From Cyanobacteria bacterium FACHB-471 (GTDB lineage Bacteria > Cyanobacteriota > Cyanobacteriia > Elainellales > Elainellaceae), in NCBI GenBank assembly GCA_014695345.1, contig JACJOC010000012.1:186001-250000 (forward strand): a stretch of DNA of 64,000 nucleotides. Direction: 5' to 3'. Both the position numbers and the translations under genes were made by a program. Numbering within the stretch: position 1 is the first letter of the stretch; every line of letters starts with the position of its first letter. The notes under the pieces are model-generated. The model searched no databases, was not told where the DNA came from, and saw nothing but the letters and a program-made list of their open reading frames with translations. Of the stretch, positions 1 through 64,000 are shown one piece after another.

Positions 1-1480
1 GCCTTAAGCTTGTCTCAATCCGATAGTACAAATCGCTTTTGACGCGAAACTGCTTTTTGGGTTCGCCCGTCCAGACCATTAGCTCAAAGTTCAGCGCACT
101 ATCTCCAAGCCCCTGAAACCAAACCTCAGGAGCGGGTCTAACTAAAACATCGGGGTGACTGCGGGCAGCTTCTAGCAATGCAGCCTGGACTCGATTTGTA
201 TCAGAATCGTAGGCGATGCCCACGGGAATCCGAATTCGCGAAACCGGATCGCCATGACTCCAATTGACCACTTCGGTTTCCAAAAATCGGGAATTGGGCA
301 CGATGATTGTCACCTGATCGAGCGTGCGAATTTCGGTACTGCGCGCCCCAATGCGTTCGACGGTGCCCATCAGCTCTGCGACTTTGACAAAATCTCCGAC
401 CTGAATTGGGCGTTCCAGGGTAATAATCAAGCCGCTGATGAAGTTGTTGGTGATGTTCTGAATACCAAAGCCAATTCCCACACCCAGGACGCTAGCAATG
501 ATGGCGAGAGAACTAACATCTAAGCCCCAGATCTGCAGCAGGACGATGAGCCCTAAAAAAGCTAGCGTGTACTGGGTCAAGATAGCAATGACATCCTGAA
601 TCCGGAGTTCTGCACCCGTTCTGCTGAGGATGTAAAACCGAAATAGCCGAGTAACGGCACTGACTGCAAACCAGAGCCCGATGGTGAGCGCTAACAGCAG
701 CAGCAGTTGCAGCGCTGAGTAATTGCCTTCTCCTAAACCCACGATGGGAGTGTTGAGGAAGTTAAGCAGGGAGTAGCGTAACCCCCTCATCTCCGGAAAC
801 AAATCGGTGATATAGAAAGCGACAGCGGACCAGAGCCCGATTTGAATGCCTAACAGAGCAAGCTGCAAAAATAGTCGAGCAGATCGTTCTCTCGGATGAA
901 ATAGAGCATCTGGATCGCCTAGCCAGTCGCTCAGACGGTGAGACAGCCATTTCCCTAGAAACCGCAGCCCCAGATGAAAGGCGATCGCTACTACTAACAC
1001 GACCGCACTAAATATTGCTGCCTGTTGAAAGTAAGCGGGCGATCGCTCTAACTGTCCCCGACGCAAAGCTGCCTCAATGTCACTTCGCCAGAGAGTCGCC
1101 TGACTCAAAGGATTGATACCTGTGGTGACATCACCGTCAGTGACCGTGATCAGGTTGCGGTTGCTGGCTTCACTCCGAATGATCGTCAGCTTGTCATCAC
1201 GCTCTACCCGAATGTCAGTAGGCTCAGCCGATCGCACTTCCTGCCGCAGCGCTTCGTTAATAATTTCAGCCCGCTCAACGGCCGTTAGATTTCCCGATCT
1301 GCCGATTTGAAATAGCTCAACTCCATCCACTACCACGGGTGCTTTAACCGTCTGAGTCGCTAACGGAACTTGAGCTATTCCTGGAAAAGTCAAACTCAAC
1401 AGCAGCGTTAGCGCTCCCAGCAACAGCCACAACCAACGACGGTTCCGATGCAGGAGTTTGGGAAGGGGTGATGGCAGCAT
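1..1480 (-). CDS. MscS-family mechanosensitive channel, 3' end cut by window
   Basis: Small-conductance mechanosensitive channel family; such proteins release solutes across the inner membrane on osmotic downshift. The frame starts at an ATG (1480-1478) and stays open to the window edge, showing 493 residues. Visible parts: an N-terminal signal-like segment (about 18-37), a predicted periplasmic domain (40-150), hydrophobic segments near 155-175, 203-225, 256-276 and 298-318, then the hallmark Gly/Ala-rich pore helix near 325-350 (SVLGVGIGFGIQNITNN) followed by the beta domain (ERPIQVGDFVKV, IVPNSRFL). The extra N-terminal domain makes this one of the larger multi-segment MscS variants common in cyanobacteria. 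The C-terminus lies outside the window. Family call is firm; exact gating role is inferred. Confidence 0.93.
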   Translation of the reverse strand, partial: MLPSPLPKLLHRNRRWLWLLLGALTLLLSLTFPGIAQVPLATQTVKAPVVVDGVELFQIGRSGNLTAVERAEIINEALRQEVRSAEPTDIRVERDDKLTIIRSEASNRNLITVTDGDVTTGINPLSQATLWRSDIEAALRRGQLERSPAYFQQAAIFSAVVLVVAIAFHLGLRFLGKWLSHRLSDWLGDPDALFHPRERSARLFLQLALLGIQIGLWSAVAFYITDLFPEMRGLRYSLLNFLNTPIVGLGEGNYSALQLLLLLALTIGLWFAVSAVTRLFRFYILSRTGAELRIQDVIAILTQYTLAFLGLIVLLQIWGLDVSSLAIIASVLGVGIGFGIQNITNNFISGLIITLERPIQVGDFVKVAELMGTVERIGARSTEIRTLDQVTIIVPNSRFLETEVVNWSHGDPVSRIRIPVGIAYDSDTNRVQAALLEAARSHPDVLVRPAPEVWFQGLGDSALNFELMVWTGEPKKQFRVKSDLYYRIETSLR

Positions 1481-1518
1481 AGAGAGAAATTAGTTGAAGG
1501 CGGGGAGAGCATTATGGG

Positions 1519-2091
1519 TTATTGGTCGTCTGTCAAGAGACGGCTTTGCTCCGCCGCTGCATTTGGAACGCGGGGGCGCAGTTGTTCTAGTAAAGTGGTT
1601 GCCACAAACCAAACGCCTAACCCCATCAGCAGCAAAACACCCAACCCCACCAGCCACATTAGCAGCGTATTCTTCTGCAATGGGTTTCCTTGAGCATAAT
1701 GAGTGTGTTCTCGGACATTCAGTTCCGTTGAGTTGCTATCATCAAATTGGGTCAGGGCTGCAATGATTTTATAGGGACCGATTCGCAAGGTGTCCTTGCT
1801 AGACAAAGGCTGGCTGCCCTTTTCAATCAGGCGACCGTTAAGGTAGGTGCCATTGGCGCTGCGGTCGGTGATGTAAAGCTGGCGCTCGGCAAGGGTGATT
1901 AGGGCATGAAAGCGAGAAACCTGTTTGTGAGGTAGCTCTAACCGTGAAACGGCTTTTTCGCCCAGATTTTCGGGCATCTGATCCATTTCTCGCCCCAGTG
2001 CGATCGGCGGAACTAAAACTGGCTGCTGTAGCTCACCCGTCACTGGGTCTTCCCACGTCAGTTGCACGTAAAGAGATGCGTCGTCAGACAT
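1519..2091 (-). CDS. FHA-domain protein with C-terminal membrane anchor
   Basis: Forkhead-associated domains bind phosphothreonine peptides. In the 190-residue product the FHA core is visible: LGRE (32-35), SRFHA (59-63) and DRSANGTYLNG (76-86), which carry the conserved Arg, Ser, His and Asn residues. A single hydrophobic helix (about 143-166) near the C-terminus suggests a tail-anchored, cytoplasm-facing protein. The ATG at 2091 is preferred over an upstream TTG at 2118 because it lies directly before the conserved domain and has GGAAA about 6 nt upstream. It is divergent from a Ser/Thr kinase gene at 2411, so kinase and phospho-reader may act together; that link is inference from position. 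Confidence 0.9.
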   Translation of the reverse strand: MSDDASLYVQLTWEDPVTGELQQPVLVPPIALGREMDQMPENLGEKAVSRLELPHKQVSRFHALITLAERQLYITDRSANGTYLNGRLIEKGSQPLSSKDTLRIGPYKIIAALTQFDDSNSTELNVREHTHYAQGNPLQKNTLLMWLVGLGVLLLMGLGVWFVATTLLEQLRPRVPNAAAEQSRLLTDDQ

Positions 2092-2166
2092 AGCAAGGTT
2101 TCCAGCGATTATTTGCAAGTTGGACTCACTTCTGAAAGTAACCTATATAGTGCCAATCATCTAATG

Positions 2167-2215
2167 ATTAGGACGAAAAGAGGTGGAGTCTTGCGCCGTC
2201 TCTTTTCGCCCTAAT
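2167..2215. repeat. Long hairpin in the FHA/kinase divergent region
   Basis: Arms ATTAGGACGAAAAGAG (2167-2182) and CTCTTTTCGCCCTAAT (2200-2215) pair over 16 positions with one mismatch and a 17-nt loop. It lies in the 319-bp space between two divergently transcribed genes, so it is not a gene-end terminator for either. A leader structure or a termination site for an unannotated short transcript is possible. The rest of 2092-2410 shows no gene. Confidence 0.6.
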
Positions 2216-2410
2216 TTGATAACTTTTTGATGACTTACGGCTATAACTGAGACTGAAACTCAGCTCAATATTCTGCGTCTTAAGTCAGAGAGGATGCTTT
2301 TAGGAAGTGCCTGTCTCCGAACTGCACTAGAAAATTCTCCGGATTTGACCAGAATCATCGGCTAAATTTGAGCGAAGGCTGCGATCGCCCTGCTATTTCC
2401 AACCCAGCAA

Positions 2411-4282
2411 GTGAACATTTTACGGCTGTTTCAACCTATCGATCCCGACCGACCTCTGGGGGGACGCTACAAAGTCATTAGCCAGCTCGCAGCAGGTGGC
2501 TTTGGTCAAACCTTTTTGGCAGAAGACCTGCATTTGCCTGGAAACCCTCGCTGCGTGGTCAAGCAGCTTCAACCTCAAGTCAAAGATCCAACCAGCCTGC
2601 AAATTGCGAGACGGCTATTTGACACCGAAGCTCAGGCTCTCTATAAACTAGGTAACCATGACCAGGTTCCGCGACTGCTGGCTCACTTTGAGCAAGACCA
2701 GGAATTTTATCTAGCTCAAGAGCTGATCGAGGGAGAGCCGCTAAGCGAGGAAATGAATGGGCAACCCTGGCGTGAAAGTCAGGTGATTGCTTTGCTGCAA
2801 GATACTCTGACAGCACTTGCCTTTGTGCATCAGCAAAACGTCATTCATCGCGACATTAAGCCGTCTAACCTGATTCGACGCAAGTCAGATGGCAAGATCG
2901 TGCTGATCGATTTTGGAGCCGTGAAGCAAGCTAGCACAGTGCTGGTGAACCCGGAGACTGGACCCACCCAAACCATTTCGATTGGCACGCATGGCTACAT
3001 GCCCAACGAGCAGTTGGGTGGAAATCCTCGTTTTTGCAGTGATGTTTATGCTTTAGGGAAACTGGCAGTTCAGGCGCTGACTGGGGTGCCACCGAGGATG
3101 CTGCATGAAGATCCCCACACTGGCGAAATTTTGTGGCGTGATCGCGCCCCTCACGTCAGCCCACAACTGGCTGACATTATCGACAAAATGGTGCGCTATG
3201 ACTTTCGCGCCCGTTACCCGACGGCAGCGCAAGCTCTAGCAGATGTGCAACAGTTGCCCATTCCTGCTGATGAGTCAGTTGTGCTGCCAGTCAAGCAAGT
3301 GGTTGTCGAAACTCCTATCGGAACGCAGTCAGCTCAGGAAGCAGATATTCCCACGGCAACAGCTCCTACGCTAGCCGCTAGTGAGCTACTGGGTAAACCT
3401 TCCGCTCAGCCAACCGAATCGCTGCTGCCCTCTCCCCCCTCCCGTCCTACTCCATCGCCCGCTCCCTTGCCTGCTGTTGCCTTGGCGACTCCTACACCTC
3501 AGCGGTCAGGCACTTCTTCAACCGGGCTTCAGTCAATCCTGACGCAAATTCAAACCTTAAAACCCATTCCCGTACTGGCAGGAGCGGGTGCTGTAATCTT
3601 AATTTTTTTGCTTGGCAGAACAGTTACAGCCCCTCGTGCTGAGCAAACGGCTTCTAACAACTCCGTTCCTAGCGCTGTAGCTGAAAGTCCAGAGAACTCA
3701 GAGTCTGACGCGGAAGCACAAGTTACGGCTCTGCTGACGGAGGGCGATCGCCTGCGACAGGCAAACCAATACCAGCCCGCCCTAGACCAATATGACCAGG
3801 CGATCGCTCTTAACCCCGACAATTCTGAAGCTCACTGGGGACGCTGCTATAGTCTGGTTTACATGCAGCAGATTGACTCCGGCATTACAGCCTGCAATCG
3901 GGCCCTAGAAATTCAGCCTGAGTATCCAGAAGCACTGTGGCTCAAAGGATATGCTCTAGATCAAAAGCAACAACACGCAGAGTCCTTGAAGCTGTATGAC
4001 CAGGCGATCGCGCTCAAACCTGACTTTGCTCAAGCCTGGAGCAACAAAGGAACGGCACTGCTGCTGTTAGAACGTCCCCAGGAAGCGATCGCTGCTTTCG
4101 ACCGCGCCACCGAACTCGACCCCAACCTGGCAGAAGCCTGGAACAATCGAGGAGCGGCCCTTTGGAGCCAACGCCGGTTTGACGAAGCAATCAGCTCTGT
4201 TAATAAGGCGATCGAGGTCAGGCCCGATTACCAGGATGCGATTAATCTGCGAGAGCAGATGCGGCAGCAGTTAGGGAGATAA
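2411..4282 (+). CDS. Ser/Thr protein kinase with C-terminal TPR repeats
   Basis: Hanks-type (PknB-like) kinase. Residues 19-280 hold the kinase domain: Gly-rich loop AAGGFGQT (27-34), ATP-binding Lys51, helix-C Glu73, catalytic loop HRDIKPSN (146-153), DFG (167-169) and the activation segment GTHGYMPNEQ. A Pro/Ser/Thr-rich linker (about 300-380) leads to one membrane helix (387-403), then an outside-facing part with about five TPR units (445-615). The start is GTG at 2411; no closer ATG fits the domain edge. The TPR half probably recruits partners, and kinase output likely goes to Ser/Thr substrates such as FHA-bound proteins, one of which is encoded divergently next door. Substrates are unknown. 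Confidence 0.95.
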   Translation: MNILRLFQPIDPDRPLGGRYKVISQLAAGGFGQTFLAEDLHLPGNPRCVVKQLQPQVKDPTSLQIARRLFDTEAQALYKLGNHDQVPRLLAHFEQDQEFYLAQELIEGEPLSEEMNGQPWRESQVIALLQDTLTALAFVHQQNVIHRDIKPSNLIRRKSDGKIVLIDFGAVKQASTVLVNPETGPTQTISIGTHGYMPNEQLGGNPRFCSDVYALGKLAVQALTGVPPRMLHEDPHTGEILWRDRAPHVSPQLADIIDKMVRYDFRARYPTAAQALADVQQLPIPADESVVLPVKQVVVETPIGTQSAQEADIPTATAPTLAASELLGKPSAQPTESLLPSPPSRPTPSPAPLPAVALATPTPQRSGTSSTGLQSILTQIQTLKPIPVLAGAGAVILIFLLGRTVTAPRAEQTASNNSVPSAVAESPENSESDAEAQVTALLTEGDRLRQANQYQPALDQYDQAIALNPDNSEAHWGRCYSLVYMQQIDSGITACNRALEIQPEYPEALWLKGYALDQKQQHAESLKLYDQAIALKPDFAQAWSNKGTALLLLERPQEAIAAFDRATELDPNLAEAWNNRGAALWSQRRFDEAISSVNKAIEVRPDYQDAINLREQMRQQLGR

Positions 4283-4399
4283 GAGGCTAGGAACTCTCAG
4301 TCCCCAACTGCAAACCTTAACCTAAACGCAATCTTCAAATTACCTTGTCTTTAGTTGAGCAGCCTAATGTAGTGTACAGAACATAGGCTAGCAACTCAC

Positions 4400-5032
4400 A
4401 TGCTCCATTCTTTTGCTCTAGAGGCTTCTCCTCAGCCCGACCTGCGCCAGCTTCTAGAAGACCTTTACCGAGGAAGAAGTTTGCACCCCTACTGTAGCGG
4501 TCAGGCAATACCCATGCTGCCTCATGAGATTTGGGTAGTTTGCCGGGGTGTGGTACAGCTTGGAACGCTCTATGACACAGGCGACGAAGCTTTGATCGGT
4601 TTAGCCTGTCCCTCAATGCCATTTGGATTGTCACTCGCTCTAATTCGCCCCTATCATGCAATTGCGCTGTGTGATGTTGACCTGATGCGCTTGACGCTGA
4701 ATGAGGTTGAGCAATCACCCATGCTAGCTCAGGGAATCTTTCGTCACGTCACTCGACGGCTTCGCCAAACAGAAGCGATTTTGGCAATGGTAGGCTATCG
4801 TCGCGTTGAAGATCGGTTACGTCATCTATTGCTACTGTTGAAGCAAGAGGTGGGTCAGCCTATAGCAGGAGGAACTCGACTGACAGTCAGGCTAACGCAT
4901 CAGCAGCTTGCAAATACGATTGGGACTACTCGCGTCACAGTCACTCGTCTATTAAGTCAGTTAAGGGAAGAAGGCTGGTTGATCATTGACAAGCATCGAC
5001 ACATTGTCCTTTTGCCTCATGCAAAGGTATAG
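4400..5032 (+). CDS. Crp/Fnr-family transcriptional regulator
   Basis: 210-residue regulator of the Crp/Fnr superfamily. The N-terminal half (about 20-130) matches the cyclic-nucleotide-binding-type beta roll but lacks an obvious cAMP phosphate-binding PRSA-type motif, so the effector is unclear. A dimerisation helix (about 130-155) is followed by a helix-turn-helix near 165-200 (THQQLANTIG, TTRVTVTRLLSQL), close in pattern to the NtcA/Crp recognition region. The ATG at 4400 is the first in frame. It stands alone, between the kinase and an oppositely oriented RlpA-like gene, so its regulon cannot be read from context. NtcA itself is less likely because the N-terminal domain diverges. Confidence 0.9.
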   Translation: MLHSFALEASPQPDLRQLLEDLYRGRSLHPYCSGQAIPMLPHEIWVVCRGVVQLGTLYDTGDEALIGLACPSMPFGLSLALIRPYHAIALCDVDLMRLTLNEVEQSPMLAQGIFRHVTRRLRQTEAILAMVGYRRVEDRLRHLLLLLKQEVGQPIAGGTRLTVRLTHQQLANTIGTTRVTVTRLLSQLREEGWLIIDKHRHIVLLPHAKV

Positions 5033-5165
5033 CAATGGGTCATAGGTCAGTGATTTAGGGATTAGGTAACGGATGAGAAAATCAAATAACAGTCGAACAA
5101 CAGTCAAATAAGAACAACAGAAGCAGGGAACACTAGACTGACAGCACACTTCTAGCAACTCTATC

Positions 5166-6521
5166 TTACGAACGAGCAAGCTCACTGGATGCTGAAGTGG
5201 TTGAGGCTTCAGCAGGGGGTTCAGATGGAATCGGCTTTAAGATGACTGCCTCGTAGGGAACCACACCTGATGATTCGCTTTGGATGCAGCGAGCAGCCTG
5301 CATCGATAAGTCAAGCGATCGCCCCTCGATATAAGGGCCACGGTCATTAATTCGCACGACGACCGACTTGCCGTTTCTCAAGTTTGTCACTTTAACAAAG
5401 GTGTCAAAGGGCAGAGTGCGATGGGCAGCCGTCAAATCATGTTGATTAAACACTTCGCCCGTTGCAGTAATTCGACCATGAAAATAAGGTCCATACCAGG
5501 ATGCAAGTCCCCCGAAGGTTTGCTCCGTCTCGACTAGCCCCATCAGGTAATCGCGGGTTTCTGTCACTGAGAGCGTTTCTCCTCCTAATGCCGTGCGGAG
5601 GTTGTTGACCCAGGAGATTGCTAGTTGTTTGCTGTCGTGGTTGATGTCGTCTGCCAGTTGATCATTCACCACAAACAATACTTCCCCTTCTGCCTTGGCG
5701 CCGGGTTGACTATCTATGACCGCAGGACGTACCGCAGATGGGGACAAGTCACGGTCTTGCAAAGCTTGTCTGATCTGATTTGCAATTTGACTGGCGTGGG
5801 TCTGACTGGGAACTTCTGCAACCAGATGCCCTTTTACCCGAATCTGAAATACAGTCTCGCTGTTGGGTTGATTGGATGCTGCACTAGATTGAGACGCATC
5901 GCACTGACTCCCCGATTGAGCCGCTGCACTAGCAGTATTAGCAGAACTGTAGCGGCCAGCCCGCATCACTGTAACTGAAGGAATACCCGCCCACAGATTT
6001 TGGCGCACGACTTGGGGCAAGTTGGGCAAGTTGTTTAACACTTGCAGAATTTTGCGAGAAGAATCACTCTCTGCACGATCTGACTTGGTGCGATCCTGCA
6101 TGGCAATGCGGGAAGCCCCTCGCGAGCCTTGAGCAATCACCCAATTTGAGGTATGGCTTGGGGCAGCCATTGCGATCGCCGATTGACTATCTCCGCCAGG
6201 ACGAACCAGAGAGTAGCCTGCTACATTCCACCACGAAGAATGCGAGCCTGGACGAGGCGAATTTAAGCGTAAAGATTCTATCCCCCCATTCAAATTTGTC
6301 TTCAAATTTAGCAAGGCTGACCAGGGACGGGCAGCATCAGGAGATGAAACGGTTCGATTAGGGGTTTGATTAATTGAAGGATATGAGATGGAGTTACTTA
6401 CCACAGCAAAGGCTTTGTCAGAAAGCACCCTGAATAACTCGTCCGGAGCTTTAAAAAAGCTATGGGGCGAGAAAAAACTGCCGATGTAAGAAGCAATCCA
6501 AAGAAATCCAAGAAAGTTCAT
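5166..6521 (-). CDS. RlpA-like septal ring/double-psi beta-barrel protein
   Basis: 451 residues starting with a hydrophobic N-terminus that can act as an export signal. The C-terminal part (about 335-410) is a double-psi beta-barrel of the RlpA type: [35 protein letters not shown] and RSLDLS, including the conserved His and the Asp-Arg-Gly-Pro motif linked with lytic transglycosylase activity on stem-peptide-free peptidoglycan. The 300-residue middle is low complexity and Ser/Gln/Ala-rich with no recognised domain. It probably acts in the periplasm on the cell wall. Gene length is well above classical RlpA because of this linker. Symbol withheld since several RlpA-like paralogues occur in cyanobacteria. 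Confidence 0.9.
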
Positions 6522-6611
6522 GAATCAAGAATGTTACGGTAGATTGCGTTAAATTGGCACAGTATTCGATTATACGGTTTTAGAGACAAGACAAATCCTC
6601 CCCAGGAAGAA

Positions 6612-7553
6612 TTGACGATCCCCGTCGATTTTTCCCAAAGGCAACTAATTACTCTCAGTTTGAAGATAATTTTGGCTAAATCTGCTGATTTGCTCACTCA
6701 GGAAAGCTGGGACTCAAGTTTGAAGCAGCGCTTGCAAACGCACCTGCATCAACTGGTTCGCGATCGCCACCCCTACCTAGCAAGTGCGGGGCATTTTTTT
6801 GTGAAGCAATACATTCGTCAGCAGTTGGCTCAGTGGGGAGAGGTAGAAATTTACGAGTTTGAGTTTCAGCAAAAATGTCACCAAAACTTAATTTTGAATC
6901 TGCCGGGTCAATCGGTTAGACAAAGGGCTCCGATTCTGATTGGCGCACATTTTGACGCGGTTCCTGGCTCTCCTGGTGCAGATGATAATGCAACTGGGGT
7001 AGCAGTTTTGCTAGAGTTAGCGCGATTGTTTGCGGCTAAGCCAACCCCCTGCCCGATTCGCTTAGTTGCGTTTGACCTGGAAGAAATAGGGCTTGCTGGC
7101 AGCGATCGCTATGCTGCACATCTGCACCAGCAAAACCAACCCTTACGTCTGATGCTGTCGTTGGAAATGTTGGGCTATTGCGATCGCACCCCCAACTCCC
7201 AACGCTACCCTGCCGGACTTGCACGATTTTATCCAAATCAGGGCGATTTTATTGGGCTAATTGGCAATCTCAAAACGATCCCTGATTTGATTCGGCTGAG
7301 CCGTAGCATTCGTCAGGTCGGCGTACCGTGTGAATGGCTCCCTGCCGGAAATCGAGGCATGATGGTGCCCGATACGCGTCGCAGCGACCATGCCCCCTTT
7401 TGGGATCGGGGCTACCGGGCACTCATGGTCACTGACACCGCAAACTTGCGAAATCCGCACTATCACAAAGAGAGCGATCGCCTCGAAACCCTTGACCTCG
7501 ATTTTCTTACAGGGGTTTGCCAAGGACTCAACTATGGACTTCGCCAACTGTAA
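6612..7553 (+). CDS. M28-family zinc peptidase
   Basis: 313-residue peptidase of the M28 (aminopeptidase Y/S) type. Metal ligands are recognisable: His in IGAHFDAVPG, Asp in GADDNATG, Glu-Glu in FDLEEIGLAGS, and a later Asp/His in RRSDHAPFWD and NPHYHKESD, which together build the two-zinc site. No signal peptide is visible, so a cytoplasmic site is likely. The start is TTG at 6612 with AGGAAGA 2-8 nt upstream; no ATG is better placed. The substrate is unknown. It is followed by the amylase gene in the same direction with a gap of about 160 bp, and shared transcription is possible but not shown. Confidence 0.92.
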   Translation: MTIPVDFSQRQLITLSLKIILAKSADLLTQESWDSSLKQRLQTHLHQLVRDRHPYLASAGHFFVKQYIRQQLAQWGEVEIYEFEFQQKCHQNLILNLPGQSVRQRAPILIGAHFDAVPGSPGADDNATGVAVLLELARLFAAKPTPCPIRLVAFDLEEIGLAGSDRYAAHLHQQNQPLRLMLSLEMLGYCDRTPNSQRYPAGLARFYPNQGDFIGLIGNLKTIPDLIRLSRSIRQVGVPCEWLPAGNRGMMVPDTRRSDHAPFWDRGYRALMVTDTANLRNPHYHKESDRLETLDLDFLTGVCQGLNYGLRQL

Positions 7554-7715
7554 GGTCGCAAGCAAAAATTTCAACAAAGAAAGACAATCTGATCAAAACA
7601 GATATCCCCAGATAGGCAACCTATATTGATTAATTTGAGGGCTAAGTCATACCCTCTCGATTCACCTGCCAAAAACAGTCAGGTTTCAATCCATCCACAA
7701 TTCTATGGAGTTGGT

Positions 7716-9176
7716 ATGTCCTACGTTAATGGCACGATGATGCAATTCTTCCATTGGTACATTCCCCCGGATGGAAGCTTATGGAATGAACTCAAACACA
7801 ATGCAGCAGATCTAGCCAAAGCAGGTTTCACCGCTCTCTGGTTGCCTCCTTCTTATAAAGGAAGTGGGGGTGGCTATGACGTTGGCTATAGCGTTTACGA
7901 TATGTTTGACCTGGGCGAGTTCGACCAAAAAGGTTCGGTTGGCACCAAGTATGGCACCCGTGACGAATACCTCGCCGCAATCAAAGCAGCCCAAGCCGCA
8001 GGTATTGAAATTTACGCTGACGGTGTATTCAACCACAAGAACGGTGGCGATGAAATCGAAGAAGTTACAGCTATCCCGGTTGCCTTTGACAATCGCAACT
8101 GTGAAGTAAGTGGCTCCCAGCAAATTAAAGTTTGGACACATTTCAAATTTTCGGGACGGAGCGACAAATATTCCAGCCTCAAGTGGCACTGGTGGCACTT
8201 TGACTCGGTAAACCACAACGCAGATCGCCCCGGTGACAGCACAATTTACCGATTTAAAGACAAACAGTTTGAAACTGGGGTAGACCCTCGACTGGGTAAC
8301 TACGACTTTCTAATGGCTTGCGACCTGGATATGGGAGTCGATGAAGTACGAGGTGAACTTAAGTATTGGGGTGAGTGGTTCCTTGACACGACCGGAGTGG
8401 ATGGGTTTCGCCTTGATGCCGTAAAGCACGTTCGCGCCTGGTTCTTTAATGAATGGCTCGACCACGTCCGGCAGCACACGGGACGCAATCTCTTTGCAGT
8501 AGGTGAATATTGGGCAGACGATGCAGAAGCGCTACATTGGTTTCTTAAAGAAACTGGTGGGCGGATGTCGCTGTTTGACGTGCCGCTACACTACAACTTC
8601 AGCCAAGCCAGTAAGTGTGGCGGCAGCTATGACATGCGGCAAATTTTGGATGGCACGCTAGTACAGCAACAGCCTGCCCTGGCAGTCACTTTTGTAGAAA
8701 ATCACGATTCTCAACCGCTCCAGGCACTCGAATCGGTGGTTGAAAGTTGGTTTAAGCCGCTTGCCTACGCAATCATTCTTTTGCGATGTGAAGGATACCC
8801 GTGTGTATTTTACGCCGATTACTATGGTGCACATTACACCGATAGGGGTTACGAGATCTGGCTAGACAAGCACGGTTGGCTGATCGACAAATTTCTCTAT
8901 GCGCGCAAGCACTTTGCCTATGGTGACCAGTACACCTATTTTGACCACCCTGATGTAATCGGCTGGACTCGTCTAGGCGACGAGGAGCATCCCAAAGCAA
9001 TGGCTGTGTTGATGAGTGATGCTGCAGGCGGTAGCAAATGGATGGAAGTCGGCAAGCCCAATACCACCTTTTATGACTTGACCGAACACGTTGACAAACT
9101 GATTCAAACCAATGAGCATGGCTGGGCAGAATTTTGCTGCAACGGCGCGTCTGTTTCGGTTTGGGTAGAGAAGTGA
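7716..9176 (+). CDS. Alpha-amylase, GH13 (cytoplasmic type)
   Basis: Hydrolyses alpha-1,4-glucan bonds in glycogen or maltodextrins. All four GH13 conserved regions are present in the 486-residue product: DGVFNH (102-107), GFRLDAVKH (230-238) with nucleophile Asp234, GEYW (263-266) with acid/base Glu264, and FVENHDSQ with Asp331. There is no signal peptide, so it should act inside the cell on storage glycogen. The frame is open upstream to 7626, but the ATG at 7716 has GGAG at 6 nt spacing and matches the usual N-terminus (MSYVNGTMMQFFHWY), so it was chosen. A 13-bp hairpin follows the stop. Confidence 0.96.
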   Translation: MSYVNGTMMQFFHWYIPPDGSLWNELKHNAADLAKAGFTALWLPPSYKGSGGGYDVGYSVYDMFDLGEFDQKGSVGTKYGTRDEYLAAIKAAQAAGIEIYADGVFNHKNGGDEIEEVTAIPVAFDNRNCEVSGSQQIKVWTHFKFSGRSDKYSSLKWHWWHFDSVNHNADRPGDSTIYRFKDKQFETGVDPRLGNYDFLMACDLDMGVDEVRGELKYWGEWFLDTTGVDGFRLDAVKHVRAWFFNEWLDHVRQHTGRNLFAVGEYWADDAEALHWFLKETGGRMSLFDVPLHYNFSQASKCGGSYDMRQILDGTLVQQQPALAVTFVENHDSQPLQALESVVESWFKPLAYAIILLRCEGYPCVFYADYYGAHYTDRGYEIWLDKHGWLIDKFLYARKHFAYGDQYTYFDHPDVIGWTRLGDEEHPKAMAVLMSDAAGGSKWMEVGKPNTTFYDLTEHVDKLIQTNEHGWAEFCCNGASVSVWVEK

Positions 9177-9180
9177 GGGT

Positions 9181-9211
9181 GTTTGGGGTTTAGAGCTTCT
9201 AAACCCCAAAC
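9181..9211 (+). terminator. Hairpin after alpha-amylase gene
   Basis: Arms GTTTGGGGTTTAG (9181-9193) and CTAAACCCCAAAC (9199-9211) form a perfect 13-bp stem with a 5-nt loop, 4 nt past the amylase stop. A U-rich tract is weak, so it may end transcription or protect the 3' end. Confidence 0.7.
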
Positions 9212-9333
9212 TTCAAGTTTCTAAAAATGTAACCAATTTAACTCCTGCCCTGCTGAGATGTCACATTAGGAGAGTGAGCGTTTAAGCGCTGAACCAATTC
9301 CGATTTAGCGCCATCTTAGTGAGGAGAATGATT

Positions 9334-10080
9334 ATGAAGTCTGCATTTATGCCGCTGTTATCGCTACGCAAAGTTCGCTACGTTTTGCCTGTGGCGATCG
9401 CCACCACTCTACTCAGCTTACCGATGGTTTCGCCTGCTTTAGCTCAGGAACAGCTAACCAGAACAGTCACGGTAACGGGACGTGGTATTGAAAACATTCC
9501 AACTACGATTAGTCAGGTACGTTTGGGCGTTGAGGTTCAGGGCAGAACGGCTGAGGAGGTGCAGCAGGAGGCGGCACAACGCACAAATGCAGTTGTGGAA
9601 TTGCTGCGATCGCGCAATGTCGATAAACTCACCACCACCGGGATTTACCTCAGCCCTCAATACAACTTTGAAAATGGCACGCAAGAGTTAGTTGGCTATA
9701 CGGCTTCTAATACTGTGAGCTTTGAAATTTCGACTGAGCAAGCGGGAGACATTTTAGATGCCTCAGTCAATGCGGGTGCGACTCGGATTGATGGCATTAG
9801 CTTTACGGCTGAGGAGGAGGCAATCGCCACTGCCCAAAATCAGGCTTTGCGAGAGGCAACCCAGGAAGCTCAAGAACAGGCGGATGTAGTGCTTGGTGCA
9901 CTGGGACTAACCCGTGATGAAGTAGTGAATATTCAAGTGAATGGTGCAGTGCCCCCCATGCCTCCGATTCCATATGGCAGAGCGGCAAGTGAAGCAGTAG
10001 CTTTATCTGATGCACCAACCCCTGTTGTCGGTGGCGAACAGCAGGTCGAGGCCTCTGTAACGCTTCAGATTAGCTACTAG
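9334..10080 (+). CDS. Secreted SIMPL-domain (DUF541) protein
   Basis: A 248-residue exported protein with a typical signal peptide (hydrophobic stretch about 13-34, cleavage after SPALAQ). The mature part is a SIMPL/DUF541 domain: an opening VTVTGRGIENIPTTIS strand pair, LTTTGIYLSPQYNF, and a closing beta strand VEASVTLQISY. The family is periplasmic or outer-membrane-associated in bacteria and is linked with oxidative and envelope stress, though the biochemical role is not settled. In-frame starts exist at 9319 (GTG), 9328 and 9334; the last has GAGGAG 7 nt upstream and is preferred. Monocistronic; a shared hairpin separates it from the convergent flavoprotein gene. Confidence 0.9.
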   Translation: MKSAFMPLLSLRKVRYVLPVAIATTLLSLPMVSPALAQEQLTRTVTVTGRGIENIPTTISQVRLGVEVQGRTAEEVQQEAAQRTNAVVELLRSRNVDKLTTTGIYLSPQYNFENGTQELVGYTASNTVSFEISTEQAGDILDASVNAGATRIDGISFTAEEEAIATAQNQALREATQEAQEQADVVLGALGLTRDEVVNIQVNGAVPPMPPIPYGRAASEAVALSDAPTPVVGGEQQVEASVTLQISY

Positions 10081-10104
10081 GAGAATCAGGGGCTAGGGCT
10101 AGGG

Positions 10105-10132
10105 GTTGAGGGCTAACTCTCTAGCCCTCAAC
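10105..10132. terminator. Hairpin between convergent genes
   Basis: Arms GTTGAGGGCTA (10105-10115) and TAGCCCTCAAC (10122-10132) pair perfectly with a 6-nt loop. It lies between two converging genes and could serve both directions. Confidence 0.65.
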
Positions 10133-10137
10133 TCCAA

Positions 10138-10809
10138 TTAGAAGGCAATAAACTTCTCAGAGCGTACCTGGTTTGGGTTTGCTCCCATAGAGAGAATAAA
10201 TTCGTAGATTTCGGAAACGCGATCGCCCACTCCGCAGATGTCAATTTCAAACTGAGAGAGGTCTAGGTCTTGAGCAACTAGTGCTGATTCTGGGCTGCAG
10301 TGAATTGCTTCTACGTAGTGGAACGGTCGCCATGTTTGTTGGAGCGATCGCCAGTAGTCGTGATACGGCAAACAGTCTACTGTCTCCGGGTTCGCCAAGA
10401 CTAACCACACAGGTTGACTGTGACCGCAGTCTCGCAACCAATCAATTTGGCTCTTTAACGGTGCAATTCCTGACCCTTCAGCAACGTAGAGGCGAGGACG
10501 TTTTGGCAGTTGATTGAGCGTCATTAACCCGTAAGGACCTCGCACTGGAATTGTTGCCCCAATTTCTAGATCTTGTATGTAAGCAGAACTCCAGCCCACC
10601 CGAGATACGCAGAGCTCAACTGTTGGGCAGCGCTCCGGAGAAGAGGCGATCGAGTAGATTTTGCTAAACTTGCGTCCGTCTCGTTCAAACTTGGGCCAAA
10701 CGGATTGCCCAGGCAAAAACTTAAACTCTGGATTGCTTAGATGTACCCAAATAGATTTGATCGTCGGGGTAATGTAGCTAGAATCCAATATCGTAGCGAG
10801 ACAGTCCAT
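10138..10809 (-). CDS. FAD/NAD(P)-binding ferredoxin-reductase-like protein under B12 control
   Basis: A 223-residue flavoprotein of the ferredoxin-NADP reductase superfamily. FAD-binding part: LPGQSVW and the YSIASSP motif (Arg-x-Tyr-Ser equivalent, here KIYSIASSP); NAD(P)-binding part: VAEGSGIAPLKSQI and VWLVLANP, and CGVGDRV near the C-terminus. No 2Fe-2S Cys set is present. The frame stays open upstream to a GTG at 10977, but that stretch is a cobalamin riboswitch, so the true start is downstream: ATG 10809 gives the usual 8-residue lead before the first beta strand; ATG 10845 is the alternative. The riboswitch points to cobalamin metabolism, so reduction of a cobalt corrinoid or a related electron-transfer step is a reasonable but unproven role. 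Confidence 0.85.
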   Translation of the reverse strand: MDCLATILDSSYITPTIKSIWVHLSNPEFKFLPGQSVWPKFERDGRKFSKIYSIASSPERCPTVELCVSRVGWSSAYIQDLEIGATIPVRGPYGLMTLNQLPKRPRLYVAEGSGIAPLKSQIDWLRDCGHSQPVWLVLANPETVDCLPYHDYWRSLQQTWRPFHYVEAIHCSPESALVAQDLDLSQFEIDICGVGDRVSEIYEFILSMGANPNQVRSEKFIAF

Positions 10810-10823
10810 CGGTGCCGATGGAC
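10804..10823 (-). promoter_or_regulatory. Hairpin holding the flavoprotein start codon
   Basis: Arms GTCCATCGG and CCGATGGAC form a perfect 9-bp stem with a 2-nt loop in the transcript; the ATG of the favoured start (10809-10807) is inside the 3' arm. It lies about 65 nt after the cobalamin aptamer core, where an expression platform is expected, and suggests translational gating. A second stem with arms AACCCG/CGGGTT (10851-10869) precedes it. Function is inferred. Confidence 0.55.
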
Positions 10824-10887
10824 GTAAACATTCCAAACTTTGCATTCGCTTAACCCGTGCATCGCGGGTTTGACACAGAACAAATGC

Positions 10888-11085
10888 TTCAGATAGGCAT
10901 CCTGACTTAAAAGGAGCAATTAGACCGACTTGGGCTAATCCCTTTTTCACAGTTGCGGCACAGTGCCGGATTTTCACCGAACTTTCCCCAAGTTGAACTT
11001 CACGTTCAACTCTGGTTGGGCTGATTCCCCAACCAATCTAGAAGCCATTGGGGCATTCTAGCTCAAGTGGTTACCCCATGAAGTA
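10888..11085 (-). ncRNA. Cobalamin riboswitch
   Basis: On the minus strand the conserved core is unmistakable: GGGGAAAGTTCGG followed by GGTGAAAATCCGGCAC (10978-10963), then TGCCGCAACTGTGA, and at the 3' side AAGTCAGGATGCCTATCTG (10908-10890). These match the B12-box elements of adenosylcobalamin-type riboswitches. The 5' boundary is approximate; stems with arms GTTGAAC/GTTCAAC (10993-11011) and GGTTGGG/CCCAACC (11014-11034) belong to its accessory helices. It should lower expression of the downstream flavoprotein when cobalamin is plentiful. It overlaps the open frame of that gene, which would be mis-started by a simple ORF caller. Confidence 0.93.
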
Positions 11086-11145
11086 GAGTGATCAATCTTT
11101 ACTTGTAGCTGTCTATAGCAGTTCTTGCTTGAGTGGAAGACAAAG

Positions 11146-11190
11146 CACGGGATACAGCAATGGCGTGGTGCACTACTGCTGTATCCCGTG
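11146..11190. repeat. 14-bp hairpin in divergent region
   Basis: Arms CACGGGATACAGCA (11146-11159) and TGCTGTATCCCGTG (11177-11190) pair perfectly with a 17-nt loop. No gene ends here: the region lies between the leader of the B12-controlled gene and the start of the 60-residue gene. It may end a short unannotated transcript or fold in a leader. Confidence 0.55.
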
Positions 11191-11212
11191 TAATTGAGAA
11201 TTGCTTATAGAT

Positions 11213-11244
11213 GAAGGAGATTGAGCTTCGCTCCAATCTCCTTC
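11213..11244. repeat. Second hairpin in the same divergent region
   Basis: Arms GAAGGAGATTG and CAATCTCCTTC, extended inside by AGC/GCT, form a strong stem 22 bp after the previous hairpin and about 110 bp before the ATG at 11356. The two sit as a pair without a gene between them. Confidence 0.5.
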
Positions 11245-11355
11245 GTTATCTAGACAGCAGGTTGCTTAAGAAATTCCGATTTCAAGATGGACTCAAGGCA
11301 CCTGGATTAGAATCAGTCCAGTTACAGCAAACGAAACGTGTCTTAGATTTTCAAC

Positions 11356-11538
11356 ATGAGCAACTCAGAAGCGTGGTACATCGTTAAGCAAAGCAGTGGA
11401 CAGTGCGAAATTTTGCCGCACCCACCCACTGAGAAAGATTTAATAGGAGCCGAAAAGTGGGGACCGTTTGCTTCAGAGACAGAGGCGATCGCCCGTCGAG
11501 TCGGCTTGATTCGCGCCGGTAAGTGCCAGCCCGCTTAG
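11356..11538 (+). CDS. Small conserved cyanobacterial protein, unknown function
   Basis: 60 residues, no signal peptide or membrane segment. It opens with WYIVKQSSGQCEI and closes with EAIARRVGLIRAGKCQPA, a pattern I recognise from short hypothetical proteins widespread in cyanobacteria: an N-terminal beta strand pair, a WGPF turn in the middle and a C-terminal Ala/Arg helix. The start ATG (11356) is the first in frame. It lies alone between the B12-controlled flavoprotein and the oppositely oriented Ctp protease. No activity is known to me. Confidence 0.8.
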   Translation: MSNSEAWYIVKQSSGQCEILPHPPTEKDLIGAEKWGPFASETEAIARRVGLIRAGKCQPA

Positions 11539-11580
11539 ATAGTGCTGCTGGTTAAAGCTTAAAAGGTTAGGACCGAAAGA

Positions 11581-12882
11581 TTACTGCGGCTGCGGAACCG
11601 TCTCTGCCCTTTGGTTTTGCCTTTCGGCAGTGATGCGTTCATTCAGCACTTGCAATGCTCTAGCGTATTGAGGATCGGCTGTAGTGCCAATTTGGGTGCG
11701 ATCGTCTAGAAGCTGCTCCTGCTGCTCTTCGGTTAGCTCAATCTCCACATCGGGTGCGATGCCGGAGTGGTTGATGTCTCGACCGCTAGGAGTTAAATAT
11801 TTTGCAACCGTGACCGCAATTCCTGAACCATCGCCCAGTCCTCGCACAGACTGCACTAACCCTTTACCAAAGGTTTGAGTTCCGACTAGTACGGCGCGAT
11901 CGTTATCTTGCAGCGCACCTGACAAAATTTCGCTGGCGCTAGCTGATCCGCCATCTACTAGCACCACTAGAGGCTTATCGGTCAATGCCTGACCATTTGC
12001 ACTCTCTTGATCAGATATGCCTTGGCGATCGACTGTCGAGACAATTACCCCGCCATCTAACCACATCCGGGCAATATCAATGCTGGAATAGAGCAATCCA
12101 CCTGGGTTGGAACGCAAGTCTAGAATGTACCCCGTCACATTTTGTGACTCCAGGTCTTGAATCGCTGCCTGCATTTCCTCAGCCGCATTAGCGCTAAACT
12201 GCGTCAGACGAATATAGCCAACTCCGCCGGTTGAGCCTTCTTGATAGCTGTAGCGAACTGGATGTAGCTCAATCTGCGCCCGCTGCAGCGGAAACTCAAG
12301 CTGCTCTTCACCTCGACGAATAGTTAGTGTAACCTCCGAGCCAGCCGGTCCGCGAATGAGATTAACAGCCTGGTTGACATCCATTCCTTCAGTGCTTTGA
12401 CCATCGATCTGGACGATGACGTCTTGCGCCAAGATACCCGCTTCAAAGGCAGGCGTATCTTCGATGGGGGAAACGACGATTAGCTCGTCCGTTTCTTCGT
12501 CTTGAGCAAGCTGAATTCCAACTCCTGTCAGCTCTCCAGACGTATCGATCTGCATGTTCCGGAACTCTTCCGGGTCCATGAAGCGAGTGTAGGGGTCTTC
12601 AAGCTGCTCCAGCATGTCTCGAATGGCATCGTATGCTTCTTCGCGGGTGCCATAAGAACGCTCCAGATAGTCCTGGCGAACAGCCCTCCAATCGACTTGA
12701 TTGAAGGTAGCATCAACGTAGTTGCGATCAATTAATTGCCAGACTTCATCAATCAGCTCTTTGGGACTCTCCTGCAGGAAGGCTTGCCCACCCGACATGT
12801 GTACACCTGCGCCAGTAACGACCACAGCAGTAACTGCTACTGCTGTTGCACCGAGGACAAGCCCACGCTTTGTGATCACCAT
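11581..12882 (-). CDS. C-terminal processing protease (S41, PDZ)
   Basis: 433-residue carboxyl-terminal processing peptidase. An N-terminal hydrophobic segment (about 6-27) exports or anchors it; a PDZ domain spans about 113-205 (GVGIQL, AGILAQDVIVQIDG); the S41 protease domain follows with ILDLRSNPGG (254-263), the nucleophile Ser region GGSASASEIL (311-320) and catalytic Lys340 in FGKGLVQS. The family trims C-termini of exported proteins in the periplasm or thylakoid lumen; in cyanobacteria CtpA matures the D1 subunit of photosystem II. Three Ctp paralogues usually occur, so which one this is stays open and no symbol is given. Single gene with its own leader. Confidence 0.95.
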   Translation of the reverse strand: MVITKRGLVLGATAVAVTAVVVTGAGVHMSGGQAFLQESPKELIDEVWQLIDRNYVDATFNQVDWRAVRQDYLERSYGTREEAYDAIRDMLEQLEDPYTRFMDPEEFRNMQIDTSGELTGVGIQLAQDEETDELIVVSPIEDTPAFEAGILAQDVIVQIDGQSTEGMDVNQAVNLIRGPAGSEVTLTIRRGEEQLEFPLQRAQIELHPVRYSYQEGSTGGVGYIRLTQFSANAAEEMQAAIQDLESQNVTGYILDLRSNPGGLLYSSIDIARMWLDGGVIVSTVDRQGISDQESANGQALTDKPLVVLVDGGSASASEILSGALQDNDRAVLVGTQTFGKGLVQSVRGLGDGSGIAVTVAKYLTPSGRDINHSGIAPDVEIELTEEQQEQLLDDRTQIGTTADPQYARALQVLNERITAERQNQRAETVPQPQ

Positions 12883-13009
12883 AGTCTGAAATTGAGGAGA
12901 GACTGCAATTGGAGTACGCTCAATCTAACACAGGCAAGGCTGGACGGCAGGTGCGATGTGCCAACAATCAACAAATCTGGGGATGATCTGAACTAATTTA
13001 AAGACTCAG

Positions 13010-14236
13010 TTAAGGTTCGACCCAACGCCCATCTGCCTTGATTAAGCCAATCAACTCCTCGACCCCTCGATCCTCCGGAACCTTCTTGATCTCTTCGCGC
13101 CCACGATAGAGCGAGATGTAGCCTGGTTGCTTGCCGACATAACCATAGTCAGCGTCCGCCATCTCGCCAGGACCATTGACGATACAGCCCATTACTGCGA
13201 TGTCTAGACCTGTCAAGTGTTTGGTCGCTTCACGAACTTGATGTAGCACTTCTTCCAGGTTAAACAAGGTGCGGCCACAAGAAGGGCAGGCGACATATTC
13301 CACCATTGTTTTCCGTAGTCCCAAAGCTTGCAAGATGCTGTAGCAAACTGGGATTTCTTTTTCTGGAGCTTCTGTTAGAGAAACGCGAATCGTGTCGCCA
13401 ATGCCGTCTGCCAGCAAAGTTGCGATTCCTGCGGTAGATTTGATCCGCCCATATTCGCCGTCTCCAGCCTCAGTCACGCCCAGGTGTAGAGGGTAGTCCA
13501 TATTCGCCTCATTCATTCGCTTGACCATGAGACGATAGGCTGCGACCATCACGGGCACTCGTGACGCTTTGAGGGAAATGACCAGATTACGGAAGTCTAA
13601 TGATTCACAGATGCGAATGAATTCCAGAGCAGACTGCACCATGCCTTCGGGTGTGTCGCCATAGGTAAACAGCATTCGTTCTGCTAGGGAACCGTGGTTG
13701 ACTCCGATTCGCATTGCCTTTCCCTGATCTCGTAGGGAAATGACTAAGGGTTCCAGGGTTTCGCGAATTTTTTCGCCAATTTCGTCAAATTCGGTTTGGC
13801 TGTATTCAGTGCGATCGCCCGATGGCTTTTCAAATACATAAAGCCCTGGATTGATTCGCACTTTATCAACATGTTTAGCCACTTCCAGCGCGATTTTCAT
13901 GCCGTTATGGTGAACATCGGCAACCAATGGTACAGGCTGGTAGGTTTGAATCAGCTTCTGTCTAATTTCTCCGACTGCTTTAGCATGAGCCAAACTGGGC
14001 ACCGTTACCCGCACAATTTCACACCCTAGCTCATGCAGACGGCGGATCGCTGCAACAGATCCATCTACATCCAGTGTGTCCTCGTTGATCATCGACTGCA
14101 CGACGACAGGATGATTCCCTCCAATGGTGACGCTACCCACTGCGACAGGACGAGTTTTGCGGCGATGAATCGTGGTATCGAAAGCGGCTGAAGTGCTGGA
14201 AGCACCGGGAACAACTGAATTTTGCAGAGTCTGCAT
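13010..14236 (-). CDS. ispG: 4-hydroxy-3-methylbut-2-enyl diphosphate synthase
   Basis: Penultimate enzyme of the MEP isoprenoid pathway: a 4Fe-4S enzyme that reductively converts MEcPP to HMBPP, with ferredoxin as likely donor in cyanobacteria. The 408-residue product shows the TIM-barrel part ([33 protein letters not shown]) and the C-terminal cluster domain with CPSCGRT and GCIVNGPGE, which carry the three Cys ligands and the Glu ligand. Length matches cyanobacterial IspG. ATG at 14236. It ends 127 bp before the Ctp gene start, in the same direction, so co-transcription is possible. Confidence 0.97.
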
Positions 14237-14394
14237 ATACGATTGGGCTAATTGTGGTGGTTAAGACTATCGAAATAACAAGCCTCTGCTTTCCAGATTG
14301 CCACAGATGGTGTGCGTTTGGCTCTTACTCTTTTCTGGGTAAAAGATTGGTCTACAAAGGGATTGATTAAAGTAATTTTACTGCTGTAGCAATT

Positions 14395-14453
14395 CAAAAG
14401 TGGGGTGTGAAAGGTGCATCTCGACGGTGGACGCCTTTCACAATCTACTTTTG
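14395..14453. repeat. Two-part hairpin upstream of secreted protein gene
   Basis: Outer arms CAAAAGT (14395-14401) and ACTTTTG (14447-14453) enclose inner arms TGTGAAAGG (14406-14414) and CCTTTCACA (14434-14442). It is in the 300-bp divergent region between ispG and the gene at 14537, so it ends neither. Otherwise the region holds only the GAGGT ribosome site for 14537. Confidence 0.5.
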
Positions 14454-14536
14454 CTCTATCTTAAATTGCGATAAGTCGATTGAGATGAGCTAACATAATC
14501 GCAAGCAAAATTAAAAACAATTCTTGAGGTAATGGT

Positions 14537-15025
14537 ATGGGTGTGAGGTTCAAGAGTTTACTTGGTACGTTAGCACTAGTTGCCTCCTTTACGGCGATCG
14601 CTGACGTGGCTAGTGCCCAAGAAGTCAGAGGTGATGTACAGACACTTCCAGAGGCTTTCGAGCGGGCTTTCTTCCGCAACGATCGCAGCTACTACGAAAA
14701 TCGATCGCTGTTTCGGCAAGCCAACTATATTTTGGGGCAGGGTTCCATTATTCAAAATGGTTTCCCCGAAAACGAAATTACTAGAGACGCTAATTTGGTT
14801 AACCGGGTTTATGACGAGGCACTAGCCATTCAGAGCACGAGCGATCCCCTAATTCGCACGGCTGACCTGCCTACCCCTTACACCACATCGCTGCAACTCC
14901 TTCCAGTTCAGGCTCCCCAAACAACACCGTCCACGTCATTCTCGACGCCTCCTGTGCAGAGTGCTCCCTTTAGCACACCCGTTGCTGTACCTGCTGCTCC
15001 TGGACCTGTTCCAGCACTCTGGTAG
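14537..15025 (+). CDS. Secreted protein of unknown function
   Basis: 162 residues. A signal peptide is clear (hydrophobic 7-24, cleavage after DVASAQ). The mature N-terminal half (30-110) is charged and probably helical (AFERAFFRNDRSYYENRS, QANYILGQGSI, FPENEI), with a pattern I have seen in cyanobacterial hypothetical proteins. The C-terminal third is Pro/Thr/Ser/Val-rich and likely disordered. The start ATG at 14537 has GAGGT at 6 nt; a second ATG at 14532 is out of frame. A strong intrinsic terminator follows at 15054. Periplasmic location is inferred; no function known. Confidence 0.8.
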   Translation: MGVRFKSLLGTLALVASFTAIADVASAQEVRGDVQTLPEAFERAFFRNDRSYYENRSLFRQANYILGQGSIIQNGFPENEITRDANLVNRVYDEALAIQSTSDPLIRTADLPTPYTTSLQLLPVQAPQTTPSTSFSTPPVQSAPFSTPVAVPAAPGPVPALW

Positions 15026-15053
15026 TTAAGGCATTCCTGAATTTGAGTTTGAA

Positions 15054-15090
15054 ATAGAGCGTTGGACAAAGCTTCCACGCTCTATTTTTT
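15054..15090 (+). terminator. Intrinsic terminator after secreted-protein gene
   Basis: Arms ATAGAGCG and CGCTCTAT (15054-15061 and 15078-15085), extended inward with one mismatch, followed by a T-tract: a textbook rho-independent terminator. The frame of the next gene is open through it (a TTG at 15062 lies in the loop), showing that the true start of that gene is downstream. Confidence 0.85.
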
Positions 15091-15175
15091 ATGGCAACAC
15101 TGTCGTGCATCCAGTCAAGAGCAGGACAACTGGGAAAAGGGTACGCCAGAATTGAGAAGCGAATTCAACTGGAAT

Positions 15176-16240
15176 ATGCTGCTCGAAATCGCTGCGACTT
15201 TACTGTTGGGAACCTGGCTCTTCTGGTTGGGAATGCGCTTGGGAAAAGTGCTGCTTCGGCAGGGCGTTACTGCTAACGACCTGTTCAAAGGAAAAGCTCT
15301 CCTCTCTTTTATATTTCTTGGTGTCTATGTTGGACTGTTGGTGCTAGCGCTGAATCTCCCTCAGTGGCAGCTTTTGCCCCTGGACTGGCGAGTACATGGA
15401 ATGCGAATTAGCTGGACTGCGATGCGGATACTGCTGCTGGGGTTTTGCGGTACAGCTTTTGTTGTCAGTTGGCAAACCGCAAAAACGCAAGTTTTGGCAG
15501 TGATTTTGATTGGTTTGCTGGGTGTCGGTGGGTTTAGCGGAGTAGAAGCTTATGTATTGGCTCCAATTCACGCCTCTTTAGGAAATAACCTGCAAGCCAA
15601 CGGAGTGTACAAGCAAACGTCTGCTAGCAGTTGCGCCCCAGCTGCCCTGGCAACGGTGCTGCGTCTATGGGGAATTGATGCTACTGAATCAAGCGTTGCC
15701 CGTCTAGCGGGAACTAGTCGTCTGGGAACCTCGATGCCACAGTTGATCATGGCAGCTCGTGCTCTGAACATGGATGGACTGGAGCTAAGTCCAACCTGGG
15801 AGCAAATGCAGCAGATTAACCGACCCGGAATTTTGGGAGTTTGGCTATTTGATGGAATGCGTAAAGCCCCTCATGCGGTAGCGCTTCTGGCGCTGGATAC
15901 TGATACGGCCACGATCGCTGACCCTGCTAGAGGCAGAATTTATCACTTGAACCGAACTCAGTTCAATCAGGTTTGGCGGCAGCAATATGTGCCAATTTTT
16001 TCGCCAACTGAAACCCTTTTAACTCCTGAACAAGCGGCTGAGCAGCTTGCTCGATTGGGCTATTTCAGTCAGGTGTCAGGTGAGCTGAGTCAGGCTATTC
16101 GCAGTTTTCAGACCGCAGTGGGAGTGAAAGTGACGGGAGAGCTAGATCCTGAAACTGTCTTGTTAATCAGCGGTTCTAGTCTGAGTAGCGTACCAACTCT
16201 CACCAAACCCTCTTTAGAAATCGTCCAAATCGTCTCTTGA
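15176..16240 (+). CDS. Membrane C39-family peptidase with peptidoglycan-binding domain
   Basis: 354 residues from ATG 15176. Four hydrophobic segments fill the first half (about 1-20, 41-60, 80-98, 107-128). A papain-like C39 domain follows: Cys153 in SSCAPAALATVLRLWG, His233 in PHAVALLALD and Asp249 in ADPARGR make the expected triad. The C-terminus is a PG_binding_1 domain (about 280-325, AAEQLARLGYFSQVSGEL, AIRSFQTAVGV). The enzyme may cleave a peptide at the outer membrane face next to the wall; no ABC transporter part is attached, unlike bacteriocin-processing C39 proteins. Upstream in-frame TTG codons lie in a terminator and were rejected. The substrate is unknown. Confidence 0.85.
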   Translation: MLLEIAATLLLGTWLFWLGMRLGKVLLRQGVTANDLFKGKALLSFIFLGVYVGLLVLALNLPQWQLLPLDWRVHGMRISWTAMRILLLGFCGTAFVVSWQTAKTQVLAVILIGLLGVGGFSGVEAYVLAPIHASLGNNLQANGVYKQTSASSCAPAALATVLRLWGIDATESSVARLAGTSRLGTSMPQLIMAARALNMDGLELSPTWEQMQQINRPGILGVWLFDGMRKAPHAVALLALDTDTATIADPARGRIYHLNRTQFNQVWRQQYVPIFSPTETLLTPEQAAEQLARLGYFSQVSGELSQAIRSFQTAVGVKVTGELDPETVLLISGSSLSSVPTLTKPSLEIVQIVS

Positions 16241-16459
16241 GTATCGGCTTGATGGGACGGGAGAACGCCAGAGGGGAAGGACGATTGCCACTCCAACCAT
16301 GCCCAGGGCTACGCAAGAGGCGAGCACCAACCCCAAGGGAATCTCGACCGATTGCACAAACAGAAATTGGATGGTGACAGGTCTGGCATTTTGAACTGAG
16401 ATCAGGGCGATCGCACACACCCAACCTGCAACAATCAGTGAGGTCAAAAAATTCGCCAT
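16214..16459 (-). CDS. LapA-domain (DUF1049) small membrane protein
   Basis: 81 residues, two membrane helices (about 4-20 and 41-63) separated by QNARPVTIQFLFVQS, which is the signature of LapA/DUF1049 proteins. In E. coli LapA helps lipopolysaccharide assembly; the cyanobacterial role is unknown. The last 27 bases overlap the end of the convergent C39-peptidase gene. Start ATG at 16459; TLG upstream sequence shows no better choice. Family call is firm, function is inference. Confidence 0.85.
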   Translation of the reverse strand: MANFLTSLIVAGWVCAIALISVQNARPVTIQFLFVQSVEIPLGLVLASCVALGMVGVAIVLPLWRSPVPSSRYSRDDLDDF

Positions 16460-16647
16460 GAACTGAAGGGGGAGAGAAGTACGTGTTTACAAGGCTTCAT
16501 CTCAAAGTTTTGAGCAAGCTCTCCGTGGTTTTAGGGATGAAATTAGCCTCAAAGTGATCGCGATCGCCTACCCTAAGGGTAATTTAAGTCTAAATACCTC
16601 ATCAGGGCGATCGAACTTCACTTACATCCCATCGTAGAGTAAAGCCT

Positions 16648-18036
16648 ATGAACCCGACCTACTCCATCCATCGCAGTATCCGCGTTTTGAGTATTACTGC
16701 CATCCTAGTCAGTATTTCTGCCCTAGCACCATTCTCTAGAGCGCTAGCGCAGCCAGATGCAGGAGAGTTGTTTGAGAATGGCGTGGAGGATGTCAACGAC
16801 GGCGACTATGAAGAGGCAATTGAAGAATTTAATCAGGCGATTCAGCTTGACCCTGGATATGCCGCAGCCTATGTCTATCGCGGTTTTGCCCGTGAAGCTT
16901 TAGGCGACCAGGAAGGCGCATTTGCAGACTATAATCAGGCGGTTCAGCTTGACCCAGCCTATGCAAATGCCTATTTCAACCGGGGCAGAATTTTTTATAG
17001 TCAGGGAGAAGAACAGCAGGCACTAGCTGACTTTGATCAGGCGATTCAAAATGATCGGCGCTATGCCGCGGCTTACCTCTATCGAGGCATTATTCAAGCC
17101 GATGCAGAAGACTATCAAGGCGCACTGCAAGACTACGAACGAGCGATCGAGCTACGTCCCGACTATGCTGAGGCTTATGTGAGACGCGGCTCAGTTCATC
17201 TGGCTCAAGACCAGGTACGAGCAGCGATCGACGACTTTGACCGAGCGATCGCAATTAACCCCAGCTATGCAGAAGCCTATCTTAATCGCGGCAGTGCTTA
17301 CTACCGCATTAGCAATCAGCAGACGGCGATCGCTGATTTTGACCGGGCGATTGCCCTTGATGATACTTCCGCCACGGCTTACTACAATCGCGGCATTGCC
17401 CTTTCTAATGCGAACGACCCGGAAGGCGCACTGGCAGACTTTGACCGAGCCGCTCAGCTTGACCCAGAATATACGCAGGCTTACTTTAGTCGAGGTGTAA
17501 TGCGGGCGGCGTTGGGAGAATCTCAGGCAGCGCTAGAAGATTTCAACAGAGTTTTATTGGTTGACACTGACTATGCTCCTGCTTACAAGGAGCGCGGCGA
17601 CTTGCGGTTAGCACTGGGTGATGCTGAAGGGGCGATCGCAGACTATACAGAGGCGCTAGCGATTCAGCCCGATTATGCCGAAGCTTACAGCGGTCGGGCT
17701 AACGCTCGGGTAGCATTGGGCGATGATGGGGGCGCAACTCAGGATTACAGCCGAGTGATTTCACTCAACCCTACCAGTGCCCAAGCTTTTGAGAACCGAG
17801 CAGAAATCCGCTCTAGCCAGGGGGATATACAGGGTGCAGTGGAGGACTACACCCAGGCAATTCGCTCAAATCCTCAAGATGCTGATTCTTATTACAGTCG
17901 AGGACAGATTAAGCTAAGACAGGGCGATCGCCAGGGAGCGCTCTATGACTTCCAGCAAGCCGCTGACCTCTATCTAGAACAGGGTCGTGCAGAAGGCTAT
18001 CGTAGCGTTCTTAGTGAACTTAACCGACTGCAATAG
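16648..18036 (+). CDS. Exported TPR-repeat protein
   Basis: 462 residues with a signal peptide (hydrophobic 13-34, ending SRALAQP) followed by about eleven consecutive 34-residue TPR units covering nearly the entire mature protein, each with the pattern AYxxRGxxxxxxGDxxGAxxDYxxAI. TPR arrays are protein-protein scaffolds; this one should lie in the periplasm or on the envelope. No catalytic domain is present. Repeats are so regular that the array may vary in copy number. A terminator-like hairpin follows. Partners are unknown, and the gene stands alone. Confidence 0.93.
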   Translation: MNPTYSIHRSIRVLSITAILVSISALAPFSRALAQPDAGELFENGVEDVNDGDYEEAIEEFNQAIQLDPGYAAAYVYRGFAREALGDQEGAFADYNQAVQLDPAYANAYFNRGRIFYSQGEEQQALADFDQAIQNDRRYAAAYLYRGIIQADAEDYQGALQDYERAIELRPDYAEAYVRRGSVHLAQDQVRAAIDDFDRAIAINPSYAEAYLNRGSAYYRISNQQTAIADFDRAIALDDTSATAYYNRGIALSNANDPEGALADFDRAAQLDPEYTQAYFSRGVMRAALGESQAALEDFNRVLLVDTDYAPAYKERGDLRLALGDAEGAIADYTEALAIQPDYAEAYSGRANARVALGDDGGATQDYSRVISLNPTSAQAFENRAEIRSSQGDIQGAVEDYTQAIRSNPQDADSYYSRGQIKLRQGDRQGALYDFQQAADLYLEQGRAEGYRSVLSELNRLQ

Positions 18037-18062
18037 AGGCGATCGGTTGCCTAAAATGCGAC

Positions 18063-18095
18063 AAAGCGCACTCTGTAGTACAGGGTGCGCTTTTG
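18063..18095 (+). terminator. Intrinsic terminator after TPR gene
   Basis: Arms AAAGCGCACTCTG and CAGGGTGCGCTTT pair over 13 positions with one mismatch and are followed by TT. It lies between converging genes. Confidence 0.75.
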
Positions 18096-18133
18096 GTAGA
18101 GTCAATTCTTCTGGGGAACCAGACAAAAGCTTT

Positions 18134-19660
18134 TTACTGTCGATCCTGTAGCGATGACTCTATATCCTCTGCTTCTGCAATGCTTTGTTGAGCAGTAAAT
18201 GGTTTCCCATTTGCGCCTTCTAGAGCGGAAGCAGGAGTTTCAGCCTCAATTCCAGTTGCCGATTCATCCGAATCCTGAAACACGATTCGCAGGAAGGCTG
18301 GAGCCAGGAAGGTTGTTAGAATCACCATCACGATGATGGCAGCTTCTAAAGACTTGGAAAGCGTGCCTGTTGCCGAACCAACTCCGACAAACACCAAGCC
18401 TACCTCTCCTCTGGGAATCATGCCCACGCCGATCGCCAGTCGATTAATGTTGGGTTTTCCAAATACCGCTAGTCCTGTGACCAGCTTGCCGAGGATGGCA
18501 ACCACGACCAGAAAGGCAGCAATGACCAAACCCTCACGATTTTCAGGAATTGTCGGATTCAGAACGCTCAGATCTGTGCGCGCTCCAACCACCACAAAGA
18601 AAATCGGAGTGAGAAAGTCAGCCAGGGGAATTATCTGTTCTTCTAACTCCTGCTGCTTGTCAGTTTCTGCCAGAATTAGCCCTGCAGCAAAAGCGCCCAA
18701 GATTGCCTCTAGCTGAATTGCCGCGCCGATGTAAGACAGGATGAAGGCAAAAATTAGAGCTGATAGCAGCAGTTGCCCTCGTGTTTTGAGTTTGTTAACC
18801 AATGCCACAAAATAGGGGCTGAGCAAACGACCCACCAGAATTGAGCCAACTAGAAAAACGCCTGCCCCAACAATCAGGTAAATTACATTGCTAATTTCGA
18901 TTTCACCGGTCTTTGCCAGACTTGCAACAACTGCCAGTACGACAATTCCCAGTACATCATCCAGTACGGCTGCGCCAATGATGATTTGCCCCTCCTCAGA
19001 ACTGAGGCGCTGGAGTTCAGCTAGCACTTTAGCTGTTATGCCGATGCTGGTTGCGGTAAGGGCAGCCCCAGCAAACACCGCCGGAATCGTAGGTAAACCA
19101 AAAAACACAATCAGCCCAGCCGTACCTGCCGCAAAGGGAACTACGACACCCACGACCGCTACCACAGCTGCCTGTGGTCCAACTCGAATCAGTTCTTTTA
19201 GGTCTGACTCTAAGCCAATTTCAAATAGCAGGATGATTACCCCTAGCTCTGATAGGACTGAAATCACCTCACTCTCAGTCTCAAAAACGCCCAGGGCTGC
19301 ATCAGGAGACAAACCCGCTGTCGCTTCTAGCAGAGCAACAATCAGTGAATTTGTTCCCTCGATCGCACCGTTTGGAAAAACTATCAGGTGCAGCGCAGAG
19401 ATGCCTACCACTACCCCGCCCACCAACTCTCCTAAAACAGCGGGCAAGTTAATTCGGGCGCAAAGTTCTCCGCCAACTTTGGCTGCCAAATAAATGACGA
19501 CTAAACTCATCAAGACTCCAGCTAGCACCAGAGGCGCATTTTCGGCTTCTGGTGTGGCGGCTAGCAGAGGAGCAACGTCACTGTGAAGTTGAATTAAAGG
19601 ATTTTGCAGGGATGCAACTGCCCAAGAAGTCAGATCTACCATGCGTTCGACAGAACTCAT
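18134..19660 (-). CDS. nhaS3: CPA2-family Na+/H+ antiporter, NhaS3-like
   Basis: 508-residue monovalent cation:proton antiporter. About 12-13 membrane helices fill residues 43-455. Typical elements: the KVGGELCARINLPAVLGELV opening, LLFEIGLESDLKEL, TATSIGITAKVLAEL and the ion-binding region GAAVLDDVLGIV with paired Asp residues, and GMIPRGEVGLVF with the conserved Arg. The arrangement resembles the essential thylakoid antiporter NhaS3 of Synechocystis; the symbol rests on that resemblance from memory. A hydrophilic tail of about 45 residues follows. It should exchange Na+ (or K+) for H+. ATG at 19660 was used; ATG at 19642 is possible. Confidence 0.9.
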   Translation of the reverse strand: MSSVERMVDLTSWAVASLQNPLIQLHSDVAPLLAATPEAENAPLVLAGVLMSLVVIYLAAKVGGELCARINLPAVLGELVGGVVVGISALHLIVFPNGAIEGTNSLIVALLEATAGLSPDAALGVFETESEVISVLSELGVIILLFEIGLESDLKELIRVGPQAAVVAVVGVVVPFAAGTAGLIVFFGLPTIPAVFAGAALTATSIGITAKVLAELQRLSSEEGQIIIGAAVLDDVLGIVVLAVVASLAKTGEIEISNVIYLIVGAGVFLVGSILVGRLLSPYFVALVNKLKTRGQLLLSALIFAFILSYIGAAIQLEAILGAFAAGLILAETDKQQELEEQIIPLADFLTPIFFVVVGARTDLSVLNPTIPENREGLVIAAFLVVVAILGKLVTGLAVFGKPNINRLAIGVGMIPRGEVGLVFVGVGSATGTLSKSLEAAIIVMVILTTFLAPAFLRIVFQDSDESATGIEAETPASALEGANGKPFTAQQSIAEAEDIESSLQDRQ

Positions 19661-19730
19661 CCTGTCTACTGTACAAGTTTCTTCACAGGATCAGAAACAT
19701 CTAATAACGTTTCTCTCAAAAGAGGACATA

Positions 19731-19768
19731 GATGGAAGGGCACCCGCGACGCAGAGTGCCCTTCCATC
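19731..19768 (-). terminator. Hairpin after nitrilase-family gene
   Basis: Arms GATGGAAGGGCAC (19731-19743) and GTGCCCTTCCATC (19756-19768) are perfect over 13 bp. The hairpin follows the minus-strand amidase gene and precedes the antiporter start. Confidence 0.65.
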
Positions 19769-19808
19769 TGTACTTCCCTACCCCGTTGCCTGAAAACAGA
19801 ACTTAAAC

Positions 19809-20621
19809 CTAAACAAACACGCGATGCTGAAGTGAGGGCATTTGACGGCGAACTTGCTCTAAACGAGAAGGTTCGATTGCGGCGATCGCTGCACCCGGTT
19901 TGTCGCCTGCGTCTGACAAAATCACGCCCCAAGGGTCAATGATTACTGCATGTCCGTGAGATTGCCGCATAGAGTTGTGTTTTCCGGTTTGGGCTGGTGC
20001 AATTACATAGCAGGTGTTTTCGATCGCTCGGGCTTGCAAAAGTACTTGCCAATGGTCTTTGCCCGTGTAGGCCGTGAAAGCAGCCGGAACGAACAGCACT
20101 TCTGCCCCCATTTGAGCTAGGTGGCGATAAAGCTCAGGAAAGCGCACGTCGTAGCAAACTGACAGCCCCAGATTGCCCAGCTCTTTAGAGGGATAAACGG
20201 GTGGTAGCTTCAGCCCAGCTAGTACGGTATGCGACTCCTGGTAGGTGTTGCCATCGGGAAGGTTTACGTCAAACAGATGCACCTTTTCATAGCGCGATAG
20301 TTCTTCCCCATTCGCACCGATTAACAATGCCGTGTTGTGAACCTTGCCATTTCCGCTTGGTACTGGAAAGCCGCCGCCTAGCAGCATCACCTGATAGCGC
20401 TGCGCCATTGTTTTGAGAAACTTTTCGCTGCCTTGAGCGATCGCCTCTGCTTGAGAAATCTTGGCTTCCTCATCTCCTAAAAAAGAAAAATTTTCGGGCA
20501 GACAAACAAGCTCTGCCCCTTGACGCACGGACAAATCAATCAGGTCTTCTGCCTGCGCCAGATTTTTTTCCAGATCGGGCAGGCTATTCATTTGGATTGC
20601 AGCAGCAAGATAAGACTTCAT
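19809..20621 (-). CDS. Nitrilase-superfamily carbon-nitrogen hydrolase
   Basis: 270-residue amidase of the Nit/Nit1 branch. The Glu-Lys-Cys catalytic set is present: Glu in CLPENFSFLG, Lys in YEKVHLFDV and Cys in GLSVCYDVRFPELYR. The family includes deaminated-glutathione amidase, a metabolite-repair enzyme, and this is the best functional guess from the motif context; omega-amidase is the alternative. Upstream in-frame GTG (20636) and ATG (20630) exist, but family members usually begin right at MKSYLAAAIQ, so ATG 20621 is used. Cytoplasmic; transcribed in the same direction as the antiporter but separated by a hairpin. Confidence 0.92.
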   Translation of the reverse strand: MKSYLAAAIQMNSLPDLEKNLAQAEDLIDLSVRQGAELVCLPENFSFLGDEEAKISQAEAIAQGSEKFLKTMAQRYQVMLLGGGFPVPSGNGKVHNTALLIGANGEELSRYEKVHLFDVNLPDGNTYQESHTVLAGLKLPPVYPSKELGNLGLSVCYDVRFPELYRHLAQMGAEVLFVPAAFTAYTGKDHWQVLLQARAIENTCYVIAPAQTGKHNSMRQSHGHAVIIDPWGVILSDAGDKPGAAIAAIEPSRLEQVRRQMPSLQHRVFV

Positions 20622-20826
20622 ACGCTTCATCAACACAGCGGAAAAACTACGGCAGTCGGTGCCTAACCTTAAATTCTCCGTTAAAAGGACACCATTTACT
20701 TAAAGTTTATCTAAATTGGCTGGCTAAGTTTTTTAGAGATGAGATGAAGTAACTTCTTGCCTTTGGGGGCGATCGCTATTAAGTAACAGACCTAGCCAGT
20801 TGACAGTTACGTTTAATGCTTTAGCA

Positions 20827-20870
20827 AAGACGATAGTCTTTCTCAACACGGAGAGAAAGACTATCGTCTT
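20827..20870. repeat. Perfect 18-bp hairpin, first of a pair
   Basis: Arms AAGACGATAGTCTTTCTC (20827-20844) and GAGAAAGACTATCGTCTT (20853-20870) with an 8-nt loop. It lies in the 600-bp space between the amidase start and the YeaQ-type gene, where no coding sequence is visible. Confidence 0.7.
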
Positions 20871-20981
20871 ATGGAGCCATTAAAAAGAATAGATTTTCGA
20901 GAGAGAAGCCGAAACGGAAAACAATCCGACTGTTCTTGCAGAAGTAGAGGAAGCGAGGCAAGCTCACAAGTCAGAAACTTA

Positions 20982-21022
20982 TTATCCTAATTCAAAGGTA
21001 TGTGACCTTTGAATTAGGATAA
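20982..21022. repeat. Perfect 18-bp hairpin, second of a pair
   Basis: Arms TTATCCTAATTCAAAGGT (20982-20999) and ACCTTTGAATTAGGATAA (21005-21022) with a 5-nt loop, and an outer TCAGA/TCTGA extension. A 27-codon frame (21027-21110, plus strand) begins right after it and ends just before the terminator at 21125, but I cannot support it as a gene. Confidence 0.7.
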
Positions 21023-21124
21023 TCTGATGAAATATAAAGACACGAGTTCAGGTAGAAAACTTTTAGGCGATCGCCTGTTTAGATCCAGAGCTAAACTCCA
21101 AAATAGGTAGCCGCGATCGTACAA

Positions 21125-21150
21125 AAATCCCCTGCATTAGCAGGGGATTT
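21125..21150 (-). terminator. Intrinsic terminator after YeaQ-type gene
   Basis: Arms AAATCCCCTGC and GCAGGGGATTT with a 4-nt loop; in the minus direction a TTTTT run follows. It probably ends the membrane-protein gene at 21225 and may also work on the plus strand. Confidence 0.85.
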
Positions 21151-21224
21151 CTTTGACATCCGATTCACACTTTGAAGCTAGCTTTTTGGCAGGTCAACCC
21201 TGATCTCTTTTGCCTTCTTTCGCC

Positions 21225-21497
21225 TTAGTAAACGCGACGAGCAGTGAACTGGTAGTACAAGAAGATTGCTAGCATTGCGCCCAGAACGGCAATTAGCAGA
21301 CCAGGAAGTGTGAAGCCGACGGAGGCAAGAGCAAATTGACCCGTGGTTAACAGGGTGTAGAGCGTTCCACCCAAGAATGCACCGATGATACCGAGCAGCA
21401 TTGTGCCGAGGATGCCACCGCTTTGGCGACCGGGGTAGAGTGCTTTAGCGATCGCACCTGCAATCAAACCCAACACGATCCATGCAAGAATTCCCAT
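21225..21497 (-). CDS. GlsB/YeaQ/YmgE-family stress membrane protein
   Basis: 90 residues with three membrane helices (about 3-18, 30-51, 60-82), rich in Gly. The opening MGILAWIVLGLIAGAIAK and the GGILGTMLLGIIGAFLGG segment are diagnostic for the YeaQ/YmgE (transglycosylase-associated) family, which is induced by stress in many bacteria but lacks a known biochemical activity. A strong GGAGAG ribosome site lies 5-6 nt before the ATG. The upstream region to 22082 holds no gene that I can support. Confidence 0.92.
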   Translation of the reverse strand: MGILAWIVLGLIAGAIAKALYPGRQSGGILGTMLLGIIGAFLGGTLYTLLTTGQFALASVGFTLPGLLIAVLGAMLAIFLYYQFTARRVY

Positions 21498-22082
21498 TTT
21501 TTCTCTCCTTCACTTAATTGTTAGCTTTTGTTCAGTTGCTTTTACAGGGGTTTTGAATCAAACCGTTTTGCAAACTTGCAAATACTCTATTCTCAAACTA
21601 CGAACTTACCGAATCAAATTGACCCTAGATGCCTACCGCTTTTAATTTATTGAGAAGTTGCAATCTTTCAACTTTTAAAGCAAGGTAGAGAGAGCAATAA
21701 GCGCTTCGTTTACATCTGTGTCAGTGAATTATATGCACCGATTTGTAACGCTCATGTTTATCACATTTAAGTCACAGTTGAAGAATCACTAGTGTGAGAT
21801 TTCGTTCGGTGCCGTTTCTATGTTTTAAAGATATCAATTCACAAATTTAAGAGACACTATCGGACGGATGAAGTTTAAGTCATAGAACTAGTCGCCTCTC
21901 CCTACCCTGATGTATAGCAACTTGAAAAAGCTAGAGCTTAAACCCTCTGTCAAAGGAGCGATCAAGCCTGAAGGATGGTTCCTCCAAAAGTGAGAGCGAA
22001 CCCAGAACGACCGGACTCCAGAAATCTATTGACACCCCCGCTACACTTGAGGTTACGGGTCACTTCCTCTTTGTGTGTATCA
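21498..22082. other. Non-coding divergent region
   Basis: About 585 bp between the YeaQ-type gene and tldD. It is AT-rich, without long hairpins or recognisable RNA motifs. The tldD frame stays open for 36 codons upstream of its ATG, but this part is Arg/Pro-rich and unlike the family. Promoters for both genes must be here, but I could not pick reliable boxes. Confidence 0.4.
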
Positions 22083-23522
22083 ATGATTTCTGAACTCTTA
22101 AGGGCGATTGAGTCGCTGGACGTTCCTGCGGATTGGGTTGGGTTACGAGCCGTTAAAGAATCGGTTGGGGTACGAGCGGTACGAGATGGTTTGCCTCGCA
22201 GCAACGGCAAGTCAGTTAACCAGGGCGTGATGGTAGAAGTCCTGGTGAATGGACAGATTGGCTATGGTGCGACAAACTCACTAGATCTAGATAGCCTGCG
22301 GGCAGCAGCAAAACTCGCCTATGAGCAGGCGATCGCCGCTAGCCCGTGGACAATTCATCCGCTGACTCCAGCGGCACGCCCCAAGGTAGTGGGTGAGTAT
22401 ATTTCTCCATTTGTGAAACCGCTGGATGCACTTACACCAGGGGAAATCAATGATTTGCTGGTACGACTGTGCCAAACATTGAAAGTTTCTGACCAGATTG
22501 TGCAGGCGGTGGCAACGGCGATCGCCAACGAAACCGAAACCTGGTTTGTCAGCAGCAACGGCTCTGAGGTGTACCAAAAGCTGGTGATGTTAGAAACCCA
22601 CTTTGGCGCAACTGCTCAAGAGGGGGCGATCGTGCAGCAGCGCAGCAACAATGGCTATCTGGCGCACTGCTACCAAGGTGGTTGGGAATTGTTTCCAGAG
22701 CCGAACCTGTGGGAACGAGCCACTCAAGTTGGCGAACAGGCAGTAGAACTGTTGACGGCAGAAGATTGCCCCAGCGAAACCACGACGCTAGTGCTAGCTC
22801 CTGACCAGATGATGCTGCAAATTCATGAGAGCGTTGGGCATCCGTTGGAGCTAGACCGCATTTTAGGCGACGAACGCAACTATGCAGGCGGCAGTTTTGT
22901 CAAACCGCAGGACTTTGGACAGCTTTCCTACGGCTCCGAGCTGATGAACATTACTTTTAACCCCAGCGTGCCGGGAGAGTTTGCCAGCTATAGCTTTGAC
23001 GACACGGGCGCACCCGCCACGCGAGAATATCTGATTCAAGAAGGCGTATTGCAGCGGGGCTTGGGCAGCCTTGAAAGTCAGGCAAGAACGGGCATTCCGG
23101 GTGTTGCCTGCGCCCGTGCTTCCTCCTGGAATCGACCCCCGATCGATCGCATGGCAAACCTCAACCTGGAGCCAGGAAGCGATTCCTTTGAAGCCCTGAC
23201 GGGTGATATCGAGCGGGGCGTTTACATGGAGTCCAACCGTTCCTGGTCAATTGACGATCAGCGCTACAAGTTTCAGTTTGGCTGCGAATACGCCAAATTA
23301 ATCGAAAACGGGAAGCTGACCAAAACACTGCGAAATCCAAACTATCGGGCAACTACGCCAGAGTTTTGGCATAGCTTAAAGCGGATTGGCAACGACACCA
23401 CCTGGCAAATGTACGGCACTCCATTTTGCGGCAAAGGTGAACCCAATCAGGTGATTCGTGTGGGTCACGGTTCCCCAGTTTGCGTGTTTGAAAATGTGGA
23501 AGTGTTTGGAGGGGGAGAGTAA
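22083..23522 (+). CDS. tldD: TldD metalloprotease subunit
   Basis: TldD and its partner TldE/PmbA form a cytoplasmic heterodimeric metalloprotease that digests unfolded peptides and matures some ribosomally made peptides. The product from ATG 22083 is 479 residues. The zinc-binding HESVGH motif stands in LQIHESVGHPLELDRILGDE, a TldD signature, followed by AGGSFVKP, FDDTGAP and MESNRSWSIDD. The frame is open further upstream to 21975, but family alignment begins at MISELLRAIESL. The stop overlaps the start of the next gene (TAATG), so the two are translationally coupled, as fits a 1:1 complex. Confidence 0.95.
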   Translation: MISELLRAIESLDVPADWVGLRAVKESVGVRAVRDGLPRSNGKSVNQGVMVEVLVNGQIGYGATNSLDLDSLRAAAKLAYEQAIAASPWTIHPLTPAARPKVVGEYISPFVKPLDALTPGEINDLLVRLCQTLKVSDQIVQAVATAIANETETWFVSSNGSEVYQKLVMLETHFGATAQEGAIVQQRSNNGYLAHCYQGGWELFPEPNLWERATQVGEQAVELLTAEDCPSETTTLVLAPDQMMLQIHESVGHPLELDRILGDERNYAGGSFVKPQDFGQLSYGSELMNITFNPSVPGEFASYSFDDTGAPATREYLIQEGVLQRGLGSLESQARTGIPGVACARASSWNRPPIDRMANLNLEPGSDSFEALTGDIERGVYMESNRSWSIDDQRYKFQFGCEYAKLIENGKLTKTLRNPNYRATTPEFWHSLKRIGNDTTWQMYGTPFCGKGEPNQVIRVGHGSPVCVFENVEVFGGGE

Positions 23523-24883
23523 TGCTGGAAACGCTGACAGAAAGTACAACCAACAGCCCAATGGAAACGACCTTTGACCAGATTGTTGCAGCCGTTTTGT
23601 CGGAATTAGGGACAGACGAACAGTTGACCCTGCAACTCACTGGAGAGCAAAGTCAATTTGTCCGATTCAACGGGGCAAAGGTGCGGCAGACAGGCAGCGT
23701 CGCCGATGGTGAGCTGCATTTAAACCTAATGAAGGGCGATCGCAACAGCTACCGCGAATTTCCCTTCACCGGAAAGCTCGAAACCGATTTGCTCCAGGCA
23801 CAGGCAGCCCTAAAAGAACTGCGCGAAGAAGTACCGCAACTCCCGGATGATCCGTATCTGGTATGGCCAAAAGGAAATGCCACTAGCCACGAAGTGAACA
23901 AGGGAAAGCTGTTAGCGGCGGGGGCGATCGCCTCCTCCATCCTGCCCGAAGTCACGGGTTTAGACTTTACCGGCATCTACGCAGGCGGTTCGTTGATTCG
24001 TGCCTACGCCGACTCCGCCGGACAAAAACACTGGTTTGCCACTGAAACCTTCTCGCTTGACTATTCCCTCTTTACCGAAGACGGGCAAGCCGTCAAAGGC
24101 ACCTTTGCTGGCAGCGAATGGAGCCAGGAAGCCTACGCCGCCAAACTTGCCGAATCCAAACTCCAGCTCGAAAGACTAGCCCAAACGCCAAAACCCGTTC
24201 CCAAAGGACAATATCGCACCTACCTTGCCCCCGCCGCCGTCGCCGAGCTAATGGGAATGCTCTCCTGGGGTGCAGTCAGCGAATCCTCCATGCAGCGAGG
24301 CGGTAGCGCCTTAGGACTGCTGCAACGCGGCGAAAAGCAACTTTCCCCCCAATTCACCCTCAAGGAAAACTTTAGTCGTGGCTTAGTTCCCCGATTCAAC
24401 AACTGGGGTGAAATCGCGCCCGTCGAGCTACCGCTTGTTGAAAACGGCAAGCTGGCTAACACTCTAATCAACTCTCGCACCGCTAAAGAATATGGCAAAA
24501 CCGCCAACGGTGCCGACGAAGGAGAATCGTTGCGATCGCCCGAAGTTTCCCCCGGTAACCTTGCCACCGCCAACATTCTCAGCAAGTTAGATACCGGACT
24601 GTACCTGTCCAACTTGCATTACTTGAACTGGAGCGATCGCCCCACCGGACGGATCACCGGCATGACCCGCTACGCCTGCTTCTGGGTAGAAAACGGTGAA
24701 ATCGTCGCCCCCATCGAAAACCTACGCTTCGACGAAAGCCTCTACCGCTGCTTCGGCGAAAACCTGATCGCCCTCACCGACTTCCAGGAATTCATCCCCG
24801 AAGTCGGCACCTACGGCAACCGCAGCCTAGGAGGAATTTGGGTGCCAGGAGTCTTGAGTGAGGAGTTCACTTATACGTTGTAG
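23522..24883 (+). CDS. tldE: TldE/PmbA metalloprotease partner subunit
   Basis: 453-residue second subunit of the TldD/E protease. It has the PmbA-type outline: an N-terminal SerThr-rich lead, VRFNGAKVRQTGSVADGE, central Gly-rich GGSALGLLQRGEKQLS and NFSRGLVPRFNNWG, and a C-terminal LSNLHYLNWSDRPTGRITG and RSLGGIWVPGVLSEEFTY. It lacks the HExxxH motif, as expected for the non-metal-binding partner. The ATG overlaps the tldD stop by one base. No typical RiPP precursor lies next to the pair, so a general proteolytic role is more likely than dedicated maturation. Confidence 0.93.
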   Translation: MLETLTESTTNSPMETTFDQIVAAVLSELGTDEQLTLQLTGEQSQFVRFNGAKVRQTGSVADGELHLNLMKGDRNSYREFPFTGKLETDLLQAQAALKELREEVPQLPDDPYLVWPKGNATSHEVNKGKLLAAGAIASSILPEVTGLDFTGIYAGGSLIRAYADSAGQKHWFATETFSLDYSLFTEDGQAVKGTFAGSEWSQEAYAAKLAESKLQLERLAQTPKPVPKGQYRTYLAPAAVAELMGMLSWGAVSESSMQRGGSALGLLQRGEKQLSPQFTLKENFSRGLVPRFNNWGEIAPVELPLVENGKLANTLINSRTAKEYGKTANGADEGESLRSPEVSPGNLATANILSKLDTGLYLSNLHYLNWSDRPTGRITGMTRYACFWVENGEIVAPIENLRFDESLYRCFGENLIALTDFQEFIPEVGTYGNRSLGGIWVPGVLSEEFTYTL

Positions 24884-24950
24884 GGACTAGGGGCTAGGAG
24901 CTAGGAACCAGGGAGTGAATGCAGGCAAAGCCTGCAACTAAACAAACCCT

Positions 24951-25070
24951 TGAGACACCACAGATGCGAAGCGCGTCATGCCACCTATCCCAGACTGATC
25001 GGAGGGGGTTTTGGGGACGCGTCCGTCCCCCAACGGGGGTTTGGGGGAGACCCCCAAGGCTCGGATTCTT
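24951..25070 (+). repeat. G-rich dispersed repeat, copy A (inverted pair)
   Basis: About 120 bp running from GAGACACCACAGATGCGAAG to AAGGCTCGGATTC, about 95% identical to the reverse complement of 26444-26561. It contains four G-runs (GGGGG, GGGG, GGGGG, GGGGG) with matching C-runs, so hairpin or G-quadruplex folding is possible. A small GCAGGC/GCCTGC hairpin stands just before it (24921-24935). Confidence 0.85.
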
Positions 25071-25102
25071 TTAACCAAAAAACAGCCTACAAAGAGGACC
25101 GC

Positions 25103-25978
25103 TTATCGTGAACCTGCCGCCTGAAAATCCCCCAGGTTAAACAAAAACGGTACCCCTCCCGACTCACCATTCGTCACCAACACATTCGGCATCTGAGCGC
25201 CACCCTCTCGCCAAGCCTCGATCGCCTCCTTCAACAGCACCAACTCACCCCCCTCAGCCTTCAGCGTCTCCGCCAACAGCCGCTGAGCTTCCGCTCGCCC
25301 CTGAGCCCGGTTGATATCCGCCTGAGCTGCCTGAGAAGCTTCCTGAGCCACATAAACCGCCCGTTGAGCCCGCTGTTCCGCAATCTGCTTTTCCTCTACC
25401 GCATTAGAAAACTCTCGGGAAAAGCTAAGGTCAATCACGCTGGTGTCTAATACGATTACTGCGTATTTTTCCAGGCGATCGCTCAACGCATTATCAAAAT
25501 CCTGCTTCAGTTCATCCCGCTTAGTGATTGCCTCCTCCACCGTTCTGCGGGCAGCCGCGATCTTAAAAGACTCCTGGGTTTGCGGCGCAATGATCTTAGA
25601 AACCAAATTTTGCAACGTTCCCTGACTCCGTCTGACTTGCACCACCTGAGTGGGGTCAAGCCTAAAGTTAATGGCAAAGCTAGCCGTCAAGTCCTGAAGA
25701 TCCTTCGTCGAGCTTTGAGCCGGAACCTCAAACTTTTGCACCGTCACGTCATACACATCGACCGCCGAAACCAGCGGTGGCTTAAAGTGCAGCCCTTCTA
25801 GTAAAGCGCCATCCCTCGCTTTACCCAGAATGCTAATCACACCCGCCTGACCTGGGTTAATGATGACGAAAGAATTGAGTCCGATGAATAGAATTGCTGT
25901 AACCACAATCCCTAAGATTAAGCCAGACAAATTCTGTGTGTACTGGTTCTTCAAGTCTGCTATCTCCTTGTTGAGCAC
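25103..25978 (-). CDS. Prohibitin-like SPFH/Band 7 protein
   Basis: 291 residues with one N-terminal membrane helix (about 16-40), an SPFH domain (about 38-200; INPGQAGVISILGKARDGAL, GLHFKPPLVSAV), and a long Ala/Glu/Gln-rich coiled coil (about 195-255). This fits prohibitin homologues found in cyanobacteria, which form large membrane rings and may regulate FtsH-type proteolysis or membrane organisation; the exact role is unknown. ATG at 25978. It and the following small gene lie between two inverted copies of a G-rich repeat. The stop is 33 bp from the edge of copy A. Confidence 0.92.
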   Translation of the reverse strand: MLNKEIADLKNQYTQNLSGLILGIVVTAILFIGLNSFVIINPGQAGVISILGKARDGALLEGLHFKPPLVSAVDVYDVTVQKFEVPAQSSTKDLQDLTASFAINFRLDPTQVVQVRRSQGTLQNLVSKIIAPQTQESFKIAAARRTVEEAITKRDELKQDFDNALSDRLEKYAVIVLDTSVIDLSFSREFSNAVEEKQIAEQRAQRAVYVAQEASQAAQADINRAQGRAEAQRLLAETLKAEGGELVLLKEAIEAWREGGAQMPNVLVTNGESGGVPFLFNLGDFQAAGSR

Positions 25979-26070
25979 TGATTAAGCACTGAGCCAATCT
26001 GCTTAAAGGCTAGCAGGGGAGTGAGAGGAATTGGAGGTTAGGGTCAGGAACCGCCTTGAATCCAAGACGA

Positions 26071-26277
26071 TTAGTCGAGTTTGAGGGCGTTGACGGGTAC
26101 ATCTTCCCAGGATGTAACAGTTCTGAGGCGAGCAACCCAACCTGCGGCTTTTTGCTCGTCTGTGAGATTTTCCTCATACGAGTCGTGACACGCTTCTGCG
26201 TGTTCCTGGTTGCAGCAAGCAATGCAGGAGGAAATGATGCCTGACGGATCGACTTGTTCATTCACCCAAATAGTCAT
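26071..26277 (-). CDS. Small Cys-containing cyanobacterial protein, unknown function
   Basis: 68 residues from ATG 26277, with GGAG 9 nt upstream; a second in-frame ATG five codons earlier has no ribosome site. The sequence has a Cys cluster (SCIACCNQEHAEAC) that could bind a metal, then an acidic helix and an ending WVARLRTVTSWEDVPVNALK. I believe similar short proteins exist in other cyanobacteria but cannot name the family. Codon use is like neighbouring genes, and the competing frames over this stretch lack ribosome sites. It shares orientation with the prohibitin-like gene (gap 92 bp). Confidence 0.65.
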   Translation of the reverse strand: MTIWVNEQVDPSGIISSCIACCNQEHAEACHDSYEENLTDEQKAAGWVARLRTVTSWEDVPVNALKLD

Positions 26278-26443
26278 GATGTTTTGCTCCAAGAGTGGGT
26301 AGTTGGGGCAATTGATTGTGCCACCAATTTGGTTTTATCGAAGAAAGTCTGGCAAAGCAAGGAGTTTCAACAGTTTTCAATGTTATTCAGCAGTTTTTGG
26401 GAAGTGGATGAGGGATGCTGGAGGTAACCGAGGTTTCGTGAAG

Positions 26444-26561
26444 GAATCCGAGCCTTGGGGGTCTCCCCCAAACCCCCATTGGGGGACGAACGCGTTCCCC
26501 AAACCCCCTCCGATCAGTCTGGGGTAGGTGGCATAACGCGCTTCGCATCTGTGGTGTCTCA
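26444..26561 (-). repeat. G-rich dispersed repeat, copy B (inverted pair)
   Basis: Reverse-complement copy of 24951-25070. Differences are single bases and one-base indels in G/A runs. Next to it a hairpin with arms AGTCTGC/GCAGACT (26564-26580) stands in the place where copy A has its own small hairpin. Open frames crossing it (26303-26697, both strands) are repeat-derived and not genes. Confidence 0.85.
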
Positions 26562-26611
26562 GAAGTCTGCACCGCAGACTTCGCCTGCTGGTTCCCCTAG
26601 CCTCCTCATTC

Positions 26612-27610
26612 CTAACTCTTAGCTCCGCTCTCAGCAAGACTAGCGATCGCCTCTCCCGCCACGCGACAAATTCTCCAGTCTGGCAGGATGGTTGCACCCA
26701 TGTATTGATAGAAGGCGATCGCCCGTTCGTTCCAGGTTGCGACTAGCCATTCCAAACGTCCACAGTGGCGATCGAGAGCAATCTGGGCCAATTTTGCCAA
26801 CAGCGTCTTACCGATTCCCTGGTCCCGATATTCGGGTAAGACGAATAGATCTTCTAGATAAATTCCGGGTTGCGTCAGGAAAGTGGAATAGTTGGGCGAG
26901 AAAGTAGCAAACCCAACTGGTTGGTCCGCTTGCTCTACGACCAATGCTTCTAGGTAGCGGGGAGAACCAAATAGGTGCTGATTCAAGGCATCTGGATCGC
27001 TGTTGAACTGGTGAAGCTGCCGGTCAAACTCGGCTTTAGCTTGAATCAGTTGAAGCAGCCCAGACCTATCGTCTGGCATAACTGGACGAATCTGCGCCGC
27101 AATCTCAGAGTCGCCTAAAGCGGCAGTGTGGGACAGACAATCATGGGTAACGCGACAAATGCGGGTATCTTCGCCAATGATGGCTCCAATTCGGCGATAG
27201 AAGGCGATCGCAGGCTCATTCCAGTCCAGCACCGACCATTCCAACCGTCCACCATCGCGCTCTAGTACCCGTTGCGCCAAGTGTGATAGCAGCATCTTAC
27301 CGATTCCCTGGCCCCGGCATTCCGGCAGCACAAACAGGTCTTCCAGATAAATTCCCGGTTTCGCCAAAAACGTGGAATAGCTGCTAAAAAATAGAGCAAA
27401 CCCTACAGGCTTGCCGTCCTGCTCTGCCAGGATTGCTTCAACGCAGGGGCGACCAAACAAATGTTCTCTCAGTGCCTCAGTGCTTCCCACCACAGCATCC
27501 GAAAGCTTTTCGTACTCCGCTAACCCCTGAATTAGCGCGAACAGAGTCGGGACATCATCAGCCGTAGCTGAACGAATCGATACAGCCGAAATGGCAGAAG
27601 GATTGAGCAT
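26612..27610 (-). CDS. Tandem double-domain GNAT acetyltransferase
   Basis: 332 residues made of two GNAT domains in a row (about 10-155 and 172-322). Each has the same SAT-like pattern: a domain start near IRSATADDVPTLFALI / IRPVMPDDRSGLLQLI, PGIYLEDLFVLPE in both, then the acetyl-CoA pyrophosphate loop RGQGIGKMLL / RDQGIGKTLL, and a closing NEPAIAFYRRIGA / NERAIAFYQYMGA. This resembles diamine/spermidine N-acetyltransferases. Duplication within one gene is evident; both loops look intact, so both halves could be active. Substrate is unknown. ATG at 27610. Confidence 0.92.
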   Translation of the reverse strand: MLNPSAISAVSIRSATADDVPTLFALIQGLAEYEKLSDAVVGSTEALREHLFGRPCVEAILAEQDGKPVGFALFFSSYSTFLAKPGIYLEDLFVLPECRGQGIGKMLLSHLAQRVLERDGGRLEWSVLDWNEPAIAFYRRIGAIIGEDTRICRVTHDCLSHTAALGDSEIAAQIRPVMPDDRSGLLQLIQAKAEFDRQLHQFNSDPDALNQHLFGSPRYLEALVVEQADQPVGFATFSPNYSTFLTQPGIYLEDLFVLPEYRDQGIGKTLLAKLAQIALDRHCGRLEWLVATWNERAIAFYQYMGATILPDWRICRVAGEAIASLAESGAKS

Positions 27611-27720
27611 AGGGGATTACGGCAAAATTTTCCCTATCACCCTAGCGCGATCGCCTACCACCGACGCAATCGACCCGCAGCATTGCTGCTATCGAAATCT
27701 TTCATAGTCCGCCTCCCAGA

Positions 27721-28932
27721 TTAGCGCAGCCAACCCTTTAGCCGCGCTGCGACCTGAGGACGACGCAGCTTTCGCATCGCCTTCGTTTGAATTTGGCGTA
27801 CCCGTTCCCGCGATAGGTTAAACAAGCCACCCACTTCTTCGAGCGTATGCGCTTCCCCTGTAGTCAGTCCGTAACGCAGGGAAATAATATCCTTCTCGCG
27901 TTCTGTCAGCACGTCGCCCAAAACGCTGTAAATTTCCTGGCGCATCATTGTCTCGCTCATCTGCGCCTCTGGCGATTGGGTATTGCTGTCCTCGAGCAAT
28001 TCCATCAGTTCGGTATCTTCGCCCTTACCGACGCGATGGTTGAGCGAGAGCGATCGCCGTCGCACCTGTTGCAGGTTCCGCAGTTGCTCAGGGGTTAGCT
28101 CCAGAGCTTCTGCTAATTCATTCTCAGTCGGGTTACGGTTTAGCTCTTTCCGCAGATCCCGGTGCGCCTTTTTCAGCTTGTTCAGCTTCTCGACAATATG
28201 AATCGGCAGACGGATTGTGCGGGCATCATTGGCGATCGTGCGCGTGATCCCCTGCCGAATCCACCAGTACGCATAGGTGGAAAATTTATAGCCCTTATCG
28301 GGATCAAACTTTTCGGTGGCGCGATTCAGACCTAACGCCCCCTCTTGAATCAAATCCAGGAAAGGTACGCCCCGGTTGAGGTAGCGTTTGGCGATCGACA
28401 CAACCAAACGCAGGTTTGAACGAATCATTTTGCGCTTGGCGGTGCGGCTGCGGTAAAGCTGATGCTCAAGCTGCCGTTCGGTTAGGCCTAAGTGGTTAGC
28501 GATGTCTACCTTAGTCGGATTGCGACCCAGTTCGCTGCGGAGGCGATCGCGCAACTCCTCAATTTCTGCAAAAAACTGAACACGCCGCGCCAACTCTACC
28601 TCTTCATTCGGTTTGAGCAAGGGGTAGCGTGCCATCTCCTTAAAGAAAGCACCCACGGCATCATCCGAAACCGTTTTACGATATCCGGGCGAATAGACCG
28701 CTGCTAAAGCATCCGGCTCATCGTCAGGGGTATCGAACGGTTCCAATTCCTCGCCTAATCCCTGAACCTGCAACCCTTCAAACAGCTCTGTGTGAGCAGA
28801 GGTGTCTAATGCTCCGCTGTCCTCAGCAAAAGCACCTTTCATTTTTGTATCTTCTGTTGCTAGAGTGCTGCTTTTATCGGAGAGAGAACTACTCATTGTC
28901 TGTCCCGAATTGCGATTAAATATTGCTGTCAT
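27721..28932 (-). CDS. RpoD-family (group 2 type) RNA polymerase sigma factor
   Basis: 403-residue sigma-70 protein. Region 1.2 (DAVGAFFKEMARYPLLK, about 90-106), region 2 with the core-binding and -10 recognition helices (NLRLVVSIAKRYLNRGVPF, FSTYAYWWIRQGITR), region 3 (AHRDLRKELNRNPTENEL) and region 4 with the -35 HTH (TLEEVGGLFNLSRERVRQI) are complete. Its short, acidic N-terminal part and lack of region 1.1 separate it from the primary SigA; it therefore belongs with the alternative group 2 factors (SigB-SigE) that respond to stress, carbon/nitrogen status or light. Which one cannot be decided by eye. Confidence 0.93.
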   Translation of the reverse strand: MTAIFNRNSGQTMSSSLSDKSSTLATEDTKMKGAFAEDSGALDTSAHTELFEGLQVQGLGEELEPFDTPDDEPDALAAVYSPGYRKTVSDDAVGAFFKEMARYPLLKPNEEVELARRVQFFAEIEELRDRLRSELGRNPTKVDIANHLGLTERQLEHQLYRSRTAKRKMIRSNLRLVVSIAKRYLNRGVPFLDLIQEGALGLNRATEKFDPDKGYKFSTYAYWWIRQGITRTIANDARTIRLPIHIVEKLNKLKKAHRDLRKELNRNPTENELAEALELTPEQLRNLQQVRRRSLSLNHRVGKGEDTELMELLEDSNTQSPEAQMSETMMRQEIYSVLGDVLTEREKDIISLRYGLTTGEAHTLEEVGGLFNLSRERVRQIQTKAMRKLRRPQVAARLKGWLR

Positions 28933-30076
28933 ATTAAGACGGTCATCCTACTTATCATTTTGTTTGCAGATGTTGATGAAATACCAAATGTGACTGAGCT
29001 AACTATCTTGAAAATTTCTGCCTAATCTATCGATCAAGAAAAACTTTTTGTATTTTGTAGAGGATTAGCTGCTGTACTGGGCCAAAGCAACAATTATGGC
29101 TTAAAGGATTAGTTTGAAAACTGATTGAATAGATCATACTCAAACACTAAATCAGGATCAGGTGTCACAATGTCTTCTGCTAAACCTACCTGAAACTACA
29201 GTCTTAGCTGTTTTCCTGGCTACAAAACTGCGTCACAATCTGCATCAATGTTTTAAGCTCACTCTGTTAAAACTTATCAGCAACAGCAGCACTATCCAGT
29301 GTAAACAGATCCTATAAGCCGTTATGTAATGTAAATACCCGATATGGGTGATACAGATATCGGCTGATAATCCTAATGCTATCAAGCTGGAATTAGACAG
29401 TCGTTCATAGCAGGTATCCTTAAACTCAGCAAAGCACTGTTCCGATAGATTGAATGTACTTAAATGGGAACAACTATAGCAACCTCTATAGGTGCCCCTG
29501 AACCACTAGATTCTCATGGGCTTGATGTGAACCTATCTATCAATGGAGATAAAACGGTCACGACTGATCTACCTGATTGGGGTGAACCTATTACTCATCC
29601 TCAAAAGCGTAATTTTTTGATTCTGTGAATAGATTATTCTCGATGGTTTTTTTGCAGAAACGCTTAGGTTTCTTAGAACCGTTAGAGCATTCCTATACTT
29701 TTGTTTACTTTTCTCATACAGTTTTTAATCTCACCTCCTATAAGAATCCTGCTTGATCTGGGAAAGGGCTGCTATTAATGCTTTTAGCTTGTGTTTTAAC
29801 AGAGGCTTTTGAAAGCGATCGCTCTCCCACAAAAGCTTTCACAACCCCTCAAGATTGCTACAGAAATGAGTGTTAATTCAGACAGGAGTTTGTAAGAAGG
29901 TTTGCAAACCAACGGTGTGTATGAATTTGAAGTAACAAAACTGGTGAACCGCGAGGAGCTTTAGCAACAATTTTCACAAACCTTTGGGTCTGCTCTAAAC
30001 TAAATGAGAGCGATTCAGGCTGCCGCAGTTTAGTTGAGAATGCCTGAGTCCTATTTTTTCTTTCTCACTTGTGTTC
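28933..30076. other. 1.1-kb gene-free region
   Basis: Between divergent sigma-factor and priA genes. It is AT-richer than its surroundings and has no long open frame on either strand. A 54-codon frame at 29464-29628 (plus strand) is the only notable one. There is no recognisable tRNA, riboswitch or 6S-like signature that I can support. One HIP1 site (29815-29822) is present. It may hold promoters, small RNAs or decayed DNA. Confidence 0.5.
29464..29628 (+). CDS. Possible small protein (54 residues), doubtful
   Basis: ATG at 29464 directly preceded by an in-frame TAA, no ribosome site, ending in TGA. The peptide has a balanced composition, with LDVNLSINGDKTVTTDLPDW in its middle, not the composition expected of random AT-rich DNA. 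No family recognised. It could be a short gene or a decayed fragment. Confidence 0.2.
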   Translation: MGTTIATSIGAPEPLDSHGLDVNLSINGDKTVTTDLPDWGEPITHPQKRNFLIL

Positions 30077-32635
30077 ATGCCTCAAAATTTGCTTGCGTCG
30101 GTGATGCCCAATAACGATGCGCCGTTCAACTTTGCCCGCAGCACCACCGCAGAAGCTAGAGGCACCTATGCAGATCCAGAGTGGGTTGAAGTTTTAGTTG
30201 ATTGCCCCGGTGTACAGGGGCTATTTACCTATCGAACGGGTTCTGTGCAGGTGCAGCCGGGCGATATTTTGAGTGTGCCGTTTGGCGCACAGCAGGTGGG
30301 GGCGATCGCGATTCGTCTTATCCCCCAACCGCCCCCTGATTTAGACCTATCCAGCATTCGTCAGGTCGAGGAAGTCGTCAGCCCAGGCTTCTTTCCACCA
30401 ACCTACTGGACTCTGCTGCATCAAGTCGCAGACTACTACTGTGCCACCCTGATGCAGGTGGTGCGGGTGGCGTTGCCGCCGGGGCTGTTGGGGCGATCGC
30501 AGCGACGCATTCGATTAACAGATTTAGCTAAATCTTTGTTTAGTTCAACTGCGGACCCTACTGCGGTACTTGATCCCGCAGCAATGCAAGTTTTGGGCAA
30601 GCTGCAGGCGCAAAAAGACGGAGACTATACCTGGCAATACTTGCAGCGACAGATCCGTGGGGCAAGTCGGGGACTACAACAACTGTTACAGCTAGGCTGG
30701 GTAGAGAGCTATTTAGAACCTCCTACTGGCGTGCGCCCAAAACGGCAGCAGGCAGTTGTGCTGACCGCTAACCCACCAGACGTTTCGCTCAGTCCCAGGC
30801 AACAGGAGATTGTAGACGTACTGAAGCGGCGCGGCGGCGACCTGTGGCTCCAGGAACTGTTGCAGCTTTGCCACACTAGCTCATCGGTGCTAAAAGCGCT
30901 GGAGCAAAAGGGGTTTGTAGTGATTCAACCCCGAGAAGTACTGCGTAGCGAAACGGGGCAGTCGCTACAGTCCGACTTACCCAAGCTATTAACGACGGCT
31001 CAGGCAGAGGCACTTGCGGCGATCGCTTCCCTCCAGGGCTATGTCCAGGTCTTGCTGCATGGCGTTACCGGGTCGGGCAAAACTGAGGTGTATTTGCAGG
31101 CGATCGCCCCCATTTTGCAGCAAGGAAAGTCAGCCCTGGTGCTGGTTCCAGAAATTGGCTTGACGCCACAGCTCACCGATCGGTTTCGGGCCCGCTTTGG
31201 GGCAAAGGTAAGGGTCTACCACAGCGCTCTATCTGATGGCGAACGCTACGACACCTGGCGACAAATGCTCAGCGGCGCTCCCCAAGTCGTTATTGGTACG
31301 CGCTCTGCCGTTTTTGCACCACTGCCTAATTTGGGTCTAATTCTGCTGGATGAAGAACACGACGGCAGCTTCAAGCAAGACCAGCCTGCCCCCTGCTACC
31401 ATGCCCGCACCGTTGCCCAGTGGCGAGCCAAACTGGAAGATTGCCCGTTAATCTTAGGGTCAGCTACGCCCTCACTGGAAACTTGGGTATCTAGTCGAGT
31501 GAACCCTGAAAAGCCCATTTCCTCCTCCCTCGACCCCCTTCCCCTCTACCTTTCCCTACCCAACCGCATCCAGGCACGACCTATGCCACCCATTGAAGTG
31601 GTGGATATGCGACGAGAACTAAAACAGGGAAATCGCTCAATTTTTAGCCAGTCGCTCCAGGATGCGCTGCAACAGTTACAGGCTCAGGGGCGACAGGGTT
31701 TGCTGTTTATCCATCGACGTGGACACAGCACTTTTGTCTCTTGTCGGAGCTGTGGTTACGTATTGGAATGTCCGCATTGTGATGTCTCGCTGGCATATCA
31801 TCAAACCCAGGCTGATGCTACATCTTGGCTGCGCTGTCACTACTGTGGCTATGGGCGATCGCAACCTTCTCACTGCCCAGAATGTGACTCTCCTTACCTG
31901 AAGCATTTTGGCAGCGGCACCCAGCGGGTGATGCAAGAACTGTCTCGGCAGTTTCCTCAACTCCGCTGTATCCGGTTTGATAGCGACACCACCCGCACCA
32001 AAGGCGCACACCGAACCCTGCTGACCCAGTTTGCTCAGGGGGAAGCCGATCTGCTGGTGGGGACGCAGATGTTAACCAAGGGGATTGACTTACCCCAGGT
32101 GACCCTAGTGGGCGTGATCGCAGCGGATGGACTGCTGCATTTAGCGGACTATCGGGCTGGTGAACGCGCTTTTCAAACGCTCATCCAGGTAGCCGGACGG
32201 GCCGGACGGGGAAACGAACCGGGAAAGGTCATTTTGCAAACCTACTCACCTCAGCACCCGGTCATCGAAGCGGTGCGGCGACACGACTATGAGCCGTTTG
32301 TTGCCACTGAGCTGCAACAGCGGCGATCGCTCAACTATCCGCCCTACGGACAACTGCTGCTGTTGAGGCTAAGCAGCCCCGATGCAACAGCGGTGCGTCA
32401 GACCGCAGAAAAACTGGCGAGTCAGCTTCGTCCCCTTTGCGATCGCACTCACTGCGAACTGCTAGGCCCTGCACCTGCCGCCATTCCTCGCATTGCCCGC
32501 CGTTATCGCTGGCAAATTCTGATAAAGTGTCCGCCTGGCTCTAGTCTGGATCGCCCAGCGCTGATCGAGTTGCGATCGCACTGCCCCGCCCAAGTCAGCC
32601 TTACGCTTGATGTAGATCCGCTAAGTCTGCTCTAG
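30077..32635 (+). CDS. priA: Primosomal protein N', replication restart helicase
   Basis: Superfamily 2 3'-5' DNA helicase that recognises stalled forks and reloads the replicative helicase. The roughly 850-residue product has the N-terminal DNA-binding domain (VEVLVDCPGVQGLFTYR), Walker A in HGVTGSGKTEVYL, Walker B LLDEEHD, and the zinc-binding insertion with paired CxxC motifs (CRSCGYVLECPHC, CHYCGYGRSQPSHCPEC). Later motifs VGTQMLTKGIDLP and VAGRAGRG are complete. The ATG at 30077 was chosen over GTG 30071; neither has a strong ribosome site. The N-terminal 35 residues are longer than usual. A 17-bp hairpin follows the stop. Confidence 0.96.
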   Translation: MPQNLLASVMPNNDAPFNFARSTTAEARGTYADPEWVEVLVDCPGVQGLFTYRTGSVQVQPGDILSVPFGAQQVGAIAIRLIPQPPPDLDLSSIRQVEEVVSPGFFPPTYWTLLHQVADYYCATLMQVVRVALPPGLLGRSQRRIRLTDLAKSLFSSTADPTAVLDPAAMQVLGKLQAQKDGDYTWQYLQRQIRGASRGLQQLLQLGWVESYLEPPTGVRPKRQQAVVLTANPPDVSLSPRQQEIVDVLKRRGGDLWLQELLQLCHTSSSVLKALEQKGFVVIQPREVLRSETGQSLQSDLPKLLTTAQAEALAAIASLQGYVQVLLHGVTGSGKTEVYLQAIAPILQQGKSALVLVPEIGLTPQLTDRFRARFGAKVRVYHSALSDGERYDTWRQMLSGAPQVVIGTRSAVFAPLPNLGLILLDEEHDGSFKQDQPAPCYHARTVAQWRAKLEDCPLILGSATPSLETWVSSRVNPEKPISSSLDPLPLYLSLPNRIQARPMPPIEVVDMRRELKQGNRSIFSQSLQDALQQLQAQGRQGLLFIHRRGHSTFVSCRSCGYVLECPHCDVSLAYHQTQADATSWLRCHYCGYGRSQPSHCPECDSPYLKHFGSGTQRVMQELSRQFPQLRCIRFDSDTTRTKGAHRTLLTQFAQGEADLLVGTQMLTKGIDLPQVTLVGVIAADGLLHLADYRAGERAFQTLIQVAGRAGRGNEPGKVILQTYSPQHPVIEAVRRHDYEPFVATELQQRRSLNYPPYGQLLLLRLSSPDATAVRQTAEKLASQLRPLCDRTHCELLGPAPAAIPRIARRYRWQILIKCPPGSSLDRPALIELRSHCPAQVSLTLDVDPLSLL

Positions 32636-32640
32636 TGTCG

Positions 32641-32683
32641 AGGGTTAAATTTTTGTGCGTACCACACACAAAAATTTAACCCT
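32641..32683. terminator. 17-bp hairpin between priA and ferredoxin operon
   Basis: Arms AGGGTTAAATTTTTGTG (32641-32657) and CACAAAAATTTAACCCT (32667-32683) pair perfectly. It lies between converging genes and can act in both directions. Confidence 0.75.
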
Positions 32684-32706
32684 TTCAATCAGCTTTGAAA
32701 CATGCT

Positions 32707-33168
32707 CTATTCCTGCTGCCGCTTGGCTTGCTGCTTTTGGCGACGACGGTGAGAGGCGATGATCGCCTTGTCGACCGGAAAACCTGCGACTGGAATCACC
32801 TGAAATTTACGCTCTGCTTCAAGCTGCTTTAGCTCGGCATAATTGATCCAATGAATGCAATCAACCGGACAGGTATCGATCGCCTCTTGAATCAACTCTT
32901 CTGAGTCGCCATCTTGCCGAATGACGCGCGATCGTCCGTAGTCAGATTCGATGTAAAACGTATTGCGAGCAACATGGGCACAGTGTTTGCAGCCAATACA
33001 GGTAATCTCGTCTACATAGACACCCTTTTGGCGCACCGTACCGCCGAGTTCAGGCTCTAACCCAGTACGCTCAGCCTGGTTCCGCAATTGACCACCAAGT
33101 TCGGGCTCAAACCCCGTTTGGGCAGAATTGTCAGGCTGATCGGCTGAGGTAAAGGAAAAATCGCTCAT
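32707..33168 (-). CDS. 4Fe-4S ferredoxin-like protein
   Basis: 153 residues from ATG 33168. The cluster-binding site is CIGCKHCAHVA (Cys57, 60, 63) together with TCPVDCIHW (Cys100; a further Cys at 104), fitting one 4Fe-4S cluster as in bacterial and plant J-domain-linked ferredoxins. The N-terminal 45 residues carry two near-copies of the unit (G-x-EPELGG), and the C-terminus is basic (HRRRQKQQAKRQQ). The frame runs on upstream to 33252 but that part lies over an intercistronic palindrome and is Cys-rich by chance. Last gene of the DUF2997-ycf35-ferredoxin run; an electron donor role is likely, partner unknown. Confidence 0.9.
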   Translation of the reverse strand: MSDFSFTSADQPDNSAQTGFEPELGGQLRNQAERTGLEPELGGTVRQKGVYVDEITCIGCKHCAHVARNTFYIESDYGRSRVIRQDGDSEELIQEAIDTCPVDCIHWINYAELKQLEAERKFQVIPVAGFPVDKAIIASHRRRQKQQAKRQQE

Positions 33169-33221
33169 GAGATTAGCATCCTTACAATTCAAACAATCTG
33201 CCGATATACGGCTGATACAAG

Positions 33222-33243
33222 ACAAGGGGCTTAAGCCCCTTGT
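33222..33243. repeat. 22-nt perfect palindrome between ycf35 and ferredoxin genes
   Basis: Arms ACAAGGGGCTT and AAGCCCCTTGT abut directly. The location between two genes of the same run suggests an RNA stem that adjusts relative expression. Similar palindromes are dispersed in cyanobacterial genomes. Confidence 0.6.
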
Positions 33244-33277
33244 TCTACACAAAATTCAGTTTGGATTAGGGCAGTCA

Positions 33278-33664
33278 TTAAGCGCTCCAGCGCTGAAGTA
33301 CCAGGCGGATAGAGCCGTCCTTATTTTGCTCTTGCTCGGCTACCTGAAATCCTTGACGTGAAGTTTCTTCGACTACGGTGTGGTAGGCATAACGCTGAGT
33401 TACACGACTCAAAAAGCCTTCGACGGTAAGCGGCTGTTGCCAATACTGAAGGTCGGCAATCAGCTCATATTCCTGACCGTTCCAGGTAAAGCCGATATCG
33501 TAGCCGTTGTCCTGCTCAATGGCGATCGCCGCATTGCGAGTTTGCCCCCGATATCCTCTGACCTCTTTAGGACCAGCCTGCCAGTCAACCCCAACATCGG
33601 TCAACGCAGCTTGCAGAGAAGAAAGGTCACGAATTTGAGTCTTGATTTGGCTAAAGTGTGACAT
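33278..33664 (-). CDS. ycf35: Ycf35 / DUF1257 protein
   Basis: 128 residues from ATG 33664 (MSHFSQIKTQIRDL, the usual family start; an upstream in-frame start at 33715 adds a foreign-looking lead). DUF1257/Ycf35 is conserved in cyanobacteria and some plastids, and its function is unknown. Family features: a helical N-terminus with LQAALTDVGVDW, GYDIGFTWNGQEYELIADL in the middle, and a C-terminal VAEQEQNKDGSIRLVLQRW beta pair. Upstream lies DUF2997 and downstream a 4Fe-4S ferredoxin, a combination that recurs in other genomes, so the three likely work together. Confidence 0.93.
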   Translation of the reverse strand: MSHFSQIKTQIRDLSSLQAALTDVGVDWQAGPKEVRGYRGQTRNAAIAIEQDNGYDIGFTWNGQEYELIADLQYWQQPLTVEGFLSRVTQRYAYHTVVEETSRQGFQVAEQEQNKDGSIRLVLQRWSA

Positions 33665-33730
33665 GGGAATTTTGAATAAATTTGAAATGGTGAAATGGAC
33701 AATTTGAAAAAACAAAACTAGGGAGAAAAC

Positions 33731-33940
33731 TTACCACTCGCTAAAGCTGGCTCTCGTTTCGACAGAGGCAGACTGTTGCACGGGTTGGGCAAAATATTCG
33801 GAAGTTTGATCTTGAGTTAGCACAATACCTAGACGGGCCTCGATTGCAGCAGTAACTTCAGCGCAGGATGAACCTACAATCCCAGTCACCTTTTCCTGGA
33901 CTCGACCGTCAGGATAAATTACAAACTCAAGTGTTTCCAT
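33731..33940 (-). CDS. DUF2997 protein
   Basis: 69 residues, soluble. It begins METLEFVIYPDGRVQEKVTG and has the core GSSCAEVTAAIEARLGIVL, typical of DUF2997. Function is unknown. It is the first gene of the run with ycf35 and a ferredoxin (66-bp gap to ycf35). DUF2997 and DUF1257 proteins are commonly encoded side by side, which suggests a complex; this rests on family knowledge and not on this sequence alone. Confidence 0.9.
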   Translation of the reverse strand: METLEFVIYPDGRVQEKVTGIVGSSCAEVTAAIEARLGIVLTQDQTSEYFAQPVQQSASVETRASFSEW

Positions 33941-34217
33941 TCGCCCGTACTACCCTTAACATTTTTTGAACTTTGACTAACAGCGTAGCCACTAAATATT
34001 GACTAACAATGTAGCTTCAGGTAGAAATCTGACTACTGCACTACGAGATGATTCTATTAAATTAGGCAGAAGAATTTGAATCAGTCTGAGTCAAAACGTA
34101 AGAAAGCTTAATGTAGCCAAGAGTCTGTGCTATCGCTAGTAGTCAGTTTCGCTTAACTTTCCAGTGCAGTCAAGAAACACGGGATAATGAGAGCTTGTTC
34201 AAGTTGAGTGAGACGCT

Positions 34218-35240
34218 ATGAGTGGACAAGTCGCAAGGCAGGCACGTTCAGCAACGCAGCCACCGATGCAGGTAGGAGTACTGGGCTTTGGCGGGTTAGG
34301 GCAAGCCGCCGCCCGAATACTTGTGCCAAAGCAAGAAATGATGTGGGTTGCTGCTGCCGATCAAAAAGGCTATGCCTACGCCGGGTCAGGGTTGAACTGG
34401 GATGAGTGCGTTGCTGCTTATCAAAAAGGGTCGCTGGGCTATCTAGAGCCAAGCGGAACGTTGAGCAATTCCAGCATTCAAGACCTGATTCAGCAGGCGG
34501 GTCAGGTGGAAGGCTATTTTCTGGCACTGCCAAATCTGCCAAATACCTTTATGGCAGAGGTAGCGCGTCAGTTCATTCAGTCAGGTTGGCGCGGCGTGCT
34601 GGTCGATGCGATTAAACGCACCAGTGCGGTTGAACAACTGCTGCACTTGAGTGACGACCTGCAAGCAGCCGGAATTACTTACCTGACCGGATGTGGTGCA
34701 ACGCCAGGGCTGTTGACGGCAGCAGCAGCGATCGCCGCCCAAAGCTACGCCGAAATTCACCAGGTAAAAATCACTTTTGGGGTCGGTATTGCCAACTGGG
34801 AAGCTTATCGCGCTACCATCCGCGAAGATATTGCTCACCTGCCGGGTTATGACACCGAATCTGCCCGCCAGATGACCGACGCCGAAGTTGAAGCACTGCT
34901 CGACCAGACCCACGGGCTGCTCACCTTGGAAAATATGGAACACGCTGACGACATCATGCTAGAGCTAGCTGGCATTTGCAGTCGCGATCGCGTCACCGTC
35001 GGCGGAGTTGTCGATACGCGCAACCCCAAAAAGCCACTCAGTACCAACGTCAAAATCACCGGACGCACTTTCGAGGGCAAAATCTCTACCCACACGTTCA
35101 CGCTGGGTGACGAAACCAGTATGGCAGCAAACGTCTGTGGCCCTGCCTTTGGCTACCTCAAAGCCGGAATCAGCTTGCATCGGCGGGGCATCCACGGGCT
35201 ATTTACTGCCGCTGAGGTCATGCCCCAGTTTGTCCGCTAA
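34218..35240 (+). CDS. Saccharopine-dehydrogenase-like NAD(P)-binding protein
   Basis: 340 residues. A Rossmann fold opens after a 17-residue lead with [17 protein letters not shown] (about 19-35; GxGGxG-type nucleotide loop). Later segments ([42 protein letters not shown]-like) match a cyanobacterial group annotated as saccharopine-dehydrogenase-like oxidoreductase. There is no lysine-biosynthesis context, and the substrate is not known. ATG at 34218 with no strong ribosome site. The gene stands alone and ends before a 16-bp hairpin. Confidence 0.8.
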
Positions 35241-35291
35241 ATAGCATGAATCCGATTGCGCCATTCTAAACGCACGTCGTGCGGCTAAATG

Positions 35292-35332
35292 GTGCAGAGC
35301 CGTATCACCTGCAATGTGGGTGATACGGTTCT
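35292..35332 (+). terminator. 16-bp hairpin after saccharopine-dehydrogenase-like gene
   Basis: Arms GCAGAGCCGTATCACC and GGTGATACGGTTCTGC pair over 16 positions with one G-T, with a 9-nt loop. No T-run. It is 50 bp past the stop and 190 bp before the next ATG. Confidence 0.65.
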
Positions 35333-35519
35333 GCGCGTCTATAGAACTGCACTAAATCTAGTGCATTTGGCTGTTGACATCCTTTTGGTGTTGTGGGGTT
35401 TAACACCTTAAGGGTCGACCACCATTTGAACTTGGGACAAGACGGGTAAGAATGATGAAGTTTACATTCCCTAACGTTCGGGTTGAGCTGCTGTAAGCGT
35501 ACTTTCTTCTAAGCCAAAA

Positions 35520-36188
35520 ATGTTCGATTTATCCAAAAGCAACCTCTCACCGCTGTTGATTGAAGATCAGAACACCCCTGAAACTCAGGACTCGTGGAAA
35601 CATTCATTCCCTAGCAAAAATATTAGGAAGCTACCAGATCGGCTAGCCCGTCCCTGGATCAAGGTTGGACTTGGCTGTGGGGCGATCGCCCTTCTAGGAG
35701 CAGCAGGACTATTCTGGCGCTTTGCCCAATCCCAAAAGCCTCCCAGCGTTTGGATTTCTGGCATAGAAGTGTCTCAATCAGAGGCATCAAAAATCATTTC
35801 GTCGCCGCGTCCGACCCTCAACTCATTGTCCAGCCCGATTCCCCTCGCGGTTAATCAGACCAAATCCAAGCCAGACTCAGCCATCTCTAAGGTTTTTCCC
35901 CGAGAGATTGACTTGAAGATTGGGGAAACTGTCTCCATTCAAGGAGATCTAGAAGCCAGCACCCAGCCCTATATGCTGCAAGCCAAGCAGGGGCAAATTT
36001 TGACTGTGAGGCTACAAGGGGAAAATGTAGAAATGCAGGTACTGCAAGCCAACCAGCAACCCGTTGCTACTAACACTAGCCAAACTGCCACTTGGAGCGG
36101 TCAATTACCCACCGATGATCACTACTTCATCCAGGTTTCTGGTGCTGGCTCCTATGCTCTCAGCGTCACTTTGTTACCGTCGCCTTAA
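35520..36188 (+). CDS. Membrane-anchored protein with a PPC-like beta domain
   Basis: 222 residues with a cytoplasmic N-terminus, one membrane helix (about 52-68; [16 protein letters not shown]) and a presumably external C-terminal part. From about 130 the sequence looks like a pre-peptidase C-terminal (PPC-like) beta-sandwich: [57 protein letters not shown]. The middle (70-125) is Ser/Pro-rich. Such domains often accompany cyanobacterial kinases or secreted proteases; here it stands alone. Function is unknown. Confidence 0.65.
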
Positions 36189-36229
36189 TTCTTTGAGCGG
36201 CATTTGAGTGGCGTTTATTGCTTCAAAAT

Positions 36230-37036
36230 CTATTGCTTGCCTCCGAGCATCATCCGGGTGACTAAAGAACGCCATAGCCAATCAGGCAGAATAGCGTGCA
36301 TCAATAGGAAGGCTTCGCCATGTGGAGAATAGCGCAACCTTTGTGAGCGATCGCTTGCAGCCCGATAAATCGCTTTAGCAACCCCTTCTGGTCCAGGCAA
36401 CGAGTCATTTATCCCTTCGCTGAACTGCTTCATGCGCTCAATTAAATCAACATAGTCGGGATGTTTTGCCCAAATTGAACCCTGATTGATGAAGTTTGTT
36501 TTAATTCCACCTGGTTCAATGATCTTGACCTGAATGTTGAAACGCCGCAGTTCATATCGTAAAGCCTCAGAAAGCCCCTCCACAGCCCATTTCGTCGCGT
36601 GGTAACAGGAAGTCAGTGGAAAAGCAAGGCGACCTCCGATGGAAGCAACATTGACAATAGTGCCGCCTCCTTGCCGTTTCAGAATTGGCAGAACGATTTG
36701 CATCGTAGACATCAACCCAAACACGTTGGTTTGAAACTGTCGCTCTAATTGCTCAGGTGTAACCCCTTCGAGTGGACCTATGAGCGCATATCCAGCATTA
36801 TTCACCAGTACATCAATTTGCCCAAAAGACTCTACTGTCTCACGCACTGCACTCTCAATCGTTTCAGGAGATGTGAGATCAAGACGGGGACAGATAATTT
36901 TTTCTGATTTTGTCCAGCTTTTTGGGGTGGGTGATCGCATTGTTGCTGCCACATTCCAGCCCTTTTGAAGAAAATACTTGGCAGTTGCTTCACCAATTCC
37001 ACCTGAAGCACCTGTAATCAAAACTGTTTTACTCAT
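36230..37036 (-). CDS. Short-chain dehydrogenase/reductase
   Basis: 268-residue classical SDR from ATG 37036. Cofactor loop TGASGGIG (8-15), NNAG (79-82), catalytic Ser132, Tyr145 and Lys149 (YHATK) are all present. The Arg at 34 near the end of the second beta strand favours NADPH over NADH. Substrate unknown; the ending resembles SDRs acting on ketones, retinoid-like or quinone-type aldehydes. It is divergent from a MerR-family regulator with a shared palindromic operator, so it is probably induced by the compound or metal sensed by that regulator. Confidence 0.95.
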   Translation of the reverse strand: MSKTVLITGASGGIGEATAKYFLQKGWNVAATMRSPTPKSWTKSEKIICPRLDLTSPETIESAVRETVESFGQIDVLVNNAGYALIGPLEGVTPEQLERQFQTNVFGLMSTMQIVLPILKRQGGGTIVNVASIGGRLAFPLTSCYHATKWAVEGLSEALRYELRRFNIQVKIIEPGGIKTNFINQGSIWAKHPDYVDLIERMKQFSEGINDSLPGPEGVAKAIYRAASDRSQRLRYSPHGEAFLLMHAILPDWLWRSLVTRMMLGGKQ

Positions 37037-37075
37037 GCTTGATATCGCTTCCAAAGTACTAGCTGATATCAGGCA

Positions 37076-37106
37076 GCGTAAACTATGGAGTATACTCCAC
37101 AGTCAA
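37076..37106 (-). promoter_or_regulatory. MerR-type operator/promoter of the SDR gene
   Basis: A perfect 14-bp palindrome TGGAGTATACTCCA (37086-37099), with CT/AG flanks, lies between a TTGACT -35 box (37106-37101, minus strand) and a TACGCT -10-like box (37081-37075 region). The spacer of about 20 bp is longer than the normal 17 and is the hallmark of promoters activated by MerR-family proteins through DNA twisting. The regulator is encoded divergently 30 bp away. Confidence 0.7.
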
Positions 37107-37135
37107 ATCAATCTTGTAAGGTTTAAGTTGCTGCA

Positions 37136-37498
37136 ATGCTAATTGGTGAACTGTCTAAGAAAACAGGATTATCGAAAGATACAATTCGGTTTTACGAAAA
37201 GATAGGACTAATTGTGGCAAGCGATCGCTGTGCAGGAACAAGACTCTACAAGGAATACAGCTCAGAAACGATAGAGCGCCTGCTAATGATTAATCAAGGC
37301 AAAAGACTGGGATTTACGCTGAACGAAATGAAACAATTGCTCGATGAGTGGAGCGGCGGCACGATTCCCAAGCAAGAGCAAATCAAAATCATTGAACGCA
37401 AAATTGAAGAAATCACTGAAAAAACACAACAGTTAAACACAATCGAAACTTACCTCGTCAACAAACTGAACAAGCTAAACGAAGAAGTAATACCGTAG
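37136..37498 (+). CDS. MerR-family transcriptional regulator
   Basis: 120 residues: winged-helix DNA-binding domain (1-70; LIGELSKKTGLSKDTIRFYE, LGFTLNEMKQLL) and a long coiled-coil dimer helix (85-117). The C-terminal effector part is very short and has no Cys cluster, so it resembles the small redox or drug-responsive members more than mercury sensors. It is divergent from the SDR gene, with a palindromic operator between them. It likely activates the SDR and autoregulates; inference from layout. Confidence 0.92.
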   Translation: MLIGELSKKTGLSKDTIRFYEKIGLIVASDRCAGTRLYKEYSSETIERLLMINQGKRLGFTLNEMKQLLDEWSGGTIPKQEQIKIIERKIEEITEKTQQLNTIETYLVNKLNKLNEEVIP

Positions 37499-37550
37499 GT
37501 TGGGTGACAGGTTTGACTTGGTGAGAACAGCGACGACAACGCTAGCCACA

Positions 37551-38153
37551 CTACCAAATCTTTGCTATCTGCAAAACGAATCCAGGTAGTTCTGGGTCAG
37601 CGCTAACCGATGCAGGGTCGTTTAAGATTTCGGGTCTTTGGTTGGGTCGATAGAGATGAACGGTGCGGTTCTTGCGGTCAATCAGGAAACCTAGCAACGT
37701 GCCATTGTCAATGTACTCCTGCATTTTGGCTTGGAGTCCGGTGAGCGTGTCACTAGAAGACCGTAGCTCTATGACAAAATCTGGACAGATGGGCGCAAAT
37801 GAAGCTTTTTGTTCTTCCGTTAGTGCATTCCAGCGATCGCACTTAATCCATGAAGCATCGGGCGATCGCGTTGCTCCATTCGGGAGAGTAAAGCCAGTGC
37901 TGGAATCAAAGCCAACTCCTGTACCATCCTGCTCTGCCCAACTTCCAAGCTGAACAGCAAGGTTGAAATTGCGGTTGCCCGTGTCAGAAAAGGCAGGTGG
38001 CATGATAATCACTTCCCCGGTCGCAGTTCGCTCAATCCGAAGATCTTGATTAGCCTGACAAAATTCGTAGAACTGTTCATGGTTCATGGTGGCGATCGAG
38101 GGGAGATTCACCGTCAGGGGAATGCTTTCGGTTTGGATGAGTAATGTTGTCAT
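37551..38153 (-). CDS. Uma2-family endonuclease (DUF820)
   Basis: 200 residues of the PD-(D/E)XK-like Uma2 family, highly multiplied in cyanobacteria. Visible elements: the N-terminal FYEFCQANQDLRIERT, the catalytic region SPDASWIKCDRW, then CPDFVIELRSSSDTL (Asp ... Glu-Leu-Arg, with the usual Lys replaced by Arg or Ser) and a C-terminal GFLIDRKNRTVHLYRP. The family is annotated as putative restriction endonuclease, although function is untested for most members. It stands between the MerR gene and an Mrr-type nuclease gene. No methylase accompanies it. Confidence 0.9.
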   Translation of the reverse strand: MTTLLIQTESIPLTVNLPSIATMNHEQFYEFCQANQDLRIERTATGEVIIMPPAFSDTGNRNFNLAVQLGSWAEQDGTGVGFDSSTGFTLPNGATRSPDASWIKCDRWNALTEEQKASFAPICPDFVIELRSSSDTLTGLQAKMQEYIDNGTLLGFLIDRKNRTVHLYRPNQRPEILNDPASVSADPELPGFVLQIAKIW

Positions 38154-38265
38154 AGCCGATCTTCCTGATTGACTGATGTCATAGAGTTACCCCAGATCAC
38201 GCTCGAGAGCTTCGCTGCTGATAGACATAGCAACGAAACAAAATGACTGTGAACCACTGCCTCAT

Positions 38266-38340
38266 TGTAGCTTGGGTGAAGCAGGGCAGAACCCAACAAT
38301 TGCGGAGTCTCAGTCCGTTGGGTTTCATGCTTCAACCTAA
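38266..38340. repeat. Dispersed hairpin repeat (GTTGGGTT type)
   Basis: Arms AACCCAAC (38290-38297) and GTTGGGTT (38317-38324), with outer GAAGC/GCTTC, are followed by CAACCTAACCTACG. This pattern is a common dispersed repeat in cyanobacterial intergenic DNA; a related copy is at 55608-55682. It lies after the Mrr-like gene and may also work as its transcript end. Confidence 0.5.
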
Positions 38341-38349
38341 CCTACGCCG

Positions 38350-39210
38350 TTAAATCTTTGCAAACCAATCTGTATTAACTTCAACAGATTCGATCATTGT
38401 TATTTTGACTCCAAGCCCCAACTCTTTTAATCGCTGAACTAGTTGCTCACCATCTATTAGATCAATTGGCGGTGCCCCATCTCGCGTTGCCTCTTTGATT
38501 GCATCTCTAGTGAACGTACCCGTTGTAACAAATAATCCTTTATCAGTACGTCCTTGCATTGCCCCCCTAAAATCTCGAATTTGACCTGCTGTAACTGATC
38601 CCTGATAGCGCTTGCACTGAAAAAGCACGTGAAAGCTCAAAAAACCATTAATGCGGGCAATACCAACACCATCAATCCCACCGTCACCCGACTTCCCTGT
38701 AACTTGCACTTGAATAAATCCGGACTCACGTAGCAGACGTTGCACTAACCGCTCAAATGCGGATGGTTCCAACGACATTAACATCTTGTGGAGTTGTTGA
38801 TGCCATGAAAGCTCTTCCAACATCTCGATAGAATCAGTTGCTTCATTAGATAAATCAGGTGGCTTAGCTTTATTTTTTTCAGCACCTCGAACAGTCTTAA
38901 CAATTTCTTTGGCATCAAGATTATCGAGATTGATCGAGGTTGAAGCTAAAGACCATACACCACGTGATGAATTCTGTAAGAGTCCATACTTCTTCAGATA
39001 AGTACGACTCCACGCGAGCCTATACTCCACCTCGCTTTGCGATGTATTGCCATGTAGAATCTCAAGCACCTCATCAGGCAAATTAAGAAGTTGCGCTACC
39101 TTTTCATAAATTTCCTCGGTCGTTCCAGATCCACCCAGAATTTGTAGAGCTTGAATCGTGGGTAAAAGCATTGAATCAAATGTCGGAACTGACGAAACCG
39201 ATCGCTTCAT
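38350..39210 (-). CDS. Mrr-type restriction endonuclease
   Basis: 286 residues from ATG 39210. An N-terminal winged-helix domain of the Mrr_N type (about 12-90; LPTIQALQILGGSGTTEEI, LLQNSSRGVWSLAS) is followed by the Mrr catalytic domain (about 145-260) with Glu153, Asp180 in GKSGDGGIDGVG, and Gln198-Lys200 in FQCKRY, the PD-(D/E)XK core. Mrr enzymes are type IV: they cut methylated DNA and need no partner methylase, which matches its solitary position. Specificity cannot be told. Confidence 0.92.
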   Translation of the reverse strand: MKRSVSSVPTFDSMLLPTIQALQILGGSGTTEEIYEKVAQLLNLPDEVLEILHGNTSQSEVEYRLAWSRTYLKKYGLLQNSSRGVWSLASTSINLDNLDAKEIVKTVRGAEKNKAKPPDLSNEATDSIEMLEELSWHQQLHKMLMSLEPSAFERLVQRLLRESGFIQVQVTGKSGDGGIDGVGIARINGFLSFHVLFQCKRYQGSVTAGQIRDFRGAMQGRTDKGLFVTTGTFTRDAIKEATRDGAPPIDLIDGEQLVQRLKELGLGVKITMIESVEVNTDWFAKI

Positions 39211-39295
39211 ATAGAAATTGCCAGAAATCAAGATTGAGCAACTAACGAAATTAAAAACATCTTTGGAAGAACAAGCTGTGACGCTGCACTAGTAA

Positions 39296-39342
39296 CAAAA
39301 TAAGGGGAAAACGCAACAAGTTTACGCTTCCCCCTTATTTTG
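39296..39342 (-). terminator. Hairpin after ndhB
   Basis: Arms CAAAATAAGGGG (39296-39307) and CCCCTTATTTTG (39331-39342), 12 bp, in the minus direction followed by TT. It lies 30 bp past the ndhB stop. Confidence 0.7.
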
Positions 39343-39370
39343 AGTAGTTGATTAAGTTTAACTTTTGCCC

Positions 39371-40963
39371 TTAACCCTCGATCGCCTCCTTAGTCTCCGA
39401 TTCCAAATCAGCATAACCGGGAGTTGCGGGATTGGGTGCTGGCTGAATCGTGGTGATGGTTGGCTGAAGCATGGGAGTCAACAGCACCGCGTTATTCGCT
39501 AGGGTGAACAGCGGATTCGAGAGAATGCCTGCGAGTGAAGTGGTCACCAGGGCAAATACCACGCCAACTTGAAGAGGACGCATCCCTGGCAAATTCCAAT
39601 TTACAGCAGGGTAGTTCTTCACTGCTTCGGACATTTCTTCTGGCTCTTTCACCACCATCATCTTGACGACGCGGATGTAGTAGTAAATCGAGATCACGCT
39701 GGTGATTAGTCCTAGCAGCACTAGCCAGTAAGCTCCAGCTTGCCAACCTGCCCAGAACAGATAGAGTTTGCCAAAGAAGCCTGCCAGTGGCGGAATTCCC
39801 CCCAAGGAGAGCAAGCAAACGCTGAGGCAGAGGGTGAGCAGTGGGTCTTTTTGGTACAGTCCACTGTACTCGCTGATTTCGTCGGTGCCCGTTCGCAGGG
39901 TGAACAGGATGATGCAGGCAAAGCCGCCCAGGTTCATGAACAGGTAGATCAGCAGGTAAAAGATCATGCTGGCGTAACCTGCCTCGGTACCCAGGACTAA
40001 CCCGATCATGACGAAGCCTGCTTGACCAATGGAGGAATAAGCCAGCAGTCGCTTCATACTGGTTTGAGCCAGAGCGACCACATTTCCCAAGAGCATACTG
40101 AGAATTGCCAAAGCCGCCAGGACAAAGTGCCACTGCTCGGAAACGGCAGGGAAAGCGCTGACTAGCAGGCGAATTGCCAGAGCAAATCCAGCAGATTTGG
40201 AGCCAACGGAAAGGAATGCGACAACGGGAGTTGGGGAGCCTTCGTACACGTCGGGAGTCCACTGGTGGAAGGGGACGGCAGCGATTTTGAAGGCGATTCC
40301 AGCGATCACAAAGACCAGGGCAATCAGCAGTCCGATGGATTGGTCAACGTTGTTGGCAAGAATGTTAGCGGTGATGGCGGTGAGGCGAGTTTCACCACCA
40401 GACAGACCATAGAGTAAAGAAATTCCGTAAAGGAAAATTGCCGAACTGGAAGCGCCGATCAGCAGATATTTGAGTGCTGCTTCGTTGGAGCGGGGATCGC
40501 GCTTCATGTAGCCCGTCAGCAGGTAGGAGGAGATGCCCAGCGTTTCAAAGGACACGTAGGTCATGACTAGCTCGTCTGCCCCTGCCATGAACATGCCGCC
40601 CAAGGTCGCAGTCAGCAGAATCACGAGAAATTCTGCCAGGGAGGTGCCTGACTGCTCAACATAGCGAACGGACATGAGGATGGTCAGTGCCGCCGAGAGG
40701 GCAATGATCACTCGGAAGATAACGCTAAGAGAATCGCTGTTAAACCCTCCTAAAAAGGAAATGGAGTTGGGGTTATTCCACTGGAAGTAGAGGGCGACGA
40801 CTGCGGCTAGCAATCCGGCGATCGCCACATAGGGTGTCCAGCGTGAAGACGTTCGTCCCACAATCAGATCACCGACCAAAACCAGAAGCAGAGTGGCAAT
40901 AATGATCCCCTCTGGCAGGATGGTTCCGGCGTTGAGTTGGGCTACGAGGTTGGCAAAATCCAT
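39371..40963 (-). CDS. ndhB: NAD(P)H-quinone oxidoreductase subunit 2
   Basis: Proton-pumping antiporter-like subunit of the cyanobacterial NDH-1 complexes, working in respiration, cyclic electron flow and CO2 uptake. The 530-residue product from ATG 40963 has about 14 membrane helices. Conserved parts: [22 protein letters not shown] with the key Glu, the [18 protein letters not shown] helix with its Lys, [20 protein letters not shown], and the [17 protein letters not shown] helix. The frame is open upstream to 41035, but [19 protein letters not shown] is the usual N-terminus. Single gene; in cyanobacteria ndhB is normally separate from the other ndh operons. Confidence 0.97.
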
Positions 40964-41410
40964 AAATTTTGACTGGGTTAAACGAGATCGGCAGGTTAAA
41001 GGATGAACGAGATTAAATAATTTGGAACAGGGCAAAGCAGCAATCGGTCAAGAGTTACCCGTGATTCCAACCGTTAGTGACCTTTTGCGCAGTCTGATCG
41101 CGGTCCTTCCATAGTGGATCATACCTTGCAAACCTGGTTAATCTAGGGCGATCGCATAATCTCACCCTTGATTTCTACTGATATCCGCTATAAGTAGAGA
41201 TCAGAGTATCGACTCACACTGTTGCATCAAACCCTTAACCCTGGTTAGGTTGAAAGTTAATCTTTTGCATTTGCATCTCGTTACGCCAGTACAGTGAAGG
41301 CTAGAGTGAAGTTCAGAATCTGAATAATCTCGTGACCATCACCTGCTGCTCGTCATCGTTGCAGTCTACAGGTCAACTCTTGGTTTCCTTTTGAAGCGCG
41401 ATTGAGCCTT
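40964..41410. other. Non-coding divergent region ndhB/topA
   Basis: About 450 bp. No reading frame of interest. One weak stem with arms TCTACT/AGTAGA (41176-41199) and a GGTTAGGTT/AACC stretch near 41230-41255 are the only structures I noted. Promoters for both genes are expected here. Confidence 0.4.
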
Positions 41411-44215
41411 ATGTCAACTCTCGTCATCGTCGAATCTCCCACCAAAGCTCGGACTATTCGCAACTACCTGCCTTCGGGCTATCAGGTAGAAGCGTCGATG
41501 GGGCATGTCCGCGACCTGCCGCAATCCGCCAGCGAAATCCCGCCCCAGGTGAAGGGAGAAGAGTGGGCAAAAATTGGAGTCAACGTTGACGCTAATTTTG
41601 AGCCGCTGTATGTCATTCCGAAAGACAAAAAGAAGGTTGTCAAAGCGCTCAAGGACGCACTTAAAAACGCTCAAGAGCTAGTGCTGGCAACCGACGAAGA
41701 CCGTGAGGGCGAGAGCATTAGCTGGCACCTGCTGCAAGTGTTGAAGCCGAAAATTCCGGTCAAGCGGATGGTGTTTCACGAAATCACCGAAGACGCAATT
41801 CAAGAAGCTTTAACAAATTGCCGCGATGTCGATGAGCAGTTAGTTCATGCCCAGGAGACCCGACGAATTTTGGATCGACTGGTAGGCTACACGCTGTCGC
41901 CGCTGCTATGGAAGAAAATCGCCTTTGGATTGTCGGCCGGTCGGGTTCAGTCGGTATCCGTGAGACTGTTAGTCAGCCGTGAACGCCAGCGACGCGCCTT
42001 CCGCAAAGGTTCCTACTGGGATCTGAAGGCGATGCTGACGAAGGACGAAACGCCGTTTGAAGCTCGTCTGGTAACGCTGGGTGGCACTCGGTTGGCAACG
42101 GGCAGCGACTTTGACGAATCGACTGGACAAATCGTCTCGGGTCGAGAGGTACTGCTGCTGAATGAGGCAGAGGCAAGAGCACTTCAGGAACGGCTCCAGG
42201 AAAGCGAATGGACGGTTTCTAACCTGGAAGAGCGGTCTTCTACCCGCAAACCCTCTGCCCCCTTTACCACCTCGACACTTCAGCAGGAAGCAAACCGCAA
42301 ACTGCGGCTGAGCGCACGGGAAACCATGCGAACGGCACAAAACCTGTATGAGCAGGGCTACATCACCTATATGCGGACGGACTCGGTGAATCTGTCACAG
42401 CAGGCGATCGCCGCTGCCCGCAGTTGCGTCGAGCAGATGTACGGCACCAACTATCTCAGCCCCGAACCTCGCCGCTATTCCACCAAAAGCAAAGGTGCAC
42501 AGGAAGCCCACGAAGCCATTCGTCCGGCAGGTAGCACCTTTCGCACGCCTCAAGAAACGGGGTTAGATGGTCGGGAACTGCGGCTCTATGACCTGATCTG
42601 GAAGCGCACTGTCGCAACTCAAATGGCAGAGGTGCGTCAGACCCACATCACCGCTCAAATTCAAGTCGCAGATGCTAGCTTCCGCGCCACGGGCAAGCGA
42701 ATTGATTTTCCGGGCTTCTTTCGGGCGTATGTGGAAGGTTCCGACGATCCCAATGCGGCGATCGAAGACCAGGAAGTGATTTTGCCGACGCTGCAAGTTG
42801 GGGATCATCCGGGTTGCACGGAATTAGAGGCGATCGGACATGAAACCCAACCGCCTGCCCGTTACACCGAAGCTTCTCTAGTGAAAATGCTGGAAAGTGA
42901 AGGCATCGGTCGCCCCAGCACCTATGCCAGCATTATTGGCACGATCATTGACCGGGGCTATGCTCAAATGGTCAACAACAGCCTGGTTCCTACCTTTACA
43001 GCCTTTGCAGTCACAGCGCTCTTAGAAAAACACTTCCCTGACCTGGTCGATACCAGCTTCACGGCTCGCATGGAGCAAACTCTGGACGAAATTTCCACAG
43101 GCGAGGCGGACTGGCTGCCCTACCTGAAAGAGTTTTACCTGGGCGAGGCTGGGCTTGAAACGCAGGTCAAAGAGCGAGAAAGCCAGATTGACCCGAATGA
43201 AGCACGGGCAGTCGAGCTAGAAGGGCTAGCGGCAAAAGTGCGAATTGGTCGCTATGGCCCATACATCGAGGTCGAAAACGGCGGTGGACCAGTTAAAGCC
43301 TCAATTCCACAAGACCTGACCCCAGCTGACCTTGACCCAGATCAGGTAGAAGTACTGCTGCGCCAAAAAACTGAAGGGCCAGACAAGGTCGGATTCCACC
43401 CTGAAATAGGCGAACCGATTTACATGCTGATTGGTGCCTATGGTCCTTACGTGCAGTTAGGCGATGTCACGGAGGAGAACCCCAAACCCAAACGTGCCTC
43501 TTTGCCCAAAGGCGTGAAGATGGAAGATGTCACGCTGGAAATGGCGATAGGGCTGCTGGCTTTGCCTCGTCTACTAGGCGCTCACCCCGAAACGGGCGCT
43601 AAAGTTCAGGCAAACCTGGGACGGTTTGGCCCGTATGTGGTTCACGATCAGGGTAAGGAAGGCAAAGACTATCGATCTTTAAAGAAAGACGATGATGTGC
43701 TGACGGTCACGCTAGAGCGGGCATTAGCGCTACTTGCAGAACCAAAGAGCGGACGCGGTAAGCGCAAAGCAGCAGCTAAGCCGCTGCGTGAACTGGGTGC
43801 CCATCCCGCCGATAATGAGCCAGTCAACATTTACGACGGGCCTTATGGTCCTTACATTAAGCATGGCAAGGTGAATGCTTCACTGCCAGAAGGCGCAACT
43901 GTTGAGTCTGTAACGCTAGAAGTAGCAGTAAAGCTCTTGGCTGAAAAGGCTGGCACCAAGACCAAGGCGAAGTCTACTCGCGGACGTAAGGCAGCTAAAG
44001 CGGCTGAGGTTGAGGTAGACGATATCGACACAGATGATGAGACAGACGAGGTCAATGAGGTAGAAGAGTCAGCCAACGGTAAAAGCAAAACGACTAAGTC
44101 CGCTGCTAGCCGCAAAACGACAAAAACCAGTTCAACCTCATCGAAGTCGACGCGATCGCGCACAACCAAAGCGAGCTCTAGCCGCAAGACCAGTAAATCG
44201 AGTAAATCTAGCTAG
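41411..44215 (+). CDS. topA: DNA topoisomerase I
   Basis: Type IA topoisomerase that relaxes negative supercoils. The 934-residue product from ATG 41411 has the TOPRIM domain ([15 protein letters not shown] and ATDEDREGE), the cleavage/strand-passage domain with the active-site Tyr in [14 protein letters not shown], and about four C-terminal Topo_C repeats ([38 protein letters not shown]). The repeats lack zinc-binding Cys sets. The last 80 residues are Lys/Ser/Thr/Arg-rich with an acidic interruption ([19 protein letters not shown]), a flexible DNA-binding tail as in other cyanobacterial TopA. The final bases overlap a decayed minus-strand TetR fragment. Confidence 0.97.
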
Positions 44216-44370
44216 TCCTTGCTAGTACAGCGTTGATGTAGTGTCTCACGAGGCACTGCTGTTGCTCAGCGGTAAATTCTTCTGGGTTAATTACTACCCC
44301 TGCTCCAATGCCGTCAACGAGTGCAATTAGGGCATTTGCTTCTTGGAGATTCTGCTGAGGATTTGAACAC
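44208..44370 (-). pseudogene. TetR-family regulator remnant (C-terminal end)
   Basis: On the minus strand a frame of about 50 codons ends with TAG at 44210-44208 and reads QEANALIALVDGIGAGVVIN then PEEFTAEQQQCLVRHYINAV. This matches the final helices of TetR-family effector domains (ALIALVDGL ... HYxxALL pattern). Upstream there is an in-frame stop and no HTH, so only the 3' end of a gene is left. It overlaps the last codons of topA. Family assignment is by pattern memory; a chance resemblance is possible. Confidence 0.55.
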
Positions 44371-44377
44371 AGCGTCT

Positions 44378-44411
44378 AGATCTTCGACTCCTCCCAAGAA
44401 GTCGAAGATCT
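44378..44411 (-). terminator. Hairpin after ald
   Basis: Arms AGATCTTCGACT (44378-44389) and AGTCGAAGATCT (44400-44411), perfect 12 bp with a 10-nt loop; 22 bp past the ald stop, no clear T-run. Confidence 0.65.
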
Positions 44412-44432
44412 CAATCCCTTAAAATGCTGTTT

Positions 44433-45512
44433 TTACAAATCAGGAAAAACTTCCTTCACCGCCGGATGCACCAGTTGATGATTGTGGACGTTTAGCCCTT
44501 TGCTCAATGCCGGATCGACATCCAATGCTTTGATGCCATAGTTAGCTAGCTTTAGCACGTAGGGGAAAGTGCTGTTGTTAAGTGCCTGAGTTGCAGTCCA
44601 GGGAACGGCTCCTGGCATATTAGGCACACCATAATGCACAACTCCTGACTCAACATAGGTGGGATGGCTATGAGAAGTGGGGTGCAGCGTTTCAATGCAG
44701 CCACCCTGGTCAACCGCAACGTCTACAATGACTGAACCGGGACGCATCTTTTCAACGATGGCGCGAGTTACTAACACAGGTGCTTTGCGACCTGGCACCA
44801 ACACCGCCCCCACCAACAGATCGGCATCAGGAACAACAGCTTCAACTTGGGGAGCAGTGCTGTAAAGTAGCTCGACCCTGGAGCTAAAGAGCGTTTCTAA
44901 ATAAGCCAGGCGTTCTACGCTGATATCGAGAATTTGCACCTGAGCGCCCAGCCCGATCGCCATCTTAGCGGCTTCAGTTCCAACGACACCACCGCCCAAA
45001 ATTACAACTTTTCCAGGACGCACACCCGGTACGCCGCCCAAAAGAACACCTCGTCCACCCTGCTGCTTTTCGAGAAAGCGTGCTCCAAACTGCACTGAGA
45101 GTCGTCCGGCAATGATACTCATTGGAGTTAGCAGAGGCAGCGTCCGATTAACCTCGACCGTTTCATAGGCGATCGCCGTCACCCCCGACTCAATCAGTCG
45201 CTCGGTCAGAGGCCGACCTGCTGCCAAATGCAGATAGGTAAACAAAAGTTGCCCCTGCTGAATCAGCGGATACTCAGGAGCCAGTGGTTCTTTCACCTTA
45301 ACTACCAGTTCATGGTTCCAGGCATCTTCAGGCTGCAACACAATCTTTGCTCCTGCCTGAACATAATCCTCATCGGTAAAGCCTGCCCCAATTCCTGCCT
45401 CGGTTTCGACAAAAACCGTATGACCGCTATCACACAAAACTCTCACGCTGTTTGGACTCAACCCCACCCGAAACTCTAGATCCTTCGTTTCCTTGGGCAC
45501 ACCAATTTCCAT
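44433..45512 (-). CDS. ald: Alanine dehydrogenase
   Basis: Catalyses reversible NAD-dependent deamination of L-alanine to pyruvate and ammonium. The 359-residue product from ATG 45512 begins MEIGVPKETKDLEFRVGLSP; the catalytic Lys and His are in VKVKEPLAPEYPL and FTYLHLA, the Rossmann loop is VVILGGGVVGTEAAKMAIGLG, and VDVAVDQGGCIET and NMPGAVPWTATQALNNS are typical. GAGG sits about 6 nt before this ATG. An upstream frame extension to 45623 is Pro/Arg-rich and covers a hairpin, so it was rejected. Probably a link between carbon and nitrogen metabolism. Confidence 0.97.
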   Translation of the reverse strand: MEIGVPKETKDLEFRVGLSPNSVRVLCDSGHTVFVETEAGIGAGFTDEDYVQAGAKIVLQPEDAWNHELVVKVKEPLAPEYPLIQQGQLLFTYLHLAAGRPLTERLIESGVTAIAYETVEVNRTLPLLTPMSIIAGRLSVQFGARFLEKQQGGRGVLLGGVPGVRPGKVVILGGGVVGTEAAKMAIGLGAQVQILDISVERLAYLETLFSSRVELLYSTAPQVEAVVPDADLLVGAVLVPGRKAPVLVTRAIVEKMRPGSVIVDVAVDQGGCIETLHPTSHSHPTYVESGVVHYGVPNMPGAVPWTATQALNNSTFPYVLKLANYGIKALDVDPALSKGLNVHNHQLVHPAVKEVFPDL

Positions 45513-45584
45513 TGCTACCTCGTTGATAACCCATCTTTCTAGCTTAGGTGGGATTTGAGGGGGTTGGGGTTTATTAGACCTTCT

Positions 45585-45625
45585 GCGTGAATGGTAGCGG
45601 GGCTGAGCAGTACTACCATTCACGC
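45585..45625 (-). terminator. Hairpin after pentapeptide-repeat gene
   Basis: Arms GCGTGAATGGTAG (45585-45597) and CTACCATTCACGC (45613-45625) pair perfectly over 13 bp. It begins 10 bp after the stop of the gene at 45636 and precedes ald. Confidence 0.7.
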
Positions 45626-45635
45626 TTCAAGTGAT

Positions 45636-46994
45636 TTATGCAGGAGGTTTTTGATCGGGACAGTCTCTATTTTCTAAAGAACCATCGGGGAAGGTAGTGC
45701 CGCACAGAAATGCAGCTTTGAGGTTGTTGGGGTCAACGACAGTTTTCCAGAGGTTTGCCTGACTCAGATTAGTTCGACTAAAGTTGGCATCAATTAAGAC
45801 GGCACCAATCAGATTTACCTCGTTTAGATCTGCACCGTTTAGCTCCACCCCATACAAATCAGCTCCATCCAAAGTTGCGCCGTCCAAGATTGCCCCTGTT
45901 AGAACAGCTTGGTTAAGCTTGGCGCGGTGTAGCCTGGTGCGACGGAGATTTGCCCCGATCAAGCGTGTGGCTCTCAGGCTGGTTTCAGAAAGATTGCCCT
46001 GACTAAAATCAACGCGATTGAGAATTGCACCATCTAGAGTTGAGCCACTTAAGTTAACTTGATTGAGGTTTGCCCCCTCAAACACCGCATTAATTAACAG
46101 GCTATTTGTTAGAATTGCTTGACTCAAATCAACTCGGCTGAGATTGGCTTGGCTCAAATTGGTTCGGTTTAAGTTTGCCTGGTTTAAGTTCGCGGCGCTG
46201 AGATTGGCATAGCTGAGATTGGCAGTGTCCAGGTTGGCATTGCTCAAGTTTGCGCAATTCAAGTTTGCTTGGCTGAGGTTCGCATGGTTGAGGTTTGCAC
46301 CACTCAAGTTTGCGCCGCTCAAGTCTGCACTATTCAAATCACAATGACTCAGGTTTGCTTGGGTTAGGTTTGCGCCTCTCAGACATAGCCCATTTAAGTT
46401 CAGTCCATTCAGATTTTTGGTACGACTCAACTGCCGTAGGGCGATCGCTGCCTCTAATCGCGTCAATTCGTCCTGGCTTACCAGTCGCAGCAAAATAGAC
46501 TGCACATCAGGATCTTGAGAAATATCTACATCTTCAGAAACCTCTACATCTGCATCTATCTCTGCATCTGTAGCGACATCATCTGTAGTGATACTACTTG
46601 TGCTGACATCATCTCTGGTGACATCATCTGTGGTGATACTGCTAACCGCTAGCTCCACTCCAGTCCCATCAGGTATTGACTCAGAGGTACTGAATTCGGC
46701 AAGGGTGGTTTCTATAGCACCCGTTTCTCCGGTATCAGCAAAATCTACTAGGTGATTCGACTCTACGGACGGTTCATGGCGGATCAGCTTGTAACCCATT
46801 GAGATTGCCGCGAAGGTACCGACCCCAGCACAAAAAAGCGAAATTTGTCTAACCGTTTTTGCTTCTCGCAGTTTTTCTTCTAGTAGCTGCTCAGGCAAAA
46901 ACGCCATGCCTAAGGAAAGGACTGTTAATCCAACAGGCAAACCTAACCAAAACAAGTTTGCAGGCGATCGCTCAAGATTACTCAATTCACTCAT
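45636..46994 (-). CDS. Membrane pentapeptide-repeat protein
   Basis: 452 residues. Two membrane helices near the N-terminus (about 12-29 and 46-66) are followed by an acidic, Thr/Ser/Asp/Val-rich linker (70-165) containing repeated SITTDDV units, and then about 45 tandem pentapeptides of the A(N/D)LxX type (about 195-430), which fold as a right-handed quadrilateral beta-helix. The first part of the array is almost pure (N/S)ANL repeats. The short Cys-containing tail (FLCGTTFPDGS, NRDCP) is like the caps of other cyanobacterial members. Function unknown; no DNA-gyrase-protection hallmark beyond the fold is seen. Confidence 0.92.
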   Translation of the reverse strand: MSELSNLERSPANLFWLGLPVGLTVLSLGMAFLPEQLLEEKLREAKTVRQISLFCAGVGTFAAISMGYKLIRHEPSVESNHLVDFADTGETGAIETTLAEFSTSESIPDGTGVELAVSSITTDDVTRDDVSTSSITTDDVATDAEIDADVEVSEDVDISQDPDVQSILLRLVSQDELTRLEAAIALRQLSRTKNLNGLNLNGLCLRGANLTQANLSHCDLNSADLSGANLSGANLNHANLSQANLNCANLSNANLDTANLSYANLSAANLNQANLNRTNLSQANLSRVDLSQAILTNSLLINAVFEGANLNQVNLSGSTLDGAILNRVDFSQGNLSETSLRATRLIGANLRRTRLHRAKLNQAVLTGAILDGATLDGADLYGVELNGADLNEVNLIGAVLIDANFSRTNLSQANLWKTVVDPNNLKAAFLCGTTFPDGSLENRDCPDQKPPA

Positions 46995-47655
46995 ACCGTC
47001 CCATCTTGCTTCACCAAGCTCTGTTTCCTCAGAAGAAGTTTGAGAAGTCTAATTTGTTGCGTTTGTTGCGTCATTCGGTGTAGACGTTTAAGCAAAAGTT
47101 CACAGTTTATTTTGAAATCTGTGTGCCAAATGCTACGTCCTTACAAGAGACATTTGCTACTTCTTAAACATTCTCTTAGGCTTTCCTATTTTTCTTTAGA
47201 AAAAGATTGATTTTACTAGTTTACACAAGCTATTTTCTAGGAATTTTTGCTAATTCAGGGCGAATAAAAATATCTTTTGCGAGAAATTATTTTTATTTGG
47301 CGATTATTCCTGATTCGCCAGGAAAAGCCTGAAAGTCCTATACAGATAGACTACCTATTTCTATCTCTTCAAGCATTTAGCGCATTGAGGAGATAGCAAA
47401 AGCCCTTTTTAAAAGAGTTAGTTTTCGGAAAAAAGTAAAGAAATAAACTTTCAAAAAAGCGAGATATGAAGGGCGATCGCCCTTCATATTTTTGCCGCAG
47501 AAATAAAACCTAATTGAATCAAAAATCTTCTTAAGATCTAACCATTTGCAACCGAAGAAACAACGTATTTAAAGATTTCAAAAAGTTAGAAGAAAATACT
47601 AACCATTTCTAACCAAACTGCATAAGATGTGGCTGTAGCGTTTTCTTCAGTACCC
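46995..47655. other. Non-coding region upstream of the actin-like operon
   Basis: About 660 bp, AT-rich. Contains a 26-nt perfect palindrome at 47464-47489 followed by a T-run, and two identical 10-mers CTAACCATTT (47538-47547 and 47599-47608) shortly before the actin-like gene. No other gene or RNA motif can be supported. Confidence 0.5.
47464..47493 (+). terminator. Terminator-like palindrome before actin-like operon
   Basis: Arms ATATGAAGGGCGA and TCGCCCTTCATAT abut (47464-47489) with TTTTT following, and a HIP1 site at its centre. There is no plus-strand gene upstream, so it would act on the operon's own leader or on an unannotated transcript. Confidence 0.5.
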
Positions 47656-48780
47656 ATGACTCAGGCAAGCTCAAGCAGTTCCACCATTTACTTAGCAGGT
47701 GACATTGGCACGTCTGGTTCCAAGTTTTTTTACCGGGTTCGCGATGACCAAAAAGAAGCCCTCTGGATGGGGGCAGGCGTAGCTGATGGCTTGACCACTC
47801 TGGCGCTCTCAATTTTGAATGCGGGCGGACGTCCTCAAGACCATGCCTGGTTACAAGTCGGCAATGAGGTCATCCTGGTTGGCGATGCCGCAAAAACCTT
47901 CGTTGAAGGCAACAGCTTGGTTGAAAATAAGGCAAACCAGGCCGTCTACAAAATTATTGCGGCGCTCGGCGTAATTGCTGAAAAGGAGCGGATGCCCAGC
48001 CAATACGAAGCCATCATCTGGCTACCGCTGCCCCTAACCGAGATGAATACCAAAGACGAAATTGCTGCCAAGCTCACCCAAACCGCCCAAAACTTCCGCT
48101 TCCGGGGTATGGCTCAGCAGGTTCGCGTTAGCCTAAAGTTCTGCCCAGAAGGGTTTGGGCTTTACCTCAACCGCAAAGCACAGCTTGACGCGACAGGCAT
48201 TCCAATTGATCAGCGACGCACCTTCATCTTGATGATGGGCCACAGAAATCTGTCGGTTCTCTGCTTTGAGCAAGGCAGTCTCAAGAGCGCCAAATCTAAT
48301 TCTGATGGTCCTGGATTCTGGCCTGTGTTTGAGCGGGTTGCCCGTAGCTGTGGTGTGACTCCCGCTGACTATCCCGCCCTGATGGCTGCCCTCTCAACCG
48401 GAAAAACCACTCAGGTTTCTCAGGCAAAGGGCGAACTCTATGATTTCGCTGCTGCTGTTGAGGCCGTCAGACAAGCCTACTGGAAAGCCGCTCGGATTTA
48501 TTTGCAAGACAACCTATTAGGACAGCTTTCTGATGGTACAGCCGACATCATCATCAGTGGTGGTGCCGCCTTCGTCATGCGTCAAACCATTAAAACCTAC
48601 TTTGATGGGCTACGGATGGCAGACCAGGTGATCTTTGCAGACGGCAAACAAGAAAAGCTAGACGAACTGGTGAATGAACTGCCCGAAGCAACTGATATGC
48701 CCTCAATGGTGACGCGGATGTCTGATTGCTATGGCTTGTTCCAGGGGTTAGTGAGCAAGTATAGTGAGGTTCTAGCTTAG
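47656..48780 (+). CDS. ParM/StbA-like actin-family protein
   Basis: 374 residues of the bacterial actin (ParM/Alp) type. Phosphate-1 loop: LAGDIGTSGSKFF (about 13-25); phosphate-2 and adenosine motifs: TFILMMGHRNLSVLC and IIISGGAAFVM. ParM-type filaments move plasmid DNA, and similar proteins exist on cyanobacterial chromosomes with unknown cargo. The frame opens with GTG at 47629, but ATG 47656 is closer to the conserved start. It leads a tight operon with two small genes (14- and 15-bp gaps). ATPase and polymer formation are inferred from the fold. Confidence 0.85.
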   Translation: MTQASSSSSTIYLAGDIGTSGSKFFYRVRDDQKEALWMGAGVADGLTTLALSILNAGGRPQDHAWLQVGNEVILVGDAAKTFVEGNSLVENKANQAVYKIIAALGVIAEKERMPSQYEAIIWLPLPLTEMNTKDEIAAKLTQTAQNFRFRGMAQQVRVSLKFCPEGFGLYLNRKAQLDATGIPIDQRRTFILMMGHRNLSVLCFEQGSLKSAKSNSDGPGFWPVFERVARSCGVTPADYPALMAALSTGKTTQVSQAKGELYDFAAAVEAVRQAYWKAARIYLQDNLLGQLSDGTADIIISGGAAFVMRQTIKTYFDGLRMADQVIFADGKQEKLDELVNELPEATDMPSMVTRMSDCYGLFQGLVSKYSEVLA

Positions 48781-48794
48781 CTTGGGCGGGTGCA

Positions 48795-49307
48795 ATGGCT
48801 ACCAAAACAAAGACCGTTCGCCAGCGAGTTCAGTTTGCCTTCAATGCTGATACAGACTCGGTGGTGGGAGCCGTCTTCCAATATCTGATCAAAAACCATC
48901 GCTTCAGCAGTCGGGAGGGGAAACGCAAAGGAGTAGACGCAATCGTCGCCTTTTACAAACCCTTTGCCTACCAGGGCACCGCAATGAGTGAAGGGGAACT
49001 TCAGGCGATCGCCCGAGATGCAGTAGAACTCCTCTCCCGACAGATTGAGCTACTTTGCAGCAGCTTTAACATCGAACGTCCCGGCACATTGACCCAACCT
49101 TTTTCCTGGAACGACCTCAAAGTTGAGCTAAGGCAAATGCTGAGCGAATCACTCACAGCCGAATTGCTCAGAGTGCATCCAGAACTAGAATCAGCGATCG
49201 CCATTCCTGACTCTCTGTTTGCAAACCCAATCACAGATGAAGGGTTTGACTTTGACGAAGAAAACCTGCTGGGCGATTTATGTAGCAACGCTGAAGCAGC
49301 AGCATAG
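48795..49307 (+). CDS. Unknown protein, partner of actin-like gene
   Basis: 170 residues, soluble, no recognised domain. The N-terminal part is basic (TKTKTVRQRVQFAFN, RFSSREGKRKG), followed by helices (about 60-100) and an acidic C-terminus (EGFDFDEENLLGDL). In ParM systems the second gene is usually a small DNA-binding adaptor (ParR); the basic start and position would fit that, but I cannot see a ribbon-helix-helix signature. ATG at 48795, 14 bp after the actin-like stop. Confidence 0.8.
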   Translation: MATKTKTVRQRVQFAFNADTDSVVGAVFQYLIKNHRFSSREGKRKGVDAIVAFYKPFAYQGTAMSEGELQAIARDAVELLSRQIELLCSSFNIERPGTLTQPFSWNDLKVELRQMLSESLTAELLRVHPELESAIAIPDSLFANPITDEGFDFDEENLLGDLCSNAEAAA

Positions 49308-49322
49308 CCGTGTGCCACGATC

Positions 49323-49727
49323 ATGCTTCAACCCAAGGAGCCAGCCAAAGAGTTGGGACAACAGGCACGACAACAGTACCTATTGCAATCCAGACAAATC
49401 ATCGGACAACCCGACTTAGACTATTCCACGCTTTATCAGCGCTTTGCTGAGAACGATTGGGCAGCCATCAAGCTCGATGAAGCAGTTGTAATGGCTGCTC
49501 TCAAAGCTGGCATCACTCCCAAAACAACAGTCAACATGCTGCACCAAGGTCCTTATGTGCAGTATCAAGTCCACGTCAGACAAGTACCCGTTCTGGCCAT
49601 GAGCCAGTATGCCAGAGGTACGGTGATTCAGGTGATGCATCAACTGCTGAAAGACCGACGGCGCGGCTCAGGGTGCAACTCCTCCGTAGATCAGTATGAC
49701 CACCAGTCCAGCATGAAACTTTCGTAA
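49323..49727 (+). CDS. Unknown protein, third gene of actin-like operon
   Basis: 134 residues, 15 bp after the preceding gene and so likely in the same transcript. Predicted helical; a middle section (DYSTLYQRFAENDWAAIKLD, MAALKAGITPKTTVNMLHQG) looks like part of a small DNA- or plasmid-linked protein, but no family is certain. The C-terminus is basic then polar (KDRRRGSGCNSS). No membrane segment. Its conserved position next to the actin could be tested in other genomes. Confidence 0.75.
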   Translation: MLQPKEPAKELGQQARQQYLLQSRQIIGQPDLDYSTLYQRFAENDWAAIKLDEAVVMAALKAGITPKTTVNMLHQGPYVQYQVHVRQVPVLAMSQYARGTVIQVMHQLLKDRRRGSGCNSSVDQYDHQSSMKLS

Positions 49728-49928
49728 ACCTTTCACAATCAAGCCAAGGTTAGCGTGAGTTAATGCCTGAATGGAGAAGTGCATCCTCAGCAAGACCAAA
49801 AGTAAATCTCTTGCATTAGACTCCTATACGGTTTAAGTCACGATTCGCTGTCATCCCTCCAATCCGACACAGCAGTTTGCAAGAAGTTCAGTTTCTATGA
49901 AAAAGAATAACGCTGACAGGCTAAAGCA

Positions 49929-51455
49929 ATGATCAACGAGGAATATCTAGCGCTGCTCAAAGAAGGCGTAGAAGCTTGGAATGAGTGGAGGCGAAAGAAT
50001 CCGATAATTCCTGACCTAACGCGGGCCGGACTGCATCAGGCAACCCTCAGTGAGGCAAACTTTCGTTGGGCAGATTTAACTCAGGCAAATCTCAACCAGG
50101 CTGATCTAACTCAAGCCACTTTTCGCTGGGCAGACCTGACCCAGGCAAATCTCAGCGAAGCTAATCTCACCGAAGCTAATCTTAGTGCAGCGAACCTCAG
50201 CCAAACTAATCTCAGTGCAGCGAACCTGGCAGGTGCCAATCTGCGAGATGCAAACCTAACCTCGGCAAATCTAAGTCGGGCAGATTTAAGCAAAGCAGAT
50301 CTGAGCGGACAGGATCGCAGTGGCGTAATTTTGGTGGGGGCAGACCTAAAGGATGCCAACCTAAGTGGAGCCAACCTGAGCGGTGCCGATTTGACCAGAG
50401 CTGACTTGAGTCGGGTAAATTTGAGCGAGGCAGACCTGAGTAATACTGACCTCAGCCGAGCCAATTTAAGTCGCGTAGACTTGAGCAAAACTGACCTGCG
50501 TGGAACAAATCTCAGCGGTACAGATTTGAGACGCGCTAATTTAACCGGAGCAGACCTGAGCGGCACAGACCTGCATGGGACTGATCTACGTGAAGCAACC
50601 CTGATTAGAGCTAACTTGAATGGGGCAAACCTAACGGGAGCAAACCTGACTGGCGCAAATCTATTTAAGGCTCAGGCTTTGGGAACCAATTTTACACAAG
50701 CGATTCTTGAAGAAACTTGTGTAGAGGATTGGAGTATTGATCGCGAAACGAATTTTAGTGGCGCAATTTTTGCTGCAGTGGGGTTGGATAGCAGTCAATC
50801 GATATCCCTGCCTCCCCAATCTTCACGGGCAGTTAGTTTGCAGTCTACCCCTCAGTCAAACCAGGACATTGACTCTGCCTCAGTAGACACAACTCACTCA
50901 GCTGATATCGCACTAGAGACGGTTGAGTTAGCGTTTGATGACGGGATTGACTGGCAGGCTTTTCTCCTGGCATTTCAAGATCTGCAGGTGAAGTATGGTG
51001 AGCAAAACTTGACGATTCAGGCGATCGCTAATCCTAACGAACTCACCTGCATTATTCAACTCAGCCTCCCTCTAGGAGAAAACAAAGCAGAAATTGAGAG
51101 TCAAGCCAGAAACTTATACGAAGTGCAGTTAAAGGCGCTAGAACTCAGCTATCAGACTGAGTTGCAGGCAACAGATGAGCAAATTGCGACTTACCGGCGA
51201 CAAAGTGCCGATTTGCTAGAAGTAGTGAAATTACAAGCCATCAGGGCCACTCAAACAGAAACACAGTTTGAGGAAGAACACAGTTCATCTGATGGAACTC
51301 ATCAAGATCTGTCTAGACGTATCAAAATCACACCTGAAGTCAAAAAGGCGATCGTTAAAGGACTGGACGCTTATGCCCCTCCAGCGCTTAAGCAACCTGT
51401 ATTTGAACTAGATGCCTTTGAATCTCCGCGGTTTGACAACAACTCAGAATCTTGA
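49929..51455 (+). CDS. Pentapeptide-repeat protein with helical C-terminal domain
   Basis: 508 residues. After a 20-residue helix (EYLALLKEGVEAWNEWRRKN, the usual cap of cyanobacterial members) come about 45 A(N/D)LxX pentapeptides (about 35-265). The C-terminal 200 residues differ: IDWQAFLLAFQDLQVKYGEQ, a beta pair, then a coiled-coil rich in Glu/Gln (365-425). A similar YEVQLKALELSYQTELQA segment is seen in other multi-domain cyanobacterial proteins that I cannot name. No membrane helix. Possibly an adaptor; function unknown. Confidence 0.9.
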   Translation: MINEEYLALLKEGVEAWNEWRRKNPIIPDLTRAGLHQATLSEANFRWADLTQANLNQADLTQATFRWADLTQANLSEANLTEANLSAANLSQTNLSAANLAGANLRDANLTSANLSRADLSKADLSGQDRSGVILVGADLKDANLSGANLSGADLTRADLSRVNLSEADLSNTDLSRANLSRVDLSKTDLRGTNLSGTDLRRANLTGADLSGTDLHGTDLREATLIRANLNGANLTGANLTGANLFKAQALGTNFTQAILEETCVEDWSIDRETNFSGAIFAAVGLDSSQSISLPPQSSRAVSLQSTPQSNQDIDSASVDTTHSADIALETVELAFDDGIDWQAFLLAFQDLQVKYGEQNLTIQAIANPNELTCIIQLSLPLGENKAEIESQARNLYEVQLKALELSYQTELQATDEQIATYRRQSADLLEVVKLQAIRATQTETQFEEEHSSSDGTHQDLSRRIKITPEVKKAIVKGLDAYAPPALKQPVFELDAFESPRFDNNSES

Positions 51456-51596
51456 GGTATGTGCCTGGTTGTAATGGTGATTATGGCAACGGGTAAAACA
51501 AATTGACCGTTGCCTACATCAACAACAGTTAGACTCAACAGTTAACCTCAAACAAGTTTGAGAGATTTAGTAGTTAAAACTGCAACTACAAGTAAA

Positions 51597-51692
51597 ACCG
51601 CGACTACAAGAACAGAGCCCGTGCGAACGGACTTCAGCTCATTTAGACTTTGTCACCTGCGTAGGCAGGTTTTGTTCATATAGTCGCGACTT
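51597..51692. repeat. Dispersed nested-palindrome repeat
   Basis: Outer arms CGCGACTA (51599-51606) and TAGTCGCG (51681-51688), with inner short stems such as ACCTGC/GCAGGT (51655-51670). The wording (CCTGCGTAGGCAGGTTTTGT, then ATAGTCGCGACTTC) is that of a repeat I associate with many filamentous cyanobacterial genomes. It is between two converging genes and may serve as terminator. Confidence 0.6.
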
Positions 51693-51720
51693 CTTATCAA
51701 AGCGACCTTGAGATCTGCCT

Positions 51721-52347
51721 CTAAGAGGAAATGCTAGCTGCCGCTGCTGCTTTAGAAGCACTGTAACAACCCTTCTTGCCGCGATACCACTTATTATCTT
51801 TCAAGCCAACCGAGAGTACGTTAGAAACGCGATCGCGAGCCTGATTGCGAAGTTCTGAAGGCATCTTATCTGTAAAGATGGCACTCACAATGGCCGGAGT
51901 TTCCAGCGCTTCATTCGAGTAGGTTTGTAAGACCGTAGAGACCGCATCGGGTAAAGACGCTTGCCCAAACTCTTTCTTCATGTATTGCTGCCAGTTCTCC
52001 GTTTTTCGAGAACCTTTAGTGCGAGTTGGGGTTGTTTTCTTTTGGGTGTTATTAGAAGGAGAGGCTTTCCTACCTCTTTTAGGCTTTGTCTCTGGCGCTT
52101 CGGTTGCTTCAACAGGCTTAGCTGCTGCAGAACCATTCAGACTCTCAATTTTAGGAAGAGCTTCATTAAAACCTCCTTCGCTGCCTGGAGCAAAAATTCC
52201 AATCACGGTCTGAAGACCTTTACGCTTTTGTTGAAGTGCTTCCAGTTGAGCAGCTAATTCTGTTTCTTGAGTTGCCAGATCAGAGTCAACTTCTAGCAAC
52301 TTAGTTAAGGTGGGGTCGGAAGCTGGAGCAATTTGAGTACTTGGCAC
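51721..52347 (-). CDS. Coiled-coil/AT-hook/winged-helix-like protein
   Basis: 208 residues in three parts: an N-terminal coiled coil (about 12-50; LEVDSDLATQETELAAQLEA), a basic low-complexity linker with an AT-hook-like KPKRGRK motif (about 88-118), and a C-terminal domain (about 130-195; PDAVSTVLQTYSNEALETPA, ... NKWYRGKKGCY) resembling HARE-HTH-type winged helices. It is probably a DNA-binding nucleoid or regulatory protein. I recognise related conserved hypothetical proteins in cyanobacteria without a known role. ATG at 52347 with GAGGAA nearby on the minus strand. Confidence 0.75.
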   Translation of the reverse strand: MPSTQIAPASDPTLTKLLEVDSDLATQETELAAQLEALQQKRKGLQTVIGIFAPGSEGGFNEALPKIESLNGSAAAKPVEATEAPETKPKRGRKASPSNNTQKKTTPTRTKGSRKTENWQQYMKKEFGQASLPDAVSTVLQTYSNEALETPAIVSAIFTDKMPSELRNQARDRVSNVLSVGLKDNKWYRGKKGCYSASKAAAAASISS

Positions 52348-53176
52348 AGTTAGGAGTTCCTCTCTTTTTTAGAAAACTTTGGAGCTTTTGCAAAAAATAG
52401 CAATACTCCGGTGTAAGTGAATGTATTTTGAATAATAATTCACAATCTGCTGATTAGAAACAGTTTTTCTACAAGACCCAGCGCAGTTTCAAACAGGGTT
52501 GGGTTAGCCCCAAATGAGAGATGTTTTGGGATAAAGACGACACTGCTCAAAATTACTGCCTCAACACAGCTAACCTGGCTCCCAGGAGAACAGTTGTGAG
52601 AAACGCATTCCTAGGAGAACTGCCTTTTATAATTTATTTGGGATCGCTACAAGGCTATTACAAGGGATTAGGAAGAATAGCTGTTTTGTTGACTGATGTA
52701 GCCAAAAGAGATTTAGAAATCGACTTGAAGCATGTTACGAACTGCGAAGGTGCTCCAAATTAGCCACGTTTGGCAAATTGATTTTGCGAATGAACTGTAA
52801 GATTATTTTCATTGCATCCCGTTCAATTTCCAGCCTTGAAGTAAATTTCAGGTTCAAGGCTGGAAATTCGGACACGGAATGGTCTTTCCGTTAACCCTTT
52901 TGGTGAACTGAAACGAACTTTAGCAAGCAATTTAAATTCGATTTAACGGGGTGTTTGAAACGGAGTGGCTCATCTTAACAACTGATTTAGGACTGCTATG
53001 TAAAGGAATGTAATTGATTGGTGCGCTGGAGATAAACCTAGACTTTTTGCTTGAATGAGACATTTCTACAAGTCTGCTATAGGAATGACTCATTGCTGGG
53101 GATATTGTCTTAATCTGTAAGGCAGGAGTGAGCGATCGCCCTCCTGGTTTTTGCAGGTAATACAGCATGTAAAGTC
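52348..53176. other. Non-coding region, 0.8 kb
   Basis: Between divergent genes. It holds the long hairpin at 52825-52868 and a weak 80-codon frame at 52521-52763 (plus) that shows no ribosome site of note and no family resemblance, so I do not call it. A HIP1-like site is at 53133-53140. No other feature is supported. Confidence 0.5.
52825..52868. repeat. 16-bp hairpin in gene-free region
   Basis: Arms AATTTCCAGCCTTGAA (52825-52840) and TTCAAGGCTGGAAATT (52853-52868), perfect, 12-nt loop. About 300 bp before the GTPase ATG, so neither at a gene end nor in an immediate leader. Confidence 0.6.
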
Positions 53177-54535
53177 ATGACTGAACTCAATCACACTGAC
53201 CCATCTTCCGTTCAACCCCAACAAGGGATTGAACCCACTGGTAAGGTGAAGGTTACAGATAAGCTAGTAGAAGATTTGAAGGTGGCACTCAGCAGTCAAC
53301 CTTTATCTCGTACTTTGACTACGTGGAATAGTGCTACTGCAAACCTCGTGAAACTGTTGCCTGTAGACCAGATTGCTCAAACTGTGGTGAAGTGGTTTAG
53401 CGTCAGCGAAGACCAGGTTGCAGAAATTTTAGAAACTGTCCGGGCAGAACTCCCCACCACTGAAGCACTGTTGATTGGTAAACCCCAGGCTGGCAAAAGC
53501 TCTATTGTGCGTGGTCTAACAGGCGTTTCGGCAGAAATCGTCGGGCAAGGTTTTCGTCCCCACACTCAACACACAGAACGCTACGCTTATCCTTCTAATG
53601 ACCTGCCGTTATTGATTTTCACAGACACCGTAGGGCTGGGTGATGTCAATCAAAGTACTGACGCAATCATTCAAGAACTGGTAGGCGACTTACAAGAGAG
53701 CGATCGCCGTGCCAGGGTTCTGATCCTTACCATCAAAATTAATGACTTTGCCACTGACACTTTGCGACAGATCGCTCAACAGTTGCGCCAAAAGTATCCA
53801 GAGATTCCCTGTTTGCTAGCTGTGACCTGTCTGCATGAGGTGTATCCTCCCAGCACCGCTGACCATCCCCCTTATCCACCCGATTTTGCGGAAGTCAATC
53901 GTGCCTTCACGACTATTCAACAAATCTTTGAGGATGTGTGCGATCGCTCCGTCCTAATCGACTTCACTTTAGAAGAAGATGGCTACACCCCAGTTTTCTA
54001 TGGCTTAGAAGCATTCCGCGACACGCTAGCCGATCTGTTACCTGAAGCCGAAGCTCGGGCAATTTACCAGCTGCTCGACAAAGGCGCGGGCGACCAAATT
54101 GGCAACCTTTATCGAGATACGGCCCGTCGCTATATGCTAGCGTTTGCAACCATGGCAGCGGCGATCGCCGCGATTCCGCTTCCCTTTGCCACTATGCCGG
54201 TGCTGACTGCCCTCCAGGTGTCTATGGTGGGCTTGTTAGGGAAACACTATGGACAGACGCTTACGCCCTCGCAGGCGGGCGGCGTGGTGAGTGCGATCGC
54301 AGGTGGATTTTTGGCCCAGGCAATCGGACGAGAATTAATCAAATTCATCCCCGGCTTTGGCAGCGTCATCGCTGCATCCTGGGCAGCTGCCTACACCTGG
54401 TCGTTGGGGGAAGGAGCCTGCGTTTACTTTGGAGACCTGATGGGCGGCAAGAAACCCGACCCACAAAAAATTCAGGCAGTGATGCAAGAGGCTTTCCAAG
54501 TCGCAAAGGAACGCTTTAAGGGCATCAAAACCTGA
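53177..54535 (+). CDS. Era-like GTPase with DUF697-type membrane C-terminus
   Basis: 452 residues. G1 loop GKPQAGKSS (101-109), G3 DTVGLGD (150-156) and a G2-like Thr region are visible, but the G4 NKxD/TKxD motif is not: the equivalent strand reads LLAVTCLHEVY. Nucleotide specificity is therefore uncertain. The C-terminal third has two hydrophobic stretches (about 318-360 and 370-405; MAAAIAAIPLPFATMPVLTA, VVSAIAGGFLAQAIGRELI) like DUF697 proteins, which attach GTPases to membranes. ATG at 53177. Function unknown. Confidence 0.85.
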   Translation: MTELNHTDPSSVQPQQGIEPTGKVKVTDKLVEDLKVALSSQPLSRTLTTWNSATANLVKLLPVDQIAQTVVKWFSVSEDQVAEILETVRAELPTTEALLIGKPQAGKSSIVRGLTGVSAEIVGQGFRPHTQHTERYAYPSNDLPLLIFTDTVGLGDVNQSTDAIIQELVGDLQESDRRARVLILTIKINDFATDTLRQIAQQLRQKYPEIPCLLAVTCLHEVYPPSTADHPPYPPDFAEVNRAFTTIQQIFEDVCDRSVLIDFTLEEDGYTPVFYGLEAFRDTLADLLPEAEARAIYQLLDKGAGDQIGNLYRDTARRYMLAFATMAAAIAAIPLPFATMPVLTALQVSMVGLLGKHYGQTLTPSQAGGVVSAIAGGFLAQAIGRELIKFIPGFGSVIAASWAAAYTWSLGEGACVYFGDLMGGKKPDPQKIQAVMQEAFQVAKERFKGIKT

Positions 54536-54652
54536 TGGAACTCAGGTACTTGAAAGAGCGTCTTACATTGTTTTAGCCCGATCGTAGGAGTTGTCATTTA
54601 AGGGCTATCACGGTAAATGTAAGAAAACTTCAAGAAAGCAGACATTTAAGGC

Positions 54653-55552
54653 ATGGAAGCACGGTTCGTTAGAACGCTGGTTTTGTTTTTGGTTCTTACC
54701 CTGGTCTTTGGGGTTCTGGAGCGCCTTTTCCCAAGCATTCCTGACCAGCCCAAGTGGCGGAGAGGAGTTTGGCTGGATACTTTTTATTGGTTTTTCACCC
54801 CAATGGTGATCCAGATCATCAGCATGGCGACGATCGCCCTTGTCCTGATCCCGCTTTACCTACTACTAGGGCGAATCACTATTCAGAATGGAGGATTGTC
54901 GTTTGATATCAATCAGGTTTTAGCGGGCTACGGGCCGATTTCTCACCTGCCGCTATGGGTGCAAGGGCTAATTGCAATCTTCATTGGTGACTTTGTCGGC
55001 TACTGGACGCATCGTTGGCACCATACCCGCCAGCTTTGGGATTTTCATGCCGTTCACCACAGTGCTGAGGTAATGGACTGGCTCACAGCAGTGCGGCTGC
55101 ATCCAGTAAATGATATTATCTCGCGGGTGTGTCAGGCGACTCCGGTGCTGCTACTGGGCTTTTCCCCGATCGCCGTTGAAGCTTATGTGCCGCTGCTGTC
55201 AAGCTATGTTGCTTTCATTCATGCGAATGTGTCCTGGACCTATGGACCGTTTCGCTACGTAATTTCTAGCCCTGCTTTCCACCGTTGGCACCACACGACA
55301 GAAGAAGAGGGAGCAGGCAAGAATTTTGCTGGACTTTTCCCAATTTTCGATCTAATTTTCGGTACGTTTTATATGCCTCAAGGCGAACAACCCAGGAACT
55401 TTGGGTTAATTGGTGAAACGATTAAGGAAACATTTTTTGACCAGTTACTTTTCCCCTATCGAGACTGGAAGATTGTCAAAGCCTGGTTTAACTCCAATCA
55501 ACCTGTAGTTGAGTTTGCAGAAAAGGAACCTGTCAAAGTTTCGAGTAGCTGA
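54653..55552 (+). CDS. Sterol desaturase/fatty acid hydroxylase family protein
   Basis: 299 residues with at least three membrane helices (about 6-22, 44-72, 100-118) and the three His clusters of the di-iron family: HRWHH (120-124), HAVHH (132-136) and HRWHH (near 222-226), plus the RLHP element (148-151). Such enzymes hydroxylate or desaturate lipids (sterols, carotenoids, fatty acids); substrate cannot be told. ATG at 54653 gives a hydrophobic N-terminus that suits an integral membrane protein. It lies after the GTPase gene in the same direction, but the 117-bp gap with a weak stem gives no proof of co-transcription. Confidence 0.9.
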   Translation: MEARFVRTLVLFLVLTLVFGVLERLFPSIPDQPKWRRGVWLDTFYWFFTPMVIQIISMATIALVLIPLYLLLGRITIQNGGLSFDINQVLAGYGPISHLPLWVQGLIAIFIGDFVGYWTHRWHHTRQLWDFHAVHHSAEVMDWLTAVRLHPVNDIISRVCQATPVLLLGFSPIAVEAYVPLLSSYVAFIHANVSWTYGPFRYVISSPAFHRWHHTTEEEGAGKNFAGLFPIFDLIFGTFYMPQGEQPRNFGLIGETIKETFFDQLLFPYRDWKIVKAWFNSNQPVVEFAEKEPVKVSSS

Positions 55553-55607
55553 CACCACAAATCCTTGTATAGGGGCAAGGCATTCGGTCGCAAACCTGCT
55601 GATGTAA

Positions 55608-55682
55608 GTTGGGTAAAACAACGTAAAACCCAACACCCACCTAAATTCTGTTGGGTTACGCATTCGCTTCACCCAACCTACG
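55608..55682. repeat. Dispersed GTTGGGT-type repeat
   Basis: Stretches GTTGGGTAAAACAACGTAAA, ACCCAAC, GTTGGGTTACGC and CACCCAACCTACGATACACC form alternate inverted copies, resembling the element at 38266-38340. Confidence 0.5.
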
Positions 55683-55774
55683 ATACACCCGTAGTTTTGG
55701 GAGTTTTGTCAGTCAACCAGCACAATTCCTCTAGCGAATGTTTCACCCTTACACAAAAATAATGTTTCGTTACG

Positions 55775-55815
55775 AAAAAGGTAGGAGAAAGGTAAAGCTT
55801 TTCTCCTACCTTTTT
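55775..55815. terminator. Strong bidirectional terminator
   Basis: Arms AAAAAGGTAGGAGAAA (55775-55790) and TTTCTCCTACCTTTTT (55800-55815) with a 9-nt loop, then further T residues on the plus strand and T residues from the A-run on the minus. It separates converging genes. Confidence 0.85.
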
Positions 55816-55829
55816 TTAATGGCTCATCA

Positions 55830-56804
55830 TCACTTTTGACTGAGGTTTTGCAGATTGTAGAGTAGCCTTAGTGTGGGGTGATAGTTGCTGCAAGATTGGA
55901 GCGATCGCTGCCAACATTGCACCGCTCCTACTGGATCTTTGGCGACCAAGTGACCAATTCCTTCGTTCATCAACAAGCCTGGATGTTCTAGATAGTTCTG
56001 GGAAAGCTGGCTGTAGATGGGTGCAGCTTTGTCGTATTGCCCTTTCTTAGCCAATGCATTAGCCCGTGCCAATTCTTTTAGAGCAGGATCGCGACCCGAC
56101 ATCGACTTGATTTTGATGTAAATCGAAGCAGGTATTCCCAGGATAAAGATTAGGTTTGTTAGAAACGTTTTCCAGAACAAACCGTTTGCACAGTGGTCAC
56201 ACACATAGCGGCGTTTGTAGGAGAAAGCGTAAGCGATGACGAAAAAGAAAAAGTAGAATTCTGTATAGCTCCTGATCCGATCGAACAAATCACATTCATC
56301 ACACACTCGGTAGGTTGAACCTTGGGCGAGCGGCGGCTGATTCTCCTTAAAGATACTTTCGCAAAAACGGCAGTAGATATGAGAACTTCGCTCGTAGTCA
56401 GTTAGATCAAGGGTCGCTTCACAATCCGAGCAGGAAACGACTCGCAGCAAATGTCCTTCAATTTCTAATAGGTGCTGTTTGCGTTTATCAATTGCTTTTT
56501 GGGAAGCAATTCGGTCAACTTGTTTTTCTAAATCTTGAGCTTTGACTCCACTCACCTCAAGTACGATTGCAGAGCCTCCAGCTAAGGACTTTTGTAGGCT
56601 TGAACTCAAGTTGTTAGTTGAGGATAGGGCAAGAACGATGCGTTGATCGCGAGTAGTCGTATCCACAATGTCGTCATAGCTCAAAACATCTTTTCCTAAA
56701 ACAATGCTGTCTTGAGTTGCAGTTCCTTTTTTGGGAAATAAGCTCTGAGTCCGTCCGTTTTTAACAAACTTAAACTTGAAAGGAAGATCAGCGGTTGCTG
56801 TCAT
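55830..56804 (-). CDS. Zinc-ribbon/TPR membrane protein, unknown function
   Basis: 324 residues. The N-terminal 110 residues look like a mixed alpha/beta domain of no known family. Residues 118-215 contain four CxxC pairs (CSDCEA, CRFCES, CDECDL, CDHCANG), enough for two zinc ribbons, broken by an aromatic hydrophobic segment (about 178-192, EFYFFFFVIAYAF). A membrane helix follows (about 217-232, LTNLIFILGIPASIYI), and the C-terminal 80 residues carry one or two TPR-like helix pairs (ANALAKKGQYDKAAPIYSQL). The pattern suggests a membrane-linked sensor or assembly factor. ATG at 56804. Confidence 0.8.
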   Translation of the reverse strand: MTATADLPFKFKFVKNGRTQSLFPKKGTATQDSIVLGKDVLSYDDIVDTTTRDQRIVLALSSTNNLSSSLQKSLAGGSAIVLEVSGVKAQDLEKQVDRIASQKAIDKRKQHLLEIEGHLLRVVSCSDCEATLDLTDYERSSHIYCRFCESIFKENQPPLAQGSTYRVCDECDLFDRIRSYTEFYFFFFVIAYAFSYKRRYVCDHCANGLFWKTFLTNLIFILGIPASIYIKIKSMSGRDPALKELARANALAKKGQYDKAAPIYSQLSQNYLEHPGLLMNEGIGHLVAKDPVGAVQCWQRSLQSCSNYHPTLRLLYNLQNLSQK

Positions 56805-56958
56805 GAAGAACTCCTAAAACGGTGTAACGTGATGATCTGAAAAGCGATCGCCATCCTGCATAGTTCCCACCACTAATGGCAGGATGTGTATGGCTGCACC
56901 CGTCACGCTCCGTTACTACAGTTTCTGAGTTCTCTTTACCGGACAGAACTGAATTGAA

Positions 56959-56999
56959 AAAGTTAAGGGAGTGCCCCGACGGGGCACTCCCTTAACTTT
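56959..56999 (-). terminator. 19-bp perfect terminator after GTPase gene
   Basis: Arms AAAGTTAAGGGAGTGCCCC (56959-56977) and GGGGCACTCCCTTAACTTT (56981-56999), loop of 3 nt, and a TTTTT run in the minus direction. It is the strongest hairpin in the window and ends the gene at 57014. Confidence 0.9.
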
Positions 57000-57013
57000 A
57001 ATTACTGGTTTAA

Positions 57014-58927
57014 TTACTGACCCAGGTAGTGTTCAAACCGCTGTTGGGCTTGTTCAATCGATAGGCTTTGTGTCCAGTATTCGATCAATGTATGACCAAA
57101 TGCCCATGCGTTGCGGTCGGGGGAAGTCGGATTTTCTAGCAGCAGTGGCCAGAGCGATCGCAAGTCAAACTCTAACGCCTTTGCGCCACCCGGATTTAGT
57201 AGTGAGAACAGGTCATACGCCATCTGAAGTTTGCCAATGACAATAGGCAGTTGCTCAACCGGAATTTGTTCTGCTAGAGCAAAAGCTAGAGCAGGCGATC
57301 CGGTAGACAGGGTTGAGAGAAATTGCAGAATTGGACTTTTGAGGAATGCGGCTAGTCCTTGCGTAGTCGTCATTTGGAAGGTGTAGCGATCGATGATTTT
57401 GGCAGCGGCAACGGTGCGAGCATCCAGGTTCTGCAGAAAGCGGGCGAGCCGAAGCTGCTTGGCTGGGGCGATCGCTTCCACCAGTGAAACGGATAGCGCA
57501 TCAGCATTCCAGGCAGCTCGACCTGTTTTAGAATCTGCGGTGACGATGGGCAATACCTGATTGCAAAACTCACCTAAAAGCTGAGCACGATATTCGGTTG
57601 CTTCTCGAATTGCTTTTTCTTTAGGGCGATCGCCCCATTGCCAGTCGTAGGGTGGTTCCCACTCGCGCAAAGGACGCAGTCGATCGACTTGAGTGACGAT
57701 GGCGATCGCCGGTAAATCACTCACTTCTGCCTGCATATCTTTGAGAAAGTCCACATCCATTTGCAGGGCTGGGTCAAGGGCAGGCGTGACCAGCAGCAGC
57801 AGATCGGCATCGTTAGCATAGTCCAGCACCAACTCGCGAAACTCCGCTCGATCAGCCTGTTCATAGCCTGGGGTATCCCAGAGAGAAAGCGTTTCCCCGA
57901 ATTCCGTTTTCCACTGATAGTTCTGAATCTGGTCGGTGCTGGGCAACATATCCACCACAGCCAGGTCAGCCTGAAACAGGGTGTTGATCAAACTGCTCTT
58001 TCCCGCTCCGGTGCGCCCAACTAGCAGAATGCTGACGGGTTTTTGCTCGACCGTTTCAATCGATTCTGACTGGGTCAGGATTTCTCGCAGCGTTTGAGTT
58101 TTTGCTTTAGGAAGCGCAGGTTCTGGTGCGGGTGCCACTCCTGGTAAGGTGCCTGTAGAACCACTGTAAAGGGCGATCGCCTGCTGACACAGATTCCGCA
58201 ATGCCGCCTCGCGTAAAAGCTGGCTCAAATTCACCAATAGCTGCTGGGTGGCGCGATTGTTGTAAGGCTCCGTCGCCTGCCTTGCTGCCGCCGCGACCGG
58301 ATTAAGCAACCACTGCGCCCAGTTCCAGGCTCGCAACAGTTTGCGGGCGGATGGCTCCAGCTTGCGATACACCTCAAATGCCTGGTATGCCTGCCCAACG
58401 GTAAGTTGATTGAGCGCTGGAGAGAGCTTTTGCATCCACCCGTCCAGGTCGTCCACCGTGCCGCGAATTAGCCCGTATGCCTGGGGAACGTAGATGTTGA
58501 GCAAAGGATACCGCACTTCGGGATGGTAGATGTGGGCGATCGCCACCACCACATCCTGACAGCGCCGCCAAAACGTTGCCCAATCTTCCCACACAGGCAA
58601 GTCGGTCTGCGTTTCCTGAAGAATCTTTTGAAGTGCTGCTTCTGCCTTGCGGGTTGCCTCATTCGCTGACAGGGCGGGAGACGGCTCAGGAGCAGATTCC
58701 AGCTCTTCGCTTACTTCTGCCAGTACTGCTTCGACCTGTTTTAGAGCAGGCTGCGTCCAGCGCACTAGCAGCCATCGCCAACCGACAAACAGCAAGATAA
58801 ACACGCTCCAAATCCAGTTAATGCCCCAAGCGTGAATCTGCCATCCCGCTGCTGTCAGTAAAAAAGTCGCAATTATGGCGATCGGAAGTGCCAACACCGC
58901 CCACTGCCACCGCTTTAGTCGCACCAT
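57014..58927 (-). CDS. Membrane-anchored Era/dynamin-like GTPase
   Basis: 637 residues from ATG 58927 (a TTG at 58993 is the longer alternative). Two membrane helices at the start (about 9-28 and 37-52), a helical middle (70-285), then the G domain: G1 GRTGAGKSSL (304-313), G3 DTPGYEQ and G4 TQVD are intact, so GTP binding is expected. The final 100 residues contain an Ala/Leu-rich stretch (FLSTLSTGSPALAFALAEQI) that could contact membrane. The type is common in cyanobacteria next to proteins of unknown function. Role unknown; membrane remodelling or stress response is conjecture. Confidence 0.88.
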   Translation of the reverse strand: MVRLKRWQWAVLALPIAIIATFLLTAAGWQIHAWGINWIWSVFILLFVGWRWLLVRWTQPALKQVEAVLAEVSEELESAPEPSPALSANEATRKAEAALQKILQETQTDLPVWEDWATFWRRCQDVVVAIAHIYHPEVRYPLLNIYVPQAYGLIRGTVDDLDGWMQKLSPALNQLTVGQAYQAFEVYRKLEPSARKLLRAWNWAQWLLNPVAAAARQATEPYNNRATQQLLVNLSQLLREAALRNLCQQAIALYSGSTGTLPGVAPAPEPALPKAKTQTLREILTQSESIETVEQKPVSILLVGRTGAGKSSLINTLFQADLAVVDMLPSTDQIQNYQWKTEFGETLSLWDTPGYEQADRAEFRELVLDYANDADLLLLVTPALDPALQMDVDFLKDMQAEVSDLPAIAIVTQVDRLRPLREWEPPYDWQWGDRPKEKAIREATEYRAQLLGEFCNQVLPIVTADSKTGRAAWNADALSVSLVEAIAPAKQLRLARFLQNLDARTVAAAKIIDRYTFQMTTTQGLAAFLKSPILQFLSTLSTGSPALAFALAEQIPVEQLPIVIGKLQMAYDLFSLLNPGGAKALEFDLRSLWPLLLENPTSPDRNAWAFGHTLIEYWTQSLSIEQAQQRFEHYLGQ

Positions 58928-58979
58928 TGCCCTATGCCAAGAAACTTGTCTCCAGTGTATGGAAGTTTTGAGGGATTGA

Positions 58980-59064
58980 TATGCAACATTCAATTAATCG
59001 CAGCAATGCGTTATTCCATGCAGCAAAGTGTTGAGCGATCGCAGCAACGCATTAAGCCATTGCA
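58980..59064. repeat. Degenerate 20-21-bp tandem repeat
   Basis: Four to five units with the form (C)GCAGC-AA-GC-TTA-GCCAT, e.g. CGCAGCAATGCGTTATTCCA, TGCAGCAAAGTGTTGAGCGA, CGCAGCAACGCATTAAGCCA and TGCAGCTAAGCATTAAGGCG. Units differ by several bases, so the array is old. It overlaps the extreme 5' side of the GTPase upstream region. Confidence 0.6.
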
Positions 59065-59121
59065 GCTAAGCATTAAGGCGATTTCTGGGAAAGAAATTAC
59101 TGTATGAGTAGCAATGCCTTG

Positions 59122-59149
59122 GTAGGGGCGAACGGCCGTTCGCCCCTAC
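59122..59149. repeat. 28-nt perfect palindrome, dispersed type
   Basis: Arms GTAGGGGCGAACGG and CCGTTCGCCCCTAC abut. This is a highly dispersed palindromic sequence of cyanobacterial genomes, known to me by pattern. Confidence 0.8.
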
Positions 59150-59278
59150 AGGAAGTCCAATTTTCCTCAGAAATCTCCTAGGTTGTTGTAATCAGGCATT
59201 GAGTATTAAGGCCCAGCAATAAGCGATCGCAGTCAAGCACGAGTACAAAACCCCTACGAAATGATTCTCATTCCAGAC

Positions 59279-59298
59279 ATATGAATAACTGTTCATAC
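59279..59298 (+). promoter_or_regulatory. SmtB/ArsR-type operator of the metal ATPase gene
   Basis: The inverted repeat TGAATAACTGTTCA (59282-59295; reverse complement TGAACAGTTATTCA) equals the 12-2-12-type half-site pair bound by SmtB/ZiaR zinc-responsive repressors, and stands 62 bp before the ATPase ATG. It predicts derepression by Zn, Cd or Co. No ArsR-family gene is present nearby. Confidence 0.7.
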
Positions 59299-59356
59299 AT
59301 TTTAGAATTGTGTTAGAGTTCGTAAAATTTTCCCTCCAGCACTTCATGCAGCGGCT

Positions 59357-61579
59357 ATGACTCAAACTCCATCGCTCAAAACTCAGCAGATGCAGATAGG
59401 CGGCATGGACTGTGCAAGCTGCGCCGCAAAGATTGAGACAGCCTTGCAAAAAGTAGCAGGTGTGGTTGAGGTGTCAGTCAGTTCTGCGACTGAGCGCTTG
59501 ATCGTCTCTTACGATTCACAGCAGGTGAATGAGTCAACGCTTCGCGATCGCATCAATGCTTTGGGCTACACCATCGTCACTCCTACAGCACACTCTCACG
59601 CTAAAACTCATTACTCCAAAGATCACGAGCATAGCCACGACCATCATCACGGGCATGACGATGAACATCATCACGACCACGATCACCACCACGGTCATGG
59701 AACCGGCGAGTTTGCGCTCAAGACAGAACTCCTTCCAGTGCTCATAGTCGTGGCTCTTTTAGTCGGAGGCATGATTTTTGAGGAGGTTCTGCACAACACC
59801 CCCTACAGCTTTGGAGAATACGCAGTCTTCATTCCTGCTTATCTAATTGCGGGTTGGACGGTGTTAAAGATTGCTGGACGCAACATTCTCAGAGGGCAGG
59901 TGTTTGATGAGAACTTCTTGATGACCATCGCCACGGTTGGAGCGATCGCTATTCACCAATTGCCTGAAGCTGTTGCTGTGATGCTGTTCTATCGGGTTGG
60001 AGAGTTATTTCAGGAATACTCGGTGGGGCGATCGCGCCGTTCGATTAAAGCCTTGCTAGAAGTTCGCCCTGACACTGCCAATGTGAAAGTAAATGGTTTG
60101 ATCAAAGCTGTCTCACCAGAAACGGTGAGCGTTGGTGAACTCATTTTAGTTAAGCCAGGTGAGAAAATTCCGCTGGATGGTGAGATTTTAGAGGGCAGTT
60201 CTCAGGTTGACACTTCAGCACTAACGGGAGAATCTATTCCATGCACGGTCAAAGTTGGAGAATCTGTTTTGGCAGGCATAATTAATCAGACTGGAGTATT
60301 AACCCTGCGAGTCACAAAGCCATTTGAAGAATCTTCGATCGCCAAAATTTTAGATCTAGTCCAGAATGCCACTGCTAAAAAAGCACAGACTGAGAAGTTT
60401 ATTACTCGGTTTGCCCGATATTACACGCCTGTGGTTGTGATTTTGTCGTTGGCGATCGCCCTCTTTCCTCCCTTGCTAATCCCCGGTACAACTCATGCAG
60501 AGTGGATTTATCGTGCTCTAGTATTGCTCGTCATTTCTTGTCCTTGTGGACTGGTGATCAGCATTCCGTTGGGCTACTTTGGAGGCGTAGGAGGAGCCGC
60601 GAAACGCGGAATTCTTGTCAAAGGTTCGGTATTTCTTGATGCCCTCACCGCTGTCAAAACTGTTGTTTTTGATAAAACTGGAACGTTAACTCAAGGAGTT
60701 TTTAAAGTCACTCAGGTTGTGACAAAAAATGGGTTTTCAGAGTTAGAATTGCTCACCCTAGCAGCAAAAGCTGAATCTCACTCTAACCACTCTATTGCTC
60801 AATCAATTCGAGCGGCGTATGGTCAACCAATTAACGATGCGGATATAACCGATTACAAGGAAATAGCAGGCTGTGGTATTCGGGCTAAGGTGAACAATCA
60901 GATCGTGTTAGCAGGAAGCGATCGCCTCCTCCACCAAGAAAACATTGATCACGATACCTGCCAGGTAGAAGGAACGGTGGTTCATCTAGCAGTAAATCAT
61001 CGCTACGCGGGTTACATTCTCATTGCAGATGAAATTCGAGAAGATGCAGCACAAGCCATCCGAGACCTCAAGCGAGTTGGCATCAAGCAAACCGTGATGC
61101 TGACAGGTGACAACAAACAGGTTGCTCAAACTGTAGCCAGACAATTGGGTTTAGATTCCTATATTGCTGAGTTATTACCCGAAGGCAAAGTTGAGGTAAT
61201 TGAAAGGTTACTGAGTCAATCTGGTAAAGACAAAGTTGTCTTTGTCGGAGATGGCATCAACGATGCACCCGTGATTGCAAGAGCCGATGTTGGAATGGCC
61301 ATGGGTGGGCTAGGTTCCGATGCTGCAATAGAGACAGCAGACGTAGTGATTATGACCGATGCGCCATCCAAAGTGGTAGAAGCGATTCAGATAGCCAGAA
61401 AGACACGCAAAATCGTAGTGCAAAACATTGTGCTGGCAATGGCGATTAAGGGGCTATTTATCATTTTGGGAGTATTTGGCGTGGCAACACTCTGGGAAGC
61501 TGTTTTTGCTGATGTGGGTGTTGCACTGCTGGCAATTCTCAATGCCAGTCGAGCGTTAAAGCTGAACGAGAACGCTTAA
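59357..61579 (+). CDS. Zn/Cd/Co-type P1B-ATPase with His-rich segment
   Basis: 740-residue heavy-metal exporter. An HMA domain with GGMDCASC (Cys19, Cys22) is followed by a His-rich segment (about 79-114, over 20 His residues) and the membrane part; TGES (290-293), ion-channel motif CPC (395-397), phosphorylation Asp439 in DKTGTLT and GDGINDAP are intact. The usual His-Pro dipeptide of this class reads His-Ser (SHSNHSIAQSI). The His-rich stretch and the SmtB-like operator point to Zn or Cd/Co rather than Cu. ATG at 59357. Whether it is the ZiaA, CzcP or a related type is not decided. Confidence 0.94.
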   Translation: MTQTPSLKTQQMQIGGMDCASCAAKIETALQKVAGVVEVSVSSATERLIVSYDSQQVNESTLRDRINALGYTIVTPTAHSHAKTHYSKDHEHSHDHHHGHDDEHHHDHDHHHGHGTGEFALKTELLPVLIVVALLVGGMIFEEVLHNTPYSFGEYAVFIPAYLIAGWTVLKIAGRNILRGQVFDENFLMTIATVGAIAIHQLPEAVAVMLFYRVGELFQEYSVGRSRRSIKALLEVRPDTANVKVNGLIKAVSPETVSVGELILVKPGEKIPLDGEILEGSSQVDTSALTGESIPCTVKVGESVLAGIINQTGVLTLRVTKPFEESSIAKILDLVQNATAKKAQTEKFITRFARYYTPVVVILSLAIALFPPLLIPGTTHAEWIYRALVLLVISCPCGLVISIPLGYFGGVGGAAKRGILVKGSVFLDALTAVKTVVFDKTGTLTQGVFKVTQVVTKNGFSELELLTLAAKAESHSNHSIAQSIRAAYGQPINDADITDYKEIAGCGIRAKVNNQIVLAGSDRLLHQENIDHDTCQVEGTVVHLAVNHRYAGYILIADEIREDAAQAIRDLKRVGIKQTVMLTGDNKQVAQTVARQLGLDSYIAELLPEGKVEVIERLLSQSGKDKVVFVGDGINDAPVIARADVGMAMGGLGSDAAIETADVVIMTDAPSKVVEAIQIARKTRKIVVQNIVLAMAIKGLFIILGVFGVATLWEAVFADVGVALLAILNASRALKLNENA

Positions 61580-61680
61580 TCTTGCACAGCCGACATTTAT
61601 CTGACCTTTGCTCTGACTCTTTGTCAATATTCGAGTGGCGCAAGATCTGGTTCGGGATAGTGAGGTTGATGGAAGAAAAA

Positions 61681-61714
61681 TTGCCGTTAGGGGAACTTAT
61701 TCCCCTAACGGCAA
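61681..61714. terminator. 15-bp hairpin after metal ATPase
   Basis: Arms TTGCCGTTAGGGGAA (61681-61695) and TTCCCCTAACGGCAA (61700-61714), perfect with a 4-nt loop; T-run on the minus strand. It can end the ATPase transcript and, from the other side, that of nblA. Confidence 0.75.
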
Positions 61715-61763
61715 CATCGACAAAATATCGGGACTCGACGCTATAGGGAGTTACACCGTCGAA

Positions 61764-62018
61764 CTGGGTGCCCTGAATACAAAACTCGCTGGTCTGCTCC
61801 ATCACAGTCAGATTGGTGAAGTCCAAACACTAGTTCTGGGGGACTGGTGTTTGGTCGTGCGCTTAGAAGAGCGCCTTCCTGCTCAGTTAGATGAACCGAT
61901 GCAAAAACGACTGCTACAAGAGCGATTTGAAGAATGGCTGCGATCGCAAGTTCAAACACTCAACGAATTTGACCAGCGCTGGTTTGGCATAACTCCAGAG
62001 CAGCAGACTTCTTTGTAG
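61764..62018 (+). pseudogene. Peptidyl-prolyl isomerase remnant (C-terminal end)
   Basis: About 80 codons reading like the last part of cyanobacterial PpiC/foldase-type isomerases: QIGEVQTLVLGDWCLVVRLE, then RLPAQLDEPMQKRLLQERFE and EWLRSQ. The catalytic parvulin core and N-terminus are missing. The frame stays open upstream to 61635 through a hairpin, which shows that the upstream part is not protein. This end is normally part of a 240-280-residue protein. No ribosome site precedes it. Confidence 0.7.
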
Positions 62019-62078
62019 AGAAGGACTGACTTACATCAGGTTCCGATTAAGTGTAGAGGTCAAACATCACCTTCCGGT

Positions 62079-62276
62079 TTAGGAAGAAACGCTATCCAAA
62101 TCCAACTTCCATTCGTGCTTCAAAAGATTCTGATACATCGTCTTTTGAGACATCATAAGTCTGTGTTGTTCAACCAAAAATTCTTGCGCCTGCTCATGAG
62201 ACATCTGTTTTACCTGATCTGCAAAGATCCGGAGGCTAAATTCTTGATCTAAAGTGAGTTCAATTGATTGGTTCAT
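62079..62276 (-). CDS. nblA: Phycobilisome degradation protein NblA
   Basis: 65-residue NblA: a two-helix protein that binds phycobiliproteins and delivers them to the ClpC protease during nutrient starvation, producing bleaching. The family signature is clear: LTLDQEFSLRIFADQVKQMS, then HEQAQEFLVEQHRLMM and YQNLLKHEWKLD. AAGG stands 7 nt before the ATG. It shows the organism has phycobilisomes. The promoter should be in the AT-rich region upstream, where an inverted repeat (62454-62487) may be a regulatory site. Single gene copy here, other nblA copies may exist elsewhere. Confidence 0.95.
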   Translation of the reverse strand: MNQSIELTLDQEFSLRIFADQVKQMSHEQAQEFLVEQHRLMMSQKTMYQNLLKHEWKLDLDSVSS

Positions 62277-62453
62277 AACTGCCTTCTAATAAAAAACAAA
62301 AGCTTTGAATCTAGTAACGCACTAACGGTTTTAAAACTTGAGCCGAAACTGACTGATCACACTCAGCATTTGAGAGAGGTGAATTAATCTATGTGAGCGT
62401 GAGCATTAGGTTTTTGCCAATCAGGAACAAAATTTTGACTTATTTATTGCGCT

Positions 62454-62487
62454 ATGTAAACTAGTATAACAAATTATTTACATAGTT
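62454..62487. promoter_or_regulatory. Inverted repeat upstream of nblA
   Basis: CTATGTAAA and TTTACATAG (9-bp arms) with a 16-bp AT-rich spacer, about 180 bp before nblA and 165 bp past the end of the next gene. It could be an operator or leader stem; no known box matched. Confidence 0.35.
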
Positions 62488-62545
62488 TCACAATCTAAAT
62501 CAAAAGATGCAACCTCATAAAAACGGGATTAGGGTGATTGAGCTG

Positions 62546-62583
62546 ATAAAAAAATCCACCTGCTTATCTTGAATAAGCGGTGG
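62546..62583 (-). terminator. Intrinsic terminator after 43-residue gene
   Basis: In the minus direction CCACCGCTTAT-TCAAG-ATAAGCAGGTGG (stem with one bulged A) followed by ATTTTTTT: a textbook rho-independent terminator. It ends the 43-residue gene. Confidence 0.88.
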
Positions 62584-62650
62584 AAGTTAAAGCAATCAAG
62601 CGATCGCACTTTACAGAATAAGAGCAAAATCAAAAGGCATTAGTGAAAGT

Positions 62651-62782
62651 CTATTTTGAAGAGCCAAATAGCCCTGATGTTCTTCCATCATGCTTTTTGA
62701 GGTCTTTCTTCTGTTTTCGGGTTTCATCAGAAACGGCTTTTGGTTTTTTAGGTTCTTTATTGCTTTTTCTTTGCTTTGACAT
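62651..62782 (-). CDS. Small basic protein of 43 residues
   Basis: ATG at 62782 is preceded by GAGGAG with 6 nt spacing, one of the best ribosome sites in the window, and the gene ends 68 bp before a textbook terminator. The product opens MSKQRKSNKEPKKPKA and contains 13 Lys and 3 Arg residues, no Cys, ending in GLFGSSK. It is too short for usual ORF cut-offs; an overlapping longer frame (62611-62811) lacks its own ribosome site. A nucleic-acid or ribosome-associated role fits the charge but is not shown. I recall similar short Lys-rich hypothetical proteins in bacteria. Confidence 0.75.
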   Translation of the reverse strand: MSKQRKSNKEPKKPKAVSDETRKQKKDLKKHDGRTSGLFGSSK

Positions 62783-63023
62783 AAGATCTCCTCAATCAAA
62801 ATTTTCAACATACCTTAGACAATGATTAGCAGTACTACTTAGCTAACTGCGCCTCTAACCAGCGGCAGATTGTTGATCAATCACCTAGACAATTGGCAGA
62901 TTCTAAATAATCCTTCAAAACTTCATTGGCATCCATTTTGGCTGCCTCGCAACGTGTAGCGTTGTCGCTGTTTATATCTCTATTCTAGTTTGCAATGACT
63001 TGCTTAAACGCCCGTCTGAGTGA

Positions 63024-63578
63024 TTAGTTATGTGTAGTTCCATTCGGCATTTTAGTTTTGCTCAACCTTGCTCTATCCATATTTACTCCTTGAATATTTG
63101 CCCCCGTTAAATCTGCTTCACCCAGATATGCCCCATCTAAATTTGTGTGGCTAAGATTTGTCTGCCGTAAATCCGCACCCGTCAAATCTGCACACCGCAA
63201 ATCTCCCCCGCTCAAATCTGCTCTACCCAGGTTGGCTTGCCGCAAATCTGCCCCCCCTAGATTGGCTCCGCTGAGGTCTGCCCCACTCAGATCAGCGTGA
63301 GTCAAATCTGCTCCACTGAGGTCTGCCCCACTCAAATCAGCGTGAGTTAAGCAAACTTGAATCATTTCTGCATTAGCTAGGTTGGCTTGATTCAGCTTTG
63401 CTTGGTTGAGATGAGCCTCAGTCAGATCTGCTCCACGTAAATCAGCCCCAATCAACTCGGCTCCAATCAGCGTTGCCCCAATTAACTTTGCATTGGTTAG
63501 GCAGACTTGAACCAGGTTTACATGACTAAAATCTCGTTGTCCTGTGGAGTAGAGTCTCAAAATCTCTTGAGCATCCAT
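63024..63578 (-). CDS. Short pentapeptide-repeat protein
   Basis: 184 residues. A 17-residue helical cap (DAQEILRLYSTGQRDFSHV) leads to about 29 uninterrupted pentapeptides of the A(D/N)LxX type (about 20-170), mostly ADLSG/ADLTH. AAGGA stands about 7 nt before the ATG. Soluble; no membrane helix, unlike the one at 45636. Probably a protein interaction module. Function unknown. Confidence 0.92.
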   Translation of the reverse strand: MDAQEILRLYSTGQRDFSHVNLVQVCLTNAKLIGATLIGAELIGADLRGADLTEAHLNQAKLNQANLANAEMIQVCLTHADLSGADLSGADLTHADLSGADLSGANLGGADLRQANLGRADLSGGDLRCADLTGADLRQTNLSHTNLDGAYLGEADLTGANIQGVNMDRARLSKTKMPNGTTHN

Positions 63579-63801
63579 AATTTTGTCCTTCGATCGAGTT
63601 GGTTTTATTAAGGTGAATATCGAGTTGAAATAGCATCTTCGAGCTATCTAAGCGCTTCACGAAATGTAGAGATAAAAATATTGAGTTGGAAGCGATCGCA
63701 CACAAATCCTATGAAACGCATGGATCGTGAGAACCGAACTTCAGCAGAGCGCTTGCACTTCTCACAACCCAGCCACAATCAATTGACCCAAAACTAGGAA
63801 A

Positions 63802-64000
63802 TTAGCGACGTACTAAGGTCAACAGTTCCCTGGGTGAAGCCAGCAGATCAATCACGACAAAGAAGATTTTGCCTTCCGGATCAAGCAAAAACCGCCATGC
63901 AATATTCATGCCCACGCTACTACCAAACCAGGGAGTTTGAACCTTGCCAGTCACTTTGATTGGGGTATACCCCTCTTCCACACTTTCCACAACGCCCTGC
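63802..64000 (-). CDS. C-terminal part of an unidentified protein, 5' end cut by window
   Basis: The frame is open to the window edge; the visible 65 residues include VEEGYTPIKVTGKVQTPWFG, MNIAWRFLLDP and FVVIDLLASPRELLTLVRR. A start was not seen (an in-frame GTG at 63990 is internal). A short stem with arms GTGAGAA/TTCTCAC follows at 63727-63765. No family recognised from this fragment. Confidence 0.5.
   Translation of the reverse strand, partial: QGVVESVEEGYTPIKVTGKVQTPWFGSSVGMNIAWRFLLDPEGKIFFVVIDLLASPRELLTLVRR

Follow-up and report, generated by a model that had tools for sequence, protein, structure and literature searches.

In the window analysed here, meaning the whole stretch of 64,000 nucleotides, a cobalamin (Cbl) riboswitch precedes the gene for an FNR-fold flavoprotein, and the model in which it controls translation, with a docked P13 hairpin as the block and a stem-loop inside the coding sequence probably holding the 30S subunit, is, taken as a whole, considered likely. 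The aptamer, P13, the complementarity between L5 and L13, the position of the start codon and the unusual coding stem-loop are the parts supported by sequence comparison. The features are as follows.

11030-10875, minus strand: cobalamin riboswitch aptamer (RF00174), given 37.3 bits by cmscan against a gathering threshold of 31.5.

10977-10846, minus strand: spurious 44-codon extension of the longest-ORF call (from GTG 10977) through the aptamer and P13, with upstream stops in 8 of 17 loci.

10963-10954, minus strand: L5 loop CUGUGCCGCA, the predicted kissing partner of L13, in which 10960-10958 would pair with 10860-10858.

10870-10852, minus strand: P13 switching hairpin, the expression platform, of 6 bp with a 7-nt loop, with covariation in 17 sequences.

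10845-10843, minus strand: most likely start codon, ATG (MQSLECLRPSAPMDC...), from conservation in 17 riboswitch loci.

10845-10138, minus strand: gene for a 235-aa FNR-fold flavoprotein (FAD_binding_6 and NAD-binding domain), from Pfam, AlphaFold2 and Foldseek.

10823-10804, minus strand: coding stem-loop, the proposed starting-block element, at +23 to +42 from ATG 10845 and containing the ATG of codon 13.

The window riboswitch is a real member of RF00174, a known riboswitch class. RF00174 was the sole match in the cmscan of the whole window (E 7.2e-6), and the E-value was 3.9e-8 when the search was confined to 10780-11120 (341 bases). The first-pass annotation had called a cobalamin riboswitch here and had let the call depend on a covariance score above threshold, which was obtained, and the B12-box motifs that it quoted are present in the aptamer where it had placed them. 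A custom model, R1, was built from the window leader and 16 homologs and gave 129.8 bits for 10988-10843, a score that is not independent evidence because the window leader is among the sequences from which R1 was built. Like RF00174 (clan CL00101), the leader contains an aptamer core, a B12 box, an L5-L13 kissing loop and a P13 platform, whereas its outer helix is fitted badly by the Rfam model, with mismatch marks in the cmscan alignment; an architecture with an L5-L13 kissing loop and a P13 expression platform is described for cobalamin riboswitches in the available part of PMC9600662. Searching the whole genome with Rfam recovered one Cbl riboswitch, that of the window, and R1 gave three matches, so the view that it is the only one in the genome holds by Rfam and is contradicted by R1. 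A second cobalamin riboswitch of this genome (L120, G000:C94:15011-15155, minus strand) lies before a CbiX-domain gene and is absent from the Rfam results; the third R1 match was counted, and its place is not among the matches listed.

P13 (AACCCG-CGATGCA-CGGGTT) lies six bases upstream of ATG 10845 and has a minimum free energy of -7.7 kcal/mol. In alignment A1 of 17 sequences, 95.1% of its cells are paired and 17 cells are changed on both sides, and none of 500 shuffles reached this pairing, this count or the covariation score, while slid versions of the helix paired in at most 43.1%. Five measures were compared with the 500 shuffles, two of which were not above them, namely how many pairs show a double change (3 of 6; 118/500 shuffles) and the further pair types (389/500). 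RNAalifold recovered P13 unaided. The L5-L13 pairs U10960-A10858 and G10959-C10859 are intact in all 17 sequences, and the pair C10958-G10860 holds in 14 of them (kept in 13, double change in L008) and is broken in L006, L010 and L016. The leader therefore appears, from these sequence patterns, to possess the L5-L13 kissing loop with P13 that is expected of RF00174, and it is this upstream P13, rather than the stem at 10823-10804, that suits the mechanism of a riboswitch; the latter is coding sequence, a real hairpin that the first-pass annotation had misread.

A survey of leaders covered 147 loci with high-scoring matches (L042-L071 and L104-L220), 61 of which have a type A P13 (loop ...GGUAC) and 57 a type B P13 (...GCAC), with 15 showing another loop, 10 none, and four giving no L5/B12 box by the search pattern. 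A start could be called for 35 type A, 51 type B and 11 other leaders. L5 carries UCC in all 35 of the type A leaders and UGC in 49 of the 51 type B leaders, so that L5 and L13 matched in 84/86 overall, a coupling to which no probability is attached because the leaders are related. Measured from the end of P13, the start codon is at -6 to +4 bases in 31/35 leaders of type A and follows P13 by 6 to 21 bases in 48/51 of type B, the type to which the window leader belongs. Among the seven type B targets assigned by Pfam were five CbiX and two TonB-dependent receptors, and 20 genes from 30 loci comprised four CbiM, five HupE, five MetE, one methyltransferase, one porin and four without a hit; no FNR-type hit was observed among the 27 other Pfam-scanned targets, a sample biased to high scores in which four had no hit at all.

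The protein search covered 291 genomes of the class at a cut-off of E 1e-20 and found a homolog in 27 of them, own genome included, the nearest named relatives being Leptolyngbyaceae cyanobacteria with 86% identity. An Rfam cobalamin match lies directly upstream in 13 of the 26 other loci (12 RF00174, one RF01482), and L010, L016 and L019, with a riboswitch core seen by eye and an R1 match, were added to these, giving 17/27 riboswitch-bearing loci with the window counted. No Rfam match was found upstream of L014, L015, L020, L021 and the six f14 loci (L023-L028), the last of which carry a tRNA gene in place of the riboswitch. L014 and L015 have a strong Shine-Dalgarno (SD) instead of a riboswitch match (-7.1 and -9.5 kcal/mol), and L015 retains a P13-like hairpin by eye, which suggests a loss of the switch in these two. 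In 10 of 13 relatives' loci (L031-L038, L040 and L041) the next co-directional gene belongs to one cluster, two members of which were examined by Pfam and identified as signal peptidase I; such a gene was not seen downstream in the window, L029, L030 and L039. Five neighbour proteins were scanned and no B12 gene was found among them. Two inverted repeats on the minus strand, 11190-11146 (CACGGGATACAGCA...TGCTGTATCCCGTG) and 11241-11216 (GGAGATTGGAGC...GCTCAATCTCC), sit between the 433-aa ORF at 12882-11581 and the riboswitch and perhaps form the 3′ end of that ORF, and neither was flagged as a terminator.

The true start is most likely ATG 10845 and not ATG 10809, judging from these relatives. 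Across the 17 riboswitch loci the codon at the 10845 position is ATG in 15 and TTG in one (L012), with L017 having its ATG one codon earlier, and eight of the 17 carry an in-frame stop 0-3 codons ahead of the conserved start, immediately adjoining it in L003 and L004. With the start set at 10845 instead of 10809, the homology score rose from 521.8 to 549.2 bits for the window's own protein, from 450.4 to 478.1 for the L003 homolog and from 443.6 to 471.1 bits for the other of the two nearest relatives. The N-terminus reads MQSLxxLRxS in most aligned homologs (L022, whose frame is broken in the assembly past the first 53 codons, was omitted from this alignment), and the 12 residues upstream of the Met at 10809 are conserved as protein. 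Seven of the 17 (L006, L007, L008, L010, L011, L013 and L016) have a residue other than Met at 10809, and in L019 the corresponding Met follows an insertion. The first-pass annotation had the start ATG buried in the stem, at 10809; this start was rejected on start conservation (16/17 share the 10845 place), upstream stops and the non-Met residues. An ORF call allowing ATG, GTG or TTG begins at GTG 10977, within the aptamer, and gives 279 aa, in agreement with the earlier claim that a naive ORF overlaps the riboswitch. Because the comparative evidence sets the start at 10845, this ORF is 44 residues too long, so the false extension predicted earlier stands but its length of about 56 residues does not. 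An open reading frame across the Cbl aptamer is common: in 15 of the 27 loci (out of 30) in which the true B12 box was picked, L054, L059 and L062 being the exceptions, a frame of at least 70 open codons is already running at the box.

Pfam and the predicted structure place the gene product in the FNR superfamily, with an FAD and an NAD(P) domain of the corresponding fold. Pfam reported PF00970 FAD_binding_6 above its cut-off (E 1.5e-6) and PF00175 NAD_binding_1 below its own, and none of its hits was an Fe-S domain; AlphaFold2, run on an alignment of 26 homologs, gave a mean pLDDT of 91.2, and Foldseek returned reductases of the FNR fold, with 9nez_C as the top match and also E. coli Fre 1qfj_A (TM 0.76/0.79). 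On fold and riboswitch control alone, a corrinoid reductase is a plausible candidate function. The own genome contains MetH, an AdoCbl-dependent RNR, CbiM, HupE and CobA/CobO/BtuR-family genes and gave no match to MetE. A link to the B12-dependent RNR was considered and set aside as uninformative, with RNR over the cut-off in 245/291 genomes. In the literature searched, no paper brought together cobalamin riboswitch, cyanobacteria and ferredoxin-NADP reductase, and among the matches listed, in the form of titles and abstract openings, none concerned this gene or a starting block in the coding sequence behind a riboswitch.

The stem-loop inside the coding sequence appears to be conserved beyond what the amino acids demand and to be unusual, by the comparisons given here. 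The first-pass annotation had described a 9-bp stem (GTCCATCGG/CCGATGGAC); the inverted repeat is there at 10823-10804, but its fold has 8 bp closed by a loop of 4 nt; a ninth pair would shrink the loop to 2 nt. As RNA, it folds better than 199/200 dinucleotide shuffles (z -3.8), and against synonymous recodings, with the amino acids fixed and the codons redrawn from window usage, the window stem-loop reached z -3.1 to -4.0 across tests. Codons 7-17 beat the recoded mean in 17/17 homologs, with p<0.05 in 12/17 and p>0.05 in L005, L006, L008, L010 and L011, counts that are not independent as the homologs are related. For codons 6-16 the family mean was z -2.28 (11/17 below -1.5, 6/17 not), and 22 other windows of the same genes, of which neighbouring ones overlap, ranged from z -0.88 to +0.70; at the same place in 36 genes of the 64-kb window, only this gene fell below -2 (z -4.0; next -1.39). 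Applied to A1, the helix drawn for the window has 80.1% of its cells paired, the shuffled mean being 76.1 and slid versions reaching at most 50.7%. In one genus (f16 g70; L006, L007, L008, L010, L011 and L016) the stem-loop is weak or shifted in register, L019 and L017 build a coding structure from different sequence, the six f14 homologs lack the signal in recoding tests, and L020 and L021 carry the stem-loop without a riboswitch (z -3.4 and -3.2). The 5′ edge of the predicted structure falls at +16 to +23 in 20/21 non-f14 homologs (L006 at +29), the lower bound being set by the method, in which the folded stretch began at +16.

Outside this family, 60 other genes under type B or similar riboswitches showed no coding-structure trend at codon 6 (mean z 0.08; 6/60 below -2), and the idea of the stem-loop as a general type B trait, suggested by eye in a few loci, was unsupported in these 60 genes. 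A mild trend was observed in 35 type A riboswitch genes (mean z -0.60; 5/35 below -2). The six non-FNR type B genes below z -2 are L111, L124, L135, L142, L145 and L163; two of them, L111 and L145, code for TonB-dependent receptors, and the starts of several others resemble signal peptides.

The leaders of this gene are also weak in Shine-Dalgarno pairing, with a mean of -4.3 kcal/mol and a 4-nt SD core in 4/17, against a mean of -6.9 kcal/mol and a core in 46/55 for other type B or similar leaders (five of the 60 were dropped, their starts lying fewer than 5 bases from P13). In the centroid fold, the start region is unpaired between P13 and the coding stem-loop. An activating stem-loop in the coding sequence of E. 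coli fepA/bamA was reportedly described by Jagodnik in 2017. The available parts of PMC12692685 and PMC7769764 describe a stem-loop around +20 of E. coli fepA that activates initiation as a "starting block", and the same arrangement, a stable stem-loop near +20 with the start region free, is found here at +23 to +42. By this analogy the coding stem-loop may act as a fepA-like starting block that activates initiation, which we advance as a hypothesis because SD and stem-loop strength showed no significant correlation within the family (rho -0.30, p 0.18, n=21), so that a trade-off between them was not retained, and because L020 and L021 have the stem-loop without a riboswitch.

In the proposed mechanism, for which we infer both the ligand and the direction of control, sufficient corrinoid cofactor would lead the leader to repress translation of the flavoprotein. 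Ligand binding would let L5 kiss the loop of P13, and the docked P13, adjoining the ribosome binding site and ATG 10845, would block 30S binding; when the ligand is absent, P13 would undock and translation would begin. The stem-loop, just past the 30S footprint, would probably keep the 30S subunit on the start codon, a role proposed because the Shine-Dalgarno sequences of these leaders are weak. Translational repression is likewise the mode of the E. coli btuB riboswitch, which differs in that its target is the BtuB transporter and not a flavoprotein; early coding-sequence elements also matter there, according to the portion available of PMC11162775, and the window's coding element is a simple stem-loop starting at about +20. 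In E. coli fepA/bamA, as far as the available parts of the sources go, a stem-loop likewise lies around +20 of the ORF with the start region free, but it is an sRNA target, whereas that of the window, a predicted activator, accompanies a riboswitch and a weak SD. The type B leaders of cbiX and TonB-receptor genes share with the window the L5 UGC and a P13 upstream of the start, and differ in having mostly a 4-nt SD core and no coding stem-loop trend.

Two other accounts concern where and how the leader acts. Translation from ATG 10809, sequestered by the 10823-10804 stem, would make use of a strong stem and is a natural idea given that type A leaders do put the start on or beside P13; the loop GGCAC also complements L5 in the window, L003 and L004. 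These three of 17 all belong to one genus, for which reason GGCAC was rejected as L13, the window's L5 is of type B and has its matching P13 further upstream, and with a non-Met residue at 10809 in 7/17 and the 12 preceding residues conserved as protein, we regard this account as extremely improbable. Some cobalamin riboswitches control transcription by a terminator, and such control is conceivable here, but translational control is likelier because no terminator-like site was found in 10080-11300, where 1.1 were expected. Early termination would also silence the signal-peptidase-cluster gene that follows in 10/13 relatives' loci, if co-transcribed, and a leader terminator is judged very unlikely. 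Of the earlier proposal of translational control, the mode is kept as the likelier one and the start-holding stem given up.

With translational control through P13 preferred, the role of the coding stem-loop may be read in other ways. It might be a by-product of the amino acids RPS-x-x-MD, of repeats and of codon bias, with no regulatory role; R-P-S and M-D codons tend to be complementary, and the g70 genus, with little excess structure, carries CGATCGCC there, which we take to resemble the HIP1 repeat. Against it, the amino acids were fixed in the recoding test, in which the mean z of -2.28 stands apart from all 22 other windows, L019 and L017 form their structure from different sequence, and the 5′ edge keeps to +16 to +23 in 20/21 non-f14 homologs, with the lower bound set by the method; we hold this reading to be possible, if less than even. 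The stem-loop could also, in place of an activator, be an inhibitory element or the site at which an RNase or a small RNA acts, which seems unlikely, as it begins where fepA-type stem-loops activate, according to the available parts of the sources cited above, and leaves the start and SD region free.

The analysis corrects a start codon that was misplaced both by the longest-ORF call and by the first-pass annotation, and it adds an FNR-fold flavoprotein, an unusual target, to the cyanobacterial genes under cobalamin riboswitches. What deserves an experiment is the conserved stem-loop that follows this riboswitch-controlled start with its weak SD; it is a testable candidate for a structure within the coding sequence that possibly stands in for the Shine-Dalgarno under riboswitch control. 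More speculatively, and with considerable doubt, P13 upstream of a nearly SD-less start and a starting-block stem-loop downstream of it might together form a two-sided initiation module controlling an unrecognised cyanobacterial FNR-fold corrinoid reductase; if so, the stem-loop would replace the SD, and initiation would depend fully on the docking of P13.
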